Below, one piece after another: positions 1 through 64,000 of a stretch of 64,000 bases of DNA. Every line of letters begins with the position of its first letter. Position 1 is the first letter of the stretch. The position numbers and the translations under genes are program-made. Source of the stretch: an uncultured Chthonomonas sp. (GTDB lineage: Bacteria; Armatimonadota; Chthonomonadetes; Chthonomonadales; CAJBBX01); contig CAISJD010000097.1 of NCBI GenBank assembly GCA_903885605.1, positions 1 through 64,000 of the forward strand, read 5' to 3'. Under the pieces are notes generated by a model that ran no database searches, was not told the origin of the DNA, and saw only the letters and a list, made by a program, of their open reading frames with translations.

Positions 1-96
1 GAAGTCGAGCCGGGCCGCCACGTCCGGGAGGAACAGCTCCATGAACTCCTGAAAGAAGGTCTCCAGCAACTGCTTCCACAACTGGTCGTGTGACAT
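1..96 (-). CDS. Rpn/DUF4351-family nuclease or transposase-like protein, N-terminal fragment
   Basis: The first 96 bases read on the minus strand as 32 codons starting with ATG at 96 and open to the window edge. The peptide begins MSHDQLWKQLLETFFQEF and continues with MELFLPDVAARLDF, which matches the N-terminus of the DUF4351/Rpn (YhgA-like) PD-(D/E)XK family, where a short acidic-aromatic helix (LxFFxEFxELF) precedes the nuclease core. A GGGGAG ribosome site lies about 7 bases upstream. The catalytic part is outside the window, so the family call rests on the opening helix only. Members of this family are usually mobile or recombination-associated. Confidence 0.6.
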   Translation of the reverse strand, partial: MSHDQLWKQLLETFFQEFMELFLPDVAARLDF

Positions 97-273
97 GCGA
101 TGCTCCCCTATGGGATGGCCGATGTCAAAGTCTAGCCGATGCAGCATCGCCGATGTACGTCGGATGCGCGATCCGGCCCTCGGCGTCTCGAGCCAGGCAG
201 GCATCTCCATGCTCGGCAGCGTATCTGGTACCGTTGCAGATGACACTTCAACGGGATACCGGGAGGGCGAACC

Positions 274-2256
274 ATGGAGCGAGACATGTCACGTCGGGCG
301 TTCGTGGCGGGTGCGGCGGGGGCCGTGGCGGCGGGGTCGCTGGGCGCGTCTGCCGCGCCGGCGGCGGCGGGCTTCCGTGGGCGCTGGGTGGCCGGCGAGG
401 GCGAGGCCGAGCACCTCGAACTGCTGGATGTGGCCTTCCGGTCGCTCTGGCCCGACCCGGAGATCCCCTCGCTGAGCATGCTCTACTCGCCTGCATGGAA
501 CGGCTTCGTCGAGGGCCCGACCTGGGGCGCCTGGTGGGTGCAGAACAGCTACGGCACCACCCTCTGCGGCCTGCCGTTCTTCGGTGAGCCCTACACCACA
601 TGGATCGCCAACGCGCAACACCTCTGGTTCAGCCAGATGGGCGACGGTAAGCGCCAGAGCTACAACAACTGGGTGGCTCCGGACGGCTGCCTCTGCGACT
701 GCGCCTCGCCGGGCTCCATCATCTACAAGCAGGGCGACGGCCGCACCGACATCCACGACTGGGGCATGGAGTTCACCGCAGCGGGCATCGTGCTGCAGTG
801 CGAGTTGCTGCTGGTTCGACGAAACCCGGACGACGCCCGGCGGTACCTCCCCATGCTGCGGCGCTCGGCTTCCTTCATCGAGAGCCGCCGCGACCCGAAG
901 AACGACCTCTACCTGGCCGGGGCCGCCGGCAACCTGCTGGCGCCCAGCTTCGCCGGTAGCCTCAACGCCGACGGCTCCTACGGCAAGGCCTACCTGGCGG
1001 GCCTCTCCGTCACCCAGATCGCCGCGCTGGAGCGGCTGGCCCGCGTTGAGGAGATGGCGGGCAACGCGCCGGAAGCCGCCCATTGGCGCAAGCTACGCGC
1101 CGCATCGCTGGCCGGCCTGCCCCGGCTCCAGACGCCTGAGGGAAGCCTGATCAAGTACATGGACCCCGACGGCACGCGCCACGGCGTCTACGGCGCGGCC
1201 AAGCACGGCTACTACGAGGCCGTCTGCAACCACGACGCCGTCGCGCTCGATGTTGTGGACGACGCCACGGCGCGACGGATCATGCGCCAGATGGCCTCCA
1301 TCAGTGGGCTGCGGCCGCACGGCGTCATCATCACCAACCACCCGTCGCTGGACGATATGTACACGGCGCCGAACGGGCTTTGGGAGTTCGGCACCTGGGT
1401 CAACGGAGGCCACTGGACCACCTGTGAGGCCCGCATGATGATGGCCTACCACCGCACCGGCCGCTTCGAGGAGGCCCGCCGCGCCTGGCGGCACATCCTC
1501 GGCCTCATGCGCAAGTGGCGCGCCGACAACCCGCTGGTGAAGTTCGGCGCCGAGGTCTACCAGCCCAACCTGCCCATCAACGTGGTCTACGATACCTGGG
1601 GCGCCCCGGTGGGCCTCCTGCGCGGCCTGCTGAAGTACGACTACGACGCCCGGGGCCTCCGCCTGACGCCGCAGATGCCGCCGACGCTCACCCGGTACGA
1701 GCAGCAGGCTCCTGCCTACGTGGGCTCCTCGAAGGTCTACGTGGAGACCGCGGGCGTCGGTCCGCTCACCGGTGTGTGGCTCAACGGGCGCAAGGTCGCG
1801 ATCGACGACGGAGGCGTCCACCTGCCCGCCGACAAGCTCCGCGCCGACAACCATGTGGCCCTGCAGCTGGGTCACGGCAGGGCGCCGCGCAAGACGTTCC
1901 GCATGGCGGCTCCCTTCTCTGTACCGGCTCCCGACGATGCGCTCTGGAGCCTGGGCGGCAGCTTCGGCCGCGTGGGCCGCTTCCACGCCGCGTTGCGGGC
2001 CGCGAAGCTGGGCAACCGATGGGAAGCACGCCAGGCGGTTCTCGTGGCGGAGCTGCTGTCCGCCCTCCGCACCCGCCGCGAGGCGCTCGCCGCCGGCAAG
2101 CTACTCGGCCTGCCCGAAGCCTCGGCCAAGGCGGCCGATGCAGCCTACACCGAAGCCGCCGCCCGCCTGCTGGAGGGACTGGGCAAGGCCGTGGACGCCT
2201 ACGCCACCGAGGGCGACCAGGGCAAGGTGAAGGCCGCCTGGGACGCCGCGAAGTGA
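274..2256 (+). CDS. Tat-exported six-hairpin glycosidase-like protein
   Basis: 660 residues. The N-terminus carries a twin-arginine signal (SRRAFVAG followed by an Ala/Gly-rich stretch ending near residue 33), so the protein is probably exported folded. The body looks like an (alpha/alpha)6 six-hairpin glycosidase of the rhamnosidase/GH36/GH94-like superfamily: aromatic active-site-type segments occur at about residues 75-90 (GPTWGAWWVQNSYG) and near residue 375 (TWVNGGHW). A beta-sandwich-like tail with the GLRLTPQMPP turn follows the helical core. The exact GH family and substrate are not evident. The ATG at 274 has a GGGAGGG ribosome site; an in-frame ATG at 286 would still keep the Tat motif. 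The stop overlaps the GTG of the next gene, so the two are probably translationally coupled. Confidence 0.75.
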   Translation: MERDMSRRAFVAGAAGAVAAGSLGASAAPAAAGFRGRWVAGEGEAEHLELLDVAFRSLWPDPEIPSLSMLYSPAWNGFVEGPTWGAWWVQNSYGTTLCGLPFFGEPYTTWIANAQHLWFSQMGDGKRQSYNNWVAPDGCLCDCASPGSIIYKQGDGRTDIHDWGMEFTAAGIVLQCELLLVRRNPDDARRYLPMLRRSASFIESRRDPKNDLYLAGAAGNLLAPSFAGSLNADGSYGKAYLAGLSVTQIAALERLARVEEMAGNAPEAAHWRKLRAASLAGLPRLQTPEGSLIKYMDPDGTRHGVYGAAKHGYYEAVCNHDAVALDVVDDATARRIMRQMASISGLRPHGVIITNHPSLDDMYTAPNGLWEFGTWVNGGHWTTCEARMMMAYHRTGRFEEARRAWRHILGLMRKWRADNPLVKFGAEVYQPNLPINVVYDTWGAPVGLLRGLLKYDYDARGLRLTPQMPPTLTRYEQQAPAYVGSSKVYVETAGVGPLTGVWLNGRKVAIDDGGVHLPADKLRADNHVALQLGHGRAPRKTFRMAAPFSVPAPDDALWSLGGSFGRVGRFHAALRAAKLGNRWEARQAVLVAELLSALRTRREALAAGKLLGLPEASAKAADAAYTEAAARLLEGLGKAVDAYATEGDQGKVKAAWDAAK

Positions 2257-5153
2257 GGCTCTCCCCGGCGCACGCGCTCCTTGCCGCGGCCTGGACTGCC
2301 CTTGCGTCTCCGTGCGCACGCGCCGAGGAGATCGTCTGGAGCCTGGGCGGCCCGTCGCAGAGCGTCACCGCCCAGCGCTTCTCCTACCACTCCCAGTCGC
2401 ACACCGGATTACGCGGCGCCACCGCCTGGGACCCCTGCTGGCTCTTCCGGTTGCCGAACGGTCCCATCGATGCCGATCGCTTCCGGTACCTGGAGCTGCG
2501 CCTCTACTCGTCCGCCCCGGCCGATCTGCTGGACATCTACTGCAAGGCCCCCGACGGCGAGTGGGGCCTCATGGGACGCCACGCCATCGTGCGCGGCTGG
2601 GCCACCTACCGGGTCGACCTGGCGACCCTCGCCGCCCACGAGTGCAGCGGCTCACCGGGCTCGCGCAAGTGGGGATCGACGCAGCGTAGCGTCGCGGCGT
2701 TCCGCATCGACCCCGGCAACGAGGCCGGCCGCTGGGTCGCCCTCTCGTCGATCCGCCTGACGGACCAGCCCCTGGCCGACGGCGTCACCTCCGAGCCGAG
2801 GGGCGAGTGGCGCCGCCGCACCCTCGACGTGGAGCCGAAAGCCACGGCCGGCCGGCCCATCCGCGTGAAGGCCGCCCTGGAGCCCGCGCCCGGCGCGCCG
2901 CCCTCGGTCACGGCCGGCGTGCGCCTGCTCCGTGGCGGGCAGGTGATCGCTGATCGCGATGCGCCTCTGGCCTCCCTCGGGGCCACCAGGCTCGATCAGA
3001 TCTTTCCCACGTCCCGCTTCATGCCCTCCGGCGACATGACCGTCGAGGTCGACGCCTACGAGCTACAGGGCGCACCGGTCCGCGCCGAGGTGGCGCTGCG
3101 GAACCCGCGCGAGGGCGTCGCCAGGATGCCCGGAGCGGCCGTGCGCCGGGTGGGCGGCGAGCCGACGCTGGTGGTCGACGGCAAGCCCCTGGTCGGCATG
3201 GCCTACCTCACCGCCTCGGGCCGCCACCCGGAACTCCATGCCCAGTTCGCCCGGGCGGGCATCCACCTCTACATGGACTGGTTCGGCACGTCCGGCGAGG
3301 GCGCCCTGGGCCACGTCGCGCAGGACCGTTACGACTACGGCGAGTTTGACGCCTACTTCGCCGAGATGCTCGACGCCGACCCTCAGGCGCTCTTCATTCC
3401 GCACCTACACCTGACCCCGCCGCTCTGGTGGCAGAAGGCCAACCCCGTCGAGATGTGCCGCCACCTCGACGGCACTGCCGACCTGCAGTCGTTCGCCTCC
3501 GAGAAGTGGCGGCGCGAGATCGGCGACGACCTGCGCCGCCTCCTGGCCCACCTCCGCTCGGCGGGCTACGCCGACCGCATCCTGGGCTTCATCCTCTGCA
3601 GCGGCGTGACATCCGAGTGGCAGCAGTGGGGCGTCTGGGGCGACAAGCTGGCCGACGTGAGCGAACCCCAGCGCCGCGCCTTCGCCGCCTGGCGCCGCGC
3701 CCACGGCCGCACGGACGACGGCCTCCCCACCGCCGGAGAGCGGGCAGGCGGCGATGCCATGGTCCTCCGCGACCCACGGACCGAGCAGCGCGTCATCGAC
3801 TACTACCGCTTCGCCTCCGAGACCATCGCCGACGCCATCGCCCACTTCGCCGGCATCGTCAAGGCCTCCACCGCCGGCCGCGCCGTGGTGGGCGCCTACT
3901 ACGGCTACCTCACCCAGCACGGGCCGCACCAGCAGGACGCAGGCCACCTGGCGCTGGACCGACTGCTCGCCTCGCCGCACGTCGACTTCCTCATGAGCCC
4001 GCCCATGTACACCGGCCGCGAGGTGGGCGGAGCCAGCGCCTTCATGTCCGCCGACGCCTCCGTGCGGCTTCGCGGTAAGCTCTGGCTGAACGAGTCGGAC
4101 ATCCGCACGAGCCTCAGCGACCCCGGCGCAGGCTTCGGCCGAGCCGACACGCTGGACCAGAGCCGCGCGCTCCTGCTCCGCGAGTTCGGCGAGATGCTCG
4201 CCCGCCGGTCGGCCACCTCGTGGTTCGACATGGATGCCGGCTGGTTCGACCACCCGGCCATCCTGCGCGACATGGCCGCCATGCGCCGCCTGGCCGCCGA
4301 CGCCCTCCGCACCCGCAAGCCCTTCCGCAGCGACATCGCCGTCTTCATCTGCGCCGACTCGGCCTACCGCATGAAGCCCTCCATGCTCTGGGTTCCCGCA
4401 GTCCTCACGCCCATCGCCGAGCTGCCCCGCGTGGGCGCCCCGGCCGATGTCTACCTGCTCAGCGACCTGAAGAGGCCCGACTTCCCGGCGTACAAGGTCT
4501 ACGTCTTCCTCAACGCCGCGTACCTGGACGAAGCCACCCGCCGCGCCATCGAGCGCAAGGTGAAGCGGCCCGGCGCGGCGGCCCTCTGGTGCTTCGCGCC
4601 CGGCGCGCTGACCGACCAGGGCCTCTCCGCCGACGCCATGCGGACGCTCACCGGCATCCGCCTCGCCATGGAGCCCCGCGCCTCGGTGCAGCAGGTCGAA
4701 GCCGCCCCGTCGGCCCCGCGCATGCCGGAACTCGGGCTCATCGGCTGGGATCAGCCCTACGGACCCACCGTCTGGGCCGACGATCCCGCCGCCGAGGCCC
4801 TGGGCCTCGTTCGCGACTCCGGCCGCCCGGGCCTCGTGCGCAAGCGGATCAACGGATGGACGAGCGTGGCCTTCACCGGCGTGGGCCTCCCGCCGCCCCT
4901 CCTCCGCGAGATCGCCCGCCAGGCCGGCGCCCACATCTGGCTCGACACCAACGACGCCCTCGACACCGACGCCGAGTGGCTGTGCATCCACGCCCGCGGC
5001 ACAGGCCCCAAGACCCTCCGCCTGCCCGCCCCCTGCCGCGTCACTAACGCGATGACCGGTGAGGTCCTGAGCCCCCGCGCCGACCGGCTCACGATCCAGA
5101 TGAAGGCCGGTGAGACCATCCTCCTGCGCCGAACCGAACCGACCAGGCCCTGA
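2253..5153 (+). CDS. secreted GH42-like glycoside hydrolase (beta-galactosidase-type TIM barrel)
   Basis: 966 residues from a GTG that overlaps the upstream stop codon (GTGA). The open frame continues far upstream, but only this start gives a signal peptide: MRLSPAHALLAAAWTALA, then ...CARA before EEIVW. Residues about 25-290 look like beta-sandwich binding domains. From about residue 305 (LVVDGKPLVGMAYLT) a TIM barrel begins. Glu455 in GVTSEWQQWG and Glu614 in LWLNESDIRTS are candidate acid/base and nucleophile, with a spacing like that in GH42. A Rossmann-like domain follows (VYVFLNAAYLD region), as in the GH42 trimerisation domain, and then a small C-terminal beta domain. This ties it to the upstream glycosidase as a two-gene saccharolytic operon. 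The substrate is unknown. Confidence 0.75.
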   Translation: MRLSPAHALLAAAWTALASPCARAEEIVWSLGGPSQSVTAQRFSYHSQSHTGLRGATAWDPCWLFRLPNGPIDADRFRYLELRLYSSAPADLLDIYCKAPDGEWGLMGRHAIVRGWATYRVDLATLAAHECSGSPGSRKWGSTQRSVAAFRIDPGNEAGRWVALSSIRLTDQPLADGVTSEPRGEWRRRTLDVEPKATAGRPIRVKAALEPAPGAPPSVTAGVRLLRGGQVIADRDAPLASLGATRLDQIFPTSRFMPSGDMTVEVDAYELQGAPVRAEVALRNPREGVARMPGAAVRRVGGEPTLVVDGKPLVGMAYLTASGRHPELHAQFARAGIHLYMDWFGTSGEGALGHVAQDRYDYGEFDAYFAEMLDADPQALFIPHLHLTPPLWWQKANPVEMCRHLDGTADLQSFASEKWRREIGDDLRRLLAHLRSAGYADRILGFILCSGVTSEWQQWGVWGDKLADVSEPQRRAFAAWRRAHGRTDDGLPTAGERAGGDAMVLRDPRTEQRVIDYYRFASETIADAIAHFAGIVKASTAGRAVVGAYYGYLTQHGPHQQDAGHLALDRLLASPHVDFLMSPPMYTGREVGGASAFMSADASVRLRGKLWLNESDIRTSLSDPGAGFGRADTLDQSRALLLREFGEMLARRSATSWFDMDAGWFDHPAILRDMAAMRRLAADALRTRKPFRSDIAVFICADSAYRMKPSMLWVPAVLTPIAELPRVGAPADVYLLSDLKRPDFPAYKVYVFLNAAYLDEATRRAIERKVKRPGAAALWCFAPGALTDQGLSADAMRTLTGIRLAMEPRASVQQVEAAPSAPRMPELGLIGWDQPYGPTVWADDPAAEALGLVRDSGRPGLVRKRINGWTSVAFTGVGLPPPLLREIARQAGAHIWLDTNDALDTDAEWLCIHARGTGPKTLRLPAPCRVTNAMTGEVLSPRADRLTIQMKAGETILLRRTEPTRP

Positions 5154-5182
5154 AGCCAGGCCACGGGGTGATCGGAGGGTGT

Positions 5183-6103
5183 CTACTTCGCTCCGATGCC
5201 CTCCAGGAGCGGCCTGGCGTAGGCGGCGCTACGGCGGTGGGCTTCTACCGGGTCCAGCGTCTCCGGGGTGCCCTGCTCCACGGCCTGCTCCAGCACCACG
5301 TGCGGGTGGAGCTTGAGGGCGCGGAGGGCGGCAGCGAGGCGCGGATAGTCGAGGTCGCCCTCGCCGAAGTCCTCAGCCCAAACCCCACCGCGTGACTGCC
5401 GCAGGTGCAGCTCGGCCACGCGGGCGCCGTAGAGCTTCACGATATCGAACAGCGCCACCTGCGAGTTGCCGGCGCCCCGGTAGATCCAGTGCGCGTCCAG
5501 GCAGAGCTTCACCAGCGCCGCGTCGGTGCCTGCCATCATGTGGTGGAACTCGCGGGCCGAGGCGCGCATCTCCGGGTCGTGGTTGTGGTAGGCCAGCGTC
5601 ATGCCCAGTTCCTTCAGCGCCTTGCCCAGGCGGTTCATGGCCGCCGACTGGGCGGTGAGCTGGGCGTCGTCCTTGTCCTGCACGCCGCCCCACTGGATGG
5701 GGTTGGGGTTCGTCACGATGATGCGCGTGCCGTACGCCTTCGCCCGCGCCGCGATCGCGGTGATGCGGACGATGCTCTTGTCGGCCTCCGCGGCGATGTG
5801 CAGCGTGGAGTTGACGTAGAGCGAGCGCATGCCGAGGCCGTGCTTCTTCAGGGCGGCGCCGATGCGGTCCGCATCCTCCGGCGTCTCGGCGATGGTCTCC
5901 AGGCCGTCGAGGCCCGAGGCCACGATGTCGGCCAGCCCCTTGTCCGGATCGGCATTGAAGTCGCGCCCCTCGCGGCCGTAGAAGACCGACCAGGAGTAGA
6001 CGTTCGTGGCCAGGTGGAACCCTTCTGCGCCCATAGTCGGCTCCTTTGCGGCGGGTTGCGCCATCAGCGCCCAAGCGATCGGCGCCAGCGCCCAGATCGG
6101 CAT
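5183..6103 (-). CDS. sugar phosphate isomerase/epimerase family protein (xylose isomerase-like TIM barrel)
   Basis: 306 residues. The fold is the AP endonuclease 2 / xylose-isomerase-like TIM barrel: metal-site residues appear in the usual order, with LAYHNHDPEM about two-thirds along, LCLDAHWIYRGAG after it, then VAELHLRQSRGG and the closing DLDYPRLAAAL and HVVLEQAVEQGTPE. These are the Glu/Asp/His ligands typical of the family. The first 25 residues (MPIWALAPIAWALMAQPAA) resemble a weak signal sequence, so export is possible. The ATG at 6103 has an AAAGGAG ribosome site. It lies 18 bases downstream of the alpha-galactosidase-like gene and is probably in the same operon. It likely converts a sugar released by that enzyme, but the substrate cannot be told. 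Confidence 0.8.
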   Translation of the reverse strand: MPIWALAPIAWALMAQPAAKEPTMGAEGFHLATNVYSWSVFYGREGRDFNADPDKGLADIVASGLDGLETIAETPEDADRIGAALKKHGLGMRSLYVNSTLHIAAEADKSIVRITAIAARAKAYGTRIIVTNPNPIQWGGVQDKDDAQLTAQSAAMNRLGKALKELGMTLAYHNHDPEMRASAREFHHMMAGTDAALVKLCLDAHWIYRGAGNSQVALFDIVKLYGARVAELHLRQSRGGVWAEDFGEGDLDYPRLAAALRALKLHPHVVLEQAVEQGTPETLDPVEAHRRSAAYARPLLEGIGAK

Positions 6104-6121
6104 AGTGATACTCCTTTCGGC

Positions 6122-9061
6122 TCAGCGATGCAGGATGGCGTCGGCCCAATCGGCGTGGTCGGCCGCCAATCCGTTGCCGCCGTCGCCCACGATGAGCTCC
6201 AGCTTCTTCGCGCCCTTCAGGCTCACATCCACCCGCTGGGCGGCGCTTTCCCGCGTCAGCACGCCCGGCGACTTCCAGACGGGCTTGCCGTCGACGCGCA
6301 CCTCCATGGTGATGGTCGGCCCCGTGGCCTGGTCGGCGCCGGCCCACGCGGTGAACCGCCGCCACTTGCCGTCGAGGTTGTAGACGGTCCGGGCCGGGGC
6401 GTGCGTGCCGACGCCGCGCTGGAAGCTGCTCCCGCCGACCATCATGGGCTTCTCCCAGACGCTGCGGTTGCGCTCCAGCTTGCCGTAGCCCTGGGTGTTG
6501 GACGACGGTTCCACCGTGTCAAGATACACGCCGTCGATGCGCTCCACCGGCCCCTCGCCGCGCTCCTGCGGCAGGTCGCCCTCGCCCACGGAGCCGAAGA
6601 GGCGGAGCGAGCAGAGCCAACGCTCGGCGGGCTGCGGCAATCCGGGTCCGATGGCGAGCGGCCTGCCCGTGGCCGATACCGTCCGCGGCGCCGGCGCCCG
6701 TTGCACGAGCCAAGCGGAAACGCGAAGGCCCTCGCCGCCGGCCATCACGTCGGCGTCGATCCGCGGCGCGCGTCCCTGAACGGGCACGGTGAGCCAAACC
6801 CAGTGTTCGGGGTCGGGGAGCCCGGTGGCCTTCCAGCCCTGCGCGGAGCCGGAGATCGTCGGCGTGACGCTCTTGCCGTCGATTCGGATATCGGCGAATG
6901 GCTGTGCGACCGCCGCGGGCCCCTCAGCCAGGATGGCCAGCTCCCAGCCCCTGCCGCCGCCGGTCTCCAGGGCGCCGCTGAGCCGCACTCGGAGCGCCTT
7001 GTCGCCGTCGGCCAGCAGCCGTGTGGCGTCCGGCGCAAAGCGCGGTCCAACGCCCACGGCCTGGAAGCGAGAGGCGCGGACCGTCAGCCCCGGCTGGGCG
7101 GGCACCGTGTAGACCGGCCTGGACGCAGGTAGCCGGCCCTGCCGCTTGTCGAGTTCCAGTAGCAGCGTCTCGTAGGGCCGCAGAGCAATGCGGAGCGGGT
7201 TCGCAGAGCCGACGTCGGTCGCCACGAGCCGCGTCTCCGGGTAGATGCTTCGCACGGCGAGGCCCGCGGCGTCCGGCGGGGCGCCCAGGTCGCGCTGGAG
7301 GTCGATCGTCACCTCGGCCGCCTCGATCCACGGGTTGCGGAGGCAGACGAGCCCGCGCCCCTCGTGCCAGTGGCCGTAGCCGTAGGGCTGTCGCGGCATG
7401 GCGGCCTCGGCCCTGGCCTTCGCATCTACGGCGACGTCGCGCCACGCCTGCGGCAGGATGGGCCGCGTGTGGCCGAGGATAGCCTGGTTCCGCTTCGCCC
7501 AGGCCATGAGCGAACCCAGGAAACGCCATCGCTCGGGACCCATGAACTTCGGGTTCACGTAGAGCGAGATGAACCGGTTGCCGCGAAGGACGGTGGTCAC
7601 CATGTCGTCCTCGGGCGGCTCATGGGTCTGGTGCAGGATGCCCAGCACCTCCTGCCCGGCGATGGGCATGAGGATGTCGCGCTGGCCCCGGAGGTTGTAG
7701 TAGTCGCGGCCCGTGGTGGCGCTCTGGCGGTAGGTGGGGCAGGGCACGCGCCCGGGCGGCGAGTCGTCGCCGAAGGCGCCGGTGACCGAGTCGCACCACG
7801 CGTACCACCAGGGGCTCGGGTCGGGGCCGAAGCAGGTGGGCTCCAGCCAGATCTCCGGCGAGGCCGCCCGCACGGCCTCCAGTGCGCGGATGAAGCCATC
7901 GGCGATGGGCTCTATCGACAGCTCACCCGGCTCGTGGCCGTGGTCGGTGGCTTCGCAGCGAGGCACGTAGCCGTCCAGCTTCACCTGTCGCAGGCCGTAG
8001 CGCGTGGTCATGTCCACCAGCGACCTCGTGAACGCCTGCCGGTAGCGCGGGCCGCCCAGGCAGGCCTTGGCATCGGCCTCGTAGCCGGCCTTCTTCGCCC
8101 AGGCCAGGTCCAGCGCCTGACCGTAGACGCCGCTGGGCGAGATCCAGAGGCCCGGATTGGAGCCCATAGCCGCGCAGGCATCGCGGATCGGGCCGAAGCC
8201 CTCCGGGAAGAGCGCGGGATCGATGGTCCAGAGCGTGTCGTTCTTCGCCCAGCCCATGTCGATGGTGAACGAGTCGGGCGCCACCTTGCCGACCTCGTAG
8301 AGGTTGTAGCGGAACTCCTCCAGGATCTTCAGGATGTCGAACTCGGTGTAGGGGACCGGCGAGGTCCACCAGCTGTTGTAGTTGAAGTGGAGTCCGGGCC
8401 GCTTGGGCCGCAGCGCCTCGCAGTAGGCCAGGAACTCCTCGCGGCTCCGCCCCGACCGCGTGGCGCCGATGACCGCCGTGCGCGAGACGAACCGCTCGCC
8501 GGCCGCCGGCCGCACCGCAGGCGCGTGGCTCAGGACGATGCTCTCGCCCTCCAGACGCGTGGTGGCCACCGGGAACTCGACGCCCGCGAAGAAAGAGCGG
8601 CAGAGGACGGGGTAGCTCATCCAACCCGTGCGGCCCTGCGGCGATTGGCCCGCAGCCTCCACGACCGCAATGGTGACCGACCGCAGCAGCCCGAGCGGCC
8701 GCGCCGGGGCGAGCCCCGCCCGCAGGCGGCAGAGCCCGGCGGCGGCGTCAAGCTCCAGCGCCAGGTCGATCTCGGCCTCGTCGGTGTGCCAGCGCCCGGC
8801 CCAGCCGCCCGATGTGCGCCGCCACTCGCCTGGACCTGCCGCCAACCCACCTACCGTGACCGATTCGAACGCGAAGACCGGAGACGTGGCCGGCATGCGG
8901 ACCGCCTCGCCGGAGAAGCCGTTCCGGAGCACGAACACGCCGTCGGCCAAGTCGACAGCAAGCGGCGGCTCCTCCTCCGACCGGGCCGCAGACCGCGCCG
9001 CCGCACCCAGGGCAACCAGGCCGGCAGGTAGTCCCAGCAGAGACCGACGTGATACAGGCAT
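6122..9061 (-). CDS. Tat-exported alpha-galactosidase-like protein with C-terminal NPCBM domain
   Basis: 979 residues from the ATG at 9061, which follows a GGGAGGTGAG ribosome site. The frame can be extended 17 codons upstream, but this start opens directly on the Tat motif (MPVSRRSLLGLPAG). The middle third resembles GH36/GH27 alpha-galactosidases: HFNYNSWWTSPVPY, then SFTIDMGWAKND (candidate catalytic Asp in the strand end), NPGLWISPSG, and RQVKLDGYVPRC with a second acidic residue. The last 150 residues are an NPCBM (novel putative carbohydrate-binding module) domain, shown by GVGTHAPARTVYNLDG and the closing ADHADWADAIL. The protein is probably extracytoplasmic and hydrolyses alpha-linked galactosides, but the subfamily is uncertain. 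A sugar isomerase gene follows on the same strand. Confidence 0.8.
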   Translation of the reverse strand: MPVSRRSLLGLPAGLVALGAAARSAARSEEEPPLAVDLADGVFVLRNGFSGEAVRMPATSPVFAFESVTVGGLAAGPGEWRRTSGGWAGRWHTDEAEIDLALELDAAAGLCRLRAGLAPARPLGLLRSVTIAVVEAAGQSPQGRTGWMSYPVLCRSFFAGVEFPVATTRLEGESIVLSHAPAVRPAAGERFVSRTAVIGATRSGRSREEFLAYCEALRPKRPGLHFNYNSWWTSPVPYTEFDILKILEEFRYNLYEVGKVAPDSFTIDMGWAKNDTLWTIDPALFPEGFGPIRDACAAMGSNPGLWISPSGVYGQALDLAWAKKAGYEADAKACLGGPRYRQAFTRSLVDMTTRYGLRQVKLDGYVPRCEATDHGHEPGELSIEPIADGFIRALEAVRAASPEIWLEPTCFGPDPSPWWYAWCDSVTGAFGDDSPPGRVPCPTYRQSATTGRDYYNLRGQRDILMPIAGQEVLGILHQTHEPPEDDMVTTVLRGNRFISLYVNPKFMGPERWRFLGSLMAWAKRNQAILGHTRPILPQAWRDVAVDAKARAEAAMPRQPYGYGHWHEGRGLVCLRNPWIEAAEVTIDLQRDLGAPPDAAGLAVRSIYPETRLVATDVGSANPLRIALRPYETLLLELDKRQGRLPASRPVYTVPAQPGLTVRASRFQAVGVGPRFAPDATRLLADGDKALRVRLSGALETGGGRGWELAILAEGPAAVAQPFADIRIDGKSVTPTISGSAQGWKATGLPDPEHWVWLTVPVQGRAPRIDADVMAGGEGLRVSAWLVQRAPAPRTVSATGRPLAIGPGLPQPAERWLCSLRLFGSVGEGDLPQERGEGPVERIDGVYLDTVEPSSNTQGYGKLERNRSVWEKPMMVGGSSFQRGVGTHAPARTVYNLDGKWRRFTAWAGADQATGPTITMEVRVDGKPVWKSPGVLTRESAAQRVDVSLKGAKKLELIVGDGGNGLAADHADWADAILHR

Positions 9062-9212
9062 CGACTCACCTCCCGTGCTCCTCGGGCACCCGGTGCGGCC
9101 ATGAGTGCCCAAGTCTACCTGCCCTTCCGATCGACAGCATCAGCCATACTGGGTGGCATAGCCGTACACAACGCAGCATCGATCTGACTCAGGCAGAGCG
9201 GGAGGCACAGGG

Positions 9213-9695
9213 ATGGCAGGCATCACGATTCCCATGGCGGTGGCGCCCATCGGTATCACCCACAGCCCGTGGACCACGAAGGGGCAGGCGCCGATCCAGG
9301 GCGCCATGCGGCACGATGCCCGTGGTTCAGTGGTGGTGAACACGGAGTTCGCCGCCGGTCTCCGTGATCTGGAGGGCTTCTCGCACCTCATACTCCTCTA
9401 CTGGTTCGACCGGGCCGGCGAGGTGCGCATGGTCCGGGCCCCGTTCCTGGATGACGATGAGCACGGCCTTTTCGCGATGCGGCATCCCGCCCGTCCGAAC
9501 CCGATCGGGATCACCGTGGTGCGATTGCTGGGCCTGGACGGCCCTATTCTGACCGTCGCCGGCATCGACGTCCTCGACGGCACGCCGCTACTGGACATCA
9601 AGCCGTATGTGCCGCAGTGGGACTCCGTGCCGAACGCCACAACCGGCTGGTTGCGGCCGGACGTCGGTTCTGTGAAACCTGAAGGGAGGGAGTAG
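9213..9695 (+). CDS. trmO: tRNA (N6-threonylcarbamoyladenosine(37)-N6)-methyltransferase TrmO family (TsaA-like beta-barrel)
   Basis: 160 residues, the size of the single-domain TrmO/TsaA fold. Family motifs are in order: IGITHSPW near the start, a central GFSHLILLYWF, RHPARPNPIGITVV (the SAM-binding loop of the family), and DIKPYVPQWD near the end. In known members the enzyme uses SAM to methylate t6A37 of tRNA. The ATG at 9213 has GGGAGG upstream. A methyltransferase gene starts 5 bases after the stop, with its ribosome site in the end of this gene, so the two are cotranscribed. Some archaeal and bacterial paralogues have unknown targets, so the substrate is inferred. Confidence 0.85.
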   Translation: MAGITIPMAVAPIGITHSPWTTKGQAPIQGAMRHDARGSVVVNTEFAAGLRDLEGFSHLILLYWFDRAGEVRMVRAPFLDDDEHGLFAMRHPARPNPIGITVVRLLGLDGPILTVAGIDVLDGTPLLDIKPYVPQWDSVPNATTGWLRPDVGSVKPEGRE

Positions 9696-9700
9696 GTAGC

Positions 9701-10312
9701 ATGGGACAACTGGAGGTGTGGCAGGAGCGGTACGGTTCGGATCCCGATGCCTGGTTTTTCGGCAAGGAGCCCAGCGCCCTTGGGCGTCTGACCGAGCGCT
9801 TCTGGAGCGTCTGCCACGGTGAACAAACGGCGCGGGCGCTCGACCTGGGCTGCGGTGAGGGCCGCGACACCGTCTTCTTTGCGCGCCGCGGGCATGCCGT
9901 CACGGCGATGGACCTGTCACCTGCAGGCATTGAGAAGGCCGGACGACTGGCTGCCGAGGCCGGGGTCGTGCTCCAGGGTCTGCACTGCGGCAACATAGCC
10001 GATTTCCCGCTAACGGGCGAGCACAACCTCGTCTTCGCGGGGAACAGCCTGGGAGGGCTGGGAACGGCCTGCCTGAGGACGCTCCGACGCATCCAGAGGG
10101 CCACACCGCGCCGCGGGCTCAACGCCATCCGGGTCTCCACCCGTGAAGCGTGGGGGCTGGAGGACCTCCCCGATCACTACCGCTTCGACCGCAACGAACT
10201 GAAGCACGAGTACCGATCGTGGCGCCTGCTCTACCACGCCGAGGACCTGCTCTACGTCCCGCACATGGACCGCCTGACTTCGTTCGCCGACATCATCGCC
10301 CAGAAGCTATAG
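9701..10312 (+). CDS. class I SAM-dependent methyltransferase (TehB-like)
   Basis: 203 residues with the Rossmann-type SAM site: motif I is ALDLGCGEGRD at about residues 46-56, motif II is AVTAMDLSPAGIEKA, and an acidic LHCGNIADFPL segment follows. The opening VWQERYGSDPDAWFFGKEPS is like that of TehB/thiopurine-type small-molecule methyltransferases. The C-terminus (WRLLYHAEDLLY) fits the same group. It is coupled to trmO by a 5-base gap and a GGGAGGGAG ribosome site. The methyl acceptor cannot be deduced; the pairing with trmO is more likely shared housekeeping than one pathway. Confidence 0.8.
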   Translation: MGQLEVWQERYGSDPDAWFFGKEPSALGRLTERFWSVCHGEQTARALDLGCGEGRDTVFFARRGHAVTAMDLSPAGIEKAGRLAAEAGVVLQGLHCGNIADFPLTGEHNLVFAGNSLGGLGTACLRTLRRIQRATPRRGLNAIRVSTREAWGLEDLPDHYRFDRNELKHEYRSWRLLYHAEDLLYVPHMDRLTSFADIIAQKL

Positions 10313-10435
10313 TCCGGCCGTCGGCCCCAACCTCGCGGGCGCCCTCACTCCCGCGGCATAACCCGGCCTTAACAAACGCATGTCACCATGGGGCATCACA
10401 CAGGGGGCGCCGGTCCCCATCGGAGGTGACGCACC

Positions 10436-11944
10436 ATGCCGGATCCGTACTCAATGTCGCGCCGGGTGTTCCTGACCCGCGCCGCAGGGCTCACACTCAC
10501 CCTCGGCGGCGGGGCGCTTGTACCGAGCAAGGCGCTGACCGCAACCAACCCCTACGCCGGCGGCTGGTGGCTCGCGGGCGACCACCATATCCACACCAAG
10601 TACAGCCCCGACGGCCTCTATGAGATCGTCGAACAGGTGGCGGCGGCGCGGCGCTGCGGTCTCGACTGGTGCGTCATCACCGACCACGGTGGCCCGCGCC
10701 ACGACAAGGTGGCGCTGAACCAGGCCTATCCTGACCTGCTGGCTGCCCGACGCGCCCATCCCGGCATCACCGTCTTCCAGGGCCTGGAGTGGAACATCCC
10801 TGCCGCCGAGCACGGCAGCGTTATCCTCCCGGTTGGCGCCGAGGAAGCCGAGCATGCCGCCCGCTTCGAGGCCATCTTTGATGAGAAGAACGAGACGCTG
10901 CGGGGCGCCAAGAACACTGAGGCCGTCGCGGTACAGGCGGTGCAGTACCTGGAGTCGATCACGCCGAAGCCCCTTTTCCTGGCCAACCACCCGGCCCGTC
11001 GTGGGCTCGACAGCCCCCACGAGATGCGCGCATGGTCGGATGCCGGGCCGAACGTGACCCGCGGGTTCGAGGGAGCGCCGGGCCATCAGGCCGCCGGACT
11101 CACCGGTCACCCACGGGGCGAATACGACAACAAGCCCTCCGCAAACTCGTTCACCGGGTATCCCGCTGAGGCCTATCGCACCTTCGGCGGTTACGATTGG
11201 TACGTGGCCAAGGTGGGCGGGCTCTGGGACAGCCTGCTGGGCGAGGGGCGGCCCTGGTACATCACCGCCAACTCCGACAGCCACAAGCACTGGGACGATC
11301 GGGCGTTGGTCGACGGCTCCACCTACCTGCCCAAGGGATACGTGACCAGGACGGGCAAGCTGGCCGACAAGCCGGCCGAGGTCGACTTTTTCCCCGGGGA
11401 GTACTCCAAGACCTGGGCCTTCGCCCGCCGGCGGAGCCCTTTGGCCGTCCTTGAGGCGCTGCGCGCCGGGAGCATGTTCACCGTGCTGGGCGGCCTGGTG
11501 GATCGGCTGGAGCTGTGGGCCTCGGCCCAGGGCGAGGCCGCAACCATGGGCGGCACGCTGGTCCTGGGTCGCGCCGGATCCCCGGTGGATGTCACCCTGC
11601 GGCTGCGCGTGCCGACGGGGCCCAACCTGGGTGGCGAGACGCCCCGGCTCGACCACATCGACCTCATCGCGGGTGATATCCTCGGGCCCGCGGCTGATCG
11701 CGACGCGCTGAGCAATCCGACGACGCGCGTCGTAGCGCAGCTTCGAGCGGCTGAGGGCAAGCGCGAAGGCCGGTACCTCACCTTCCGCCATCGCTTCCCG
11801 GCCGCAAGATCGAGCTTCTACCTCCGGGTACGGGGCACGAACACCCGCGTTGACGAACCGGGGCTGGACGTGGTGGGCGTCAATCCCTGGAGCGACCTGT
11901 GGTTCTACTCTAACCCCATCTTCGTACGCCTGCCTGCAAGTTAG
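10436..11944 (+). CDS. Tat-exported PHP-domain metallohydrolase (CehA/McbA-like)
   Basis: 502 residues. It opens with a Tat signal (SMSRRVFLTRAAG at residues 7-19). The PHP metal-binding motif H-x-H lies at residues 51-53 in GDHHIHTKYSPDG, followed by WCVITDHGGP, which supplies the next metal ligands; FLANHPARRG and ITANSDSHKHW further on complete the usual PHP set. A beta-rich C-terminal domain (about residues 330-500) ends in VVGVNPWSDLWFYSNPIF, typical of the CehA/McbA-like group. It probably acts as a periplasmic phosphoesterase or carbamate-type hydrolase; the substrate is not evident. The start is well placed after GGAGGTGA. A perfect hairpin 28 bases downstream likely terminates it, so it is monocistronic. 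Confidence 0.8.
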   Translation: MPDPYSMSRRVFLTRAAGLTLTLGGGALVPSKALTATNPYAGGWWLAGDHHIHTKYSPDGLYEIVEQVAAARRCGLDWCVITDHGGPRHDKVALNQAYPDLLAARRAHPGITVFQGLEWNIPAAEHGSVILPVGAEEAEHAARFEAIFDEKNETLRGAKNTEAVAVQAVQYLESITPKPLFLANHPARRGLDSPHEMRAWSDAGPNVTRGFEGAPGHQAAGLTGHPRGEYDNKPSANSFTGYPAEAYRTFGGYDWYVAKVGGLWDSLLGEGRPWYITANSDSHKHWDDRALVDGSTYLPKGYVTRTGKLADKPAEVDFFPGEYSKTWAFARRRSPLAVLEALRAGSMFTVLGGLVDRLELWASAQGEAATMGGTLVLGRAGSPVDVTLRLRVPTGPNLGGETPRLDHIDLIAGDILGPAADRDALSNPTTRVVAQLRAAEGKREGRYLTFRHRFPAARSSFYLRVRGTNTRVDEPGLDVVGVNPWSDLWFYSNPIFVRLPAS

Positions 11945-11972
11945 CGCTTGAAGCGACGTTGACGAAAAGAAC

Positions 11973-12000
11973 GGCCCGCCCGACAGCTCTCGGGCGGGCC
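11973..12000 (+). terminator. transcription terminator hairpin after the PHP hydrolase gene
   Basis: A perfect 11-bp inverted repeat (GGCCCGCCCGA / TCGGGCGGGCC) with a 6-base loop lies 28 bases after the stop. An A-rich stretch (GACGAAAAGAA) precedes it, which reads as a T-rich tail on the opposite strand, so the hairpin could also stop transcription coming from the right. Confidence 0.65.
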
Positions 12001-12169
12001 AAGCTATGGAGGTCGTCGAGGTCAAGCACACAGAGAAGGGTCCAGACAAGGATCGGAGCATCACTGCAGTCGTTCATCTATACGATACCAGCGCTATGTT
12101 AGGCTGTGATTGAGTGAATGTTGAGTTTCTGTTATGGGGCCGGCCGCCGCTCTGCATCACTCAGGACTC

Positions 12170-12211
12170 GCGCCCGGCGGGCAGCACCACGCTGTGCTGC
12201 CCGCCGGGCGC
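12170..12211 (-). terminator. 18-bp perfect hairpin downstream of the prepilin gene
   Basis: Left arm 12170-12187 and right arm 12194-12211 are perfectly complementary over 18 bp, with a 6-base loop. Core arms read GCGCCCGGCGGGCAGCAC and its complement. The hairpin starts 42 bases after the stop of the minus-strand prepilin gene. There is no clear U-tract on either side, so it may act as a strong mRNA-stabilising structure as well as a terminator. Confidence 0.6.
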
Positions 12212-12253
12212 GCCGATCATCGGCTGCGACGTTCGCTGTCGTCGAGGTGCGGC

Positions 12254-13183
12254 TTACTGGACAGGGGCTCCGGTTGCCGGATCGAAGACGACCAGGCCGT
12301 TGGAAGCGTAGGCCCGCTTGCCCCACAGGAAGGCCTGCGGGTTCAGGGTCTGCTCAAGCCGGAAGAACTTGGCGTGGCCGTCGCTGAAGACGTAGTTGGC
12401 GCCACCCGTGTGGCGGTCGGCGTTGATGTAGGCGATGTGGTGCTGCCCGCCGGCGTTGTTGTTGGCGACGGCGTAGTTGATGGCCGCCCAGGCCTGGGCT
12501 GCCGTCAGGGCGTACACGGGGCCAGCAACGCCGGCCTCGCCGTCGTAGACAGCGCCGTTGTTCGAGACTGCATTGGTGGGTCGGTGCGACTTGATGGCGG
12601 CTCCACCCGTGGGTGAGGAGTCGTTCAGAGCGCCGAGGACGTTGCTGATCTCTGCCACGGCGATCACCGACGCAGGCTCATCCACGGCGGCCAGCGATAC
12701 CGAGTTCTGCGGCACGGCTGCGTACTTCTTGCGCGGCATCAGCAGCTCGTTGCAGATGTAGCTCATGCGGGAGGCCTGGATGTCGCTGACGCCGGCGGTC
12801 TGGGGGATCTGGCCGGCCGGGGCGTTGCCATCGGTGAAGTTGGTCGGCGCGAATCCGCGCAGCGTGTGGCTGGGGCAGACCCAGATGGTGCTGTTGCCCT
12901 TGAGCTGCTTGACGTAGGGGTTGACGAGGCCCGTCCACTGGACGTACCCGGCGCCGCTGGTCGCGCCGTTGATGTAGTAGTAGGCCATGGGGTACGTCTC
13001 GTCGTAATCCTGCGTGTACATCATCACGCCGAGGCCGATCTGCTTCTGGTTCGAGAGGCAGGAGGCCGACCGCGCCTTCTCCCGCGCCTGGGCGAACACA
13101 GGGAAGAGGATCGCCGCCAGGATGGCGATAATCGCTATCACCACCAAAAGCTCGATGAGCGTGAATCCGTGCCGTCTTACCAT
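12254..13183 (-). CDS. DUF1559-type prepilin (type II secretion / pseudopilin-like)
   Basis: 309 residues from the ATG at 13183, 8 bases after AGGAG. An ATG 6 bases upstream is too close to that site. The type IV prepilin signal is clear: MVRRHG, then [18 protein letters not shown], with predicted cleavage after Gly6 and Glu at position +5. The next block ([19 protein letters not shown]) is characteristic of DUF1559-like proteins of Armatimonadota and Planctomycetes. The C-terminus has the family's histidine/DG signature ([20 protein letters not shown]). Such proteins are processed by prepilin peptidase and are thought to form surface or secretion pseudopili; these phyla encode many copies. 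No pilus assembly genes are nearby, so it depends on machinery encoded elsewhere. Confidence 0.9.
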
Positions 13184-13354
13184 GCGCATTTCTCCTTGGG
13201 GCGCTGCCAACCAGTGCCCTGGACGGGCCGGTTCAGACGCCGACGTTCTCGCTAACAGGATATCGACGCCGTGTTAACGATAGGTTACGGGGATGTTAAG
13301 TTTGCGTGATGGCATGGCGGACGAGGCGGCAGGCCGGCGGTTTGTGCGGACGCC

Positions 13355-13379
13355 GGGAGGCGCGGCCTGGGCGCCTCCC
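13355..13379 (-). terminator. hairpin downstream of the GH172 gene
   Basis: A 9-bp perfect inverted repeat (GGGAGGCGC / GCGCCTCCC) with a 7-base loop lies 16 bases after the stop of the minus-strand GH172 gene. No T-run follows, so termination is likely but not certain. Confidence 0.5.
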
Positions 13380-13395
13380 TGTTCAAGTCGGGCGC

Positions 13396-15432
13396 TTACC
13401 TGGGTTCGAGCAGCACGTAGTCCAGGCCGAACATGTAGCCCTTTGCGGCTTTGGGGTTGCAGCCCACGATCTCTACCGTGAGCTTGTGGGCCCCGGCCGC
13501 CAGGTCCACCTCGCCGAGGACTTGCTCGCCCGAAGCGGCAACGCCCTCGTTGAAGAAGTCGATCTCGCCGCCCAGGGGCTTGCCGTCCATGCTGAAGCGC
13601 ATGATGCCGTAGTCGATGGCCTTGGTGAAGTTGGCCTTCAACGTGTACTTGCCGGCCTTGGGCGCGGAGACCTCCACGGTCAGCTTGTCGCCGGGCTTGG
13701 CCTCGGTCCACCAAAGCTGCTTGTCGTTGCTGTAGTCCGGTCCGAAGCCGCCCATGTCCTGCGGCTCGGTCTTGCCGGCGGTGCGCTCGACGATGCGGAT
13801 GGTCTCGCCCTCGGTCGCGCCCTTCACCTTCTTCGGCTCGGGCACGGTCAGGTCGAAGTAGCCCAGGCGCTGGTCCAGCGGCGCCGCCTGGTACGGGTCG
13901 GTCCCGCCGGGGGCCAGGTAGAAGTAGACCGTGGCCGCATGGTTTTGGGGGAGCTTATTCGGGAAGTACTTCTCAATGCTCCCAAAGAACGAGGTCTGGA
14001 ACGGCACGTTGTCGGTGATCTGCCACCGGTTCACGGAGGCGTGTCCGCGGTTGTTGCCGCTGTTGAATGGCTGGTTGTGGTAGGCGTTATAGAACACCGC
14101 CGGATTGCACCAGGCGTAGCCGAAGTAGTCCTCGGAGCCAGTGCCGAAGGTGGAGGGGAACTTCTCGCCATCGACGTAGAAGAGCTCGTCGCCCTCGCCC
14201 CACCAGCCGCCGCGCGGGTTCCAGACGTGCAGTTGCACGCCGCACCAGCGGCCCTTGCCCTCGGCTTTGAGCATGGTCCACTCGATGCCGCGCTCGGCTT
14301 CGGTGGGCAGGTACGCGTCACGGTGCCACTTGGCGTGGAAGCGGAGATACTCGTTCGCGGGCTTCTCCAGCGGAGCGTGCGTGATGGAGGCGGTGATGGC
14401 GCGCGCGGCGGGGCCGTCGTTGACGATCTCGACCCTGGCGCCCTTGCCGAACGGCATGTACCAGAAGCTGTAGTAGCCCTCCTCAGTCATGCCCAGCGGC
14501 AACGACTTGTAGAGGTTGACGCCCGGTGCGGTGCCGAAGAAGTCGCCCAGCGGGGACCATACCGCAGGCTCCTTCTCGCCGTCGAAGGTGATCTTCAGGG
14601 CCAGTTCGCGGAGGGCCATGATCTGGTCCTTGCGGTCGGCCAGGTCTACCTTGATGCGGAGCGCGGTGATCGCGCGGGAGCCTCGGATGTCGGCCAGCCG
14701 CACGCTCTTGCCTGGCTGGGCCTTCACGCGGGACTTGAGCACGCGCTCGCCCTTGCGGACGCCGGCGGGGTCGGCGCCCAGGCCGTCGCGGAGCTGCAGG
14801 TCGGCCGCGTTCAGGGCCTCCATCTCTTCGGCGGTGAGGGTGCGCTTGAAAGTGGGCACCTTGGCGGTCTTGGGCAGGGCCTCGTAGGTGAACTGGTAGT
14901 AGGCGCCCCAGTCCGGGTCGGCCGTGATCTTGCACGACTTCTGGAACGGGATGGGCACGTAGCAGTTCTTGCCGCTGGCGGCATCATGCACCAGCGCCGG
15001 GGTGTTGAAGGGCAGGTGCTTGCCGTCGAACCACTGCTCGAAGGGCAGGTCGATGGCCGGCTCCGCGGCGCCGTCGAGGTAGACGCGGACGTGGCCCTTG
15101 GCGGGCATGGCGGACCAGCTGCGCCAGATGATGCCCGGTCCTTCGATCTCGGCCATGACGACCTTGCCGCCCTCGCGGCGGATGATGCCGCCGCCGTCGC
15201 CGTTGGCGTCCCAGGCGACGTACTTGCCGGATGCCTCATCGTACTTGCTGGCGCGGTCGTAGCTGGAGGCCTGGGCGCACTTGACGCCGGGCTGCGGCGG
15301 GAGCGCCAGGGCTTGCAGGTCGGTCAGCTTCCTGATCAGGTCGGTATAGGTGTAGGTCTGTGCGCCGGCCGTGGCGCAAGCAAGGGCGCAGGCCGGCACA
15401 AGGAGGAGCGCCAGGGCTCTTCCAACTCGCAT
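13396..15432 (-). CDS. secreted glycoside hydrolase family 172 (DUF2961) protein
   Basis: 678 residues with a Sec signal peptide (MRVGRALALLLVPACALA, then CATAGAQ). The DUF2961/GH172 double-jelly-roll core is shown by GPGIIWRSWSAMPAKGHVRVYLDG near the start of the domain, FDGKHLPFNTPAL, and the family signature FGTGSEDYFGYAW, whose Glu434 is a likely catalytic-site residue. A C-terminal beta domain of about 140 residues follows (KLTVEVSAPKAGKYTLKANF onward), of a kind often attached to such enzymes. Characterised GH172 members act on difructose or alpha-furanosides, so a furanosidase role is plausible but inferred. The dipeptidyl peptidase gene lies 53 bases upstream on the same strand. Confidence 0.85.
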   Translation of the reverse strand: MRVGRALALLLVPACALACATAGAQTYTYTDLIRKLTDLQALALPPQPGVKCAQASSYDRASKYDEASGKYVAWDANGDGGGIIRREGGKVVMAEIEGPGIIWRSWSAMPAKGHVRVYLDGAAEPAIDLPFEQWFDGKHLPFNTPALVHDAASGKNCYVPIPFQKSCKITADPDWGAYYQFTYEALPKTAKVPTFKRTLTAEEMEALNAADLQLRDGLGADPAGVRKGERVLKSRVKAQPGKSVRLADIRGSRAITALRIKVDLADRKDQIMALRELALKITFDGEKEPAVWSPLGDFFGTAPGVNLYKSLPLGMTEEGYYSFWYMPFGKGARVEIVNDGPAARAITASITHAPLEKPANEYLRFHAKWHRDAYLPTEAERGIEWTMLKAEGKGRWCGVQLHVWNPRGGWWGEGDELFYVDGEKFPSTFGTGSEDYFGYAWCNPAVFYNAYHNQPFNSGNNRGHASVNRWQITDNVPFQTSFFGSIEKYFPNKLPQNHAATVYFYLAPGGTDPYQAAPLDQRLGYFDLTVPEPKKVKGATEGETIRIVERTAGKTEPQDMGGFGPDYSNDKQLWWTEAKPGDKLTVEVSAPKAGKYTLKANFTKAIDYGIMRFSMDGKPLGGEIDFFNEGVAASGEQVLGEVDLAAGAHKLTVEIVGCNPKAAKGYMFGLDYVLLEPR

Positions 15433-15485
15433 TCGATCCTCCAGGGCGGGCGCACGGCCCGCGGTCGGTTGGTGTTCCGGTGATC

Positions 15486-17726
15486 TCAGACCCGCCTTCG
15501 GCCCAGTGTCCGGTCGAAGAAGGCGGTCATCTGGGTGTAGAGGTACAGGTGGCGGTCCTCGATGCCGTGGTGCTTGCCGGGGTAGATCATCAGCTCGCAG
15601 GGCTTTCCGGCGTCCTGCATGGCCGTTAGCATTCGGGCCGTGCTCTGCCAGTGTACATTGTCGTCCATCGTTCCGTGCATCAGGAGCAGATGCCCCTTCA
15701 CGTCGGCGGCGAAGTGCACGGGCGCTCCGTCGCGGTAGCCGTCGGGGTTCTCGGCGGGTGTAGTCATATATCGTTCGGTATAGATGGTGTCATAGAGCCG
15801 GTAGTCGGTCACCGGCGCCACAGCCACCGCGGCCTTGAACGCATCGCCGCCCTTCGCCATGCACATGCAGGCCATGTAGCCGCCGTAGCTCCAGCCCCAG
15901 ATGCCGATCCGCCCCGGGTCGATGCCCGGCTGCGCGGCCAGCCAGCGGGCGGCGCCGGCCTGGTCGGCGGTCTCCAACTGCCCCAGCTTCCGCGCCACGG
16001 ACTTGCGGAAGGCGCGTCCGCGGAAGCCCGCGCCACGGTTGTCGACCAGCAGGATGACGTAGCCCTTCCGAGCCATCATCTGGTGCCAGAGGCCGCCCTT
16101 CCCGCTCCATTGGTCGGTGGTGACCTGCGAACCCGGGCCGCCGTAGACGTGCATGATGGCCGGATGCGGCCTGGCCGGGTCGAAGTTGCGCGGCTTCAGC
16201 ATGCGCGCATGGAGGCTGACGCCCTCGTCGGTGACGATCTCGATCAGCTCCCACCGCTCGTCGGGCCGGTCCGGCGAGAGCGCGAAGGAGCGGAGTGCGG
16301 GCAGGGGATCGGCGACGAGGCACAGCCGTTCGCGGCCCGGCGCCCGCATCTCCCACTCGGTGGGGTGGTGCAGGTCGCTCCAGGTGTGGACCCAGGCGCC
16401 GCCCTTCGGCGCGCAGAGGGCGCCGTGGCGGCCCGTACCTCCGGCAAGCACCGTGTGCGGCCCGCCGTCCAGCGGGGCGCTGCAGACCGATCGGTAGCGT
16501 GGGTCCGGTATCGCCGCCACGAAGACCACGTCACCCACGTCAGGCCGGACAGCCGAGATCGACTCCACGTCGAACTCGCCGGAAGTGATCGCCACCGGCT
16601 CCCCGCCGTCGAGGCTGCACCGGTAGAGGTTCGTCCAGCCGCTCCGGTCCGACACCCAGAGGAAGTCGCGCGTCTCGCCTACGAACCGGACCGTTGTGCT
16701 GCTGTCGACCCACGCCTCGTCGGTCTCCTCCAGCACCACGCGGGAGGCGCCCGTGGCCGGGTCGGCGGCCAGCACCACCAGGCGCGTCTGGAGGCGGGGC
16801 AGCCACTGCACCAGCAGGTCGCGGCCATCGGGCGACCACTGCACGCCGGAGATCATGGCGTCGCCCTCGCCGGCGGGGCTCGTATCGACCCAGGTGACGC
16901 GCCCATCGGCCAGGTCGATGACGCCCACGCGCGTCTCAGGGTTGGGGTCGCCGGCCTTGGGGTAGCGCGTCAGGCGCGGTTCGGAATGCGGCTCCTCATA
17001 CCGGGGAAGCATATACTCGGGCACGGCGCTCTCGTCCTGGCGGCAGAAGGCGATCCTGGTGCCGTCGGGCGACCACCACCAGGCCTTGGCCAGCCCCAGC
17101 TCCTCCTCGTAGACCCAGCCGCAGCGGCCGTTGTATATCGCTCCGCCGCCGTCATGGGTCAGCCGCGTTTCCGAGCCGGTGGCGACATCGATGATCCAGA
17201 GGTCGTCGTCGCGCACGAGGCCCAGGCGCGAACCATCCGGCGAGAGCTCCGGGTGCCGCTGGTCGCCGGTGTGGCGCGTCAGGCGCTTCAGCGTCCTGGA
17301 GGCGACATCGAAGAGGAGCGCGTCGCCGCATCCCTTGAACCGCGCCGGGGCGCCGCCGGTCAGGAGCAGCGTGCGGCCGTCCCTCGACCACCGGATGGCG
17401 TGGATCGGCACGGGCTTCTCGTCGTCGGGCTCCTTGAGGAGCGCGGGGTCGAACAGGGGCGCCCGGTCGCCGGTGGCCGGGTCCAGCGCCCAGACGGTGG
17501 CGGCCTCGGTCCCGGGCAGCTTGTCCAGGTAGGTGAGCCTGGAACCGTCCGGCATCCAAACCGGCCCGCCCAGCGTCTTCTCCGCCGGCGCAGAGGCTCC
17601 GAAGATGGCTTCCAACGTGAGGCGACGACGCCCAGGGCGCGATGACAAGGCCGGACCTCCCATGGGACCGTCACGGCCCCGCGATGCGCCAAGATTCGCC
17701 GCAGGGACGCCCGAGTCCTGTAACAC
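15486..17726 (-). CDS. S9 family dipeptidyl peptidase IV-like serine peptidase
   Basis: 746 residues if the GTG at 17726 is used; an in-frame ATG at 17663 is an alternative, and neither has a strong ribosome site. An N-terminal beta-propeller (DPP4 N-type repeats such as VQWSPDGRDLLVQW) is followed by an alpha/beta hydrolase. The catalytic triad is visible: Ser613 in GWSYGGYM, Asp688 in MDDNVHW, and His720 in PGKHHGIEDR, with spacings 75 and 32 that match DPP-IV. A YGGPGSQ oxyanion-loop type motif and the double-Glu motif region (YEEELGLAKAWWWSPDG) are also present, the latter binding the peptide N-terminus. It therefore probably removes N-terminal dipeptides. No signal peptide is seen. It faces a divergent gene across about 110 bases. 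Confidence 0.85.
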   Translation of the reverse strand: MLQDSGVPAANLGASRGRDGPMGGPALSSRPGRRRLTLEAIFGASAPAEKTLGGPVWMPDGSRLTYLDKLPGTEAATVWALDPATGDRAPLFDPALLKEPDDEKPVPIHAIRWSRDGRTLLLTGGAPARFKGCGDALLFDVASRTLKRLTRHTGDQRHPELSPDGSRLGLVRDDDLWIIDVATGSETRLTHDGGGAIYNGRCGWVYEEELGLAKAWWWSPDGTRIAFCRQDESAVPEYMLPRYEEPHSEPRLTRYPKAGDPNPETRVGVIDLADGRVTWVDTSPAGEGDAMISGVQWSPDGRDLLVQWLPRLQTRLVVLAADPATGASRVVLEETDEAWVDSSTTVRFVGETRDFLWVSDRSGWTNLYRCSLDGGEPVAITSGEFDVESISAVRPDVGDVVFVAAIPDPRYRSVCSAPLDGGPHTVLAGGTGRHGALCAPKGGAWVHTWSDLHHPTEWEMRAPGRERLCLVADPLPALRSFALSPDRPDERWELIEIVTDEGVSLHARMLKPRNFDPARPHPAIMHVYGGPGSQVTTDQWSGKGGLWHQMMARKGYVILLVDNRGAGFRGRAFRKSVARKLGQLETADQAGAARWLAAQPGIDPGRIGIWGWSYGGYMACMCMAKGGDAFKAAVAVAPVTDYRLYDTIYTERYMTTPAENPDGYRDGAPVHFAADVKGHLLLMHGTMDDNVHWQSTARMLTAMQDAGKPCELMIYPGKHHGIEDRHLYLYTQMTAFFDRTLGRRRV

Positions 17727-17835
17727 GACCTCATCCCGAGGTGCGCCGCTACCATCGGCCCAGGGGTCGATCTCCGCGCAGGAGCCTCCGGCGCCGCCGT
17801 CGAACTACGGCATTCGCGCGGGACGAACCGCGCCC

Positions 17836-18951
17836 ATGGGAGATCGACACGTGAGCCTTCCGCCTGAGATGGTCTGCGCCCTGCTCGTCGTCGCCGCATC
17901 GCTGGCCGCGCTGCCGGCCGAGGCCGCCCCGCCCGTGATCAGGACCGTGCGCCCCGACGGCACGCCCAACCGGGCCGCCTGGATGGCCCAGGGCACGTTC
18001 GGGGTCATGACCCACTACCTCTTCCGCCCCAAAGGCGACACGCCCGAGGAGCGCACGGCGGACCTGAACCGGACTGTGGACGCCTTCGACGTGCCGGCCT
18101 ACGTCAAGCAGATCAAGGAGACCGGCGCTGACTGGGTCATCTTCACCCTCGGCCAGACCACGGGAACCCTCTGCAGCCCCAACGCGATCCTCGACCCCAA
18201 GGCGCCGGGCATGACCCCGAAGCGTGACCTGGCCCTTGAGCTGGCCCGTGCGCTCCACCGGGCGGGGAAGCGGGTGATCCTCTACATCCCGTCGGAGCAG
18301 AACTCCGAGGAGGCGATCCAGAGGGCGCTTCGCTCCGACCTGCCGGGCTATCCCGACCGCTATTTCGAGTTCCTCAAGGCCTACTCCCTCAAGTTCGGCA
18401 AGCTCTGCGACGGCTGGTGGTTCGACTCCTGCGGCCCGCACGACGACGCCTACTGGAACGCATGGCTCACGGCCCTACGCGCCGGCAACCCGCAGACGGC
18501 CGTGGCCTTCAGCGGAGCCGAGTTCTGCTGCGGCGGCCCCGAAGGCCCGATCTGCAAGCTGGAGGACTACCACGCCGGCGAGATCCACCTGCTGGAGGAG
18601 GGGAAGATCCGGCGCGACTTCCTGCCGCCCGGCGGCGACATCGTGGTGGTCGACCAGAAGCTACGCAAGCGCGGCCAGGAGGCCCGCACCTACCTGCCCG
18701 ACGGCCAGTTCATCGACGGCGTGCAGTGGCACTGCCTCCTGCCGCTGGACCTGACCTTCAACCCGGCGGTCCCCAACCAGTACTGCAACTACACCGACAA
18801 GGAGCTACTCGGCTTCGTGGGATCGGTGAAGTCCGTGGGCGGAGCCATCACCATCAACGTGCCCATCGAGATCGAAACCGGCCAGATCCCCACCGACAGC
18901 CACGCCCAGCTCGTGCGCCTGGGCAAGGAGCTGAGGAAGGCGGCGAAGTAG
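17836..18951 (+). CDS. secreted GH29-like (alpha-L-fucosidase-like) protein
   Basis: 371 residues from the ATG at 17836. The frame is open further upstream, but this start precedes a signal peptide (hydrophobic MVCALLVVAASLAALPAEAA). The fold resembles a trimmed GH29 barrel: GVMTHYLFRPKGDT replaces the usual FGIFIHWG, then VDAFDVPAYVKQIKETGADW, FTLGQTTGT, and CDGWWFDSCGPHDD, where the Asp after WWF corresponds to the fucosidase nucleophile position. The protein is shorter than classical GH29 and lacks the C-terminal carbohydrate-binding domain. The next gene begins 5 bases after its stop. Fucose specificity is only inferred. Confidence 0.7.
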   Translation: MGDRHVSLPPEMVCALLVVAASLAALPAEAAPPVIRTVRPDGTPNRAAWMAQGTFGVMTHYLFRPKGDTPEERTADLNRTVDAFDVPAYVKQIKETGADWVIFTLGQTTGTLCSPNAILDPKAPGMTPKRDLALELARALHRAGKRVILYIPSEQNSEEAIQRALRSDLPGYPDRYFEFLKAYSLKFGKLCDGWWFDSCGPHDDAYWNAWLTALRAGNPQTAVAFSGAEFCCGGPEGPICKLEDYHAGEIHLLEEGKIRRDFLPPGGDIVVVDQKLRKRGQEARTYLPDGQFIDGVQWHCLLPLDLTFNPAVPNQYCNYTDKELLGFVGSVKSVGGAITINVPIEIETGQIPTDSHAQLVRLGKELRKAAK

Positions 18952-18956
18952 GCGGC

Positions 18957-20966
18957 ATGGGAGATGCATCGGTGGTAGCCTGCCTTCTGTCAGTCGCGCT
19001 GTTCATGCCGGCGCCTGTGCTCTCGGCGCCGGCGCCTTCCGTCACGCTGTCGGGCATGGTGGGTGCGAAGCGGCTCTCGTTCCGGGTGACTCGGGTGGCG
19101 GGCGAGGCCTCGTTCGCGGCGGCGCCCCGGGCGGCGGCGTATGTGGCCGTCACCGAGGTCCACGCGGGCACTATGACGCCGACGCCGGTGCGCTACCTGG
19201 TCACAGGCGACGGCCTGACACCCTACGAACGCGCCTACACTGCGCGGGGCTTCGGGCCGGTGACCTATGCCCTGCCCGTCGCCGGCGGCCGTGCCGGTGC
19301 GGTTCGCATCCGGAACCTTGCCGGAGCCGCTGCCGCGCCCTGCATCCTGCGTGTGCGCGGCGTGACGCGGGCCGAGATCGACGCCGCCCGCGCCGCGGAT
19401 CGGTTCGCCCTCTGCGGCACGGTCATCAACCCCCTGCTCGGGATGCCGGAGGAGGAGCAGGCCCAGCGCCTCGCCGCAAGCCTGCCGCCCATGCCGGGCC
19501 GCGCCGCCGGGCCGGGCTTCTCTTACGAGATCTACTACGCCGCGTGGGGACCCGAGGCCGTGCGGGCGCAACTGGTGAAGGCGCGGGACTGGTCGCGGCG
19601 GCACCGGATGAAGGCGCTCCTGGGGCTCGTCTCGTGGTGGAACGGCACGCCGCGCCGCGTCCCGGACGGCCTGGGCGGCGCCTTCGACGATCTGAAGTAC
19701 CAGCAGGTCTGCTACACGCCCGGCGCCGAGCACGGGGAGAACCCCGAGCTTCGCGCGCTGCTCGGGGCGCGCTACAGCCGCCACTACCGGCTCTCGGTCC
19801 CCAACATCTGGAGCAACACGCCCTGGCTCACCATGAACAGCGCCACGCTGAACGCCTACCGCGCGCGGCGCATGGCCGAGGCCGTGCAGGCGCTGAAGGA
19901 GGTCTCCGCAGGGGATACCTCGTGGGTGGCGGGCCTCTTCCTGGAGAACGAGCCGCGCTACTGGGACACGCAGTCGACCCAGGGCACGCCGCAGTGGGCA
20001 GGGGAGCAGTGGGCCGACTTCAACCCCATGACGGTGGCCGACGCGGCGAAGGAGGGCGTGACGCTGGATCCGGCAGACGGCATGTCGCAGGCCGAGCTGG
20101 TCTGGCTGCAGGGCAACGTGGGGCGCTACTTCCAGCAGACCGCCGACGCCGCCAACCGTGCCCTGCGCGCGGCGGGAATGGCCGGCCGCGTGCCGGTCTA
20201 CACGCACTCGCTCCAGCTATCGGTCCTCTTCCCTTGCCAGGCGCTGAACCAGTCGCCGGCGGACTGGGCCCGGGCATCCGGCGCCCGGACGGGCATTGAG
20301 GGCATCTGGAGCAACCTGTCGGACTTCGACCGCGTGCGCGAGTGGGGCCCCTGGTGCAACCTGAACCGCGAGGAGACCGACGGCCTGCCGCTGGAGACGC
20401 ACCTCTGGGACCTGCGGGCGACCTACGCGGCGGGCGGCGAGTTCTACAACAGCTACAACTGGCATACGCTGAAGGGCGACGGCTACCCCGGCTACGCGCG
20501 CGCCTTCGCGGCGGCGCTGCCCACGGCGCAGGCGTCCCCGCTGGAGGCGGCGCGCGCGTCGGATGCCGAGCTGACGCTCAAGCCCCCGCAGGCGCTGCAG
20601 GCCTTCGGCGAGATTGAGGTGGCCGTCGAGCCATCGGGCGCCGTGGCAGCCGTGGCGCTGGAGATGGTGTCGAACGCCGGAACCACCTTCTCGGCGCGGC
20701 GCAATGCCGCGAAGCCAGGGGCCACGCGCTTCACGTTCCCCGTGCCGGCGGAGGTCCACTGGTCCGCCACGGCGAGGCTACTCCTCCACGCCTACGACGC
20801 CACGGGGCGTGAGCTACCCAATGCAGCCCGCTTCGCCCACGGCGCCGAGAAGGCCATCCGGCTACACCTGGACCTCGGCGAGTGCCGGGCGCTGAGCCTT
20901 GTCACGATCAGGCGTACGCGCCGCTCTAGACGAGCTGAAGCGGGCGCTACCGCACCTGGCGTTTGA
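18957..20966 (+). CDS. secreted TIM-barrel-like protein of uncertain glycosidase type
   Basis: 669 residues from the ATG at 18957, 5 bases after the upstream stop; the frame is open further upstream but only this start gives the signal peptide (MGDASVVACLLSVALFMPAP). I do not recognise the family. The central region looks like a glycosidase barrel: FSYEIYYAAWGPE, KALLGLVSWWNG, and AGLFLENEPRYWD, where Glu within ENEP resembles the acid/base of clan GH-A enzymes. A later TYAAGGEFYNSYNW segment could close the barrel. The C-terminal part is a beta domain. The last 15-20 codons are read through the first unit of the tandem repeat array, giving an Arg/Ala-rich tail (RRTRRSRRAEAGATAPGV), so the original C-terminus may have been replaced by the repeat. 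Confidence 0.65.
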   Translation: MGDASVVACLLSVALFMPAPVLSAPAPSVTLSGMVGAKRLSFRVTRVAGEASFAAAPRAAAYVAVTEVHAGTMTPTPVRYLVTGDGLTPYERAYTARGFGPVTYALPVAGGRAGAVRIRNLAGAAAAPCILRVRGVTRAEIDAARAADRFALCGTVINPLLGMPEEEQAQRLAASLPPMPGRAAGPGFSYEIYYAAWGPEAVRAQLVKARDWSRRHRMKALLGLVSWWNGTPRRVPDGLGGAFDDLKYQQVCYTPGAEHGENPELRALLGARYSRHYRLSVPNIWSNTPWLTMNSATLNAYRARRMAEAVQALKEVSAGDTSWVAGLFLENEPRYWDTQSTQGTPQWAGEQWADFNPMTVADAAKEGVTLDPADGMSQAELVWLQGNVGRYFQQTADAANRALRAAGMAGRVPVYTHSLQLSVLFPCQALNQSPADWARASGARTGIEGIWSNLSDFDRVREWGPWCNLNREETDGLPLETHLWDLRATYAAGGEFYNSYNWHTLKGDGYPGYARAFAAALPTAQASPLEAARASDAELTLKPPQALQAFGEIEVAVEPSGAVAAVALEMVSNAGTTFSARRNAAKPGATRFTFPVPAEVHWSATARLLLHAYDATGRELPNAARFAHGAEKAIRLHLDLGECRALSLVTIRRTRRSRRAEAGATAPGV

Positions 20967-21316
20967 GGGTGTGTTGTGAGGCGACGCCGTTGACGCCGTT
21001 GACGTGGCTGTCGACAACGACGTCAACGCGGTCAGCGCCGTCCGCGGTGGGCGCACGCGCCGCTCTGGACGAGCTGAAGCGGGCGCGGCCGCACCTGGCG
21101 TTTGAGGGTGGGTTGTGAGGCGACGCCGTTGACGCCGTTGACGTGGCTGTCGACAACGGCGTCAACGCGGTCAGCGCCGTCCGCGGTGGGCGCACGCGCC
21201 GCTCTGGACGAACTGAAGCGGGCGCTGCTGCGCCTGGCGTTTGAGGGTGGGTTGTGAGGCGACGCCGTTGACGCCGTTGACGTGGCTGTCGACAACGGCG
21301 TCAACGACGTCAACAA
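20917..21316. repeat. 139-bp tandem repeat array (about 2.9 units), each with a 13-bp inverted repeat
   Basis: Units begin at 20917, 21056 and 21195, exactly 139 bases apart, and are about 95% alike. Each contains an inverted repeat GTTGACGCCGTTG ... CAACGGCGTCAAC separated by 13 bases: 20989-21027 (one mismatch), 21128-21166 and 21267-21305 (perfect). The first half of units 2 and 3 also reads as the open stretch ALDELKRA..., LAFEGGL followed by a stop. The array starts inside the 3' end of the upstream gene and ends 20 bases before the next start codon. A further inverted repeat copy lies beyond that gene. It is not a CRISPR array: there are no variable spacers. Confidence 0.9.
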
Positions 21317-21335
21317 GGTCCAAGGAGGGGTGGTC

Positions 21336-22139
21336 ATGCCTGAGCTCTTCGACAAGAGCGGCGGCTTCCGCAAGCTGCATGCGTTCACGCTGGCGACGAT
21401 CATCCAGCTCGAGACGCTTCGCTTCTGCCGGCGCTTCCTCACTCGCGACCCGCGCGAGGCGGCCACCAGCTTCTATGACCCGCAGGGCCGCCAGTACGAC
21501 CAGATGACCCAGGCGGCGCGGAGCGGGCGCCAGAACATCATCGAGGGCTCGGAGAGGGCCGCGACCTCGAAAGACACCGAGATGCGCCTCACCGACGTGG
21601 CTCGCGCCAGCCTTGGGGAGTTGCGCGGCGACTACGAGATGGTGATCCTCGCCAAGGGCCTCCTCCCGTGGTCGGCCTTCTCGGCCGAGGCGCGGGCCGT
21701 GAACGCGGTCTCCCTGGACGATGCCGGGTTCACCGAGGACGCGGTCCATGAGTCGGCAAGGCATGTGCTGGCGCAACGCGCGAAGTACGCCCCGTGGCTC
21801 GACAGCGACGACGAACTGGTCGTGGCCAACACCATGCTGATCATCATCGGCCGGGCGATGACCATGCTCAAGCGGCTGATCGCCGCGCAGGGCGAGGCCT
21901 TCGAGCAGGGCGGCGGCTTCAGCGAGCGGCTCACGGCCGTGCGCCTGGAGGCGCGCGAGGCGGCCCGCGCCGTCGGCCCCGAGTGCCCGCTCTGCGGCCA
22001 ACCCATGCGCCGCCGGCAGTCGGCCAAGGGGGAGTTCTGGGGCTGCGGCGCCTACCCGGCGTGCAAGGGCATCCGACCCATGGCCCCATCGGCAGCGCCG
22101 TCAACAGCGTCGACCACCTCGGGCCCCTCTCGCCCATGA
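21336..22139 (+). CDS. four helix bundle suffix domain protein with topoisomerase-type zinc ribbon
   Basis: 267 residues from the ATG at 21336, which has an ideal AAGGAGGGG ribosome site. The N-terminal 150 residues fit the TIGR02436/TIGR04258-type four-helix bundle (23S rRNA intervening-sequence protein and Avd relatives): TLATIIQLETLRFCRRFL, then DQMTQAARSGRQNIIEGSE, which is the family's hallmark. The C-terminus is a topoisomerase-I-type zinc ribbon with Cys217, Cys220, Cys237 and Cys243 (CPLCGQPM, then WGCGAYPACKGI). The tail (SAAPSTASTTSG) is encoded by repeat-like sequence. The gene is bracketed by the inverted repeat: three copies before it and one after. The biochemical role of this family is unknown; relatives bind nucleic acid or partner reverse transcriptases, but no reverse transcriptase is present here. 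Confidence 0.85.
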   Translation: MPELFDKSGGFRKLHAFTLATIIQLETLRFCRRFLTRDPREAATSFYDPQGRQYDQMTQAARSGRQNIIEGSERAATSKDTEMRLTDVARASLGELRGDYEMVILAKGLLPWSAFSAEARAVNAVSLDDAGFTEDAVHESARHVLAQRAKYAPWLDSDDELVVANTMLIIIGRAMTMLKRLIAAQGEAFEQGGGFSERLTAVRLEAREAARAVGPECPLCGQPMRRRQSAKGEFWGCGAYPACKGIRPMAPSAAPSTASTTSGPSRP

Positions 22140-22173
22140 ACGAGGCCGAGACCCGCGCCGCCCGAAAGACGGG

Positions 22174-22212
22174 GTTGACGCCATTGACATGGCTGTCGAC
22201 AACGGCGTCAAC
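22174..22212. repeat. distal copy of the 13-bp inverted repeat
   Basis: Left arm 22174-22186 (GTTGACGCCATTG) and right arm 22200-22212 (CAACGGCGTCAAC) with the same 13-base spacer as in the upstream array; one arm mismatch. The flanking sequence (GCGGTCAGGGCC) also continues the array unit for about 8 bases. It lies 34 bases after the stop of the four-helix-bundle gene, so the gene is flanked by copies in the same orientation. Confidence 0.85.
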
Positions 22213-22322
22213 GCGGTCAGGGCCGCCGCCCGCGCCACACCCAAAACGCTCCTTCGCGATGCCTGACGCGAACCGGGCGAGATTCCAGCCGTCTACATAA
22301 CTCAGAGGGCGCTCCGTCGACC

Positions 22323-25300
22323 GTGCGCCGCCCCGCCAGGAGGCTCACCGGGTTGATCGACGCCCTTCAGACCGGTCTCGACCGTGCCCGGAGCCGACAG
22401 AAGCTCGTGCGCGCCTGCGCGTGGGCGCTTGGGGTTGCCGCCGCCTGGTGCCTCCTGCTTGTCGTCGCCTTCCGTCTTGACCTTCTGCTTGCCTTCACCA
22501 CCGCCGCACGGTCGGGCTGGCTCGCGGGCCTGGGAGCGGCCGCGGGCGCGATCCTCCTTGCGCCGCTCGTGGCCTGGCGCCTCTGCCGCCCCACCGACGA
22601 GCAACTGGCGCTGCTGGCCGAGCGGGCGCATCCCGCCTTCGGGGAGAGGCTCCTCACCTCCGTGGAGTTGGCCGCCGAGGGTCCTTCGCCGATCTCCGCC
22701 CCCACGGTCCGGCTGGCACTGGCCCACCAGGCTGCCGACGCCGCGGCGGGCTTCGACTTCGGCGCGTCTATCGCCAACCGCCCGGCCGTCCGCTGGGCCT
22801 GGGCTTGCGCGGCGGCCATCCTCTTGCTGGTCTTGCACGCCCTGCTCATGCCCGGCGCGTTCGGCGTCTTCCTCCAGAGGTTGCTCCACCCGGGCGCCGA
22901 TATCCCCATCTTCGCGCAGACGCAGGTCTGGGCGCTGCCCGGCGACACCGTGATCCCGCGCGGGTCGGACCTGCAGATCGGCGTCCTGACGGCCGGCGTG
23001 GAGCCGGAGACGGCCACCGTGAAGTACCGGTTCGAGGGCGGCGAGTGGCAGTCGGTCCGGCTGGCCTCTCCCGCGGCGGTCCGCGAGCCTGTGTCCCAGG
23101 CATCGGCCGCCGCCGGTCCCACGCCCGTGGCCACCCGGCGCTTCGGCTTCAGCCTGCCGCAGGTTCGGCAGAGCGTCACCTACCTTGCGACGGCCAACGA
23201 CGGCCGCTCCAACCCCCACACCGTGCGCGTGGAGGAGCGGCCCATGGTGCTGCAGGTGAAGATGCACTTCACCTACCCGGCCTACCAGCGCCGCGCGCCG
23301 GAGACCCTGCAGGCCGCCGCCGCCAACGTGGCCGCGCCGCTGGGAACCCGCGTGGAGATCGAGGCCACGGCCAACAAGCCCATCGCTTCGGCGCGGGCCG
23401 TGGCCGAGGGACGGCCGGACTGGACCTGGCAGGCGCAGGGCGCGACGCTGACCACAGACCTGCGCGTCTCCGGCGACCTGGCCTATGACCTGCAGCTGCG
23501 CGACCGCAACGGCTTCGACGCCCGCCCGGCGCCGCGCTACTCCGTCAACGCCCTGCGCGACCAGCCGCCTACCGTGCAGATGCTGAAGCCCGGTGTCGAC
23601 CTGGAGCGCGCTCCCGGCGGCTTCATCGATGTCCGCGCCACGTCGGCCGACGACTACGCCGTGGAGCGCATGGGCATCGCCTACCGCGTGGCGGGACGGC
23701 GCGGGGGCATCGCCCTCCCCTCGGCCCCGGGGCCGGCCGGCGCCCGGCTGGGAGCCGCGCGGGTGAACCTGGGTCCGCTGCGCCTGAAGGCCGGCGACCT
23801 GCTCGCCTACGAGGCCACCGCCACCGACGGCGACACCGTCTCCGGCCCGCACACGGGCAAGTCGGCCACCTTCAACGTGCGGATCGTGGCCGCCGCCGAG
23901 ATGCGTTCGAGGCTGGATGCCGAGATTCTGCAGCAGCTGGACGACCTGAAGCGTCTGACCCAGGCGCAGCGCGCCGTCCGTGCCGCCCTGGAGCGCGCCC
24001 GCCGCGACGCCAGGCCCCGGGCCGCCGCCCAGGCCGCCGCGAACCAGCGGAGCATCGCCGCGCAGGCCGCCTCCGTGGCAGCCCGCATGGCCGACACGCG
24101 CCAGAAGCTGGAGGAGAACGGCCTGGCGCATCCCGCCGAGCTGTCCGCCCGCGCCGAGGCCGCCCAGGCGCTGACGCGGCTGGCCGCGGCGCCCATGCGG
24201 CAGGCGGCAGACGCCATGCAGCAGGCCGCACGCAACCCCGACGGCAAGCCCATGGACGCCGCCCAGCAGCAGGAGCAGTCGGTGCGGCAGGAGCTGGAGC
24301 GGATCGCCGGCCTCCAGGCTCCGCCGGCCACCGCCTCGGAGCTGGCCCGCGAAGCCCGCCGCCTGGCCGACGAGCAGCAGCGCCTGGCCGAGGAGTCGAA
24401 CCGCCTGGCCGAGCAGAAGGCCGCCGGAGCCACCCCCGCCGTGCAGGCCGCCCAGCGCGACCTGGCGCAGCAGCAGGGCGAGCTTCGCGCCGAGACCCAG
24501 GCCCTGCGGCAGCGGCTGAACGCCCCGTCCGCGGCCGCCACGCCCGCCGCCGATGCCGCCCGCCAGGCGGCCCGGGAGATGGACGAGCGCGCGGTGTCCC
24601 GGTCGCAGCAGCGCGCCCAGTCTCAGATGCAGTCCGGAAGCCCGCAACAGGCCGCCGAAGAGCAGAACCGCGCCGCCGAGGGCCTCCGCGCCGCCGCCGA
24701 TGCGCTGGAGACCGGCGTGCCGCAGGACCGGAACGCCCGTGCGCTCGCCGCCGCCGCGGCCAGGATGGAGTCGCTGGGCGACAAGCTGACCGACCTGGCC
24801 AACCAGCAGCGCACCGCGCAGAACAAAGTGCAGAATGCGGCCACGCCCGAGGAGGCCCGCAAGGCCGGCGCGCAGGAGCGCGACATCCGCGCCGCCGTGG
24901 AGAACGTCAACGCCCAGATGGCCGCCGCTCCCGCCGCTCAGGAGGCCGCCTCCAAGGCCGAGCAGAACCTTACGGCCGCGGCCCAGTCGCTGGCGAAGGG
25001 CGAGGCGCGCCCCGCCGTGACGCCCGCCAAGGAGGCCACCCGCAACCTGCTCCAGGCCGCCCAGGAGGCCCACGAGGCCGCGCGGCTCATGCGGAGCGAG
25101 GGCGAGATCCGCGCCGCCCAGGCCGCCGTGGAGCAGCTCGCCCGCGACCAGGCCTCCGTGCGGGAGCAGACCCGCCAGGCCGAGGCGCAGAAGGCCGGCT
25201 CGCCGGAGAAGGACGTGCGCGAACGGGCGCAGGCGCTCCGGCAGAAGGAGGCCGACCTGCAGAACCGCGCGTGGCGCATGGAGGGCCAGATGCCCTCGCA

Positions 25301-26138
25301 GATGGCCAAGACCGTGCTGGCCCAGGCCAACCAGCGGATCGACGAGGCCCGGCAGGGGCTTGAGCGCCAGGAGACCGGCGCTGACACGCAACGCCAGCAG
25401 CAGCATGCCGAGCAGACGCTGGGCCGGCTGGCACGGTCGCTCGAGCGCGCCGCGCAGGCCTCCCTCTTCCAGCAGCAGACCGGCCAGAGCCAGACCCCCG
25501 AGGCGCAGCTCGCCGCGCAGCTGGGCGACATGGAAGCGGCCCGGGAGATGGAGGCGCAGATCCGGCAGGAGACCCAGGGCATCCAGAGCCGCCGCGAGGC
25601 CCAGCCCAACCAGGAGATGACCCCGAAGCTCCGCCGCGAGACCGAGATGGCCGCCCAGTCGCAGGCGCAGAACCAGTGGCAGACCTACAGCATCGGCGAC
25701 CGCCTGCGCGACATGCCCGACTACACCCAGCCCCTGCGCCAGGCCAGCCGCCAGATGGAAGAGGTCCGCGCCCAGCTCGAGAAGCGCGAGACCGGCCAGC
25801 CCACCCAGGCCAACGAGGAGAAGATCGTCTCGCAACTGGACCAGCTCGTGGCCCGTGCGCGGCAGGAGATGGAGCAGCAGCGGTCGAAGATGATGCGCAG
25901 CGGCAAGCCCCAGAACAACGCGCGCAAGGCCGATACGCCCTCGCCCAAGTCCAACGCTCCCCTGGTGCAGGCCGACCAGGCCGCGCTGGGCGCCTTCCGG
26001 CCCGGCGGGCGCGGCTTCGGTCCGCTCTCGCCCAAGGCGCAGCAGCTCATGCGGCAGGGGCGGCAGGAGCGCGTGCCCGCCGAATACCGTGAGCTGGTCA
26101 ACCAGTACTACAAAGCGCTATCGGAAAGAGGCCGGTAA
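22323..26138 (+). CDS. DUF4175-like membrane protein with very long coiled-coil region
   Basis: Up to 1271 residues from a GTG at 22323. A TTG at 22353 has a better-placed AGGAGG (22338-22343) and is the likelier start. Two transmembrane segments near the N-terminus (AWALGVAAAWCLLLVVAF and GLGAAAGAILLAPLVAW) and a third at about residue 165 (AAILLLVLHALLM) anchor it. A beta-rich region (residues 190-510) follows. The rest (about 520-1220) is an Ala/Gln/Glu/Arg-rich coiled coil. This layout matches the DUF4175 family of Planctomycetes-like bacteria, usually encoded with MoxR, DUF58 and BatA-type genes, as here. It heads a six-gene operon with gaps of 6-28 bases. A structural or envelope-tension role is plausible; no activity is known. 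Confidence 0.8.
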   Translation: MRRPARRLTGLIDALQTGLDRARSRQKLVRACAWALGVAAAWCLLLVVAFRLDLLLAFTTAARSGWLAGLGAAAGAILLAPLVAWRLCRPTDEQLALLAERAHPAFGERLLTSVELAAEGPSPISAPTVRLALAHQAADAAAGFDFGASIANRPAVRWAWACAAAILLLVLHALLMPGAFGVFLQRLLHPGADIPIFAQTQVWALPGDTVIPRGSDLQIGVLTAGVEPETATVKYRFEGGEWQSVRLASPAAVREPVSQASAAAGPTPVATRRFGFSLPQVRQSVTYLATANDGRSNPHTVRVEERPMVLQVKMHFTYPAYQRRAPETLQAAAANVAAPLGTRVEIEATANKPIASARAVAEGRPDWTWQAQGATLTTDLRVSGDLAYDLQLRDRNGFDARPAPRYSVNALRDQPPTVQMLKPGVDLERAPGGFIDVRATSADDYAVERMGIAYRVAGRRGGIALPSAPGPAGARLGAARVNLGPLRLKAGDLLAYEATATDGDTVSGPHTGKSATFNVRIVAAAEMRSRLDAEILQQLDDLKRLTQAQRAVRAALERARRDARPRAAAQAAANQRSIAAQAASVAARMADTRQKLEENGLAHPAELSARAEAAQALTRLAAAPMRQAADAMQQAARNPDGKPMDAAQQQEQSVRQELERIAGLQAPPATASELAREARRLADEQQRLAEESNRLAEQKAAGATPAVQAAQRDLAQQQGELRAETQALRQRLNAPSAAATPAADAARQAAREMDERAVSRSQQRAQSQMQSGSPQQAAEEQNRAAEGLRAAADALETGVPQDRNARALAAAAARMESLGDKLTDLANQQRTAQNKVQNAATPEEARKAGAQERDIRAAVENVNAQMAAAPAAQEAASKAEQNLTAAAQSLAKGEARPAVTPAKEATRNLLQAAQEAHEAARLMRSEGEIRAAQAAVEQLARDQASVREQTRQAEAQKAGSPEKDVRERAQALRQKEADLQNRAWRMEGQMPSQMAKTVLAQANQRIDEARQGLERQETGADTQRQQQHAEQTLGRLARSLERAAQASLFQQQTGQSQTPEAQLAAQLGDMEAAREMEAQIRQETQGIQSRREAQPNQEMTPKLRRETEMAAQSQAQNQWQTYSIGDRLRDMPDYTQPLRQASRQMEEVRAQLEKRETGQPTQANEEKIVSQLDQLVARARQEMEQQRSKMMRSGKPQNNARKADTPSPKSNAPLVQADQAALGAFRPGGRGFGPLSPKAQQLMRQGRQERVPAEYRELVNQYYKALSERGR

Positions 26139-26144
26139 GACCCC

Positions 26145-27200
26145 ATGCGTCACCCTTCCACACGCTTGACCCGTGTTGCCGCCTGCATCGGCGCCCTTCT
26201 GGCCCTTCAGCCCTCGCTCGTACAGGCCCAGCGCCGCGACCCCTTCGACGTAGAGGCCCGCGAGTACCTCGGCACGCCGCGCTCAGAGGCGGCCGTGCAG
26301 CGCGGCCTCGACTTCCTGGCATCCCGGGTGCAGGGCGACGGCCACTGGCTCAGCGGCAACTACGACCGCGACGCCGCGGTGACGGGCCTTTGCGTCCTCT
26401 CCTTCATGTCGGCGGGGCACCAGCCGGGGCGCGGGAAGTACGGCGCCTTCCTGAGCAAGTCCGTGGACTGGCTGGCCGAGAGCGTGCAACGGAGCGGCCT
26501 TGTCTTCCGCGGCGGCAATACTGGGCAACCCATGTATGGCCACGGCTTCGCCACGCTGGCCCTGGCCGAGCTGTACGGCATGACGCATCGGTCCGACCTG
26601 CGCACCAAGGTGGAGGAGGCCGTGCGGCTCATCTGCCAGGCGCAGAACAGGGAGGGCGGCTGGCGCTACCAGCCCCAGCAGGCCGACGCCGACCTCTCCG
26701 TGACCGCCGTGCAGGTGGTGGCGCTGCGTGCCGCGGCCAACTCCGGCATCAAGGTTCCGGCCGACACCGTGAAGCGCGCCGTGGGCTACATCCGCAAGTG
26801 CCAATCCAAGCGCGACGGCGGCTTCAGCTACCAGGCCGGGCAGGATAGCTCGGGGCCGGCCCGCACCGGCGCCGCCATCCTCTGCCTCTGCCTCTGCGGC
26901 GAGAAGGACAGCGACGAGGTGCGCGCGGGCATCAAGTGGCTTCAGACGCACTCCTTCGCCAAGAACGAGTGGACCTACCGCGAGTACTACTCCTACTGTA
27001 TGTACTACTGCACGCAGGCCTTCTACCAGATCGGCGGCGAGTCCTGGAAGAACTGGTTCGAGCCCACCCGCGACCGGCTCGTGGGTGAGCAGCAGAAGAG
27101 CGGATCGTGGAAGGATGGACCCGGCGAGGAGTACGCCACGGCCATGACCGTGCTGGTGCTGCAGGTGCCGGCCGGCCTGTTGCCGATCTACCAGAAATAG
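26145..27200 (+). CDS. exported squalene-cyclase/prenyltransferase-like repeat protein
   Basis: 351 residues with a signal peptide (MRHPSTRLTRVAACIGALLALQ, cleaved before QRRDPF). The body consists of alpha/alpha toroid repeats of the terpene cyclase/prenyltransferase superfamily, seen as QxxxGxW-type motifs: QGDGHWLSG, NREGGWRYQP, KRDGGFSYQ and KSGSWKDG. It lacks a DxDD or zinc-binding triad that I can identify, so it is probably non-catalytic or of unknown activity. It starts 6 bases after the DUF4175 gene and is a regular partner of that family in related operons. Confidence 0.8.
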   Translation: MRHPSTRLTRVAACIGALLALQPSLVQAQRRDPFDVEAREYLGTPRSEAAVQRGLDFLASRVQGDGHWLSGNYDRDAAVTGLCVLSFMSAGHQPGRGKYGAFLSKSVDWLAESVQRSGLVFRGGNTGQPMYGHGFATLALAELYGMTHRSDLRTKVEEAVRLICQAQNREGGWRYQPQQADADLSVTAVQVVALRAAANSGIKVPADTVKRAVGYIRKCQSKRDGGFSYQAGQDSSGPARTGAAILCLCLCGEKDSDEVRAGIKWLQTHSFAKNEWTYREYYSYCMYYCTQAFYQIGGESWKNWFEPTRDRLVGEQQKSGSWKDGPGEEYATAMTVLVLQVPAGLLPIYQK

Positions 27201-27228
27201 CGACGGACGCCAGGGGGATGAGAGACGC

Positions 27229-28263
<1,035 letters not shown>

Positions 28264-28291
28264 CCCTGACCCGACGGCCGGAGGCTAGCGG

Positions 28292-29203
28292 TTGAGCGCC
28301 GAACAGGGCGTTGCCGCGTCCTCGCGCCTGGCCACGCCGGAACTGCTCGCCCGCATCGCCGGGCTGGAGTTGCGGGCGCGCGCCGTGGTGGAGGGCGTCA
28401 TCTCCGGAATGCACCGGAGCCCGCACCGGGGATACAGCGTGGAGTTCGCCCAGCACCGCGACTACACGCCCGGCGACGAGATCCGGCATATCGACTGGCG
28501 CGTCTACGGCCGCTCGGACCGCTACTACGTGAAGCAGTTCGAGGAGGAGACCAACCTCCGCGCCTACCTGGCGCTGGACGCCAGCAACAGCATGCGCTAC
28601 CGCTCCGGCGCCATGAGCAAGCTGGAGTACGCCTCCACCATCGCCGCCGCCCTGGCCGGCCTGCTCATGCGCCAGCGCGACTCCGTGGGGTTGGCGCTCT
28701 GCACCGACAGCGTCGCGAGCTTCCTTCCGCCCTCGGCCACCGCGCCGCACATGCGGGAGATCCTGCGGCGGCTGGAGCAGGTCGAGACGGCCCCGCGCAC
28801 CGACACCGGCAAGACCTTCCACGACCTGGCCGAGCGGATCCGCCGCCGCGGGCTGGTCATCATCCTCAGCGACCTGCTGGATGACGCCGAGGCCATCGTG
28901 CGCGGCCTGCAGCACTTCCGCCACAACAAGCACGACGTCATCGTCTTCCACATCATCGATCGGTACGAACTCACCTTCCCCTTCCGCGAGACGGTCGTCT
29001 TCGAGGGGATGGAGGAGGAGGGGATGCTGCCCGCCGATCCGAACGGCCTCCGCACCGACTACCTGAAGCTCATGGAGGAGCATATCACGGCCCTGCGGCG
29101 CGGCTGCCGCGAGATGGCCATCGACTACGTGCAGATGCCCACCGACGCGCCGCTGGACGCCGCTCTGGCGCACTACCTGGCAGACCGGTCGCGGACCGCG
29201 TGA
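28292..29203 (+). CDS. DUF58 domain protein
   Basis: 303 residues from a TTG at 28292, which has GGAGG 8 bases upstream. The DUF58 hallmark is present: a conserved HRSPHRGYSVEFAQHRDY then GDEIRHIDWRVYGRSDRYYVKQFEEE, followed by a VWA-like domain with LALDASNSMRY at about residue 95 (DxSxS metal site). It is expected to work with the preceding MoxR ATPase. The protein is cytoplasmic; no membrane segment is seen. Confidence 0.92.
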   Translation: MSAEQGVAASSRLATPELLARIAGLELRARAVVEGVISGMHRSPHRGYSVEFAQHRDYTPGDEIRHIDWRVYGRSDRYYVKQFEEETNLRAYLALDASNSMRYRSGAMSKLEYASTIAAALAGLLMRQRDSVGLALCTDSVASFLPPSATAPHMREILRRLEQVETAPRTDTGKTFHDLAERIRRRGLVIILSDLLDDAEAIVRGLQHFRHNKHDVIVFHIIDRYELTFPFRETVVFEGMEEEGMLPADPNGLRTDYLKLMEEHITALRRGCREMAIDYVQMPTDAPLDAALAHYLADRSRTA

Positions 29204-29210
29204 TGCGACC

Positions 29211-31367
29211 ATGAACGGCCTCAGCTTCGCCAACCCGGCCTTCCTGGGCGCCCTGGCGCTCGGCGCCCTGCCGATCCTCATCCACCTGGTCCGCAAGCGG
29301 CGCATCCGCGTGGTGCCCTGGGCCGCCTACGAGTTCCTGCTCCGGTCGCGCAAGCGCAACCGCAAGCGCATCCGGCTCGAGCAGCTGCTCCTGCTGGCCC
29401 TGCGCATCCTCATCCTCTGCCTCATGGCGCTGGCCTTCGCGCGGCCGCTGATCCGCAACCTCAACTCGCCCATGATGCCCCGCGACGCCCGGGTCCACGC
29501 CATCATCGTGCTCGATAACTCCATGAGCATGGGGAGCCGGCGCCAGGGCGCCTCGGACTTCGACCGCGCCCGCAAGTCGGCAGAGGCGATCCTGGGCCGG
29601 GTGCTGCGGCAGGGCGATGCGGCCTCCATCGTGCTGGCCTCCGCGCGGCCCACGGCCCTACTGCGCGACCCCTGCTTCGACCTGCAGATGGCTCGGCAGC
29701 GGCTGGGCACGGCCCGCCTCAGCGACCTGGGCACCGATTTCGCCGCCACCGCCGACTTCTGCGCCTCCCTGCCCAGCCGCGAGGGCCTGCGCCTGGAGAC
29801 CTACTGGATCACGGACAGCCAGCAGTCGGGCTTCGCGGGCCTGCCGCCGGAGCGCGCCGAGCGGGTCTGGCGACGCCTGACCGACCGCGGCCCGCTCTTC
29901 TGGGTGAGCACGGCGGCGGGCGAGCGCGAGAACCTGAGCCTCGACGCGCCCCGCTTCAGCCGCGAGATGGTGACGCCCGGATCGCCCGTGGGCATCGAGG
30001 CGCTGGTCCGCAACCGCACCCGGCAGGCCCGCAACGGCCTCTCCGTGGCGCTCCGCATCGACGGCAAGCCTGTCGCCTCCACGCTGGTGGACGTGCCCGC
30101 CCAGGGCTCGGCTTCCGCGCGGTTCGTCTTCCCCTTCGACCGGAGCGGCGTCCACACAGGCTCCGTGGAGCTGGGCGAGTACGACGGCCTCGAGCGCGAC
30201 AACCGCGCCTGGCTGGCCGTGCGGGTGCGCGACGCCCTGCGCGTCCTGGTGGTGAACCCGACCCCCTCCAGCGACCCCGCCCGCGACGAGGCCTTCTACC
30301 TGCTCACCGCGCTGGCCCCCGCCGGAGCCTCGGAGGGCGCCCGCGCGGCGGTGCAGCCGACCCTCCACACCGGCGCGACCCTGGCCGACCGCGACCTCCG
30401 CACCTTCGACGCCGTGGCCCTCACGGGTGTGCAGAGCGTGGCCCCGGCCGACGCCTCGGCCCTGCGTGACTTCGTGCGGAACGGCGGCGGACTGCTGGTG
30501 GTCCCCGGCGCAACGGGAGACGCCGCGCGGCTGAACGCCGGGCTGGGCGGCGCGGGCCTGCTGCCCGCCACCTTCGGCCGCCGCCACGCGGCAGCCCTGG
30601 ACGACGCACCGGCCATGAACCCAGCCTCGGTGACCCACCCGGCGCTGCGGGCCTTCCGCGGCACCGACGAGGTGGACCTGGGCAGCGCCCGGTACACCGT
30701 GAGCTACGACCTGACGCCGCGCCCCAACGATCCCGACGTGACCGTGGCCTGCCGCCTCACCGACGGCCGCGCCGCCGTGGTGGAGGGCCGCGTGGGCCAG
30801 GGCAAGGTGATCCAGATGGCCGGTCCGCTCAGCGCCGCCGGCGGCAACCTGCCCTACAAACCCGCCTACGTGCCCTTCGTGCATCAGCTGGCCGCCTATC
30901 TGGCAGCCGACGCCTCGGCGCAGCGCATCGTACAGGTGGGCAAGCCGCTGGCGGCCCGCTTCGACGTGAGCCGCGCCGGCGCGCGCGCCCTGCTCACCGA
31001 TCCCACCGGCGTCGCCAAGGACCTGCCCACCACCACCGGCGCCGACGGCGTCCTCTTCAGCTACCCCGCCGCCGAGCGCGCGGGTACCTACAAGCTGAAG
31101 GTCGGCGCGGGTCCATCGGCCGGCGCCGAGGCCTTCGCGGCCAACACCGTGCTGTCGGAGTCAGACCTGCGCTCGCTGAACCGCTCCGGCGTGCAGTCGG
31201 CGCTGGGCGCTGTGCCCCTCCGTTTCGCTTCGGCCGATGACGACATGCCCACTGTGGCCCGCACCGCCCGCCGCGGCGTGGAGGCCTGGCGCGTGCCCGT
31301 GCTGCTGGCCCTGTTCCTGCTGTTCCTGGAGGCCCTCCTGGCGCGGCGATTCGGGAGGCGCGGATGA
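29211..31367 (+). CDS. BatA-like membrane protein with VWA domain
   Basis: 718 residues. The N-terminal BatA/aerotolerance-type region (SFANPAFLGALALGALPILIHLVRKRRIR) gives one membrane segment and a basic loop, and a second lies at about 60-78 (LLLALRILILCLMALAFA). A VWA domain follows with the MIDAS-like AIIVLDNSMSMGSR. A long beta-rich periplasmic region comes next, and a C-terminal membrane anchor (VPVLLALFLLFLEALLARRF). The stop overlaps the next start by ATGA. It probably forms a membrane complex with the DUF58, MoxR and VWA proteins encoded alongside. Confidence 0.88.
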   Translation: MNGLSFANPAFLGALALGALPILIHLVRKRRIRVVPWAAYEFLLRSRKRNRKRIRLEQLLLLALRILILCLMALAFARPLIRNLNSPMMPRDARVHAIIVLDNSMSMGSRRQGASDFDRARKSAEAILGRVLRQGDAASIVLASARPTALLRDPCFDLQMARQRLGTARLSDLGTDFAATADFCASLPSREGLRLETYWITDSQQSGFAGLPPERAERVWRRLTDRGPLFWVSTAAGERENLSLDAPRFSREMVTPGSPVGIEALVRNRTRQARNGLSVALRIDGKPVASTLVDVPAQGSASARFVFPFDRSGVHTGSVELGEYDGLERDNRAWLAVRVRDALRVLVVNPTPSSDPARDEAFYLLTALAPAGASEGARAAVQPTLHTGATLADRDLRTFDAVALTGVQSVAPADASALRDFVRNGGGLLVVPGATGDAARLNAGLGGAGLLPATFGRRHAAALDDAPAMNPASVTHPALRAFRGTDEVDLGSARYTVSYDLTPRPNDPDVTVACRLTDGRAAVVEGRVGQGKVIQMAGPLSAAGGNLPYKPAYVPFVHQLAAYLAADASAQRIVQVGKPLAARFDVSRAGARALLTDPTGVAKDLPTTTGADGVLFSYPAAERAGTYKLKVGAGPSAGAEAFAANTVLSESDLRSLNRSGVQSALGAVPLRFASADDDMPTVARTARRGVEAWRVPVLLALFLLFLEALLARRFGRRG

Positions 31368-33736
31368 ACGGCACCTTCGAGGTTTGGCGGAACTGGCTGC
31401 TGGGGCTGGAAGCGCCCTTCGTGGGCCGGATCTCGCAGGCTCGGCTCTCGTTCGCCGGCGGATGGCCGCCCTGGGCGGCCGGTGCGCTGCTGCTGGCGGG
31501 GCTCGTATGGTTCGGCTACCAGTACTGGCGCGACGGCAAGAGCCCCTCGCTCTGGGTGAAGGCGCCCCTCCTCGTCCTGCGGCTGCTGGCCCTGGCAGCG
31601 GCGGCGCTGATGCTGGCCCAGCCCGTGCTGCGCCTGACGCGGCAGGAGAAGCAGCGTGCGGCGGCCATCGTGCTGGTAGACGTTTCGGACAGCATGGGTT
31701 TCCGTGATCCCCGCCTGCCGGCCGCACGCGCAGCCGCCGTGGAGCGCGCCACGGGGCTACGGGCGAGGTCCGCATCGAGGTCGGAAGTCGCCGCCCAGCT
31801 CCTCGCCGGACGCACCGGGCTGCTCCGCACGCTGGCCGGCCGGTTCGACACCCGCGTCTACGCCTTCGCCACCGGCTCGCAGCCCGTGACCCTGAAGCCG
31901 GGAGCCGACCCCGCCGCAGCCGCACGTGCGCTGGCCGCCGCTCCCCTGGGCCGGACCTCCACGCAGATCGGCCCCGCCCTTAAGCAGGCGCTGGACGACG
32001 TGGCCGGACGGCCCGTGGCGGGCGCGCTGCTCCTGACCGACGGCGGCAGCAACCAGGGCGACGACCCCGTGGCCTGGGCTCGGCAGGCGGCCAAGCAGGG
32101 CGTAGTCATCTCGGCCACGGCGCTGGGCGACCCGACCCCCACGCGCAACCTGACGCTCACGGAGGCCCTGGCCGACCAGGTCGTGCGCAAAGACAACACC
32201 GTGCAGGTCTTCGCGGGCATCCAGCATCGCGGCTACGAGGGGCGAACCATCACCGTCTCGCTACGCCGCAACGGCGCGCCCTTCCAGAGCCAGGCCGTGC
32301 GCCTGGGGCCGTCGGGGCGCAAGCAGACCGTCACCTTCACCTACACTCCCAAGGAGCCCGGCACCTTCGCCTACGCGGTGCAGGCCTCGGCCCTGGAGGG
32401 TGAGACCACCGCTCAGGACAACGGCCGGCGGTTCATGCAGCAGGTGGTCACGCGCCGTCTCAGCGTCCTCTACGTCGAGGGTGAACCGCGCTGGGAGTAC
32501 CGCTACCTCCGCAACGCCATCCTGCGCGATACGCAACTCGACTTCGCCTGCCTCCTGACCGAGGCCGAGGACGCCGGAGCCGGAGAGGGCAACGTGGCCG
32601 TCACCGCCTTCCCGCCCAACGAGCAGGCCCTCTTTGCCTACGACATCGTCATCCTGGGCGACGTGCCGGTCTCGCGCTTCAACGACCTGCAGCTTCGCAG
32701 CCTCCGCCGCTTCGTCGAGGACAAGGGCGGGAGCCTCATCGTCATCGCCGGCGAGAAGCACATGCCCCACGAGTACGCGGGCACGCTGCTCGAGGCCGTG
32801 CTGCCGGTGAGCATTCGTTCAACCCCTGAGCAGGTGATCACCGACGATCCCTTCCTCTGGGAGGTAACGCCCGCGGGCCGGCAGGACGCCCTGCTGCGGA
32901 TGTCCGACGATCCCGCCGAGAACGCCCGCATCTGGCGCGAGCTGCCCGGCATGTTCTGGCAGGCCGGCGTCGAGCGGGCCAAGCCGGGCGCCACGGTTCT
33001 GGTGGTCAACTCGGCGCGATCCAACGCCTCCGGCAAGCGGGTGGTCCTGGCCATCCAGCCCTTCGGCGCAGGCCGGTGCCTCATGGGCCTGGCCGACAGC
33101 ACCTGGCGCTGGCGCTGGCGTGTGGGCGACCGCTACTTCTACCGCTACTGGGGTCAGGCCATCCGCGCCATGACGCCCCACGAGAACCCCGGCGGCAACC
33201 GCTACGCCCAGGTGAACGCCGACAAGAGCGAGTACAACCTGGGCGACCGCGTGGTCCTGACGGCGCGGTTGCTGGACCGCTTCTACCGCCCCGTGAACTC
33301 GGCCACCGTGACGGCATCCGTTACGGGCTCCTCGGGCGTCTCGCTGCGGCTGCCCATGCGGCCCATACCGGGTTCGCCCGGCCTCTTTTCCGCCGAGGCT
33401 CCCGCCGACCGCGTGGGCGACTACAAGGTGAGCGCCGCCTCGCCCGCCGCTCCCGGCTCCGCCGCCACCGCCCGCTACCTCGTCCAGAGCCAGGCCCTGG
33501 AGCAGCAGCAGCCCGAGATGGACGAGGCGCTGCTCCGCAAGCTCACCGCCGCCTCCGGCGGGGCCATGCCCGCGCCCGACGAGGTCGCCGCCTGGGCCAG
33601 GTCGCTCAAGGGCCGCGAACTGACCGTGCGCTCCGAGATCGAGTCCGAGGTCTGGGACTCGCCCCTCCTGCTGATCCTCTTCGCCGCTCCGCTCCTGCTG
33701 GAGTGGCTCATCCGCAAGCGCTCCGGCCTGGCCTGA
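31364..33736 (+). CDS. VWA / glutamine-amidotransferase-like membrane protein
   Basis: 790 residues, translationally coupled to the upstream gene (ATGA overlap). Two N-terminal transmembrane segments (GALLLAGLVWFGYQYW and LLVLRLLALAAAALMLAQP) precede a VWA domain (AIVLVDVSDSMGFRD). A class-I-glutamine-amidotransferase-like domain follows, recognised by VLYVEGEPRWEYRYLRNAIL and FVEDKGGSLIVIAGEKHMP; no catalytic Cys is apparent, as is normal for this group. It ends with a C-terminal anchor (LLLILFAAPLLLEWLIRKR). It closes the DUF4175-MoxR operon. About 55 bases with no terminator-like structure separate it from the promoter of the next operon. Confidence 0.85.
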   Translation: MNGTFEVWRNWLLGLEAPFVGRISQARLSFAGGWPPWAAGALLLAGLVWFGYQYWRDGKSPSLWVKAPLLVLRLLALAAAALMLAQPVLRLTRQEKQRAAAIVLVDVSDSMGFRDPRLPAARAAAVERATGLRARSASRSEVAAQLLAGRTGLLRTLAGRFDTRVYAFATGSQPVTLKPGADPAAAARALAAAPLGRTSTQIGPALKQALDDVAGRPVAGALLLTDGGSNQGDDPVAWARQAAKQGVVISATALGDPTPTRNLTLTEALADQVVRKDNTVQVFAGIQHRGYEGRTITVSLRRNGAPFQSQAVRLGPSGRKQTVTFTYTPKEPGTFAYAVQASALEGETTAQDNGRRFMQQVVTRRLSVLYVEGEPRWEYRYLRNAILRDTQLDFACLLTEAEDAGAGEGNVAVTAFPPNEQALFAYDIVILGDVPVSRFNDLQLRSLRRFVEDKGGSLIVIAGEKHMPHEYAGTLLEAVLPVSIRSTPEQVITDDPFLWEVTPAGRQDALLRMSDDPAENARIWRELPGMFWQAGVERAKPGATVLVVNSARSNASGKRVVLAIQPFGAGRCLMGLADSTWRWRWRVGDRYFYRYWGQAIRAMTPHENPGGNRYAQVNADKSEYNLGDRVVLTARLLDRFYRPVNSATVTASVTGSSGVSLRLPMRPIPGSPGLFSAEAPADRVGDYKVSAASPAAPGSAATARYLVQSQALEQQQPEMDEALLRKLTAASGGAMPAPDEVAAWARSLKGRELTVRSEIESEVWDSPLLLILFAAPLLLEWLIRKRSGLA

Positions 33737-33791
33737 GCCGTCCCCCGCCACGGGATTTCGTGCGAATCTGACCCCACACGGCCTCAGGCAC

Positions 33792-33820
33792 TTGACGATA
33801 TAGCGATGTAACGATATACT
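33792..33820 (+). promoter_or_regulatory. sigma-70-type promoter with repeated CGATATA, likely ArsR operator
   Basis: TTGACG (33792-33797) and TATACT (33815-33820) are separated by exactly 17 bases. The heptamer CGATATA occurs twice, at 33796-33802 and 33812-33818, overlapping both promoter elements. This is where an autoregulating ArsR-type repressor would bind. The regulator's start codon lies about 20 bases beyond the -10 element. Confidence 0.75.
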
Positions 33821-33839
33821 GGAGTCGGAGGATGGGCCA

Positions 33840-34205
33840 ATGAGCGCATCGACGACCACGGGACTGATCGACATGGCGACCCTGGAACGCGTAGCGCCGG
33901 TGATCCGGCTGACCGCGCACCCGCTGCGCCTGCGGATCATCGACTACCTTCGCCGCGAGGGCGGACCGCGCTGCGTGACCGACATCGGCGAGGCGCTGGG
34001 CTCCGACCAGAGCGTCACCAGCCAGCAGCTTCGCATCCTGCGTGACCAGGGAGTGCTGTCCGCACGGCGCGACGGCTGCCATGTGTTCTACAACATAATG
34101 GACTCGAGCGTCCTGCTCCTGCTCGATTGCATCCGTGAGCACCACTGCTGCGGGAGCCTGAACGACCCGGACGCCGCACGAAGCGCCGCGCAGACGGCGC
34201 ACTGA
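33840..34205 (+). CDS. ArsR family transcriptional regulator
   Basis: 121 residues with a winged helix: HPLRLRIIDYL, then ALGSDQSVTSQQLRILRDQGVLSARRDGCHVFYNI, which holds the recognition helix and wing. The C-terminus has a His/Cys cluster (REHHCCGSLN), plus Cys in the GGPRCVTD segment, which could bind a metal or sense thiols. It is the first gene of the RND efflux operon and probably represses it through the CGATATA repeats in its promoter. The inducer is unknown. The membrane fusion protein gene follows after 24 bases. Confidence 0.88.
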   Translation: MSASTTTGLIDMATLERVAPVIRLTAHPLRLRIIDYLRREGGPRCVTDIGEALGSDQSVTSQQLRILRDQGVLSARRDGCHVFYNIMDSSVLLLLDCIREHHCCGSLNDPDAARSAAQTAH

Positions 34206-34229
34206 GCCTGACAGACCAGGAGGAATGCG

Positions 34230-35711
34230 ATGACCAAGAGAACGATCGGAACCGCCGCAGGGATTGCAGTAGTGGCGCTTGGGGCCGTCTGGATGGTTGC
34301 CAGGCCGGGCGACGCGCCCGCCGCGGCCCAGGGCGAAAGCGCAAGGGCGGCCGCTGCCGTCGCCGCCGAGGTGGCCACCGTAGGCCTGACATCCGAGCCG
34401 CGCATCCTGGAGGTCACGGGGACCGTGCGGCCGGAGTTCGACGCGCAGATCGCCGCCAAGGTGATGGGCCGCGTCCTGGCCGTCAACGCCCGAGAGGGTG
34501 ACGCCGTGCGCCGCGGCCAGCCGCTGGTGAGCCTCGATGCCGGCGACCTCGATGCAGCGGTGAGGCAGGCAGGAGCCGGCGTGAACGCCGCCGTGGTGGG
34601 AGTGGCTAACGCGAAGGTAGCAGCCCAGATGGAGGAGGCCGCCAGCAACGCCCGCATCGCCGCGGCGCAGGCGCTGGTGAGCCAGGGCGAGGCGGCCGTG
34701 AAGGTGGCCCGCGCCCGGTACGACATGGTGCTGGCCGGCCCGCGCAAGCAGGAGCGGAGCCAGGCCTCGTTGGCTGTGACGCAGGCGAAGGCGAACCTGA
34801 ACCTCGCCGAGCTGAGCCTGAAGCGGTTTGAGACGCTGGTGAAGCAGGGCGCCATCTCCCGGCAGCACTACGACCAGGCCAAGACCCAGTACGACGTGGC
34901 CCAGGCGCAGCTCGAGACCGCCCAGCAGTCGCAGAGCATGACCGACGAGGGGAGCCGATCCGAGGACGTGCGCGCCGCGCAGGAAGGCCTGCAGCAGGCC
35001 GAGGGCGCGCTGGCCCAGGCCCGCGCCGGCCTGAAGCAGACCGAGGCGGCGGCCCTGCAGGTGAACGTGCGCAAGCAGGACATCCGGGGCGCGGGCGCGC
35101 AGGTGAGCCAGTCGCAGGCGGCCCTGAGCATGGCCCGCGTGACCCGCGGCTACGCCGTGATCGCCGCGCCCTTCGACGGCGTGGTAAGCGGGCGCATGGC
35201 CGACCCCGGCGCCATGGCCGCGCCCGGCGTCCCGCTGATGCGTGTGCAGGGCGGCCGGATGCGCCTGGAGGCCGCGGCCCCCGAGAGCGCCCTGCAGCAC
35301 CTGCGCCAGGGCGGACGCATCGAAGTGGCGCTGGACGCCACGGGTGGGAAGCCGGTGATGGGCACGGTGACCGAGATAGCGCCGCAGGGCGACGCCGCCA
35401 GCCACACCTTCACGGTGAAGATCGACCTGCCCGCAGGCTCAGGCGCCCGCCCGGGGATGTTCGGCCGCGCACGCATCGTGCTGGGAACCGAGAAGCGCAT
35501 GCTGGTGGCCGCGCAGTCGGTGATCGAGCGTGAGGGGCTCAGCTACGTCAGCGTCGTTGACGAGAACGGCGTGGCCCGTGTGCGCCTCGTCACCGTAGGC
35601 GAGCCGGTCGGCGGACGCTTGCCGGTGCTGTCGGGTCTGGGCGAGGGTGAGCAGGTGGTGCTGGACGCCGGCCGGGGCATCCCGGATGGGGCCAAGGTGA
35701 ACGCCCAGTAG
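34230..35711 (+). CDS. RND efflux system periplasmic membrane fusion protein (HlyD type)
   Basis: 493 residues, with one N-terminal signal/anchor (TIGTAAGIAVVALGAVWMV). The lipoyl half-motif occurs at EFDAQIAAKVMGRVLAVNA, then a very long coiled-coil hairpin (about residues 105-290, Gln/Ala rich) and the return YAVIAAPFDGVVSGRMADPG. The C-terminal beta-barrel and membrane-proximal domains end with GLGEGEQVVLDAGRGIPDGAKV. In RND pumps this protein links the inner-membrane transporter to TolC. The hairpin is longer than in AcrA, which suggests contact with a short TolC. Confidence 0.92.
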   Translation: MTKRTIGTAAGIAVVALGAVWMVARPGDAPAAAQGESARAAAAVAAEVATVGLTSEPRILEVTGTVRPEFDAQIAAKVMGRVLAVNAREGDAVRRGQPLVSLDAGDLDAAVRQAGAGVNAAVVGVANAKVAAQMEEAASNARIAAAQALVSQGEAAVKVARARYDMVLAGPRKQERSQASLAVTQAKANLNLAELSLKRFETLVKQGAISRQHYDQAKTQYDVAQAQLETAQQSQSMTDEGSRSEDVRAAQEGLQQAEGALAQARAGLKQTEAAALQVNVRKQDIRGAGAQVSQSQAALSMARVTRGYAVIAAPFDGVVSGRMADPGAMAAPGVPLMRVQGGRMRLEAAAPESALQHLRQGGRIEVALDATGGKPVMGTVTEIAPQGDAASHTFTVKIDLPAGSGARPGMFGRARIVLGTEKRMLVAAQSVIEREGLSYVSVVDENGVARVRLVTVGEPVGGRLPVLSGLGEGEQVVLDAGRGIPDGAKVNAQ

Positions 35712-35756
35712 CATGCCCACAGGCAGTTGCCCTGCCCACATCGGAAGGAGATGCCC

Positions 35757-38700
35757 ATGCGCGTAGGAATAGCCGGCCGCCTTGCCGCCGCCTTTGTGAA
35801 CTCGAAGCTCACCCCGCTGATCATCATCGCGTCCCTGGCCCTTGGCGGCTTTGCCGTGATGAAGACCCCGCGGGAGGAGGAGCCGCAGATCATCGTGCCC
35901 ATGGCCGACGTGCTGGTGCAGATGCCCGGCGCCACGGCCAAGGACGTGGAGCAGCGCGTCACCAGCCCCATGGAGAAGCTGATCTGGGAGGTGCCCGGCG
36001 TCGAGTACGTCTACTCCACCACCAGCCCCGGCATGGCCATGACCGTGGTGCGCTTCCTGGTGGGCCAGAACCAGGAGGCGGCGTTCGTGCGGCTTCGCGA
36101 GAAGCTCCAGTCGCACTTCGACATCATCCCGCCGGGCGCTTCGTTACCGATCATCAAGCCCCGGTCCATCGATGACGTGCCGATCCTGGCCCTGACGCTC
36201 CACTCGACGCGCTACGACAGCTTCCACCTGCGCCAGATCGCCTCCCGCGTGGAGACGGCCATCAAGCAGGTAGACGACGTCTCCGAGACCAGCATCATCG
36301 GCGGCCGACGCCGCGAGGTGCGCGTGACGCTGGACCGCACGAAGCTCACGGGCTTCGGCCTGACGCCGGACGGCGTGGCCATGGCCCTGGGCGTCTCCAA
36401 CGCGCGATCCGACATCGGCAGCTTCAGCCGCGCCGATGCCGAGATCGCTGTGAAGACCGGCGACTTCCTCCGCAGCGCCGACGATGTGGCCTCCGTCGTG
36501 GTGGGCGCCGCCGGCGGCCGGCCCATCTACACCCGCGACGTGGCGACGGTCACCGACGGCCCGGAGGAGCCCACCAACTACGTCCTCTTCGGCAACGGCC
36601 CCGCAAGCGTAGGGGCGGGTTTCAAACCCGCTCCCTTGGAGCCCGCCGTCACCATCTCCGTGGCCAAACGGCAGAGCAAGAACGCCATCATTATCGCGCA
36701 CGAGGTGCTGGCCAAGGTCGAGTCGCTGAAGGGCCGGATCATCCCCTCCGATGTCACCGTCACGGAGACCCGCAACTACGGTGAGACCGCAGGCGAGAAG
36801 TCGGGCGAGCTGCTCTTCCACATGGGCATCGCCGTCATCTCGGTGACGTTGCTTATCGCCATTGCCCTGGGCCGCAAGGAGTCCGTGGTGGTGCTGGTGG
36901 CCATCCCGGTGACGCTGGCGCTGACGCTGCTGGTCTTCTACCTCTACGGCTACACGCTGAACCGCATAACGCTCTTTGCGCTCATCTTCTCCATCGGCAT
37001 CCTCGTCGACGACGCCATCGTGGTGGTCGAGAACATCGTCCGGCACTACCGGATGCCGCTGCACGAGCGCAAGGCGCCGCTGGCCGCAGCGATTCACGCC
37101 GTAGACGAGGTGGGCAACCCCACCATCCTGGCCACGTTCGCCGTCATCGCGGCCATCCTGCCGCTGGCCTTCGTGGGCGGGCTCATGGGGCCCTACATGC
37201 GGCCCATCCCGGTGGGCGCCTCGGCGGCCATGCTCTTCTCGCTCATCATCGCGTTCGTCGTGACGCCCTGGGCGGCGGTCCGGCTGCTCAAGTCGGAGCA
37301 TGGCGCCGAACATGGCGGCGGGCACAAGGAGGGTGAAGGAGACGACGCCCTGACCCGCATGTACCGGTCGATCATGACCCCGTTGCTCCGGAAGCCCGTC
37401 GTGCGCTGGTCCTTCTTTGTGGCCGTGCTCGTCATGCTCGGCGGCGCCATGGCTCTGGTCGGCATCAAGGCCGTCACCGTTAAGATGCTCCCGTTCGACA
37501 ACCGGAACGAGTTCCAGATCATGGTGGATATGCCCACCGGCACCAGCCTGGAGCGGACGGCCGCCGCCACCCGCGCCCTGGCCGACTACGTGGCCACCGT
37601 GCCCGAGGTGAAGGACTACCAGCTCTACGTGGGCGCGGCCAGCCCCTTTAACTTCAACGGCCTCGTGCGCCACTACTTCATGCGGCGCAGCACCTACCAG
37701 GCCGACATCCAGGTGAACCTGGTGGGCAAGGGCGAGCGCAAGGCCCAGAGCCACGCCATCGTCAAGCGGATCCGGCCCGAGATCGCCCGCATCGCGACCC
37801 AGTGGGGCGTGCGCGTCAAGGTGGCCGAGGTTCCGCCGGGGCCGCCCGTGCTCCAGACCCTGGTCGCCGAGGTCTACGGCCCCACCGACGAGGGGCGCGC
37901 CCGGGTGGCCAAGCAGGTGCTCGACATCTTCCGCAGCACCGAAGGCGTGACCGACGCGGACTGGTACATGGACGATGACCAGACCACCGTCGGCTACGTG
38001 GTGGACAAGGAGAAGGCGGCTCTCAACGGCGTCGACACCGCTTCCGTAAACCGCACGCTGGCCATGGGCCTGGCGGGAGCGCAGGTCGGGCTGGCGCTGG
38101 ACCCCGCCTCCGCCGAGGATGTGCCGCTGAAGGTGCGCCTGCCGCGGGGCCAACGCAGCGGCCTGGCCGACCTGGCGCAGCTCAACGTCGCCTCGCGGAG
38201 CGGCAGGCTGGTGCCCCTGACGGAGTTGGTGACCGCCAGGCCCATCGCCTCGGACAAGTCGATCTACCACAAGAACCTGCTGCCCGTGGTCTACGTCACC
38301 GGCGACGTGACCGGTCGCCAGGAGAGCCCCGTCTACGCCATCCTGGCCATGAACAAGGCCATCGACAAGCTGAACCTGCCCGAGGGCTACAAGCTCAACG
38401 TGCTGACCACCCACGTGCCCTTCACGACTGACAAGATCCAGATGAAGTGGGACGGCGAGTGGCACATCACCTACGAGGTCTTCCGCGACCTGGGCATCGC
38501 CTTCGCCGCCGTCCTGGTGCTTATCTACATCCTCGTGGTGGCCTGGTTCCAGAACTTCAAGACGCCGCTGGTCATCATGGCGCCCATCCCGCTGACGCTC
38601 ATCGGCATCCTGCCGGCGCACGCCATGCTGGGCGCCTTCTTCACCGCTACCTCCATGATCGGCTTCATCGCCGGCGCGGGCATCATCGTGCGGAACTCCA

Positions 38701-39083
38701 TCATCCTGGTAGACTTCATCGAGCTTCGGCTGAAGCAGGGCATGACGCTGGAGGCCGCCGTCGTCGATGCCGGCGCTACGCGATTCCGGCCCATGCTGCT
38801 CACGGCGGCGGCGGTCATCGTCGGTTCATTCGTCATCCTCTTCGACCCCATCTTCCAGGGCCTCGCCATCGCGCTCATGGCCGGAGAGGTCGCCTCGACC
38901 CTCCTCTCGCGGCTGGCGGTGCCGATCCTCTACTTCATGCAGCGCTCCGGCGAGAAGCAACTGCACGAGTGCGCCCCCTATGGCCGCGACGAGCAGGGCC
39001 ATCCTCTGCCCGAGGGCGTCCGAGACACCTCGGAAGACGACGATGTGATCACCTGCGACCTCCCCGCCCAGGCCGCGCCCTAG
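35757..39083 (+). CDS. RND efflux transporter permease (HAE-type)
   Basis: 1108 residues from the ATG at 35757, placed 6 bases after GGAAGGAG; the ATG at 35751 abuts that site. Architecture is the standard twelve-helix RND plan, with an N-terminal helix, two large periplasmic loops and helices 2-6 and 8-12. The TM4 proton-relay motif [12 protein letters not shown] is present with both aspartates, which favours a drug/solvent HAE-type pump over a metal CusA-type one. Residues about 286-297 ([13 protein letters not shown]) are encoded by a palindromic repeat inserted in frame. It lies between the fusion protein and DUF2892 genes. The substrate is unknown. Confidence 0.93.
36611..36635. repeat. 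palindromic repeat element inserted in frame in the RND pump gene
   Basis: AGGGGCGGGTTT and AAACCCGCTCCC flank a single base and are near-complementary (10 of 12). The stretch encodes VGAGFKPAP within the pump. The core GGCGGGTTTCAAACCCGC resembles a dispersed palindrome I have seen in other bacterial genomes, where it often adds this same peptide to proteins. Whether other copies exist cannot be seen from one window. Confidence 0.6.
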
Positions 39084-39109
39084 GCCCGTAACTCAAGGAG
39101 AACCAAGCC

Positions 39110-39325
39110 ATGACCATTGACAGATACCTTCGACTGATCGCCGGCGCCTTCATCATGGGCACCGTGGCCCTCGGCCACTTCGTGAACCCCTGGTGGTACG
39201 CCTTCACCGCGTTCGTGGGGCTCAACCTCTTCCAGTCGGCCTTCACCAACTGGTGCCCCATGATGACCATGCTCGCCAGGGCGGGCGTGCCTGCCACGGC
39301 GCCCACGTCCTGCGACAAGCCGTAG
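39110..39325 (+). CDS. DUF2892 family small inner-membrane protein
   Basis: 71 residues. It begins TIDRYLRLIAGAFIMG, the YgaP-like DUF2892 start, with two membrane segments (LIAGAFIMGTVALGHF and WYAFTAFVGLNLFQSAF) and the conserved NWCPMM cysteine motif between the second helix and the tail. Proteins of this family often pair with rhodanese or redox proteins. Here it sits inside the RND operon, 26 bases after the pump and 24 bases before the TolC gene, with an AAGGAGA ribosome site. Confidence 0.85.
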   Translation: MTIDRYLRLIAGAFIMGTVALGHFVNPWWYAFTAFVGLNLFQSAFTNWCPMMTMLARAGVPATAPTSCDKP

Positions 39326-39349
39326 CGCAACCCGGCAAGGAGGTCGATC

Positions 39350-40720
39350 ATGAACTTCATCGCAACAGCTGGAGCGCTGCTGGCCGGTGCGGCGGGCCTG
39401 GCGCAAGCCCAGGGCGTGCCCACCGGCACGGGCGCCCCTGCCCGCGTCTCCACCACCACCCCGCCGCGCTCGACGCCCGCCGCCCTGAAGGTGACGCCGG
39501 CCGAGGCCACGGCCCTGGCCCTGAAGAACAGCCGGGCCCTGCGCTCCGCGGCCCAGGCCTTGGAGGGCGCCCTGGCCGGAGCCGACGAGGCCCGCGCCTC
39601 GGCCAAGCCCTCGCTGGGCGCCGTCGGAACCGTGGCGCGCATGGACAAGGAGCTGTCGGCCACGCTGCCCGGCATGGGGGACATCCTCCTGAACCGGGAG
39701 AACCAGGCCAACGTCGCCCTGCAGGCTATGCTGCCCATCGACATCACGGGGATGATACGCACGGCAGTCAAGGCCTCCGACCTGCAGGTGGCCATGGCCC
39801 GGCTCGGGGTGGAGCAGGCGCGCCTGGGCGTGGTCCTGGCCGTTCGGACCGCCTACTACGACGTGCTCCGCGCCCGCGCCTTCGCCGAGGTCGCCGAGGC
39901 CGCGCTGAAGAACGCCCGGGAGCGGGCGAACATAGCCGATGCCTACGAGAAGGCCGGCACAGGCACCAAGTTCGACGTGCTGCGCGCCGAAACCGAGGTC
40001 GCCAACGTCGCCCAGTCCGCGCTCATGGCCGCCAACGGCGTGAAGCTGGCCACGGCGGCGCTCAACCACGCCCTGGGCATCGACCAGAACACGCCCACCG
40101 AGACGGTGGAGGCGCCGGACGCATCGGCCGCGCCGGACCTGCCCGCCGCACTGGAGCAGGCCTATGCCAAGCGGCCCGAGCCGGCCCAGGCCGAGGCCGG
40201 CATCCGCGCCGCCGAGCTGGGCATCCGGCTGGCCCAGCGTAGCGCCCTGCCGACCCTGGGCGTGAGCTGGACCGGCCGCTACACCCCCGACGACGCCGGC
40301 CTGGCCCCGCAGAAGACCAGCTGGATGGCCGCCGCGCAGGTCAACCTGCCGCTCTTCGACCAGGGCCTGGCGAAGGCCCGCGTACGGAAGGCGAAGTCCG
40401 ACGTGGAGGCGGCCGCCAACGGCAAGCAGCAGCTCCTCGACGGCATCGCGCTGCAGGTGCGGCAGGCGCACCTGGACCTGGCCAACGCCGGCGAGCGGCT
40501 GACCGTCACGGCCGCGGCGCTGCAGCAGGCCGAGGAGCAGTACCGCCTGTCGCAGGTACGGTTCGAGACCGGCGTCACGCAGATGCCCGGCGCGTCGCCC
40601 CTGCTCGAGGTGAGCGACGCCCAGACCGCGCTGACCCAGGCCCGCACCAACCACCTGGCCGCCCGGTATGACATCCTCACCGCCCGCGCAAGGCTCGACG
40701 CGGCCATCGGCGCCGGGTAG
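39350..40720 (+). CDS. TolC family outer-membrane efflux protein
   Basis: 456 residues with a signal peptide (MNFIATAGALLAGAAGLAQAQ). The two OEP repeats are visible as long Ala/Leu/Glu helical stretches: first LKVTPAEATALALKNSRALR through VLAVRTAYYDVLRARAFAEVAEAALKNARERA, then the second from LEQAYAKRPEPAQAEAGIRAAELG to VSDAQTALTQARTNHLAARYDILTARARL. This is the outer-membrane exit duct for the preceding RND pump. An AAGGAGG ribosome site precedes the ATG. A 14-bp hairpin after the stop likely ends the operon. Confidence 0.93.
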   Translation: MNFIATAGALLAGAAGLAQAQGVPTGTGAPARVSTTTPPRSTPAALKVTPAEATALALKNSRALRSAAQALEGALAGADEARASAKPSLGAVGTVARMDKELSATLPGMGDILLNRENQANVALQAMLPIDITGMIRTAVKASDLQVAMARLGVEQARLGVVLAVRTAYYDVLRARAFAEVAEAALKNARERANIADAYEKAGTGTKFDVLRAETEVANVAQSALMAANGVKLATAALNHALGIDQNTPTETVEAPDASAAPDLPAALEQAYAKRPEPAQAEAGIRAAELGIRLAQRSALPTLGVSWTGRYTPDDAGLAPQKTSWMAAAQVNLPLFDQGLAKARVRKAKSDVEAAANGKQQLLDGIALQVRQAHLDLANAGERLTVTAAALQQAEEQYRLSQVRFETGVTQMPGASPLLEVSDAQTALTQARTNHLAARYDILTARARLDAAIGAG

Positions 40721-40734
40721 AGCCGATCATGAGA

Positions 40735-40777
40735 GACGGGCACGGACCGTCGACGTACCATCGGGTCCGTGCCCGTC
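40735..40777 (+). terminator. terminator hairpin of the RND efflux operon
   Basis: A perfect 14-bp stem (GACGGGCACGGACC at 40735-40748, complement at 40764-40777) with a 15-base loop, starting 15 bases after the tolC-type stop. No T-run follows, so termination may need Rho or rely on the stem alone. Confidence 0.65.
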
Positions 40778-40839
40778 CGCTTCACCTGCCGCCGGCTGCA
40801 GGGCCCTCGGAACGCAGCCCTGCTGCGAACCGGGGCGCC

Positions 40840-41226
40840 CTATCGCGTCGGTGTAACCGATGCCGAACTGGTGCCGAACCGGAGCTCGTCGAACTGGCAG
40901 GGAACGCCCCCACCGAAGTCGCAGTCGATGAATGCGCCAAGGCCGTCATCGCTCCTGACCGCATCGGGAGTGGCCGGCAGCGACGGCCCGAGCGGGGGAT
41001 TGATGAAGAGCCCTATCTTGTCAGGACCGCTTCGGCACGTGATCCGGACGACCATGAGGTAGGTGTGGTTTGGCTCGGCGGCGATATTGCCGGCCACCCA
41101 GCCGCTTCCGCCACTGTGCGAGATGCCGAACCGCTGACCACCCCCGGCGCCGATGACGATGCGGCCTCCTATCTCAAGGCAGATGCACCCGTTGTAGCCA
41201 CCCAGAGCGGCAAGAGGATGGGACAC
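40840..41226 (-). pseudogene. C-terminal remnant of a LamG-like (concanavalin-type) secreted protein
   Basis: 128 codons ending in a natural stop. The visible part matches the end of LamG-type jelly-roll domains common in Planctomycetes-like bacteria: NHTYLMVVRITCRSGPDKIG, LFINPPLGPSLPA and a final FDELRFGTSSASVTPTR, equivalent to the usual DELRIGTxWxSVTP. No credible start, ribosome site or signal peptide is found upstream, and the domain is incomplete at its N-terminus, so this looks like a truncated gene end. The full protein would have been a larger secreted or anchored one. Confidence 0.6.
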
Positions 41227-41381
41227 ATTCGGCCACTAGGGTGATGTACCCCACGGTGGCGCGCCGTTCTGCCGAGCGCAGGTCTTCCGTTCGCCTGCCG
41301 CCGGAGGTCCGAGGGTTGCCCGCCAACGGCAACACCCGTTCGCCCGACTGTGGGCAGCCTCGCCGCAGCCAGGCGGACCGG

Positions 41382-42950
41382 TCATTGCTTGGAGACCACC
41401 AGCGCCCAGTCCTGGTCGTCCGGCGTATGCAGATCAACGTTGGCCGATGCCGGAACACTGAAGGCGGACGACAGAGTGCCGGTCCGAGGGTCGAACCACC
41501 GGCCGGTAAGGGGCCTACTCGATGCCGCTTTGGACAGATCCAGAGTCAGCGTCCCTCCGTGCATCGCGTAGACCAGGTAGTCAGAGCCCGGCGATGCGAG
41601 GCACCACGCCGGCCCGGACGTCGAGGCGGCGATGTCGCACGGGACCATGCGCGGCAGAATCGGCCCCAGGCGCTCTCGCAGCATTCTGTACGTAGGAAGC
41701 ACGAAGTCGACTTCCGCCGGCTTCACGTACGCCGGTGGATCGACGTGTCCAGGGTACTCAATCTGCCCCCGTACGAGCAGGCTGCCGCCGGCCATCAGGA
41801 ACGCCCAGGAGTCCTGCCTGGTCGCCACCAGCGCATCGATGAGCGCCTTCCTGGGGTGTCGGTCGCGTACATGCCGGACCTTCTCGTAGAACCGCTGCGT
41901 CGAGGTCTCCGCCGTCTGGCCCGTGCCGCACTCGGTGTCTCGTCCGGGCGTCTCGGCGCCGCCCTTCATCGCGTTCACTGTGCCGTCGCGCCGAACCCAC
42001 CAGCAGCGCATGTCGATGACATCAACGGCAGGGCCCCGCACCGGGTCGGCCAAGATGGCGTCCGTAACGTCCTTGGTGGCGCCGACTCCGATGCACACGT
42101 GCTTGCCCGTGCGGCGCTGCCAGTCGAGCACCGCATCGACATAGAACCGCGCAAACTCGATCGGGCCGGTGAACTCCTGGCCGATGAGGAACACCACGTT
42201 CCGGTTGCCGCCGAGGACGTCCAGGCACTTGGCAATGTAGAGCCGGTGCAGGCGCGCCCGCTCGGCGTGGGACACATCGTAGAAGGAGTTGGCCGCCGGG
42301 ATCACGTCGGGCATTCGCACGTCCTGGATGCAGTTTCCCGGCCGCCAAGGGAAGTCGACGTAGTGGGTCTGTTGCTCCAGCAGTGCGTGCTGCATGTAGG
42401 GCTTGAACAGCAGGACCGTGCCCTTGGCGTCGCACAGGTCGGCGAAGCGCTTGAGGCGTGCGAAGTACCAGTCGTTGAACCGGGTGAGGTCGTACTTGGG
42501 CAGCCCATCGGCCGCTTGTCCAGACCGGCCGCGGGCCCACGGTTGCTCCAAGAACGGAGGGCGGCACTCCGGCGTGGTACGGGCTTCCACGTCATGGCGG
42601 TCGCGTCGGCGATCGTACCAGAGTCCGAAGTTGTGCTCGAACCCCGGGTACCCGTACAGCAGCATGTTGTCGGTCAGCCGATCAAGATCCTCCGTACGGT
42701 TGGGGCGCACGTCGCCCAGGCTGTCGCTGACGGACCGGCGCGTGATGTTCGGTCTCTGCCCGTCGCGCCACCAGCCGTTGTGCTGTACCCAGCCCCAGAC
42801 CGCCTGCCCGCGCCAGACGATCCAGCCGTTCTGAACGAGCCGATCCGCCGGCGCTCCGCCTGAAGACAGATCTGCGGTAGCCGACAGAACCACTGCGCAG
42901 GCCATGATGAGCCACGGCAGGCATGAGACTACGCCGAGAACCGGTCTCAT
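41382..42950 (-). CDS. secreted DUF4038-like/GH-A TIM-barrel protein
   Basis: 522 residues from the ATG at 42950, which overlaps the upstream stop (ATGA). The open frame continues upstream, but this start gives a signal peptide (MRPVLGVVSCLPWLIMACAVV). The protein resembles the collagen-binding/DUF4038-type (clan A) hydrolases: RFNDWYFARLKRFADLCDAKGTVL, LHRLYIAKCLDVLGGNRNVVFLIGQEFTGP (QEF at the position of the acid/base Glu), VDVIDMRCWW, and a C-terminal beta domain (GGTLTLDLSKA, GRWFDPRTGTLS) that matches DUF4038/Collagen-binding C-domains. Activity is unproven. The upstream gene is a fusion that also contains a barrel of this general type, so the two likely act on related glycans. Confidence 0.65.
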   Translation of the reverse strand: MRPVLGVVSCLPWLIMACAVVLSATADLSSGGAPADRLVQNGWIVWRGQAVWGWVQHNGWWRDGQRPNITRRSVSDSLGDVRPNRTEDLDRLTDNMLLYGYPGFEHNFGLWYDRRRDRHDVEARTTPECRPPFLEQPWARGRSGQAADGLPKYDLTRFNDWYFARLKRFADLCDAKGTVLLFKPYMQHALLEQQTHYVDFPWRPGNCIQDVRMPDVIPAANSFYDVSHAERARLHRLYIAKCLDVLGGNRNVVFLIGQEFTGPIEFARFYVDAVLDWQRRTGKHVCIGVGATKDVTDAILADPVRGPAVDVIDMRCWWVRRDGTVNAMKGGAETPGRDTECGTGQTAETSTQRFYEKVRHVRDRHPRKALIDALVATRQDSWAFLMAGGSLLVRGQIEYPGHVDPPAYVKPAEVDFVLPTYRMLRERLGPILPRMVPCDIAASTSGPAWCLASPGSDYLVYAMHGGTLTLDLSKAASSRPLTGRWFDPRTGTLSSAFSVPASANVDLHTPDDQDWALVVSKQ

Positions 42951-45691
42951 CTCACCGTTCCGCCGCGCGGGGCCGAGAGCCGCAGCACGGCCTGCCCGGC
43001 GAACGGCGCCGTCACGGTGCGCTTGCCTCCCCCGGCCAGCGTCTCGCCCGGCTGACGTACACCCGTGAGCGGACAGATCCACTCGACCTGCAGCGCTCCA
43101 GAGGCCGCCGTCAGGTCGACCGTCGCCTGGCCTCCAACGGGCAGGTAGGCGAGGTACTCGGCGCCGGGGCGGGCGAGGCAGTAACCCGTCGAACTCAGGT
43201 CGCCGCGGGGAGCCAGCGCCGCCAGGTCGATGCGGTCGGCCAGCGCGCGGGCGTGTCCCATGGCCGCTCGCACCTCCACCCACCGGGCGCGCCTCGACGG
43301 CGAATCGAGCAGGTCGCCCCGGTACTCATCCATGAACAGGGGGTTGTGGCCCCGCATTACGGCCTTCCAGACCCAGTCGACGCTGCCGCCGATGCCCCAA
43401 ATGTGGTCGGTATCCAGCAGGCTCGGCCGGTTGGCCGTCCAGGCCGGCGGATCGTCGCCGAAGCCGTCGTTCCTGCCCGGCGAGACCCAGTCCGCCGTGC
43501 TGTCCAGCATGCTCGCGAGCCGTTCGGCGCCGTGGCCGGTGAGGCCGATGGGGTGCTTCTTACGTTTCGTGCGCTCGGCATCGCGAACCGTCGTGATGAC
43601 CCACCGGTCCCAGTACTTGCTCCCACCCTCGTTGATGACCTCGTAGAGCACGTTGTCCAGGTCGCCGACAGTATCGACTACCTTCCGGATGTAGGCCGCT
43701 TGGACCCGGTTGGCCTCCGGCACGGCCAGCGTGTGCACTTCCGCCGTGACATCGTTGCCGTCGGTGTCGCCGCCGATGCCGTTGATGTTGTTCGCCCGGT
43801 TCAGCGGGTGCGATTGCCACGGCCAGCCGTCGGGCGCCGCTCCGCGTCCGCGCCCGCCATGCATCATCGCCCATCCCTCGAAGAGCATCACCGAGACGTA
43901 GATGCCGCGCTTGCCCGCAGCCTGCACCCGAGACCGAAGCCGCGCGAAGTAGGCCGGGTTGTGCTTGCTCAGGTCGAACCTCGGCTTGCCGTCCAGCGCA
44001 TTGCCCGGGCCGGTGCGCAGCCATGGCTGGGGTGCCGCCCTGTGGACGTAGGTCTTGCCGATCGGGCCGTTGGCCCGCGAGTCGTAGGTCGTGGAGTCCC
44101 ACGCCCACAGGCGAATGAAGTTGTGCCCGTTCGCCTGGAGCAGGTCGAGGTAGGCGCCGAAGTCGAACGGGCCAGGCGGGTCGTCGCGGCCCATGTCGAC
44201 CAGATTGTTCCAGGTATGCGAGCCGGTGAGGAGGAGGGCTCGGGGCATGCCGTTGGGGCCGGGCGAGCCGTCGGTGAAGTACCGCGGGTTGGCTGGATGC
44301 ACGCGCAGCGGGCCACTGGCCGGCCTTGCGGGCGGCGCCACCGTCAGCACCACGCGTGCATACCGGGTGAGGGGAGGTGACCCCTTGTCGGTGACCGAGA
44401 CGACGAGGTGGAGCGTCTGGGGCAAGGCGGTCTGGGGCGCCCTGAACGAGACGCGAGGCGTCGCGGAGCCCTTGAGCTCCGGCATGGGACCCGGGACGGA
44501 GCCGGCCTCCGGATAGAAAGACCACTCGAAGGAGAGGCCCTGCCCATCGGGGTCGGCCGATCGGCTCGCGTCCAGCGTCACCATCGAGCCCGGCGTTGCG
44601 TCCCGGCGCAGCGGGCCCGTCACGCGCACGACCGGCGGGTGGTTGGCGCCGCGGTAGTCGGCGACGCACCAGTCCATGCGGGCGCGAAAGTCGTTCTGCA
44701 GGTGGACCGCCCATCGTTTCAGCGAGTTCTCGCGGTGCGTCGAGCCCTGCCATGCGTCGGCCTGGTTGGCGAAGTAGTAGGGGCGGCCCGCGTGCGTCTC
44801 GTTGCGGCCGTACCGGCCGGCCCAGCTTCCCCACGTCGGCTGTTCGGGATCGTTCATGCCCGTGGGGATCACGTAGATGAACATCATCGAGTCGCCCTCC
44901 TTCTGGGCAGGGCCCGTGTTGGTGGGGTACAGCGCTCCCAGCGGCCCGTGCCCGGTCAGCACGTCCCTGCGGAGGTCGAACCCGCCGGCGGTGGCCGTGA
45001 TCGGCGAGAATCGGTGGTACCAGCGGCGGCCATCCAGTTCCGGACGGAGGGTATCTACCCAGATCGGGAAGGGCGGGCCGATCCTGGTGGTGTGGTCGCC
45101 GAACTGGTCGTCGCCGCTGATCCTCAGCCGGCTCTTGAACGCGGCATAGCCCGCCTGCCCGCGCTCGGCGAGCACCCGGTCGAGCGCGCGCTTCAGGCTG
45201 CTGGGGTCCGAGCCGAAGTCGGTACCCCAGTTCATGAACCAGACCGGCCTCGGGTCGGGCGCGTCCACGGCCGCCAGGATGAGGCGCACTCCTGCGTCCG
45301 AGTCTGCCGTTCCCGAGACCGTGCGGCGCAGCAGTTCGGCCGGTTTCGGGTAGCAGCGGTCATGCGTCACCAGGCGGCCGTAGCACTGCCCGTAGGCCTC
45401 GACCATGCGCCGCACGATCGCGGGCCCCGTGCGCTCCCTGTTGCGGTTCTCGCCGTCACGCGCGGCGCGGCGGTTGGCGATGATCCCCTCGACGTCCCAC
45501 TCGTTGGTATAGAGCAGGAACCGCACCAGCGACTGCTCGTCGTCCGGGTCGCCTCCGGCATCGGTCTCGACGATGACGCGTAACCGGCCCGGTTCAGACG
45601 CCGGCCCCGCCGCAGCCGCCTCGACGCCGGACCCACACGACCCAACCACGCATGCCAGAAGCGTCGCAAACAGCCGGCCCAAGCCCTGCAT
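42947..45691 (-). CDS. fusion of Sde182/DUF1593 nucleoside-hydrolase-like and TIM-barrel glycosidase domains
   Basis: 914 residues from the ATG at 45691, which follows AAAGGGGG; a further-upstream ATG at 45730 has no such site. The N-terminus is a signal peptide, possibly of lipoprotein type (LLACVVGSCGSG). Residues about 35-345 form a DUF1593/Sde182 nucleoside-hydrolase-like domain, with RVIVETDAGGDPDDEQSLVRFL containing the family's DxGxDDxxS-like metal site. A PKD-like domain follows (VTLDASRSADPDGQGLSFEWSF). The C-terminal half (about 475-914) is a clan-A-type barrel with GHNFIRLWAWDS, NVLYEVINEGGSKYWD (INEG: candidate acid/base) and a beta tail. I have not met this domain order before. 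It is coupled to the downstream secreted enzyme. Confidence 0.75.
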   Translation of the reverse strand: MQGLGRLFATLLACVVGSCGSGVEAAAAGPASEPGRLRVIVETDAGGDPDDEQSLVRFLLYTNEWDVEGIIANRRAARDGENRNRERTGPAIVRRMVEAYGQCYGRLVTHDRCYPKPAELLRRTVSGTADSDAGVRLILAAVDAPDPRPVWFMNWGTDFGSDPSSLKRALDRVLAERGQAGYAAFKSRLRISGDDQFGDHTTRIGPPFPIWVDTLRPELDGRRWYHRFSPITATAGGFDLRRDVLTGHGPLGALYPTNTGPAQKEGDSMMFIYVIPTGMNDPEQPTWGSWAGRYGRNETHAGRPYYFANQADAWQGSTHRENSLKRWAVHLQNDFRARMDWCVADYRGANHPPVVRVTGPLRRDATPGSMVTLDASRSADPDGQGLSFEWSFYPEAGSVPGPMPELKGSATPRVSFRAPQTALPQTLHLVVSVTDKGSPPLTRYARVVLTVAPPARPASGPLRVHPANPRYFTDGSPGPNGMPRALLLTGSHTWNNLVDMGRDDPPGPFDFGAYLDLLQANGHNFIRLWAWDSTTYDSRANGPIGKTYVHRAAPQPWLRTGPGNALDGKPRFDLSKHNPAYFARLRSRVQAAGKRGIYVSVMLFEGWAMMHGGRGRGAAPDGWPWQSHPLNRANNINGIGGDTDGNDVTAEVHTLAVPEANRVQAAYIRKVVDTVGDLDNVLYEVINEGGSKYWDRWVITTVRDAERTKRKKHPIGLTGHGAERLASMLDSTADWVSPGRNDGFGDDPPAWTANRPSLLDTDHIWGIGGSVDWVWKAVMRGHNPLFMDEYRGDLLDSPSRRARWVEVRAAMGHARALADRIDLAALAPRGDLSSTGYCLARPGAEYLAYLPVGGQATVDLTAASGALQVEWICPLTGVRQPGETLAGGGKRTVTAPFAGQAVLRLSAPRGGTVR

Positions 45692-45995
45692 ATCGCCCCC
45701 TTTGGCGCCGAGCGTGCGCCCGAGCCGCATCCGGCCATCGCTACTAGACGGCGATCGCCACAGCTACCGCCGCCGCCTCCGGAACCCGAGCGCCAGTCCA
45801 GGCCTGCATGCGTCTGCTCCCGTCCACGCCCACGGGCCGGCGCCGTCCCGCATCCAACCACGCCTGAGTCTCTCGGCGGGCCTATCGTGAGCGCGTCCAT
45901 GGACCAGATTCCAGAAGCGCCGGCGAACTCCTGCGTGCCGGGATTGGGAAAAAGACAAGTAGTGTGTGCCAAGCATGGATCCAGCGCACGTGCAA
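45692..45995. other. 304-base intergenic stretch between a minus-strand enzyme gene and a terminator
   Basis: Only the upstream region of the DUF1593 fusion gene is here. It is GC-rich with no convincing coding frame in either strand. I see no clear -10/-35 pair, repeat or RNA-like element. It presumably holds the promoter of the two-gene secreted-enzyme operon reading leftward. Confidence 0.5.
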
Positions 45996-46025
45996 GCGGC
46001 CCCCGCCCGGATGGGCGGGGGCCGC
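45996..46025 (-). terminator. strong hairpin after the ferritin-like protein gene
   Basis: Perfect 13-bp stem (GCGGCCCCCGCCC at 45996-46008, complement at 46013-46025) with a 4-base GGAT loop. It lies 33 bases after the stop of the minus-strand DUF2202 gene. No T-run is evident. Confidence 0.65.
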
Positions 46026-46057
46026 GACGGCCGGCGAGGGTCGCACCTGAGCCGATG

Positions 46058-46591
46058 TCAGCGGATACAGGTCCCCGTGCATTCGCCGCCGTTCGCCAGC
46101 GCGGCCTGCAGGGCCGGCAGGTGCTTCTCCAACGAGGCGGTCTTCAACTGCGTCATGACGCGGACCAGGTTCGGGTAGGCCTTGACGGCCAGGATTAGCC
46201 GGTCGTACATGGCCACGTTGGCCTCTTCCTCATCGACACCGGCCTGGGCGGCTTCCAGCAGCGTGCTCGGCGCGGCGATCTTGCCGAGGTAGGGGTTGGC
46301 CGGATAGGCCACGCCGTAGGTCCTCAGCGCGTTCTGCAGCGCAGCGATGTGGTTGGCCTCGGCTGCCATGATGTTGGAGTAGGGCTGCACCGGCCCGAAC
46401 TTCGCGACGATGGCGTTGTAGCCCGCATAGGCGTTGTACTCACCCACCGGGCCGGCGAGGGCCTCCAGCAGGGCCGTCTTGGCCTCGACGGAGAGGGTGG
46501 GGGTGCCGGAGCCCCTGCGTTGGGCGGAGGCGACGCCCAGCAGGGCGACTACCAGGCCGGCTGCGGCGAGAAAGGACAGTGTCTTCTTCAT
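46058..46591 (-). CDS. exported ferritin-like DUF2202-type protein
   Basis: 177 residues with a Sec signal peptide (MKKTLSFLAAAGLVVALLGVASA, cleaved before QRRG). The rest is a four-helix ferritin-like bundle with iron-ligand-type residues: Glu in GPVGEYNAYAGY, the ExNH pair in AAEANHIAAL, Glu in GVDEEEANVAMYDRL, and ExH in SLEKHLPALQ. This matches the DUF2202 family, whose function is uncertain but may be periplasmic metal or peroxide handling. The C-terminus has two Cys (GECTGTCIR). The ribosome site AGGAGGAACG precedes the ATG. It diverges from the sigma factor gene. Confidence 0.8.
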   Translation of the reverse strand: MKKTLSFLAAAGLVVALLGVASAQRRGSGTPTLSVEAKTALLEALAGPVGEYNAYAGYNAIVAKFGPVQPYSNIMAAEANHIAALQNALRTYGVAYPANPYLGKIAAPSTLLEAAQAGVDEEEANVAMYDRLILAVKAYPNLVRVMTQLKTASLEKHLPALQAALANGGECTGTCIR

Positions 46592-46753
46592 GATCCGTTC
46601 CTCCTGTTGGTAGACTCACTGCGGATGGCTCGGTTCTGACTTGCCTCCGTAGCGGTTCGCCCTCAGGACGCCGGCGGGCTGGATCGGTTCCCTGCCGTTC
46701 TGGCGGCGATCGACGGGAACGCCGTGGCATATCCGTCGTCCTGAGGTGGGAGC

Positions 46754-47377
46754 GTGGAGCACTATGAGCGCCGGAACCCGATGTCGGTGACGATTGGCGA
46801 GCAGGACTCCGATGCCCGCCTGGTGGCCGCGGCGGCTCGCGGCGACCAAGAGGCGTTCGGATCGCTGTTCCGGGCGCACTACAGGCGCGTCTACAACTTC
46901 GCGTTCCGCATGACGGAGAGCGGGGACGCCGCAGAGGATGTCACCCAGACAGCGTTCGTCCGGGCCTACGAGTCGATCGGCAGGTTGCGCGACGGCCAGG
47001 CGTTCCTCAAGTTCATGTTTCGCATCGTGGTGAACCTGGTCCGCGACCGCGCCAAGGCCGCCCGGCGCAAGCCGTGGGTCTCCTTCGAGGATGTGACGGT
47101 GGCGGGCGGCGGCGCCGAGCCCGTGGAGTTCGCCGACGCATCACTGGACCCGCACCGGATCACGGCGGGCGCCGAGATGCACCGGGCGCTACTGGAGCAG
47201 GTGCGGGCGCTGGCGCCGGAGTTCCGCGAGGTGGTGGTGCTGCACCATATGGAAGAGATGGACGTGCGCGAAATCTCGAGGACGCTGGGAGTGCCCGAGG
47301 GCACCGTGAAGTCGAGGCTGGGCCGGGCCAGAGCGAAGCTCCGCGAGGCGCTGGCCGGATGGATGGATCAGGATTAG
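46754..47377 (+). CDS. ECF-type RNA polymerase sigma factor
   Basis: 207 residues from a GTG at 46754 with GGGAG upstream. Sigma region 2 is clear: HYRRVYNFAFRMTESGDAAEDVTQTAFVRAY. Region 4 follows with LAPEFREVVVLHHMEEMDVREISRTLGVPEGTVKSRLGRARAKL in family form, including the VPxGTVKSRLxRA recognition helix. There is no region 1 or 3, so it is an ECF factor. The anti-sigma factor and an RseB-like protein are encoded directly after it, the usual envelope-stress arrangement. Its promoters cannot be identified from this window. Confidence 0.93.
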   Translation: MEHYERRNPMSVTIGEQDSDARLVAAAARGDQEAFGSLFRAHYRRVYNFAFRMTESGDAAEDVTQTAFVRAYESIGRLRDGQAFLKFMFRIVVNLVRDRAKAARRKPWVSFEDVTVAGGGAEPVEFADASLDPHRITAGAEMHRALLEQVRALAPEFREVVVLHHMEEMDVREISRTLGVPEGTVKSRLGRARAKLREALAGWMDQD

Positions 47378-47388
47378 GAGTGACTGCC

Positions 47389-47877
47389 ATGCTCAAGACA
47401 CCGTTGTGCCGCTCGATCCAGGACGACCTGGCCGCCTACCACGGCGGCTGGCTGAAGGCCGCACGCGCCGAAGCCGTGCGCGCTCACCTGGCGGCTTGCC
47501 CGGACTGCGCCGCTGAGGCCGTCCGCGACAGGACGCTGGCACGGTCGCTGGGCGAGGTGAGGGCGGAGGCGCCGGTGATCCCCGAGTGGAGCGGCGTTCT
47601 GGCCGAGCGCGGCCGCCCGAGCCGAAGCTGGAGCCCCTTCGGGCGCCCGGCCCTGGGCTTCTCGGGAGCGCTGGCGGTCGCCGCCGTGGCTCTGGTGGCC
47701 TGGACGCGGCTGCCCGGGCCTGTCAGCCATGATCCGGCCTCCGAGCCGGGCGAGGCCTCGGTGGTCTCGCAGGTGGCTGTCCACAACATGGTGGCGGCGG
47801 GCTCCTTCTCCGGCGACCCGAACCGCGACGTGCTCCTCATGTACAGCAGCCCCGCCGACGAGACCGGCCGCAGATGA
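47389..47877 (+). CDS. zinc-finger anti-sigma factor
   Basis: 162 residues from the ATG at 47389, 11 bases after the sigma factor's stop; the open frame extends further upstream but inside the sigma gene. The zf-HC2/ASD motif is HxxxCxxC in VRAHLAACPDCAAE, with the preceding YHGGWLKAARAEA helix. A transmembrane helix lies at about residues 85-103 (LGFSGALAVAAVALVAW), and the rest is extracytoplasmic. It should bind and hold the sigma factor at the membrane until a signal releases it. Its stop overlaps the next start (ATGA). Confidence 0.88.
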   Translation: MLKTPLCRSIQDDLAAYHGGWLKAARAEAVRAHLAACPDCAAEAVRDRTLARSLGEVRAEAPVIPEWSGVLAERGRPSRSWSPFGRPALGFSGALAVAAVALVAWTRLPGPVSHDPASEPGEASVVSQVAVHNMVAAGSFSGDPNRDVLLMYSSPADETGRR

Positions 47878-48923
47878 TCGGCTCCCGCCCCCTCCTGCGC
47901 GCGGCGGCCGCGCTGACCGGCCTCGCCGTCCTGCCGGCCCAGGCGGCGCCGACCGCGCGCCGGCTGTTGCTGGCGGCGTACGCCGGCCCGTCGGTGGCCT
48001 ACGCGGGCGTGCAACGGGCCGATGTGAGCCTGGAGAAGGGCAAGGCCGGCGCCTCGGTGCGCGTCTGGTGCAACGGCAAGGGGGCCCTGCGGCGCGAGTA
48101 CGGCGGCGGCGCGGCGGCGGGCGTGGTCTCGCTGCAGGTGGGCCGGAGCGTCTGGCAGCGAACCCCCGACGGCGCGTGGGTGCAATTGCCCGCCGAGGCC
48201 GGCTGGGCCTCCGGGGCCGAAGCGGCGGAAGCGGCGTTCCGCAACTACGACGTCCAGCAGTCGCCTCCGGTGAAGCTGCTCGGCCGCGTCGTGGTGCCGC
48301 TCACGCTCGCGCCGAAGGCCGCCTACAACCCGTCGCGCAGGCTCTGGGTGGAGCCCAAGACCGGCATCGTCCTCCGCGACGACATGCTGGCGCCCGACGG
48401 ACGGCTCCGGTCATCGTCGGTCTACACGTCGCTCAGCGTCGGTCCGCAGGCGGCGTCCCGGTTCACGCCGCCCTCCGGGGCGTCGCCGCCGGACCTCATC
48501 GGACCCTCCTCCTTCGCGGCGCGCGCCTCGGCAACCCAGGTGCGGGCCGACACAGGTCGGCCCGTGCCGCGGCCGGGCTATACGCCGCCGGGCTACCGTC
48601 CCGTCCTCTACGGCGTGGTAAAGACCGGCAGCGGGAGGCTCATGCCCGCGGTGCGGTACTCCGACGGCCTCGCCGCGTTCACGCTCTTCCAGCGCGGCTT
48701 CGGCGCCGGCCACGGCGCCGGAGGACGTGGGTTCGGGCGCGGGCGGGGCAGGGGGCAGGGCGGGCCGCCATGGGCGCGGCAGTCCGAGCCGGGACCCGAG
48801 TGCGTGGCCCAGAGCGACCTGCAGCGCGCCACCGTGACGGTCGGCACCTCCACGGCCAACTACCTGCTGGTGGGCGACCTGGCCGAATCCGAGCTACTGC
48901 GAGTGGGGCGCTCCCTGCCGTAG
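47874..48923 (+). CDS. RseB/MucB-like periplasmic sigma-regulatory protein
   Basis: 349 residues with a signal peptide (MIGSRPLLRAAAALTGLAVLPAQA). The N-terminal half resembles the RseB/LolA-like antiparallel beta domain (SVAYAGVQRADVSLEKG then RREYGG, and WVEPKTGIVLRDDML followed by SSVYTSLSV), and the C-terminal third resembles the MucB/RseB C-domain (SDGLAAFTLFQRGF, NYLLVGDLAESELLRVGRSL). A Gly/Arg-rich insert (GGRGFGRGRGRGQGG) lies between them. RseB protects the anti-sigma factor from proteolysis; here it overlaps that gene by ATGA, giving a full sigma / anti-sigma / RseB-like unit. Confidence 0.8.
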   Translation: MIGSRPLLRAAAALTGLAVLPAQAAPTARRLLLAAYAGPSVAYAGVQRADVSLEKGKAGASVRVWCNGKGALRREYGGGAAAGVVSLQVGRSVWQRTPDGAWVQLPAEAGWASGAEAAEAAFRNYDVQQSPPVKLLGRVVVPLTLAPKAAYNPSRRLWVEPKTGIVLRDDMLAPDGRLRSSSVYTSLSVGPQAASRFTPPSGASPPDLIGPSSFAARASATQVRADTGRPVPRPGYTPPGYRPVLYGVVKTGSGRLMPAVRYSDGLAAFTLFQRGFGAGHGAGGRGFGRGRGRGQGGPPWARQSEPGPECVAQSDLQRATVTVGTSTANYLLVGDLAESELLRVGRSLP

Positions 48924-48989
48924 CGCCTCGCGGGGCTACAATGCTCGCGAGAACTACGTGCCGGCCCTGGCCCGGCGCAGGAGGCCCCC

Positions 48990-49409
48990 ATGACATCGAT
49001 TCGACAGGCGGCCGTGGCCGCACTGCTGATTGCCGGCTACGGCCCGCTCCCCGGCTGCACGCCGCCGAGCGGGCCGCGGACCACGAACCCGCCCGCGGTC
49101 GCCGCCAAGCCCCTGCCGGACCTGACGCCGGCCGACCTCCGAAAGCGGCTGGCCGCGCCGAAGCCGCCGCTGCTCCTCGACGTCCGCGAGGCAGGCGAGC
49201 GCGATGTGGCGAAGATCAGCCCCAGCGAGCACATCCCGCTGGGCGACCTGCAAGCCCGCCTCAAGGAGCTGGACACGAAGGTCGAGATCGTCGTCTACTG
49301 CGCCTCCGGCCGCCGCTCCGCGCACGCCGTGCAGATCCTGCGCGACGCCGGCTTCACCCGGGTCCGCAACCTGGCGGGTGGGATGAGCGCGTGGGAGGCT
49401 GGTCAGTGA
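48990..49409 (+). CDS. rhodanese-domain lipoprotein
   Basis: 139 residues. The signal sequence ends in a lipobox-like LPGC (Cys at about residue 23), so it is probably a lipoprotein. The rhodanese domain runs from LTPADLRKRL to the end: LLLDVREAGERDVAKI, the active-site loop VVYCASGRRSAHAVQIL with the catalytic Cys and the GRRS turn, and VRNLAGGMSAW. It likely moves sulfane sulfur or a thiol in the periplasm. A GGAGG ribosome site lies upstream. It is followed by a good terminator, so it is the last gene of this group. Confidence 0.9.
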   Translation: MTSIRQAAVAALLIAGYGPLPGCTPPSGPRTTNPPAVAAKPLPDLTPADLRKRLAAPKPPLLLDVREAGERDVAKISPSEHIPLGDLQARLKELDTKVEIVVYCASGRRSAHAVQILRDAGFTRVRNLAGGMSAWEAGQ

Positions 49410-49415
49410 AGGGGT

Positions 49416-49494
49416 GAAGGGGCGGCAGCAGCTGTCCGACGGGCCTGATCAGTCCGACCCGTCGGACGCTAGCCGCCTTCCCCAAGCCCTTTTC
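49416..49494 (+). terminator. intrinsic terminator after the rhodanese gene
   Basis: A perfect 10-bp inner stem (GTCCGACGGG at 49434-49443, complement at 49458-49467), an outer imperfect stem (GAAGGGGCGGC against GCCGCCTTC), and then CCCTTTTCT. Structure and T-run together make it a convincing Rho-independent terminator. Confidence 0.8.
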
Positions 49495-49517
49495 TACAGA
49501 TAACCGCTCTAAGCGCG

Positions 49518-49553
49518 GTACCACACCGCTTCCCGGCCGCTTTGTGGTACTAT
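49518..49553 (+). promoter_or_regulatory. extended -10 promoter inside an inverted repeat
   Basis: TG-G-TACTAT (49545-49553) is an extended -10 element; a transcript would begin near 49560, exactly at the first riboswitch stem. An 8-bp perfect inverted repeat (GTACCACA at 49518-49525, TGTGGTAC at 49543-49550) spans the -35 to -10 region and overlaps the -10, so a dimeric repressor could bind here. No recognisable -35 hexamer is present, as is common with extended -10 promoters. Confidence 0.6.
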
Positions 49554-49559
49554 ATAGGT

Positions 49560-49634
49560 GCATCCAGAGAGGCCCGCAAGGGTTCAGCAACCGGGTTGGA
49601 GACACCACGGTGCTACGAGGTTCGCCCTCGATGC
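49560..49634 (+). ncRNA. SAM-riboswitch-like aptamer (possible SAM-I/IV variant)
   Basis: Closing stem P1 pairs GCATC (49560-49564) with GATGC (49630-49634). Inside are SAM-I/SAM-IV core blocks in order: CAGAGAGG, a short P2 with a GCAA tetraloop (CCC GCAA GGG), AGCAACC, then ACGGTGC and a P4 hairpin (GAGG/CCTC). Two downstream segments could pair with the P3 loop: GTCTCC (49662-49667) with GGAGAC, and AACCC (49654-49658) with GGGTT, a pseudoknot of the kind used by SAM-IV. P2 lacks the kink-turn and pseudoknot loop of SAM-I. A terminator follows. The same core blocks recur in the second aptamer 80 bases downstream. Confidence 0.5.
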
Positions 49635-49669
49635 GTGGGAGCTCGGCCTCCCAAACCCGAAGTCTCCAT

Positions 49670-49700
49670 GCCACGGTCGCGGGTGCGGTGGTGGCTTTTT
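49670..49700 (+). terminator. Rho-independent terminator between the two aptamers
   Basis: GCCAC pairs with GTGGC across an inner CGC/GCG stem with a GGGT loop, followed directly by TTTTT (49696-49700). It is placed where an expression platform would be for the first aptamer; the upstream GTCTCC that could pair into that aptamer ends only 2 bases before it, so aptamer folding could influence this terminator. Confidence 0.65.
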
Positions 49701-49711
49701 CTGTGTCGGAA

Positions 49712-49815
49712 CCTATCCAGAGTGGCGCGAGGGCACGGCCCTATGACCGCCCGGCAACCAGGCTCCCAGCGGGCCACGGTGCCAAGTCCGTCCCCCGAAG
49801 CGGGGGGTCGATAGG
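49712..49815 (+). ncRNA. SAM-I (S-box) riboswitch with the ribosome site in P1
   Basis: Matches the S-box consensus block by block: P1 CCTATC (49712-49717) with GATAGG (49810-49815), AGAGTGGCGCGAGGG, GGCCCTATGA, CCCGGCAACC, then CACGGTGCCAAGTCC and a P4 hairpin (CCCCCGAAGCGGGGG). The 3' strand of P1 contains the GGAG of the ribosome site (49814-49817) for an ATG at 49824. SAM binding would stabilise P1 and hide that site, so this is a translational OFF switch. Upstream there is an independent aptamer-like element with its own terminator. Confidence 0.88.
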
Positions 49816-49823
49816 AGAGAACG

Positions 49824-49937
49824 ATGCATCACGCGACGGTCTGCCGGGCCCCCCGAGGCCCTGTCTCCTCCTACCCGACGTACTGCCCGCGCCACGCCGG
49901 TTCGGCGCGACCCATCCACGAAGGAGGCCCACGATGA
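49824..49937 (+). CDS. 37-residue open frame controlled by the SAM-I riboswitch and coupled to the next gene
   Basis: ATG at 49824 follows GGAG (49814-49817), which sits in the riboswitch P1 stem. The frame runs 37 codons and its TGA (49935-49937) overlaps the next ATG (49934). The peptide begins MHHATVCRAPRGP and is rich in Pro, Arg, His and Cys; I do not recognise it. It may be a real small protein or a translated leader that couples the switch to the downstream gene. A hairpin (CGCGCC/GGCGCG, about 49889-49909) lies in its second half. Codon use is unremarkable for the region. No homologue is known to me. Confidence 0.5.
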   Translation: MHHATVCRAPRGPVSSYPTYCPRHAGSARPIHEGGPR

Positions 49938-50497
49938 GCACGACACTCAAGAAGGTGACGCGCCTGCTGAACGACCAGGGCTGGCGGGTCCACACGTCCA
50001 GCGACGGGACGGCCGCCATCATCGCCCAATCCGGCGACAGGGCGCAGCCGATCATGTTCGAGCTCTATGAGGAGGGCAGGCTCGTGCGCCTCCTCGTCCC
50101 GTGGTTCATGGCCCTGCCCGAAGGCGACAAGCGGGAGGCGCTGCTGGCCAAGCTCATGCAGCGCAACAACCTGCTCAAGCTGGTGAAGTTCGGCCTGAAC
50201 CCCGATACGGGCGAGGTCACGGCCGAGATCGAGCTGCCCGTTCTGGGCGCCAAACTGCGCAAGGGCCAGCTGAAGCGCGCCATCTGGATTCTGGCGCAGT
50301 CTCTGCCCGAGCACCGCGAGGCGCTCCAGAAGTTCCTGGAGACGGGCGTCGATCCGCGCGACGAGCAGGAGAACATGGACAACACGGTGCGCAGGCTGCT
50401 CGAAGCCGAGCCGGGCGACGAGGACGGCGACGAGCTTGGCGAGGATGATGACACCAGCGACATGCCCGCGCTACCCGACATGCTGATCGACGAGTAG
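49934..50497 (+). CDS. YbjN-like protein with acidic C-terminus
   Basis: 187 residues, possibly of the YbjN/T3SS-chaperone-like fold: KKVTRLLNDQGWRVHTSSDGTAAII, MFELYEEGRLVRLLVPW, LMQRNNLLKLVKFGLNPDTGEVTAEIELP and IWILAQSLPEHREALQKFL form the typical alpha-beta pattern. The last 35 residues are strongly acidic (EPGDEDGDELGEDDDTSD). YbjN-type proteins are poorly understood stress or chaperone-like proteins. The start overlaps the short riboswitch-controlled frame (ATGA), and an internal GAAGGAGG lies 7 bases before the ATG. Control by SAM is unexpected for such a protein. Confidence 0.75.
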   Translation: MSTTLKKVTRLLNDQGWRVHTSSDGTAAIIAQSGDRAQPIMFELYEEGRLVRLLVPWFMALPEGDKREALLAKLMQRNNLLKLVKFGLNPDTGEVTAEIELPVLGAKLRKGQLKRAIWILAQSLPEHREALQKFLETGVDPRDEQENMDNTVRRLLEAEPGDEDGDELGEDDDTSDMPALPDMLIDE

Positions 50498-50512
50498 ACC
50501 GGAAGGAGCGAC

Positions 50513-50686
50513 ATGACGAACGGACCCCGGCCTCGCCGACATCGCTCGGCGGGCCGGGATGACGGACAGCGTGCCCATCAAGAGCGGCGGCAGGGTTCCG
50601 GCCCTTTGACCGCGCGACGAGGGGCGATACCGGCGACCCGCCGTACCCCCATGGAGGAACCAGCGCCGCCGACCGCGAATGGATGA
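50513..50686 (+). CDS. doubtful 57-residue Arg/Pro-rich ORF
   Basis: ATG at 50513 follows GGAAGGAG with ideal spacing and is 15 bases after the YbjN-like stop, so it would fit the transcript. The protein begins MTNGPRPRRHRSAGRDD and is Arg/Pro/Gly rich with no fold I can recognise. High-GC DNA often gives such chance frames, and no start is needed here for the next gene, whose own ribosome site is at about 50700. I keep it because of the ribosome site, but it may be noncoding. Confidence 0.25.
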   Translation: MTNGPRPRRHRSAGRDDGQRAHQERRQGSGPLTARRGAIPATRRTPMEEPAPPTANG

Positions 50687-50717
50687 TGCCTACAGCCACC
50701 CGGAGGAGCCCTGACCC

Positions 50718-52283
50718 ATGAGACTGGCCGGCATCGACATCGGCGTGTTCGTCCTCTACCTGCTGGCCGTACTGGCGGTGGGCGTCGCGGCCGCACGGCG
50801 GGCGTCGGGGACCAAGCGCGACTACTTCCTCGCGGGCGACAAGCTGCCCTGGTGGATGATCGGCGGCTCCATCGTGGCGGCCAACATCAGCAGCCACCAC
50901 TTCGTCGGCGTCATGGGCACGGCCTACAGCCGGGGCTTCGTGGCCATGACCATCGAGTGGGGCGCCATCCTGGTGGGGTTCAACGCGCTGCTCTGGATCT
51001 TCCTGCCCTTCTACCTGCGCAACGGCTTCTACACCATGCCGGAGTTCCTCGAGCGGCGCTTCGGCCCGGCGGCCCGCACCTCGTACGCGGCGCTGATCCT
51101 CCTCACCTACGTCTTCGTTGAGATCAGCGCGGTGCTCTACCTGGGCGCCATCGCGGTCCACTCCATGGTGGGCGCGCCGATCCTGGGGAGCATCATCGCG
51201 CTGGCCCTGCTCACCGGCCTCTACACCATCGTCGGAGGCCTGCGTGCGGTGGTCTGGACGGAGATGCTGCAGCTCGTGGTCCTGCTCATCGGCGGGCTCA
51301 CGCTGGCGATCGTCACCATCAACCGCGTGGGCGGCCTCCAGGGCGTCATGGCCACGTCCGGCAATTGGCATCTGATCCTGCCCGCGGATGACCCGGACTT
51401 CCCGTGGACCATGTACCTGGGCGGCCTCACCTGCATCAGCATCTTCTACTGCGCGGCCAACCAGTTCATCGTGCAGCGGACGCTGGCCGCCAAGGACGAG
51501 TGGCACGCGCGCATGGGCGTGGTCTTCGCCGACTACCTCAAGTTCCTCATGCCCCTGCTCATCATCGTGCCGGGACTGGTGGCGCCGGCGCTCTTCCCGA
51601 AGCTGGAGAAGGGCGACATGGTCTTCCCCATGCTGGTGAAGACGCTGCTGCCGCACGGCCTCATCGGACTGGTGATGGCGGGGCTCATCGCGGCCATCAT
51701 GTCGCACGTGGCGGGCGCCGTGAACTCATGCACCACCATCGCCGCGGTGGACTTCTTCGTGCCCTACGCGCGGCAGGGCTCCGATGAGCGCGCCGTGGTC
51801 CGGTTCGGCAAGGCGGCGGGCGTGGTGATCCTGATGCTCAGCGTCGTCTGCGCGGTGACGCTGGTGAGCCACTCCGACAAGCCGGTCTTCATCTACCTGC
51901 TGGCCGCCTACGGCTACTTCACGCCGGGCATCGCGACCATGTTCCTGCTGGGCATCTTCTGGCGCCGGGCCACCACGGCGGGCGCCCTGGCGGCGGGCCT
52001 GCTGACGATCCCGCTGTCGGCCGCGCTGCAGTTCGCGCTACCCAAGATGCCCTTCATGAACCGCACGGGCATCGCGTTCTGGGCCTGCATGGCCGTCTGC
52101 GCGGCGGTGAGCCTCATGACCAAGCCACGGAGCGCCGAGGAGCTGACGGGCCTCATCTGGACCCGCGATAGCCTGCGCCTCCCGCAGGAGATGCGCGAGA
52201 AGATGCGGGGCGTCCGTAACCCGGCCCTCTGGTGGGCGGCGCTCACGGCGGTGCTGCTGGTCATCTACGTGAAGTACCGATAG
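50718..52283 (+). CDS. sodium:solute symporter (SSS family)
   Basis: 521 residues, about 13 membrane segments. The SSS hallmark is near the N-terminus: RDYFLAGDKLPWWMIGGSIVAANISSHHFVG, in which residues of helix 1 and the SxxS-like Na+ region lie. Later helices include the family motif GLYTIVGGLRAVVWTEMLQLVVLLIGG (the GGxxAVxWTDxxQ motif). It belongs to the sugar/myo-inositol-like SGLT-type group, suggested by similarity of these segments and by the many glycosidase genes nearby. The substrate is inferred. A bidirectional terminator follows. It may be cotranscribed with the YbjN-like gene under the SAM riboswitches; 220 bases separate the two. Confidence 0.88.
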   Translation: MRLAGIDIGVFVLYLLAVLAVGVAAARRASGTKRDYFLAGDKLPWWMIGGSIVAANISSHHFVGVMGTAYSRGFVAMTIEWGAILVGFNALLWIFLPFYLRNGFYTMPEFLERRFGPAARTSYAALILLTYVFVEISAVLYLGAIAVHSMVGAPILGSIIALALLTGLYTIVGGLRAVVWTEMLQLVVLLIGGLTLAIVTINRVGGLQGVMATSGNWHLILPADDPDFPWTMYLGGLTCISIFYCAANQFIVQRTLAAKDEWHARMGVVFADYLKFLMPLLIIVPGLVAPALFPKLEKGDMVFPMLVKTLLPHGLIGLVMAGLIAAIMSHVAGAVNSCTTIAAVDFFVPYARQGSDERAVVRFGKAAGVVILMLSVVCAVTLVSHSDKPVFIYLLAAYGYFTPGIATMFLLGIFWRRATTAGALAAGLLTIPLSAALQFALPKMPFMNRTGIAFWACMAVCAAVSLMTKPRSAEELTGLIWTRDSLRLPQEMREKMRGVRNPALWWAALTAVLLVIYVKYR

Positions 52284-52297
52284 CCGCCAAGCTCAGG

Positions 52298-52336
52298 AAG
52301 GCTGCCGCTTCTGAGACCCAAGAAGCCGGCAGCCTT
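52298..52336. terminator. bidirectional terminator between convergent genes
   Basis: AAGGCTGCCG-CTTCT (52298-52312) pairs with AGAAGCCGGCAGCCTT (52321-52336) with a single bulge and an 8-base loop. It lies between the stop of the symporter (52283) and the end of the minus-strand gene (52372), and its A/T-rich arms end in AAG/CTT so that either strand could use it. Confidence 0.7.
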
Positions 52337-52371
52337 GAAGACGACCCGCCGAGCCTACGTCCCGCGCCCGG

Positions 52372-54156
52372 TCAGGTCCGCTTCGCTCCGCGCACCGGGA
52401 AGCGCTGGATGATGGGGTAGTCGCCCACCAGCGTGAAGCCGAACTCTTCGCGGCCGCCGGGCAGGCGGAGGCGGACCTGCTGCACGCCCTGGTTGTGCGG
52501 GTTGCAGGCGATGACGAGCAGCGTCTTGCCGTTGGCCGAGAGCTTCACGCGTGCCAGGGGCTCCTTCCGCAGGCCGGCGAAGCTCGGGTAGCGCTCGTCG
52601 CCCGTGCGCCAGATGCCGTTGGTGGAGCTCCACAGCTCGGGCATCTGCCACCGCGTGGCGGCCTCGATGATGTCCTTGTTGCGGCTCGCCTGCCACATGC
52701 CCAGCACGTGGTAGTTGTAGAGCCCGAAGTACTTCATGTAGTACTGCATCCAGGTCTCTTCGCCGTTCACGGTCCGCTTGACCGAGGGCTCCCGGGTGCG
52801 CCAGTCAGAGTAGTCGCGCAGCTCCTCGGAGTAGCGCGTGCCCACGTCCCAGCACTGCAGGCCGTCCATGACGCAGTGGCCGAAGAGCGACAGCGCGTAG
52901 GTGGCCGAGGCCGGAACCTGGTGCTTCAGCCCCTCCAGCCGCGTCTGGCCGGAGGCGTCGGTGAAGCGGTACTGCGAGAGCGGATAGCCGTCGACGAACT
53001 CGGTCTGGATCCAGCTCGAGAGCACGTTGGGCACGTTGGGGCGGGCCAGCTTGCCCTGCTCCCACTCCTGCAGGAAGGCGTAGAGCTGCGAGGGCTTGGA
53101 GTTGTTGATCCAGTAGACCGACGGGTTGCCGTAGTTCAGGCCGCAGCGGCTGAAGACGGGCGCGAGGTCGTCGGCGGGGTGGTCGTACTTCTCGCGCCAC
53201 TGCCGCGCGCCCCGCTCATCCACCACGCCGCAGGGCCGTCCCTGGTCGTCGAAGCTGTCGAAGATGCGGAACGAGGAGCGCAGCACGCCCACTCCCCAGC
53301 AGCCGATCAGCACGTCGGGCCTCTTCGCGCGCACCTTGCCGATGAGCTCCGCGAAGGCCTCGTACTGGCTGTCCTGCCATGCGTAGGAGCCGGGCGCCTC
53401 GAAGTCCGGGGTGATGATGGCGCAGCTCGCGGCATAGCCGTGGAAGGGCTCGATGTTCCAGCTCTTCGGGTTCGTCGGGTCGCCGAAGCGGTCCGACGCG
53501 CCGTCGTAGGTGATCCACTCGTTGTCGGTGAAGAGGTGCGCCCGCTGCTCCCGCGTGCCCTGGTTGCCGCCGTGGGTCATGGCGATGGGCGAGATATGCG
53601 TGAAGCCGAAGTCCAGGAGCGGCGGACGCCCCTTGCGGTCCTGCTGGCGGGCCTTGGCCGCGCCCTGCCAGTGGGCGATCTTGCCCCTGGGGAGCGTCCA
53701 GCCCGAAGGGAACCAGGAGCCCTCGTCGAAGTCGTACCCCAGCCGCCTGGTGGGGATGTGGAACCACTCCGGCAGGCCGATCCGCTGCTTGCCGCCGAGG
53801 AGCAGGATCTCCTGGTAGTTCTCCTTCACCTCCCAGGGCTTGGCCGGGTTGTAGAACTCCACCGTGAGGTTGACGGGCAGGCCCGCGAACTCCGCCGGGA
53901 AGCGGTAGCCCTTCAGCGGGACCTCCATGGGCGCGCCCATGTTCAGCGTCCATCGCTTGGCCTGGCCCTCGACCTGGTAGCTCTCCCAGGCGGTGTCGGT
54001 GACGGTCAGCCCGTCGTCGGCCACCACGCAGCGCATGGCCAGGGCGCCGGCATGGTTGAAGATGCCGTCGGTGATCTGCGGCCAGAGCTTGACGGCCTTG
54101 GGCGCAGGCGCGGCCAGGCAGAGGGAGGCCAGAGCGAGCAGCGGCAGGCAGTGCAT
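52372..54156 (-). CDS. secreted protein of unknown family, possibly a glycoside-hydrolase-like barrel
   Basis: 594 residues with a short signal peptide (MHCLPLLALASLCLAAPAP). I do not recognise the family. It opens with a beta region (ITDGIFNHAGALAMRCVVADDG, FPAEFAGLPVNLTVEFYNP), then has an alpha/beta part with repeated aromatic-acid patterns such as EPFHGYAASCAIITPDFEAPG, GCWGVGVLRSSF, YGNPSVYWINNS and SSWIQTEFVDGYPLSQY, and ends with a small beta domain. The stop/start overlap with the upstream gene (TAATG) indicates coupling. Aromatic-rich loops suggest a glycan-binding role, but I assign none. Confidence 0.6.
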   Translation of the reverse strand: MHCLPLLALASLCLAAPAPKAVKLWPQITDGIFNHAGALAMRCVVADDGLTVTDTAWESYQVEGQAKRWTLNMGAPMEVPLKGYRFPAEFAGLPVNLTVEFYNPAKPWEVKENYQEILLLGGKQRIGLPEWFHIPTRRLGYDFDEGSWFPSGWTLPRGKIAHWQGAAKARQQDRKGRPPLLDFGFTHISPIAMTHGGNQGTREQRAHLFTDNEWITYDGASDRFGDPTNPKSWNIEPFHGYAASCAIITPDFEAPGSYAWQDSQYEAFAELIGKVRAKRPDVLIGCWGVGVLRSSFRIFDSFDDQGRPCGVVDERGARQWREKYDHPADDLAPVFSRCGLNYGNPSVYWINNSKPSQLYAFLQEWEQGKLARPNVPNVLSSWIQTEFVDGYPLSQYRFTDASGQTRLEGLKHQVPASATYALSLFGHCVMDGLQCWDVGTRYSEELRDYSDWRTREPSVKRTVNGEETWMQYYMKYFGLYNYHVLGMWQASRNKDIIEAATRWQMPELWSSTNGIWRTGDERYPSFAGLRKEPLARVKLSANGKTLLVIACNPHNQGVQQVRLRLPGGREEFGFTLVGDYPIIQRFPVRGAKRT

Positions 54157-55106
54157 TACCGATTCCTTGGTACGAAGCGTTGCGTGAAGTCCAGCACCGA
54201 CCCGGCAAAGGTCGTCGGGTCGCTGTCAGGCGTGGCGCGCGGCGGCGCGGGTATCCAGCTCTCGATCACCATCTCGTCCGGCTTGCCGCCCACCAGCGCG
54301 TAGTCCAGCGCCTGCCGGGTGATCGACTCGTGCCACGTGGCCTCCGTCGCCAGGCCCGCGCGCTCCAGGTGCGGCTGGTCGGAGGCCCAGTAGATGAGGC
54401 TGAAAGGGAGCTTGCGGGCGCGGCAGTGCTCCTCGATCTTCCGAACCTCCTGCCACGAGCCCCGGCCGGCCAGCGTGAAGCTTACCCAATCCACGTCCAG
54501 CCGGAAGAAGTCCATGCCCCGCACGCCGCGCCGGGCCAGCTCGGCCTCCAGCGCGTCGATCCAGGCCCTCATCTCCTCCAGCGGGATGTACGGATAGGCC
54601 TCGATGTCGCCGATGAGGACGTCGGGGTAGGCCTTTCGGACGCGGGCGATGAAGTCGGCGGTCTCGGTCACGGCGTAGGCGTCGGGCTTCTTCAGGACCT
54701 GCCGCGTGCAGCAGAGGGGCTCGTCCAGCGCGACGGCGTGGATGCGCCCGCCCAGCCGCCGGAACCGCTCCCACATGGGCTGCTGCGCGGCGAAGGCCTG
54801 GGCGCCGGTGGGGGCCCACTCCTTCACGGCGCCCACCTCCAGGCCGAGCTTCAGCCCCCAGCGGCCCAGCATGGGGAGCCAGCGCCCCAGCTCCGCGTCG
54901 GTGAACTGGCGGTTCAGCTGGTGGTCGGCATAGCCCAGAACCCGCACCTTCGCCCGCGCCGCCTGCCACGCTGCCGGCTTCTCGAAGAGCTCGCGCAGGG
55001 AGCGCCCCTTCTCGTGCGACGGAGGGACCATCCAGACCGAAGGCGCCGCCCCGGCCGCGCAGCTTAAGCCCGCCACCGTCGCCACAACCGCTACAAGGCC
55101 GCGCAT
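54156..55106 (-). CDS. secreted TIM-barrel-like protein, coupled to the downstream gene
   Basis: 316 residues with a signal peptide (MRGLVAVVATVAGLSCAAGA). The sequence has the alternating pattern of an (alpha/beta)8 barrel, with conserved-looking strand ends: LGYADHQLNR, KLGLEVGAVKEWAP, IHAVALDEPLC, LIGDIEAYPYIPL, FRLDVDWVSF and SLIYWASDQPH. Acidic residues at several strand ends (DEP, DIEAYP, DVDW) resemble hydrolase active sites, yet I cannot name the GH family. The next gene starts within its stop codon (TAATG), so the two are likely translated together and act on the same substrate. Confidence 0.65.
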   Translation of the reverse strand: MRGLVAVVATVAGLSCAAGAAPSVWMVPPSHEKGRSLRELFEKPAAWQAARAKVRVLGYADHQLNRQFTDAELGRWLPMLGRWGLKLGLEVGAVKEWAPTGAQAFAAQQPMWERFRRLGGRIHAVALDEPLCCTRQVLKKPDAYAVTETADFIARVRKAYPDVLIGDIEAYPYIPLEEMRAWIDALEAELARRGVRGMDFFRLDVDWVSFTLAGRGSWQEVRKIEEHCRARKLPFSLIYWASDQPHLERAGLATEATWHESITRQALDYALVGGKPDEMVIESWIPAPPRATPDSDPTTFAGSVLDFTQRFVPRNR

Positions 55107-55169
55107 TCGCCCCTCCCCCTTGGAGATCCTGATCCCGAAAGTGATAGACGTAGTACGGTCAGGTTGGGA

Positions 55170-55997
55170 TCAGGGACCGGGGGACGCGGCGAGCCGGTCG
55201 CGCAAGATACGCCACTCCGGCTGGAGTGCGAGGGCTTGCTCCGGGTTATGTAGGACCCAGTCACGGATGCGCGCACGGAACTCACCGGGCGCCTGTAGGC
55301 CGACCGAACTCAGCCGGCCGGCCAACGCCGCCATGAGGTCCTTCCCCGAGAACCAGCGGAGTATCCGGGTGGAGTCGTGAACGAGGCCGTCGTCGAAGCG
55401 GCGGGCGTAGCCGTCGAAGCGCTCCCGCAGCAATCCGGGCTCAAGCTCACTGTTCCACGCGTTCCGGTACTCAGCCACATGGGCGTCCATCCAGCCGGAA
55501 ACGGACACAGGGTCGAGCCGACCGGGCAGGATGAAGTCCTTGCCGCTATCGACGCCGGTGTCGAGTCTATACCAGCGCACCATGGCCTGCCGTGAGCTGC
55601 CAATGGCCCATCGCGCCGCCTGGTACCAGCGGATCGAGGCCGCTGCCGCCTGCAGCGCGGACTCGTAGTTACCCGCCACCGCCAGCACGGCATCGGCGAC
55701 AAGCGAGGGCTCCAAGAGGTAGCACTCCAGGCTGTGCCGAGACCACCGCCAGCCCAGGGGCGCGCCTTGCGCGGTCGCCCTGTCGATGACCGGCTCGTCG
55801 GACCGGCCGCCCGGCTCGAAGTCGAAATCACGGTCCCGCAGGTAGGCGGCACGCTGCCCGAGCTGGAGTGCATCCGTGACCCTTGTCACCAGAACCAGCT
55901 TGCCGCCGACCCGCTCGACTGTTGGCATGCCGCGACACAGCGCCGCCAGAATCGTGGCGTCCAGTCTGCCTTCCACGAACAGCCGGTCTATAGGCAT
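55170..55997 (-). CDS. DUF4435-type TOPRIM protein (AriB/AbiLii-like)
   Basis: 275 residues from the ATG at 55997. TOPRIM features: Glu9 in FVEGRLD at the end of strand 1 and the D-x-D-x-D stretch Asp55-Arg-Asp57-Phe-Asp59 after the second strand. Later WSRHSLECYLLEP resembles the DUF4435 signature region. In PARIS the DUF4435 protein (AriB) is a nuclease that attacks tRNA upon release from its ATPase; AbiL has a similar pair. The start overlaps the end of the upstream ATPase gene by 10 bases, the same arrangement as in those systems. The nuclease residues seem intact. Its trigger cannot be predicted here. Confidence 0.7.
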   Translation of the reverse strand: MPIDRLFVEGRLDATILAALCRGMPTVERVGGKLVLVTRVTDALQLGQRAAYLRDRDFDFEPGGRSDEPVIDRATAQGAPLGWRWSRHSLECYLLEPSLVADAVLAVAGNYESALQAAAASIRWYQAARWAIGSSRQAMVRWYRLDTGVDSGKDFILPGRLDPVSVSGWMDAHVAEYRNAWNSELEPGLLRERFDGYARRFDDGLVHDSTRILRWFSGKDLMAALAGRLSSVGLQAPGEFRARIRDWVLHNPEQALALQPEWRILRDRLAASPGP

Positions 55998-57058
55998 AGT
56001 CGGCCCCGCTCCAGGCGGACCTGCCACTCGTGGGGCACTGCGCCCTCAAGGTAGGGCGAGTGCGTCGTGGCAATGTACTGGCAGTCGGGCCCGAGGTGCG
56101 GCAGGGCGGCAAGCAGGGCCTGCTGCTGCGGCGGGTGCAGGTGCATCTCCAGTTCGTCGACCAGAACGATGGAGCGGGCGATGCTCATCGGGACGAAGCG
56201 GCAGATGAGCGCCATCACGGCCTGTTCACCGGATGACATTTCCGAGATGTCGAACTCAACGTCCTCGCGCCCGAGCAGGAAGAGGCCGTTGGCGCTGCCC
56301 TGCGCCGAGGCGGCGTCGCGCTCCGCCGGGCCAATGATTCGGGTACCGGGGTAGATGGCGCCGAACCGTTGCTCGACCTCACTGATATAGTCGCGCCCGC
56401 GCCCGGAACTGTGGTAGCCCCACCACTCCTTGAAGGAGCCACGGAGCTGCTCGACGCCTGCCACCCAGTCACCGGCGTCCTGCCCCGGCTCGAGCCGGGC
56501 CGTGCCCAGATTGCGGTACTGGTCGAACCAGAACACATCGCCCAGCCGCGAGAAGTAGTCATAGAACCTCAGCGGCAGCTGCGCCGAGAGGGTCCTGACG
56601 TAGTAGCGGCCCAGGAACTGGCATACGCCCTCGGGGCCTTGCGGCGAGGTCAGTCTGCCACCCTCGTAGCGAAGAGTGACCACGGTGTGGCGGCTTGGCT
56701 CAATGACCCGATGCGCCTGAAGCCAGTCGGTGGGTCGGCTATCGCGCCACGTGCCGTAGAGCTCGGCGACGGCTTCGATTTCGTCGTCGTCGAACCGCAC
56801 CTGGAGCTCCACCATGGGCGGGCCCAGCGTCGCGATCCGGTCGGCCATGAAGCCGTTCCAGGCGAGTTGCGACGCATCCCTGGTCTGGCGCGTTGCCAGC
56901 GACAGGACCAGTGCGATCGCTTGAAGGACGCTGGTCTTGCCGGAGCCGTTGTCGCCCAGGAGCAGCGTGAGCCGGCGTAGCCCGTCGTAGGCGCTCAGAT
57001 CAACGTTGAGCTCTCGCACGACCCTGAAGTTCTGTATTGAAACCTTTGCGAGCTTCAT
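55988..57058 (-). CDS. SMC/ABC-type AAA ATPase (AriA/AbiLi-like)
   Basis: 356 residues from the ATG at 57058. Domain order is that of an ABC-type ATPase of the AAA_15/AAA_21 class: N-terminal KVSIQNFRVVREL, Walker A GDNGSGKT at residues 35-42, the signature EMSSGEQAVMALI, Walker B SIVLVDELEMHLHP and the H-loop ATTHSPYLE. It is a compact member, without the long coiled coil of SMC proteins. Together with the DUF4435 gene it overlaps downstream, it looks like PARIS or AbiL: the ATPase senses a phage protein and restrains the toxin. A GGGGGCG ribosome site is weak. A possible -10 (TACAAT, reading minus at 57125-57120) lies about 60 bases upstream. Confidence 0.8.
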   Translation of the reverse strand: MKLAKVSIQNFRVVRELNVDLSAYDGLRRLTLLLGDNGSGKTSVLQAIALVLSLATRQTRDASQLAWNGFMADRIATLGPPMVELQVRFDDDEIEAVAELYGTWRDSRPTDWLQAHRVIEPSRHTVVTLRYEGGRLTSPQGPEGVCQFLGRYYVRTLSAQLPLRFYDYFSRLGDVFWFDQYRNLGTARLEPGQDAGDWVAGVEQLRGSFKEWWGYHSSGRGRDYISEVEQRFGAIYPGTRIIGPAERDAASAQGSANGLFLLGREDVEFDISEMSSGEQAVMALICRFVPMSIARSIVLVDELEMHLHPPQQQALLAALPHLGPDCQYIATTHSPYLEGAVPHEWQVRLERGRLCL

Positions 57059-57187
57059 GAAAGACGCCCCCGGGCGGCGGGCCCACGCGCATTCGGGTAC
57101 TGTAGGCGCTGCACGGTCGATTGTACCTAAGAGATGGGGACGCTGCCCGAAGCCACCATCTGACCCCCTCCGCCAAGGAGCCGCCGA

Positions 57188-57832
57188 ATGAGCGTAATGG
57201 GACCCGGTGATCGAAGCCGCGTGGCTCGCCTGCCCGGCAGGGCCGCCTACGACCGCGAGACGATCTGCGCCATCATCGACGAAGCGCCCCTCTGCCACGT
57301 CGGCTTCGTGGACCACGGCCAGCCTACGGTGATCCCCACGCTGCACGGGCGGCTGGGCGACACGCTCGTCATTCACGGGGCGCAGCGGTCGCGCCTCATC
57401 GAGCGGGCCGCATCCGGCGAGCCGGTCTGCCTCACCTTCACGCTGCTGGACGGGCTCGTCCTCGCGCGCTCGGCCTTCCACCACTCGGTGAACTACCGCT
57501 CGGCGGTGGTCTTCGGCGCAGGATGGCGCGTGAAGGAGGACGAGGAGAAGCTGGCGGCGCTGGAGGCGATCACCGACCGCCTCATGCCGGGCCGCTGGGC
57601 CGAGGTCCGCCCGCCCAACCCCCGCGAGCTGGCCGCCACGGCGGTGGTGGCAATCCGCATTGAGGAGGCCTCCGCCAAGCTCCGCACCGGCCCCCCGGTC
57701 GACGACCCTGCCGACCTGGCGTTGCCGATCTGGGCAGGAGTAGCGCCTCTCACCACGCAGTTCGCCACTCCGGAGCCGGCAGAGGACCTAACGCCCGGTA
57801 CCCCGCTCCCCAGGGCGTTACGACCGCGGTAA
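57188..57832 (+). CDS. pyridoxamine 5'-phosphate oxidase-family flavin-binding protein
   Basis: 214 residues, about the size of NimA-like PPOX proteins. The split-barrel fold is seen in [39 protein letters not shown] and [34 protein letters not shown], with [15 protein letters not shown] and WAGVAPL toward the end. It likely binds FMN or another flavin. A PPOX gene fragment highly similar to codons ~140-180 recurs at 59679. AAGGAG precedes the ATG. It is divergent from the defence ATPase and stands alone on this strand. Confidence 0.85.
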
Positions 57833-57937
57833 CCCGGCGCCCTCCGCCCCCTCTGCCGTTCCTTCGTCCCGCGGCAGGATTTCCTCCCTCCGGCGCCGAA
57901 TCAGCCATACAACACCCGCTCCCGTCGAGGTTGGCCC

Positions 57938-58311
57938 ATGTCGAAATGGCTCATCAAGAACGAGAAAGACGGTACCGTGCTCGCCCTCATCCCGGCGGCG
58001 AGTTCCTCGCGGGAGACGGCAAGGGCTTCCCTGTGACCCTTCCCGCCTACTACATCGCGGTGACACCGGTGACGAACGCGCAGTTCTCTCGGTTCGTTCG
58101 GGAAACGCGGAGATCGGGCTGGACCGATCCCGGTGGCAAGGACGACCATCCCGCGGTCAACGTCAACTGGGACGATGCGGCTGCCTACTGCGCCTGGGCC
58201 GGCCTGCGGCTGCCGAGCGAACTGGAGTGGGAGAAGGGCGCCCGGGGCCTGGACGGCCGCGATCAGCGCCAGACGAATGACCTATGCGCGACTCACGGAC
58301 GGAGGGTCTGA
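57938..58311 (+). pseudogene. frameshifted, truncated SUMF1 (formylglycine-generating-enzyme-like) gene
   Basis: The start reads [19 protein letters not shown] in one frame; one base is missing where homologues read PGGEFLAG, after which the next frame continues with [36 protein letters not shown], and [33 protein letters not shown], all SUMF1/FGE signatures. The C-terminal catalytic half, with the key Cys and substrate groove, is absent; after RGLDGRD the frame runs 18 residues into unrelated DNA overlapping the Doc toxin gene. It is a deletion remnant with a frameshift. Confidence 0.75.
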
Positions 58312-58694
58312 AGCCACCACGCCGTCAGTTCGGCCTTCGTCATCGCCCCGTCGGCCAGTGCCAGGGTGACGGATTCGAGCCCCTCCGGGCTCGGCAGCGT
58401 CTCCTCGGGTATCCCGTTCAGTGTCAGGAACAGGACCGCCGCGAAGGCCGCGACTCGCTTGTTCCCGTCTACAAAGGTGTGGTTCTGGTACAGATGAAAG
58501 TGCAGCGCGGCCGCCTGCTCCGCGAGACCGGCATGGAAGTAGACCCCGCCGAACATGGCGCGCGGCATCTCGATGGCGGACTCCAGCAGCGCCCAGTCGC
58601 GAACCCCCGTGCATCCTCCCTCCGCGGCCAGTGTGTCGTCGTGAATGGCGAGGACGTTGGCGAGGCTCAGGAACCGGACGGCCGTCAGGCTCAC
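58293..58694 (-). CDS. doc: Doc/Fic-family toxin
   Basis: 133 residues with the Fic/Doc core H-x-F-x-D-G-N-K-R: [13 protein letters not shown], preceded by a Doc-like helix ([13 protein letters not shown]). The start [20 protein letters not shown] and the [23 protein letters not shown] segment match Doc (death on curing) proteins. Doc transfers a phosphate to EF-Tu and stops translation; the cognate antitoxin blocks it. The start overlaps the antitoxin stop by ATGA. A slight extension beyond the usual Doc length exists at the C-terminus ([11 protein letters not shown]). Confidence 0.88.
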
Positions 58695-58918
58695 TTCGCC
58701 AGGTTCTCGAGCATCCGCCCGTAGCGCGGGCGAAGCCGCGCCATGGCTTCGCCCAACTCCTGCGCAGGCACGCCGGTATCGGCAGGGGTGATCACCAGGG
58801 AGCCACCGTGAAGCGTGATGTGCACGGGCGTATCCGCGGTCATGTGGAGTGCCTCAAGAATCGTCCGGTCGAAGACCAGGGCCACACTGTTGCCGTGGCG
58901 CTGCAAGGTGCGCGTCAT
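58691..58918 (-). CDS. AbrB/MazE-like antitoxin
   Basis: 75 residues, first in the toxin-antitoxin operon. The N-terminus is an AbrB/SpoVT-like swapped-hairpin domain (LQRHGNSVALVFDRTILEAL then VHITLHGGSLVITPA), and the C-terminal tail ([21 protein letters not shown]) would bind the toxin. Doc toxins are more often paired with Phd antitoxins, but AbrB-type partners occur with Doc-like toxins too. A GGGAGG ribosome site and a strong promoter lie upstream. The toxin start overlaps its stop. Confidence 0.85.
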   Translation of the reverse strand: MTRTLQRHGNSVALVFDRTILEALHMTADTPVHITLHGGSLVITPADTGVPAQELGEAMARLRPRYGRMLENLAK

Positions 58919-58947
58919 GGCGATACCTCCCGGCTCGTTAGTACACC

Positions 58948-58976
58948 GTTATAACACACGGCCGGGCACGTGTCAA
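58948..58976 (-). promoter_or_regulatory. sigma-70 promoter of the antitoxin-toxin operon, with palindrome at the -10
   Basis: Reading minus, TTGACA (58976-58971) and TATAAC (58953-58948) are spaced by exactly 17 bases, a near-consensus promoter. The -10 lies in a GTTATAAC palindrome (58948-58955), a plausible antitoxin operator. The antitoxin ATG is about 30 bases downstream. Confidence 0.8.
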
Positions 58977-59007
58977 CCGCTCTCCCCTCGGCTGGTCTGA
59001 GTGCATG

Positions 59008-59281
59008 GGAGAGATCACGCTGAACGACAGGCGACAACGACGCGAGGGTTGGGGCGCCAGGGTGTCTACTCCAAAGCCGACCTGATGACCATGCGGGCGT
59101 TTGCCGAGACGTGGCCGGACCCCCAAATCGTCCAACAGGCTGTTGGACAACTGCCGTGGGGCCACGACCTCGTGCTGCTGACGAGGCCTAAGTCGCCGGA
59201 GCTCCGCCTGGCCTATGCGCAGCGCGCTACCCGGCACGGCTGGTCGCGGAGCGTTCTCAGCACGCACGTCGAACGCCGGCC
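59008..59281 (+). pseudogene. DUF1016 (YhcG-like PD-(D/E)XK) nuclease N-domain fragment
   Basis: Two pieces of the DUF1016 N-terminal domain are joined out of frame. The first reads QRREGWGARV, as in the family's EGWGAKV motif, and then a deletion brings YSKADLMTMRAFAETWPDP, IVQQAVGQLPWGHDLVLL and ATRHGWSRSVLSTHVE, which matches YMRAFAEAWP / QLPWGHNLVLL / GWSRNVL. No nuclease domain follows. The gene is dead and probably an internal deletion of a former DUF1016 gene. Confidence 0.7.
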
Positions 59282-59630
59282 GACATCTGCGTGGAGGAGC
59301 CCATCGAGCATACGCCCATGGTCCCGTCGCAGGTCTACTTCGACACGCCGGGGCACTTCCACATCGGCGCCCGGGCGTGCGCGGCTCGACTGGAGCGAAC
59401 GGTCCAACGGCCACCGGTACTGGACCCCGGGCCCTGCCGAGGAGAGGGAGTGCGTCTACACCCTCAACGAGGGAGACACGCTCCGCATCTCACCGCCGGG
59501 CGTGGCGGGTCAGCACCGGCTCCGGGTGGAGTTCGCGGTGGACGCCGAGCGGTACCTCTGCGCCACGGTCCACGACCTGAAGCTGAAGCGCGACATCCGC
59601 GAGAACGCCCGGCTCGTGAAGCTGCGATAG
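59282..59630 (+). pseudogene. remnants of an Hsp70-like gene (N- and C-terminal pieces joined)
   Basis: From 59282 one frame reads DICVEEPIEHTPMVPSQVYF and DTPGHFHIGARACA, similar to the N-terminal actin-fold region of Hsp70-like proteins. After about 59385 the other frame gives RECVYTLNEGDTLRISPPGV, HRLRVEFAVDAERYLCATVH and DLKLKRDIRENARLVKLR then a stop, like the C-terminal beta region of such chaperones. The central part is absent and the frames differ, so this is a deletion relic. The family call is tentative. Confidence 0.45.
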
Positions 59631-59678
59631 CCGAAGCCCAACCGAGCCGCCAGGGCTGAGGGCGTCCTCCGGCTCTTC

Positions 59679-59831
59679 CGCCCGCCCAACCCACGCGAGC
59701 CGGCCGCCACGGCGGCGGTGGCGATCCGCATTGAGGAGGCCTCCGCCAAGCTGCGCACCGGCCCCCCGGTCGACGACCCCGCCGACCTGGCGCCCGGAAC
59801 GCCTCTACCGGGAGCGCTCAGGGGGCGCTAG
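59679..59831 (+). pseudogene. duplicated C-terminal fragment of a PPOX-family gene
   Basis: 51 codons reading RPPNPREPAATAAVAIRIEE and [20 protein letters not shown] with a TAG. It is nearly identical to codons about 140-182 of the PPOX gene 2 kb upstream, including [22 protein letters not shown], but has lost the WAGVAPL segment and has a short altered end. No start is available. It is most simply a partial duplication or the scar of a deleted paralogue. Confidence 0.75.
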
Positions 59832-59866
59832 CCCGGCCGCGGCCGTGCTCCATTCGGGTACGGGGC

Positions 59867-60553
59867 CTACGGCGGAGCCAGCGAGCCCTTGCCGAGCCAC
59901 TGGCTCCAGACCGCCGCCTTCAGGTCGCCGCGCCGCACGGCGGGGTCGGCCGCAACGATGGCGCGGACCTTGTCCAACTCCTTCTCACGGAAGATCAGGA
60001 CCTGGCGGACGGCGCCGGGCTTCGTGGCCCTGAACGCCACAGCGGGACCATCGGCTGCAGACAGCTTGAGGTAGCGCGAGGGATCGGCCTTGCGCTTCTC
60101 CTGACCGGGCGCGGCCGTGAAGATGGCGATGGAGTGCTGCTCGATGCCGGTCTCCTCGGGCGTCCCGAGGGCCATGGCGGCCATCTCGCCCTCGATGGCC
60201 ACGGGCTTCATCACCCGGTGCTGGATGTAGGGGTCCTCGACGAAGTGGCGCGCCGCATCACCGGCCGAGGCGATGTCCAGGACCACGATGCCGCGCACCT
60301 TGCGGTCGGGATCGCTCAGCGGCCCGGCGAGCTTCAGGACGCCCTCGGCGTGGCGCTTCTTGAAGTTGCCGATATGCTCGGCCTGCCACTTCTCCAGTGT
60401 GGCCTGGTCGTGGCCGCCGGAGCCCTGATCCAGCTCCAGGAATATGAAGACCATCTTGTGGGGCCCCTTCCCTGATGCGGCATGGGCCGGTAGTGCGGCG
60501 GACATGGCCGCGAGGCAGCCCAGGATGCCGTAGAACCGCGCTCGTATGCTCAT
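59867..60553 (-). CDS. exported YCII-domain protein
   Basis: 228 residues with a signal peptide (MSIRARFYGILGCLAAMSAALPAHA). The body contains a YCII-related (dimeric alpha-beta barrel) domain: KMVFIFLELDQG, then HIGNFKKRHAEGVLKLAGPLSDPDRKVRGIVVLDI and DAARHFVEDPYIQ, with the conserved His-Asp motif. A second, less clear YCII-like half follows (QHSIAIFTAAPGQ onward). The role of exported YCII proteins is unknown; bacterial cytosolic YCII proteins include chlorophenol dechlorinases. It stands alone, with no clear operon partner. Confidence 0.75.
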   Translation of the reverse strand: MSIRARFYGILGCLAAMSAALPAHAASGKGPHKMVFIFLELDQGSGGHDQATLEKWQAEHIGNFKKRHAEGVLKLAGPLSDPDRKVRGIVVLDIASAGDAARHFVEDPYIQHRVMKPVAIEGEMAAMALGTPEETGIEQHSIAIFTAAPGQEKRKADPSRYLKLSAADGPAVAFRATKPGAVRQVLIFREKELDKVRAIVAADPAVRRGDLKAAVWSQWLGKGSLAPP

Positions 60554-60958
60554 GCAGGGAACTACCGCACGGCGCCGGCCGCGGTTCCCGATGGCGCGGC
60601 GTCTGCCGTGCAGCCTCTCCCGGCGCCGGCGGGCTTCCTGCCCCTCCGGTGAATGTCACCGGGAGAACGCCGGCGCGAAGGCCACACGCGCCTGTCCCAA
60701 CCTGGAGTTCAGTCCCCGCGCCATCCCGTTGCTGAATCCGTCAACAGGGCCAATGAGGGCAGGCCCTGAACCGCCTCGCGAACCGACTGCGGCTACCTCG
60801 ACTCACCCACCGAGCACTGCCGTACCAGGACAGAGCATCATGCTTCAGTGCCTCACTTCCTGGGGGCAGTTCGGTGCTGTCGACGTTGTCGAGAGACGGC
60901 GCCGTTGCCGCCCTGCTCTTAACTTGCCCTTTTTGGCTTTCGACTGCCTCTCCTGCCG
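60554..60958. other. 405-base intergenic region without visible features
   Basis: GC-rich sequence between the start of the YCII-domain gene and the end of the HzsA-like gene, both on the minus strand. The only structure I see is a small hairpin (CCGGTGA ATG TCACCGG, about 60647-60663). There is no ORF with a sensible ribosome site or composition, and no strong promoter motif. The promoter of the YCII gene should lie here. Confidence 0.5.
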
Positions 60959-63900
60959 CTACTGCAGCGTGGGCATGGCGGCGCTTTCGCCTCGCATCTG
61001 CCTCGCCTGCTCCTCGGGGGCGTAGACGCCGTAGAAGAGGGCGTTCAGGTCGATCCACTCGGCCAGGGCCCGGCGCTCTTCGTCGGCGAGGGTGATGCCG
61101 TGGTGGCCCGATGCCAGCAGGCGCATGAGGCGGCTGCCTCGGGCGCCGTAGGCTCCGCCGGGCGGCGTCACCTGCACCTGGTTGCGGGCTCCGAAGCGGG
61201 GAACCAGTGCCTGCGCAGCGTTGCGGAGGTTGGTGGCTCCGCCGTCGAAGGTCCGGCCGCCGCATAGCGACCAGTAGGAGGCGGAGAAGGCCCCGCGCGG
61301 CGTTCCGGTCAGGTCCAGCGTGCCCGAGTTGGGACCGTGGCACGAGACGCAGCGCCGGTTGAGGACGGGCTGCACCGAGGCCATGTAGGAGTAGGGCCGC
61401 CCGTCGCGCGGGCCCGCGAGCAGCTTCGACGGCGCCCGCCGCATGGCAAGCACGCTATTCGGAGCCACGCGCCCGCCCTCAGACCGGCCCTCATGGCAAC
61501 CCACGCAGGAGATCCGCTCGCCGCGCTGCAGGTAGGTGAGTGAGCGCATGGTCTGCACCGCCGCGCCGTCGGCGTCCAGCGCCTGGAAGAGGATCGGCTT
61601 CATCGCGGGGACTGTGAACCGCGCCGAGCCGTCTGCCTCCACCGGCACCGTTCCGAGGACGGCACGGGCGTTCTCCTCGCCGGCCAGGCCCACGGCGGGC
61701 GCGTCGGCGATGTTGGTCGTCTTCGGGAAGATCTGCACCAGCCGAAGCTGCTTGACCGTGCCGCGCGGGATGCCCGGCAGGCCCCGGTAGACGTCCTGCA
61801 GCATCACCTCGCCGGTCTCGGGCGACGATTTCGGCAGCGTGGAGGCTGCGGCGGGTGGGCAGGGGCGCGGGCGGAGCGGGATGGGCGTGACGGCGCCGAT
61901 CTCCGGGTCGCGGTAGAGCATCTCACGGTTGCCGTGGGCGTCCAGCAGGTAGATGCCCAGCGCGTCGGGCCGGTTGGCGCCGGGCTCCCAGACCAGCGGG
62001 TAGGGGCTGTAGGCGACCAGGAAGTAGCGCTCCGAGAGGGGCCATGGGCTGCAGTAGTACTCCCGGATGTCGTTGGTCTCGGCCTCCGGGAAGGGCACCG
62101 TGGGCGTGATGCGCGTAAGCGGCTTGTGCCCGTTCTCGCCCTTCGTGGGGTCCAGCACGACGATGGAGCCCGCCGTCATGGAGTGGTGCGCCGAGGCGGT
62201 GAAGACCCACTTGCGCGTGCCGGGGATCGGCTGGGCCTGGAACGAGCAGTGGGGCGAGGGCGTGGCGTTGCCCCAGAAGTTGGCCGGCGCGGTGCCGTCG
62301 GGGCGCGTGGTCCAGAGGTTCTGGTGCGTCACGGCGTCGCGGTCGATGTAGTCCCAGCGGGCGTAGACGATCTGGCCGTCGTGGCCGGTTGTGGGGAACC
62401 ACTCGTTGGTGTCGTGCATGGAGAGCAGGCGCAGGCCCGAGCCGTCGGGCTGCACGCGATGGAGCGTGTAGACGTGGGTCCGCTTGCTGAAGCCCGCGCC
62501 GAAGCAGCGCGAGTATCCCCCGCGCCGGGTGGAGCTGAAGGCGATGCCTCCGTCGGGCAGGTAGTTGGGCATCAGGTCGTCGAACGGGCCGCGCGTGATC
62601 TGCCTGAGGCCGCCCTTGAGGTCAGTCTCATAGATGTGATAGGAGCGCTCTTCGGGGCTCTCGACGTCCAGCGTGGAGGGATCGGGCTCGGCGGCGCGGC
62701 AGTCGACCCAGGAGAAGACCACCCGCTTGGCGTCATAGGAGAGCCTCGGCTCCAGCACGCTGCCGTGGGCCAGCCGACCGCCCAGGAGGTCTCGGCTCTG
62801 GAGCGAGTAGCCGGGCCTATCGAGCAGGAAGAGGCCCCCGCCGGCCCGTGCGCGCCAGCCGTAGTACTGCATGACCAGGTGGCTGTAGCTGGGCGGCACG
62901 CGCTTGTTGAAGAGGATGGGAGTGCGCGGGAGCAGCGGGTTGGCCAGCGCCACGCGCCGCTTGAGCCATCGGACCCGGAAGTAGAGCGACCGTGCCTGCG
63001 CCTCGGTGAGGTCCGGCCGTAGCGAAACCGGGGCCATGGAGCGCCACTGTGCGCGCTGGGCGTCGAGACGCAGGTTCGCCGACCGCGTGAGGTCCGCCAT
63101 GAGCCGCCAGGCGCCCTCCATGTGCGTCCGGGCAGCCATGGTGAACGAGCGGGGCTGGGCGGGCGCCTCGGCTGAGGCGCTGAGCCCGTCCTCCCGGAGC
63201 CAGTCGGCGGCTACGAGCCACCAGAGGCCCAGTTCGAGGCTACCTGAGCCGGGTGCGGCGGCCACGCCCGTCCGGGAGCAGGCCTGCTGCAACGCGCGCC
63301 GCAACCCGGCCATGGGCGCGGTGCAGGAGGGGTCGCGCAGGGCCTCGTCCAGCGCGCGGAAGCCGTTGGCCGAAGGGCCCTTATAGGCCGCCAGCACGGT
63401 GGCCGAGCACCCGGCGCGGAGGCGCACGGCGCCGTCGGCGGTCAGTTCGGCGTCCACCGGACCGGGGGCGGCCGTGGCGACGGCCACGCCGCCGGTGTCG
63501 TCGGCATCGGCCAACACAGCCACAGGGAGCGCGTCGGCGGGCAGGGCGGCGCGGCCGGTGGGCTGCAGCCGCAGGATGAGCGGAGAGCTATCGGCCCGGA
63601 TGCCGCAGAGCGCGTGTCCGGCCGGACCGGCGGCGTCGGCCCGCTCCATCTCGTAGGACCAGCCCTGGGCGCCCTGCTTGCCGGCCTCGAACGCGGCGGA
63701 AGCCTGCAGACGGCTACCGTCCGGGAGCGTGACCACGGGGTCCCAGTAAGTAGTGTCGCAGGGGATGTCGCCGCGCTTCAGGACCACGAAGCGGAGCGCG
63801 TCGCCGGGGCGGACCTCCAGCACGAGGCCCGGATCGACGCCGACGGGGTCGTTGTAGGCGATGTCGGCGGACCAGACGGTGCGTGCGTTGAGGCGTATCT

Positions 63901-64000
63901 CGGCTCGGATGCCGTCGCCGCCGTTGAGGTCCGCCTTGCGCACCGGTCCGCTGACCGTGATGCGGCCGCCCACGGGCAGCGTCAGGCGGCGCACGGAGGC
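60959..64000 (-). CDS. HzsA-like secreted dihaem c-type protein with PD40 propeller, 5'-truncated
   Basis: At least 1013 codons, open through the right edge of the window; the GTG near the edge is not necessarily the start. The N-terminal region includes a beta module (WSADIAYNDPVGVDPGLVLEV). The middle is an HzsA-like/PD40 region (SYSHLVMQYYGWRARAGGGLF, ISFDAKR-like LSYDAKRVVFSW, and LMPNYLPDGGIAFSSTRRGG). The C-terminal part has two haem-binding motifs, CVGCH in ISCVGCHEGR and CVSCH in RRCVSCHGPNSG. These are shared with the hydrazine synthase alpha-subunit family and related proteins of Planctomycetes-like bacteria, most of which are not involved in hydrazine chemistry. It is probably periplasmic, with electron transfer or a structural role. 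Confidence 0.8.
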   Translation of the reverse strand, partial: ASVRRLTLPVGGRITVSGPVRKADLNGGDGIRAEIRLNARTVWSADIAYNDPVGVDPGLVLEVRPGDALRFVVLKRGDIPCDTTYWDPVVTLPDGSRLQASAAFEAGKQGAQGWSYEMERADAAGPAGHALCGIRADSSPLILRLQPTGRAALPADALPVAVLADADDTGGVAVATAAPGPVDAELTADGAVRLRAGCSATVLAAYKGPSANGFRALDEALRDPSCTAPMAGLRRALQQACSRTGVAAAPGSGSLELGLWWLVAADWLREDGLSASAEAPAQPRSFTMAARTHMEGAWRLMADLTRSANLRLDAQRAQWRSMAPVSLRPDLTEAQARSLYFRVRWLKRRVALANPLLPRTPILFNKRVPPSYSHLVMQYYGWRARAGGGLFLLDRPGYSLQSRDLLGGRLAHGSVLEPRLSYDAKRVVFSWVDCRAAEPDPSTLDVESPEERSYHIYETDLKGGLRQITRGPFDDLMPNYLPDGGIAFSSTRRGGYSRCFGAGFSKRTHVYTLHRVQPDGSGLRLLSMHDTNEWFPTTGHDGQIVYARWDYIDRDAVTHQNLWTTRPDGTAPANFWGNATPSPHCSFQAQPIPGTRKWVFTASAHHSMTAGSIVVLDPTKGENGHKPLTRITPTVPFPEAETNDIREYYCSPWPLSERYFLVAYSPYPLVWEPGANRPDALGIYLLDAHGNREMLYRDPEIGAVTPIPLRPRPCPPAAASTLPKSSPETGEVMLQDVYRGLPGIPRGTVKQLRLVQIFPKTTNIADAPAVGLAGEENARAVLGTVPVEADGSARFTVPAMKPILFQALDADGAAVQTMRSLTYLQRGERISCVGCHEGRSEGGRVAPNSVLAMRRAPSKLLAGPRDGRPYSYMASVQPVLNRRCVSCHGPNSGTLDLTGTPRGAFSASYWSLCGGRTFDGGATNLRNAAQALVPRFGARNQVQVTPPGGAYGARGSRLMRLLASGHHGITLADEERRALAEWIDLNALFYGVYAPEEQARQMRGESAAMPTLQ

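Follow-up and report, generated by a model that had tools for sequence, protein, structure and literature searches.

Two SAM aptamers ahead of a YbjN-family gene

The window, a 64-kb stretch of DNA from a lake bacterium of the Armatimonadota, carries two predicted SAM riboswitches of different classes in series upstream of ybjN. An Rfam search of the whole 64 kb gave exactly two matches above the gathering score (cut-offs 41.1 bits for RF01725, SAM-I-IV, and 44.4 bits for RF00162, SAM), both on the + strand. The first is a SAM-I/IV aptamer at 49555-49669 (RF01725, 48.2 bits, E 8.7e-5, model positions 1-99 of 99), and the second is a SAM-I or S-box aptamer at 49710-49817 (RF00162, 64.9 bits, E 8.1e-13, model positions 1-108 of 108). 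Behind the second element follow a 37-aa leader ORF (49824-49937, +), a YbjN-family gene (49934-50497, +; 187 aa, Pfam PF10722, E 5.5e-11) and the gene of an SSF-family sodium:solute symporter (50718-52283, +; PF00474, E 7.2e-71). An earlier note on this DNA had described an extended -10 promoter, an aptamer-like element closed by GCATC/GATGC, a T-tract terminator and a full S-box, and had proposed that the elements be run against Rfam and the locus be compared in relatives. All four features were located, both elements scored above the gathering cut-off, and both recur at the corresponding position in two sister species (G001 and G002).

The promoter reads TGG-TACTAT at 49545-49553 (+), so that transcription is expected to start ~6 bases on, near 49559, and the start of the first aptamer coincides with this position. 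The promoter-region TTTGTGGTACTATAT is identical in G001 and G002, and the bases directly upstream have diverged, with 52% identity to the window over the 20 bases before the -10. The element closed by GCATC/GATGC is the SAM-I/IV aptamer (RF01725), in which these strands form P1 (49560-49564/49630-49634, +). The S-box motifs AGAG, AGGG, GGCCCTATGA, GGCAACC, GGTGCCAA and TCC are all present in the second element.

A SAM riboswitch regulon is recognised by a downstream gene of methionine, cysteine or SAM metabolism or transport; the genes found here encode YbjN, the SSF symporter and, in the sister species, an SNF2-family protein. The earlier note had seen no gene of a known SAM pathway behind the switches, and the Pfam assignments of the YbjN-like protein and the symporter (PF10722, PF00474) agree with this. 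Searched against solved structures, the YbjN protein gave only weak or spurious sequence matches. The abstract on DR1245 of Deinococcus radiodurans describes a protein related to the YbjN family, as is ours by PF10722, with the chaperone-like fold of YbjN proteins; DR1245 differs in partnering the SSB-like protein DdrB, and no riboswitch is mentioned in that abstract (PMC3575483).

The order of SAM-I/IV, terminator, SAM-I, short ORF and ybjN is kept in both sisters. Identity of the leader to that of the window is 93-97% between the -10 and the U-tract and 90-93% in the SAM-I part, and in the leader ORF it falls to 40-76%. YbjN itself shares 59% identity with the window protein in G002 and 36% in G001. 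Constraint thus acts more strongly on the leader RNA than on the protein encoded behind it (90-97% vs 36-59%). The YbjN divergence (window 49934-50497; L045 6412-6957; L044 7110-7595), seen among species with 97-98% identity in the symporter, may reflect very fast change or allele replacement. When the genomes of 101 relatives were searched for both families, SAM-I/IV and SAM-I occurred as distinct neighbours only in this genus, and no SAM-I partner was found at the other SAM-I/IV loci examined.

The SAM-I/IV aptamer and its terminator

Besides P1, the first element forms P2 (49571-49575/49580-49584), P3 (49591-49596/49604-49610) and P4 (49617-49620/49626-49629), then P5, all on the + strand. 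The earlier note had wanted covariation to be looked for in relatives, and the helices of the SAM-I/IV element do covary in a set of 20 such sequences drawn from Armatimonadota and Terriglobia; the structure whose four helices were scored was one that we specified ourselves. In this set 95.7% of cells were paired, vs 86.6% in shuffles, 11 of the 20 base pairs showed double changes, and the covariation score was twice that of the shuffles, none of which (0/500) reached any of the five measures. When the partners were slid by 1-3 columns, pairing dropped to 26-42%. SAM-I/IV aptamers have a P2 without the internal loop that is found in SAM-I and SAM-IV (PMC2864571). P2 of the first element consists of five contiguous pairs without internal loop, all of which show double changes in relatives, with 100% of cells paired.

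The SAM-IV-type aptamers have a pseudoknot between the P3 loop and a tail 3' of P1. In the window the P3 loop UGGAGAC (49597-49603, +) can pair with GUCUCCA (49662-49668) in the tail after P5, and only 1.3% of shuffled tails pair as well (1.3-2.3% across the three species). Read by eye, loop and tail co-vary in relatives, being GAAGAAC/GTTCTTC in G041 and AAGAC/GTCTT in G114; over all loci the evidence for the pseudoknot is uneven, as in about half of them at least 15% of shuffled tails were as good.

The aptamer is followed by an intrinsic terminator at 49670-49700 (+), which corresponds to the T-tract terminator of the earlier note and has a stem at 49670-49695 (GCCACGGUCGC/GCGGUGGUGGC, loop GGGU) and the TTTTT at 49696-49700 as its U5 (-15.5 kcal/mol). 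It is kept in the sister species (-19.9 kcal/mol), and the two bases that differ between sisters and window (U-A to U-G, G-C to G-U) preserve the pairing. A generic terminator scan found the site, which was not significant alone (1 found, 0.6 expected); among the SAM-I/IV elements of the set, 14 of 26 have an intrinsic terminator behind them, vs 5 of 208 random stretches.

A candidate antiterminator joins the terminator to the aptamer. Its 5' arm (49587-49603, +) comprises the 5' strand of P3 and the pseudoknot loop, and it can pair with 49662-49680, a segment that spans the pseudoknot tail and the terminator 5' arm. The duplex has a folding energy of -22.6 kcal/mol, which was reached by 2 of 5000 shuffles, and it is the same in all three species. 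In the nascent RNA, before the 3' arm of the terminator has been made, the antiterminator has an advantage of 5-6 kcal/mol over the aptamer without ligand or pseudoknot, again in all three species. The terminator contributes -15.5 to -19.9 kcal/mol and the pseudoknot duplex by itself ~-10 kcal/mol, and therefore ligand and pseudoknot could tip the balance to termination, the folding energies leaving out pseudoknots and co-transcriptional kinetics. Two observations count against a two-level switch here. The antiterminator does not vary among the three species and therefore has no covariation support, and the stability of whole-leader folds did not exceed that of shuffles (z -0.16 and -0.04). 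We infer that SAM binding would lead to termination at the first element.

The SAM-I aptamer, the leader ORF and a third element

The second element is also a complete aptamer in the sisters (65.2 and 71.5 bits), and its core motifs AGAG, GGCAACC and GGUGCCAA are kept in the window and in both of them. Its P1 pairs CCTATC with GATAGG (49712-49717/49810-49815, +). The first three bases of a Shine-Dalgarno sequence, AGGAG (49813-49817, +), lie inside this P1, and the AUG of the leader ORF follows 6 bases on. With P1 enforced in folding, the unpaired probability of AGG was 0 in all three species; in the ligand-free state P1 was missing from the minimum-energy fold of all three. The ligand-free Shine-Dalgarno was mostly free in G002 and free at its first four bases in G001, and in the window it was paired with the leader ORF and so hidden too, which counts against a two-level switch. 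Anti-Shine-Dalgarno pairing was considered for the second element and dropped; since the ligand-free folds differ among the three species, we propose no ON structure for it. The SAM-I element of the Xanthomonas campestris met operon also acts mainly on translation, with its Shine-Dalgarno hidden in the unbound state as well, but it is a single element in a methionine operon with tRNA sensing, whereas the Shine-Dalgarno here is in P1 itself (PMC7270179).

The TGA of the leader ORF overlaps the ATG of ybjN (ATGA). The start of this ORF, its Shine-Dalgarno and the ATGA overlap are kept in G001 and G002 beside the diverged coding sequence, and the overlap, kept in three species, suggests that ybjN translation is coupled to that of the leader ORF. 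In the window, ybjN is also equipped with a good Shine-Dalgarno (GAAGGAGG) and may be partly independent of this coupling.

The three species thus share two complete aptamers, with a terminator after the first and the Shine-Dalgarno in P1 of the second. From this anatomy we think it likely that the locus is a bi-mechanism tandem, in which two SAM OFF-switches act on one transcript. At low SAM, the SAM-I/IV element would pair its P3 5' strand and loop with the pseudoknot tail and the terminator 5' arm, and RNA polymerase would read on; P1 of the SAM-I element would stay unformed, and the ribosome would use AGGAG to translate the leader ORF and then, via the ATGA overlap, ybjN. With ample SAM, formation of the SAM-I/IV aptamer and its pseudoknot would free the terminator arm and transcription would stop near 49700, and in the transcripts that escape, the Shine-Dalgarno would be locked in P1 of the SAM-I element. 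The net effect would be that the genes are expressed only at low SAM. The earlier note had placed the first element at termination and the second at translation, which fits both the anatomy and the conservation.

Two other readings of the pair concern how its members act. Both elements could work at one level, as a pseudo-cooperative pair in which SAM-I, for example, also acts via transcription or Rho, and most of the double SAM-I riboswitches in a survey of tandem riboswitches are thought to be pseudo-cooperative (PMC9481103). We regard this as quite improbable for the present locus, where the search behind the second element gave no stem with a T-tract, P1 holds the Shine-Dalgarno and the ORF starts 6 nt on. 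Alternatively, only one element may be a working switch and the other a relic or spare, which binds SAM without regulating. The hidden ligand-free Shine-Dalgarno in the window fold speaks for it, and so does a third copy in the same operon, described below, whose decay in the window species indicates that copies can be lost; but both elements are 90-97% identical in three species beside fast-changing sequence, and both keep all core motifs and their own expression platforms, and we consider it unlikely.

A third SAM-I-like element, left out of the earlier note, lies between ybjN and the next gene. In the window it is a remnant of the 5' half only (~50572-50626, +; 18 bits, below gathering), and the sisters carry a syntenic copy (L044 6839-6945, -; L045 7046-7152, +) that scores 50.6 bits in G001 and 41.3 bits in G002. 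The G002 copy is ~78% identical to the second element of the window, and its P1 again lies over a Shine-Dalgarno. In both sisters the core has changed, AGAG to CGAG in J1/2, GGCAACC to GGCATCC and GCCAA to GCCCC, so that judging from these motifs the ligand may have changed or been lost. The gene behind it in the sisters encodes an SNF2-family helicase, and the G002 protein has a sub-threshold match to the SWIM zinc finger. In the ancestral operon under the bi-mechanism reading, the third element would have repeated the gate before the SNF2 helicase gene. Membership of a named defence system was considered and rejected for SNF2: its many PADLOC matches to defence helicases (ZorD, DpdE, DrmD) reflect general SNF2 similarity, and in NCBIfam it scores far below every curated cut-off.

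In the window the symporter gene occupies the place of SNF2, for which the genome of the window species gave no match at E 1e-30. Homology to the G002 locus breaks off within the third element, at 50613, and from 52368 onwards the sequence is again homologous to the G001 locus. The intervening DNA (50700-52287) is the symporter, which is found elsewhere in both sisters at 97-98% identity. On the simplest reading of this synteny, SNF2 was replaced by the symporter in the window lineage, which also lost half of the third element; the junction (window 50613-52368) could also be a misassembly of this metagenome-assembled genome. The earlier note had raised a transport target, and the symporter is indeed the next co-directional gene in the window. 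The idea that the switches serve transport by controlling the symporter has almost no likelihood left, because the same symporter stands at another locus in both sisters, where SNF2 lies behind the switches, and because the third element is broken at the symporter junction. The symporter is rejected as the target on this synteny and was probably not an ancestral target of the switches, and this part of the earlier proposal did not stand.

SAM-I/IV elements in the phylum and known tandem riboswitches

In the genome of the window species, another SAM-I element lies upstream of metK, and a SAM-I/IV-like element of 38.8 bits, which is below the cut-off, lies upstream of a gene for a MoxR-type AAA+ ATPase. 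Five further genomes of Armatimonadota (G041, G134, G174, G184 and G186) have a SAM-I/IV element ahead of genes for MoxR, VWA and a divergent MetK homologue. At these loci (L049 2647-7457; L084 2858-7385; L086 5877-10667, -; L085 2019-6420; L077 2946-7774) the element is followed by the MoxR AAA+ ATPase, a DUF2201-like VWA protein and the divergent MetK, in which GHPDK is kept; no description of this gene set was found in the literature searched. At other YbjN or SNF2 homologues, no SAM switch above the cut-off was present in 14 loci. SAM is the probable ligand of the class here, given that SAM-I/IV elements stand ahead of operons that encode a MetK homologue, and because other SAM-I/IV elements of the phylum precede MoxR-VWA-MetK operons, a SAM-linked function of the targets, as the earlier note had supposed, gains indirect support. 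As these operons show, genes outside sulphur metabolism are repeatedly found under predicted SAM-I/IV control in the group.

The same operons bear on the possibility that one element of the tandem has changed its ligand, in which case the locus would respond to two signals. Some known SAM-I variants sense spermidine and carry changes in J1/2 and P3 (PMC10853860), the target genes at our locus are not SAM genes, and the third element of the sisters is altered in J1/2 and the other two core motifs given above. We judge such a change very improbable for the first two elements, which keep the canonical core motifs and of which the SAM-I/IV class has relatives preceding a MetK homologue.

Several SAM-I/IV loci in the set have other arrangements. 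At the head of the MoxR-VWA-MetK operon of G174, two SAM-I/IV elements (L077 2946-3059 and 3347-3458) flank a small ORF that looks ribbon-helix-helix-like by eye, and in G103 two such elements stand ~20 nt apart (L081 1771-1887 and 1909-2021, -). In an operon behind a SAM-I/IV element, L046 encodes a SAM synthetase C-terminal domain joined to DUF3293 (4142-5014, -), and in G022 DUF3293 stands alone behind a SAM-I/IV element. At L053 (G002:C12:14020-14144) a SAM-I/IV-like leader of the MoxR type lacks a MoxR gene downstream and may be a relic. SAM-I/IV elements also occur in the Terriglobia of the Acidobacteriota (L056 976-1098; L059 4192-4315, -; L060 1018-1140), and those of L056 and L060 lie upstream of a 257-aa ORF that contains several pairs of cysteines and has no Pfam match. 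A phage or plasmid origin was considered and rejected: YbjN and MoxR had no match in phages and the leader none in plasmids. The SAM-I/IV core pattern was absent from viral contigs; a 15-base SAM-I pattern gave 31 viral matches, a pattern this short being unspecific. The divergent MetK matches phage-borne SAM synthetases at only ~31-33% identity.

Tandem SAM riboswitches have been surveyed before, and the tables and main passages of that survey count 149 SAM-II/SAM-V tandems, 7 of SAM-II then SAM-I/IV, 2 of SAM-I/IV then SAM-II, 164 double SAM-I and 1 triple SAM-I, the bi-mechanism idea being stated for SAM-II/SAM-V (PMC9481103). SAM-I/IV then SAM-I is absent from these tables and main passages, although an earlier sighting may stand unlisted there, for example in the supplements. 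A later survey of contiguous riboswitches pooled all SAM classes as one family (PMC12452182). As far as these sources and our sequences go, SAM-I/IV then SAM-I appears to be a new combination of known parts. As described in those passages (PMC9481103), the SAM-II/SAM-V tandems of marine bacteria resemble it in having two SAM aptamer classes, with the terminator first and the ribosome site second and both OFF, features that at our locus are read from the sequence. Our tandem differs from them in its classes, SAM-I/IV then SAM-I, in its phylum, in having no sulphur or SAM gene downstream and in the third element of the operon. The pairs of SAM-I/IV with SAM-II, in either order, likewise join SAM-I/IV to a second SAM class, but the partner there is SAM-II (PMC9481103). 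Double SAM-I riboswitches share the repeated sensing of SAM on one transcript, as in the second and third SAM-I-like copies here; as reported in the passages cited, they are of one class, whereas at our locus the leader pair combines two classes and the third copy sits between two genes (PMC9481103).

A wider reading is that SAM shortage serves as an alarm. The SAM-I/IV and SAM-I switches of Armatimonadota would silence YbjN with the SNF2 helicase, and MoxR-VWA with the second SAM synthetase, while SAM is ample, and would let them be expressed once SAM drops, as might happen if a virus destroys SAM or DNA methylation fails; the fast-diverging YbjN would be the part under conflict. We offer this as a speculation that is unlikely to hold. 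The bi-mechanism tandem itself would add a further type of two-level SAM switch, one assembled from a pair of structurally related aptamers, and would suggest that gating by SAM first at transcription and then at translation arose more than once. It would also tie tight SAM control to genes without a known role in SAM metabolism, and the SAM-I/IV set of the phylum, namely MoxR, VWA and the second MetK, may provide a concrete gene list for what SAM shortage signals.
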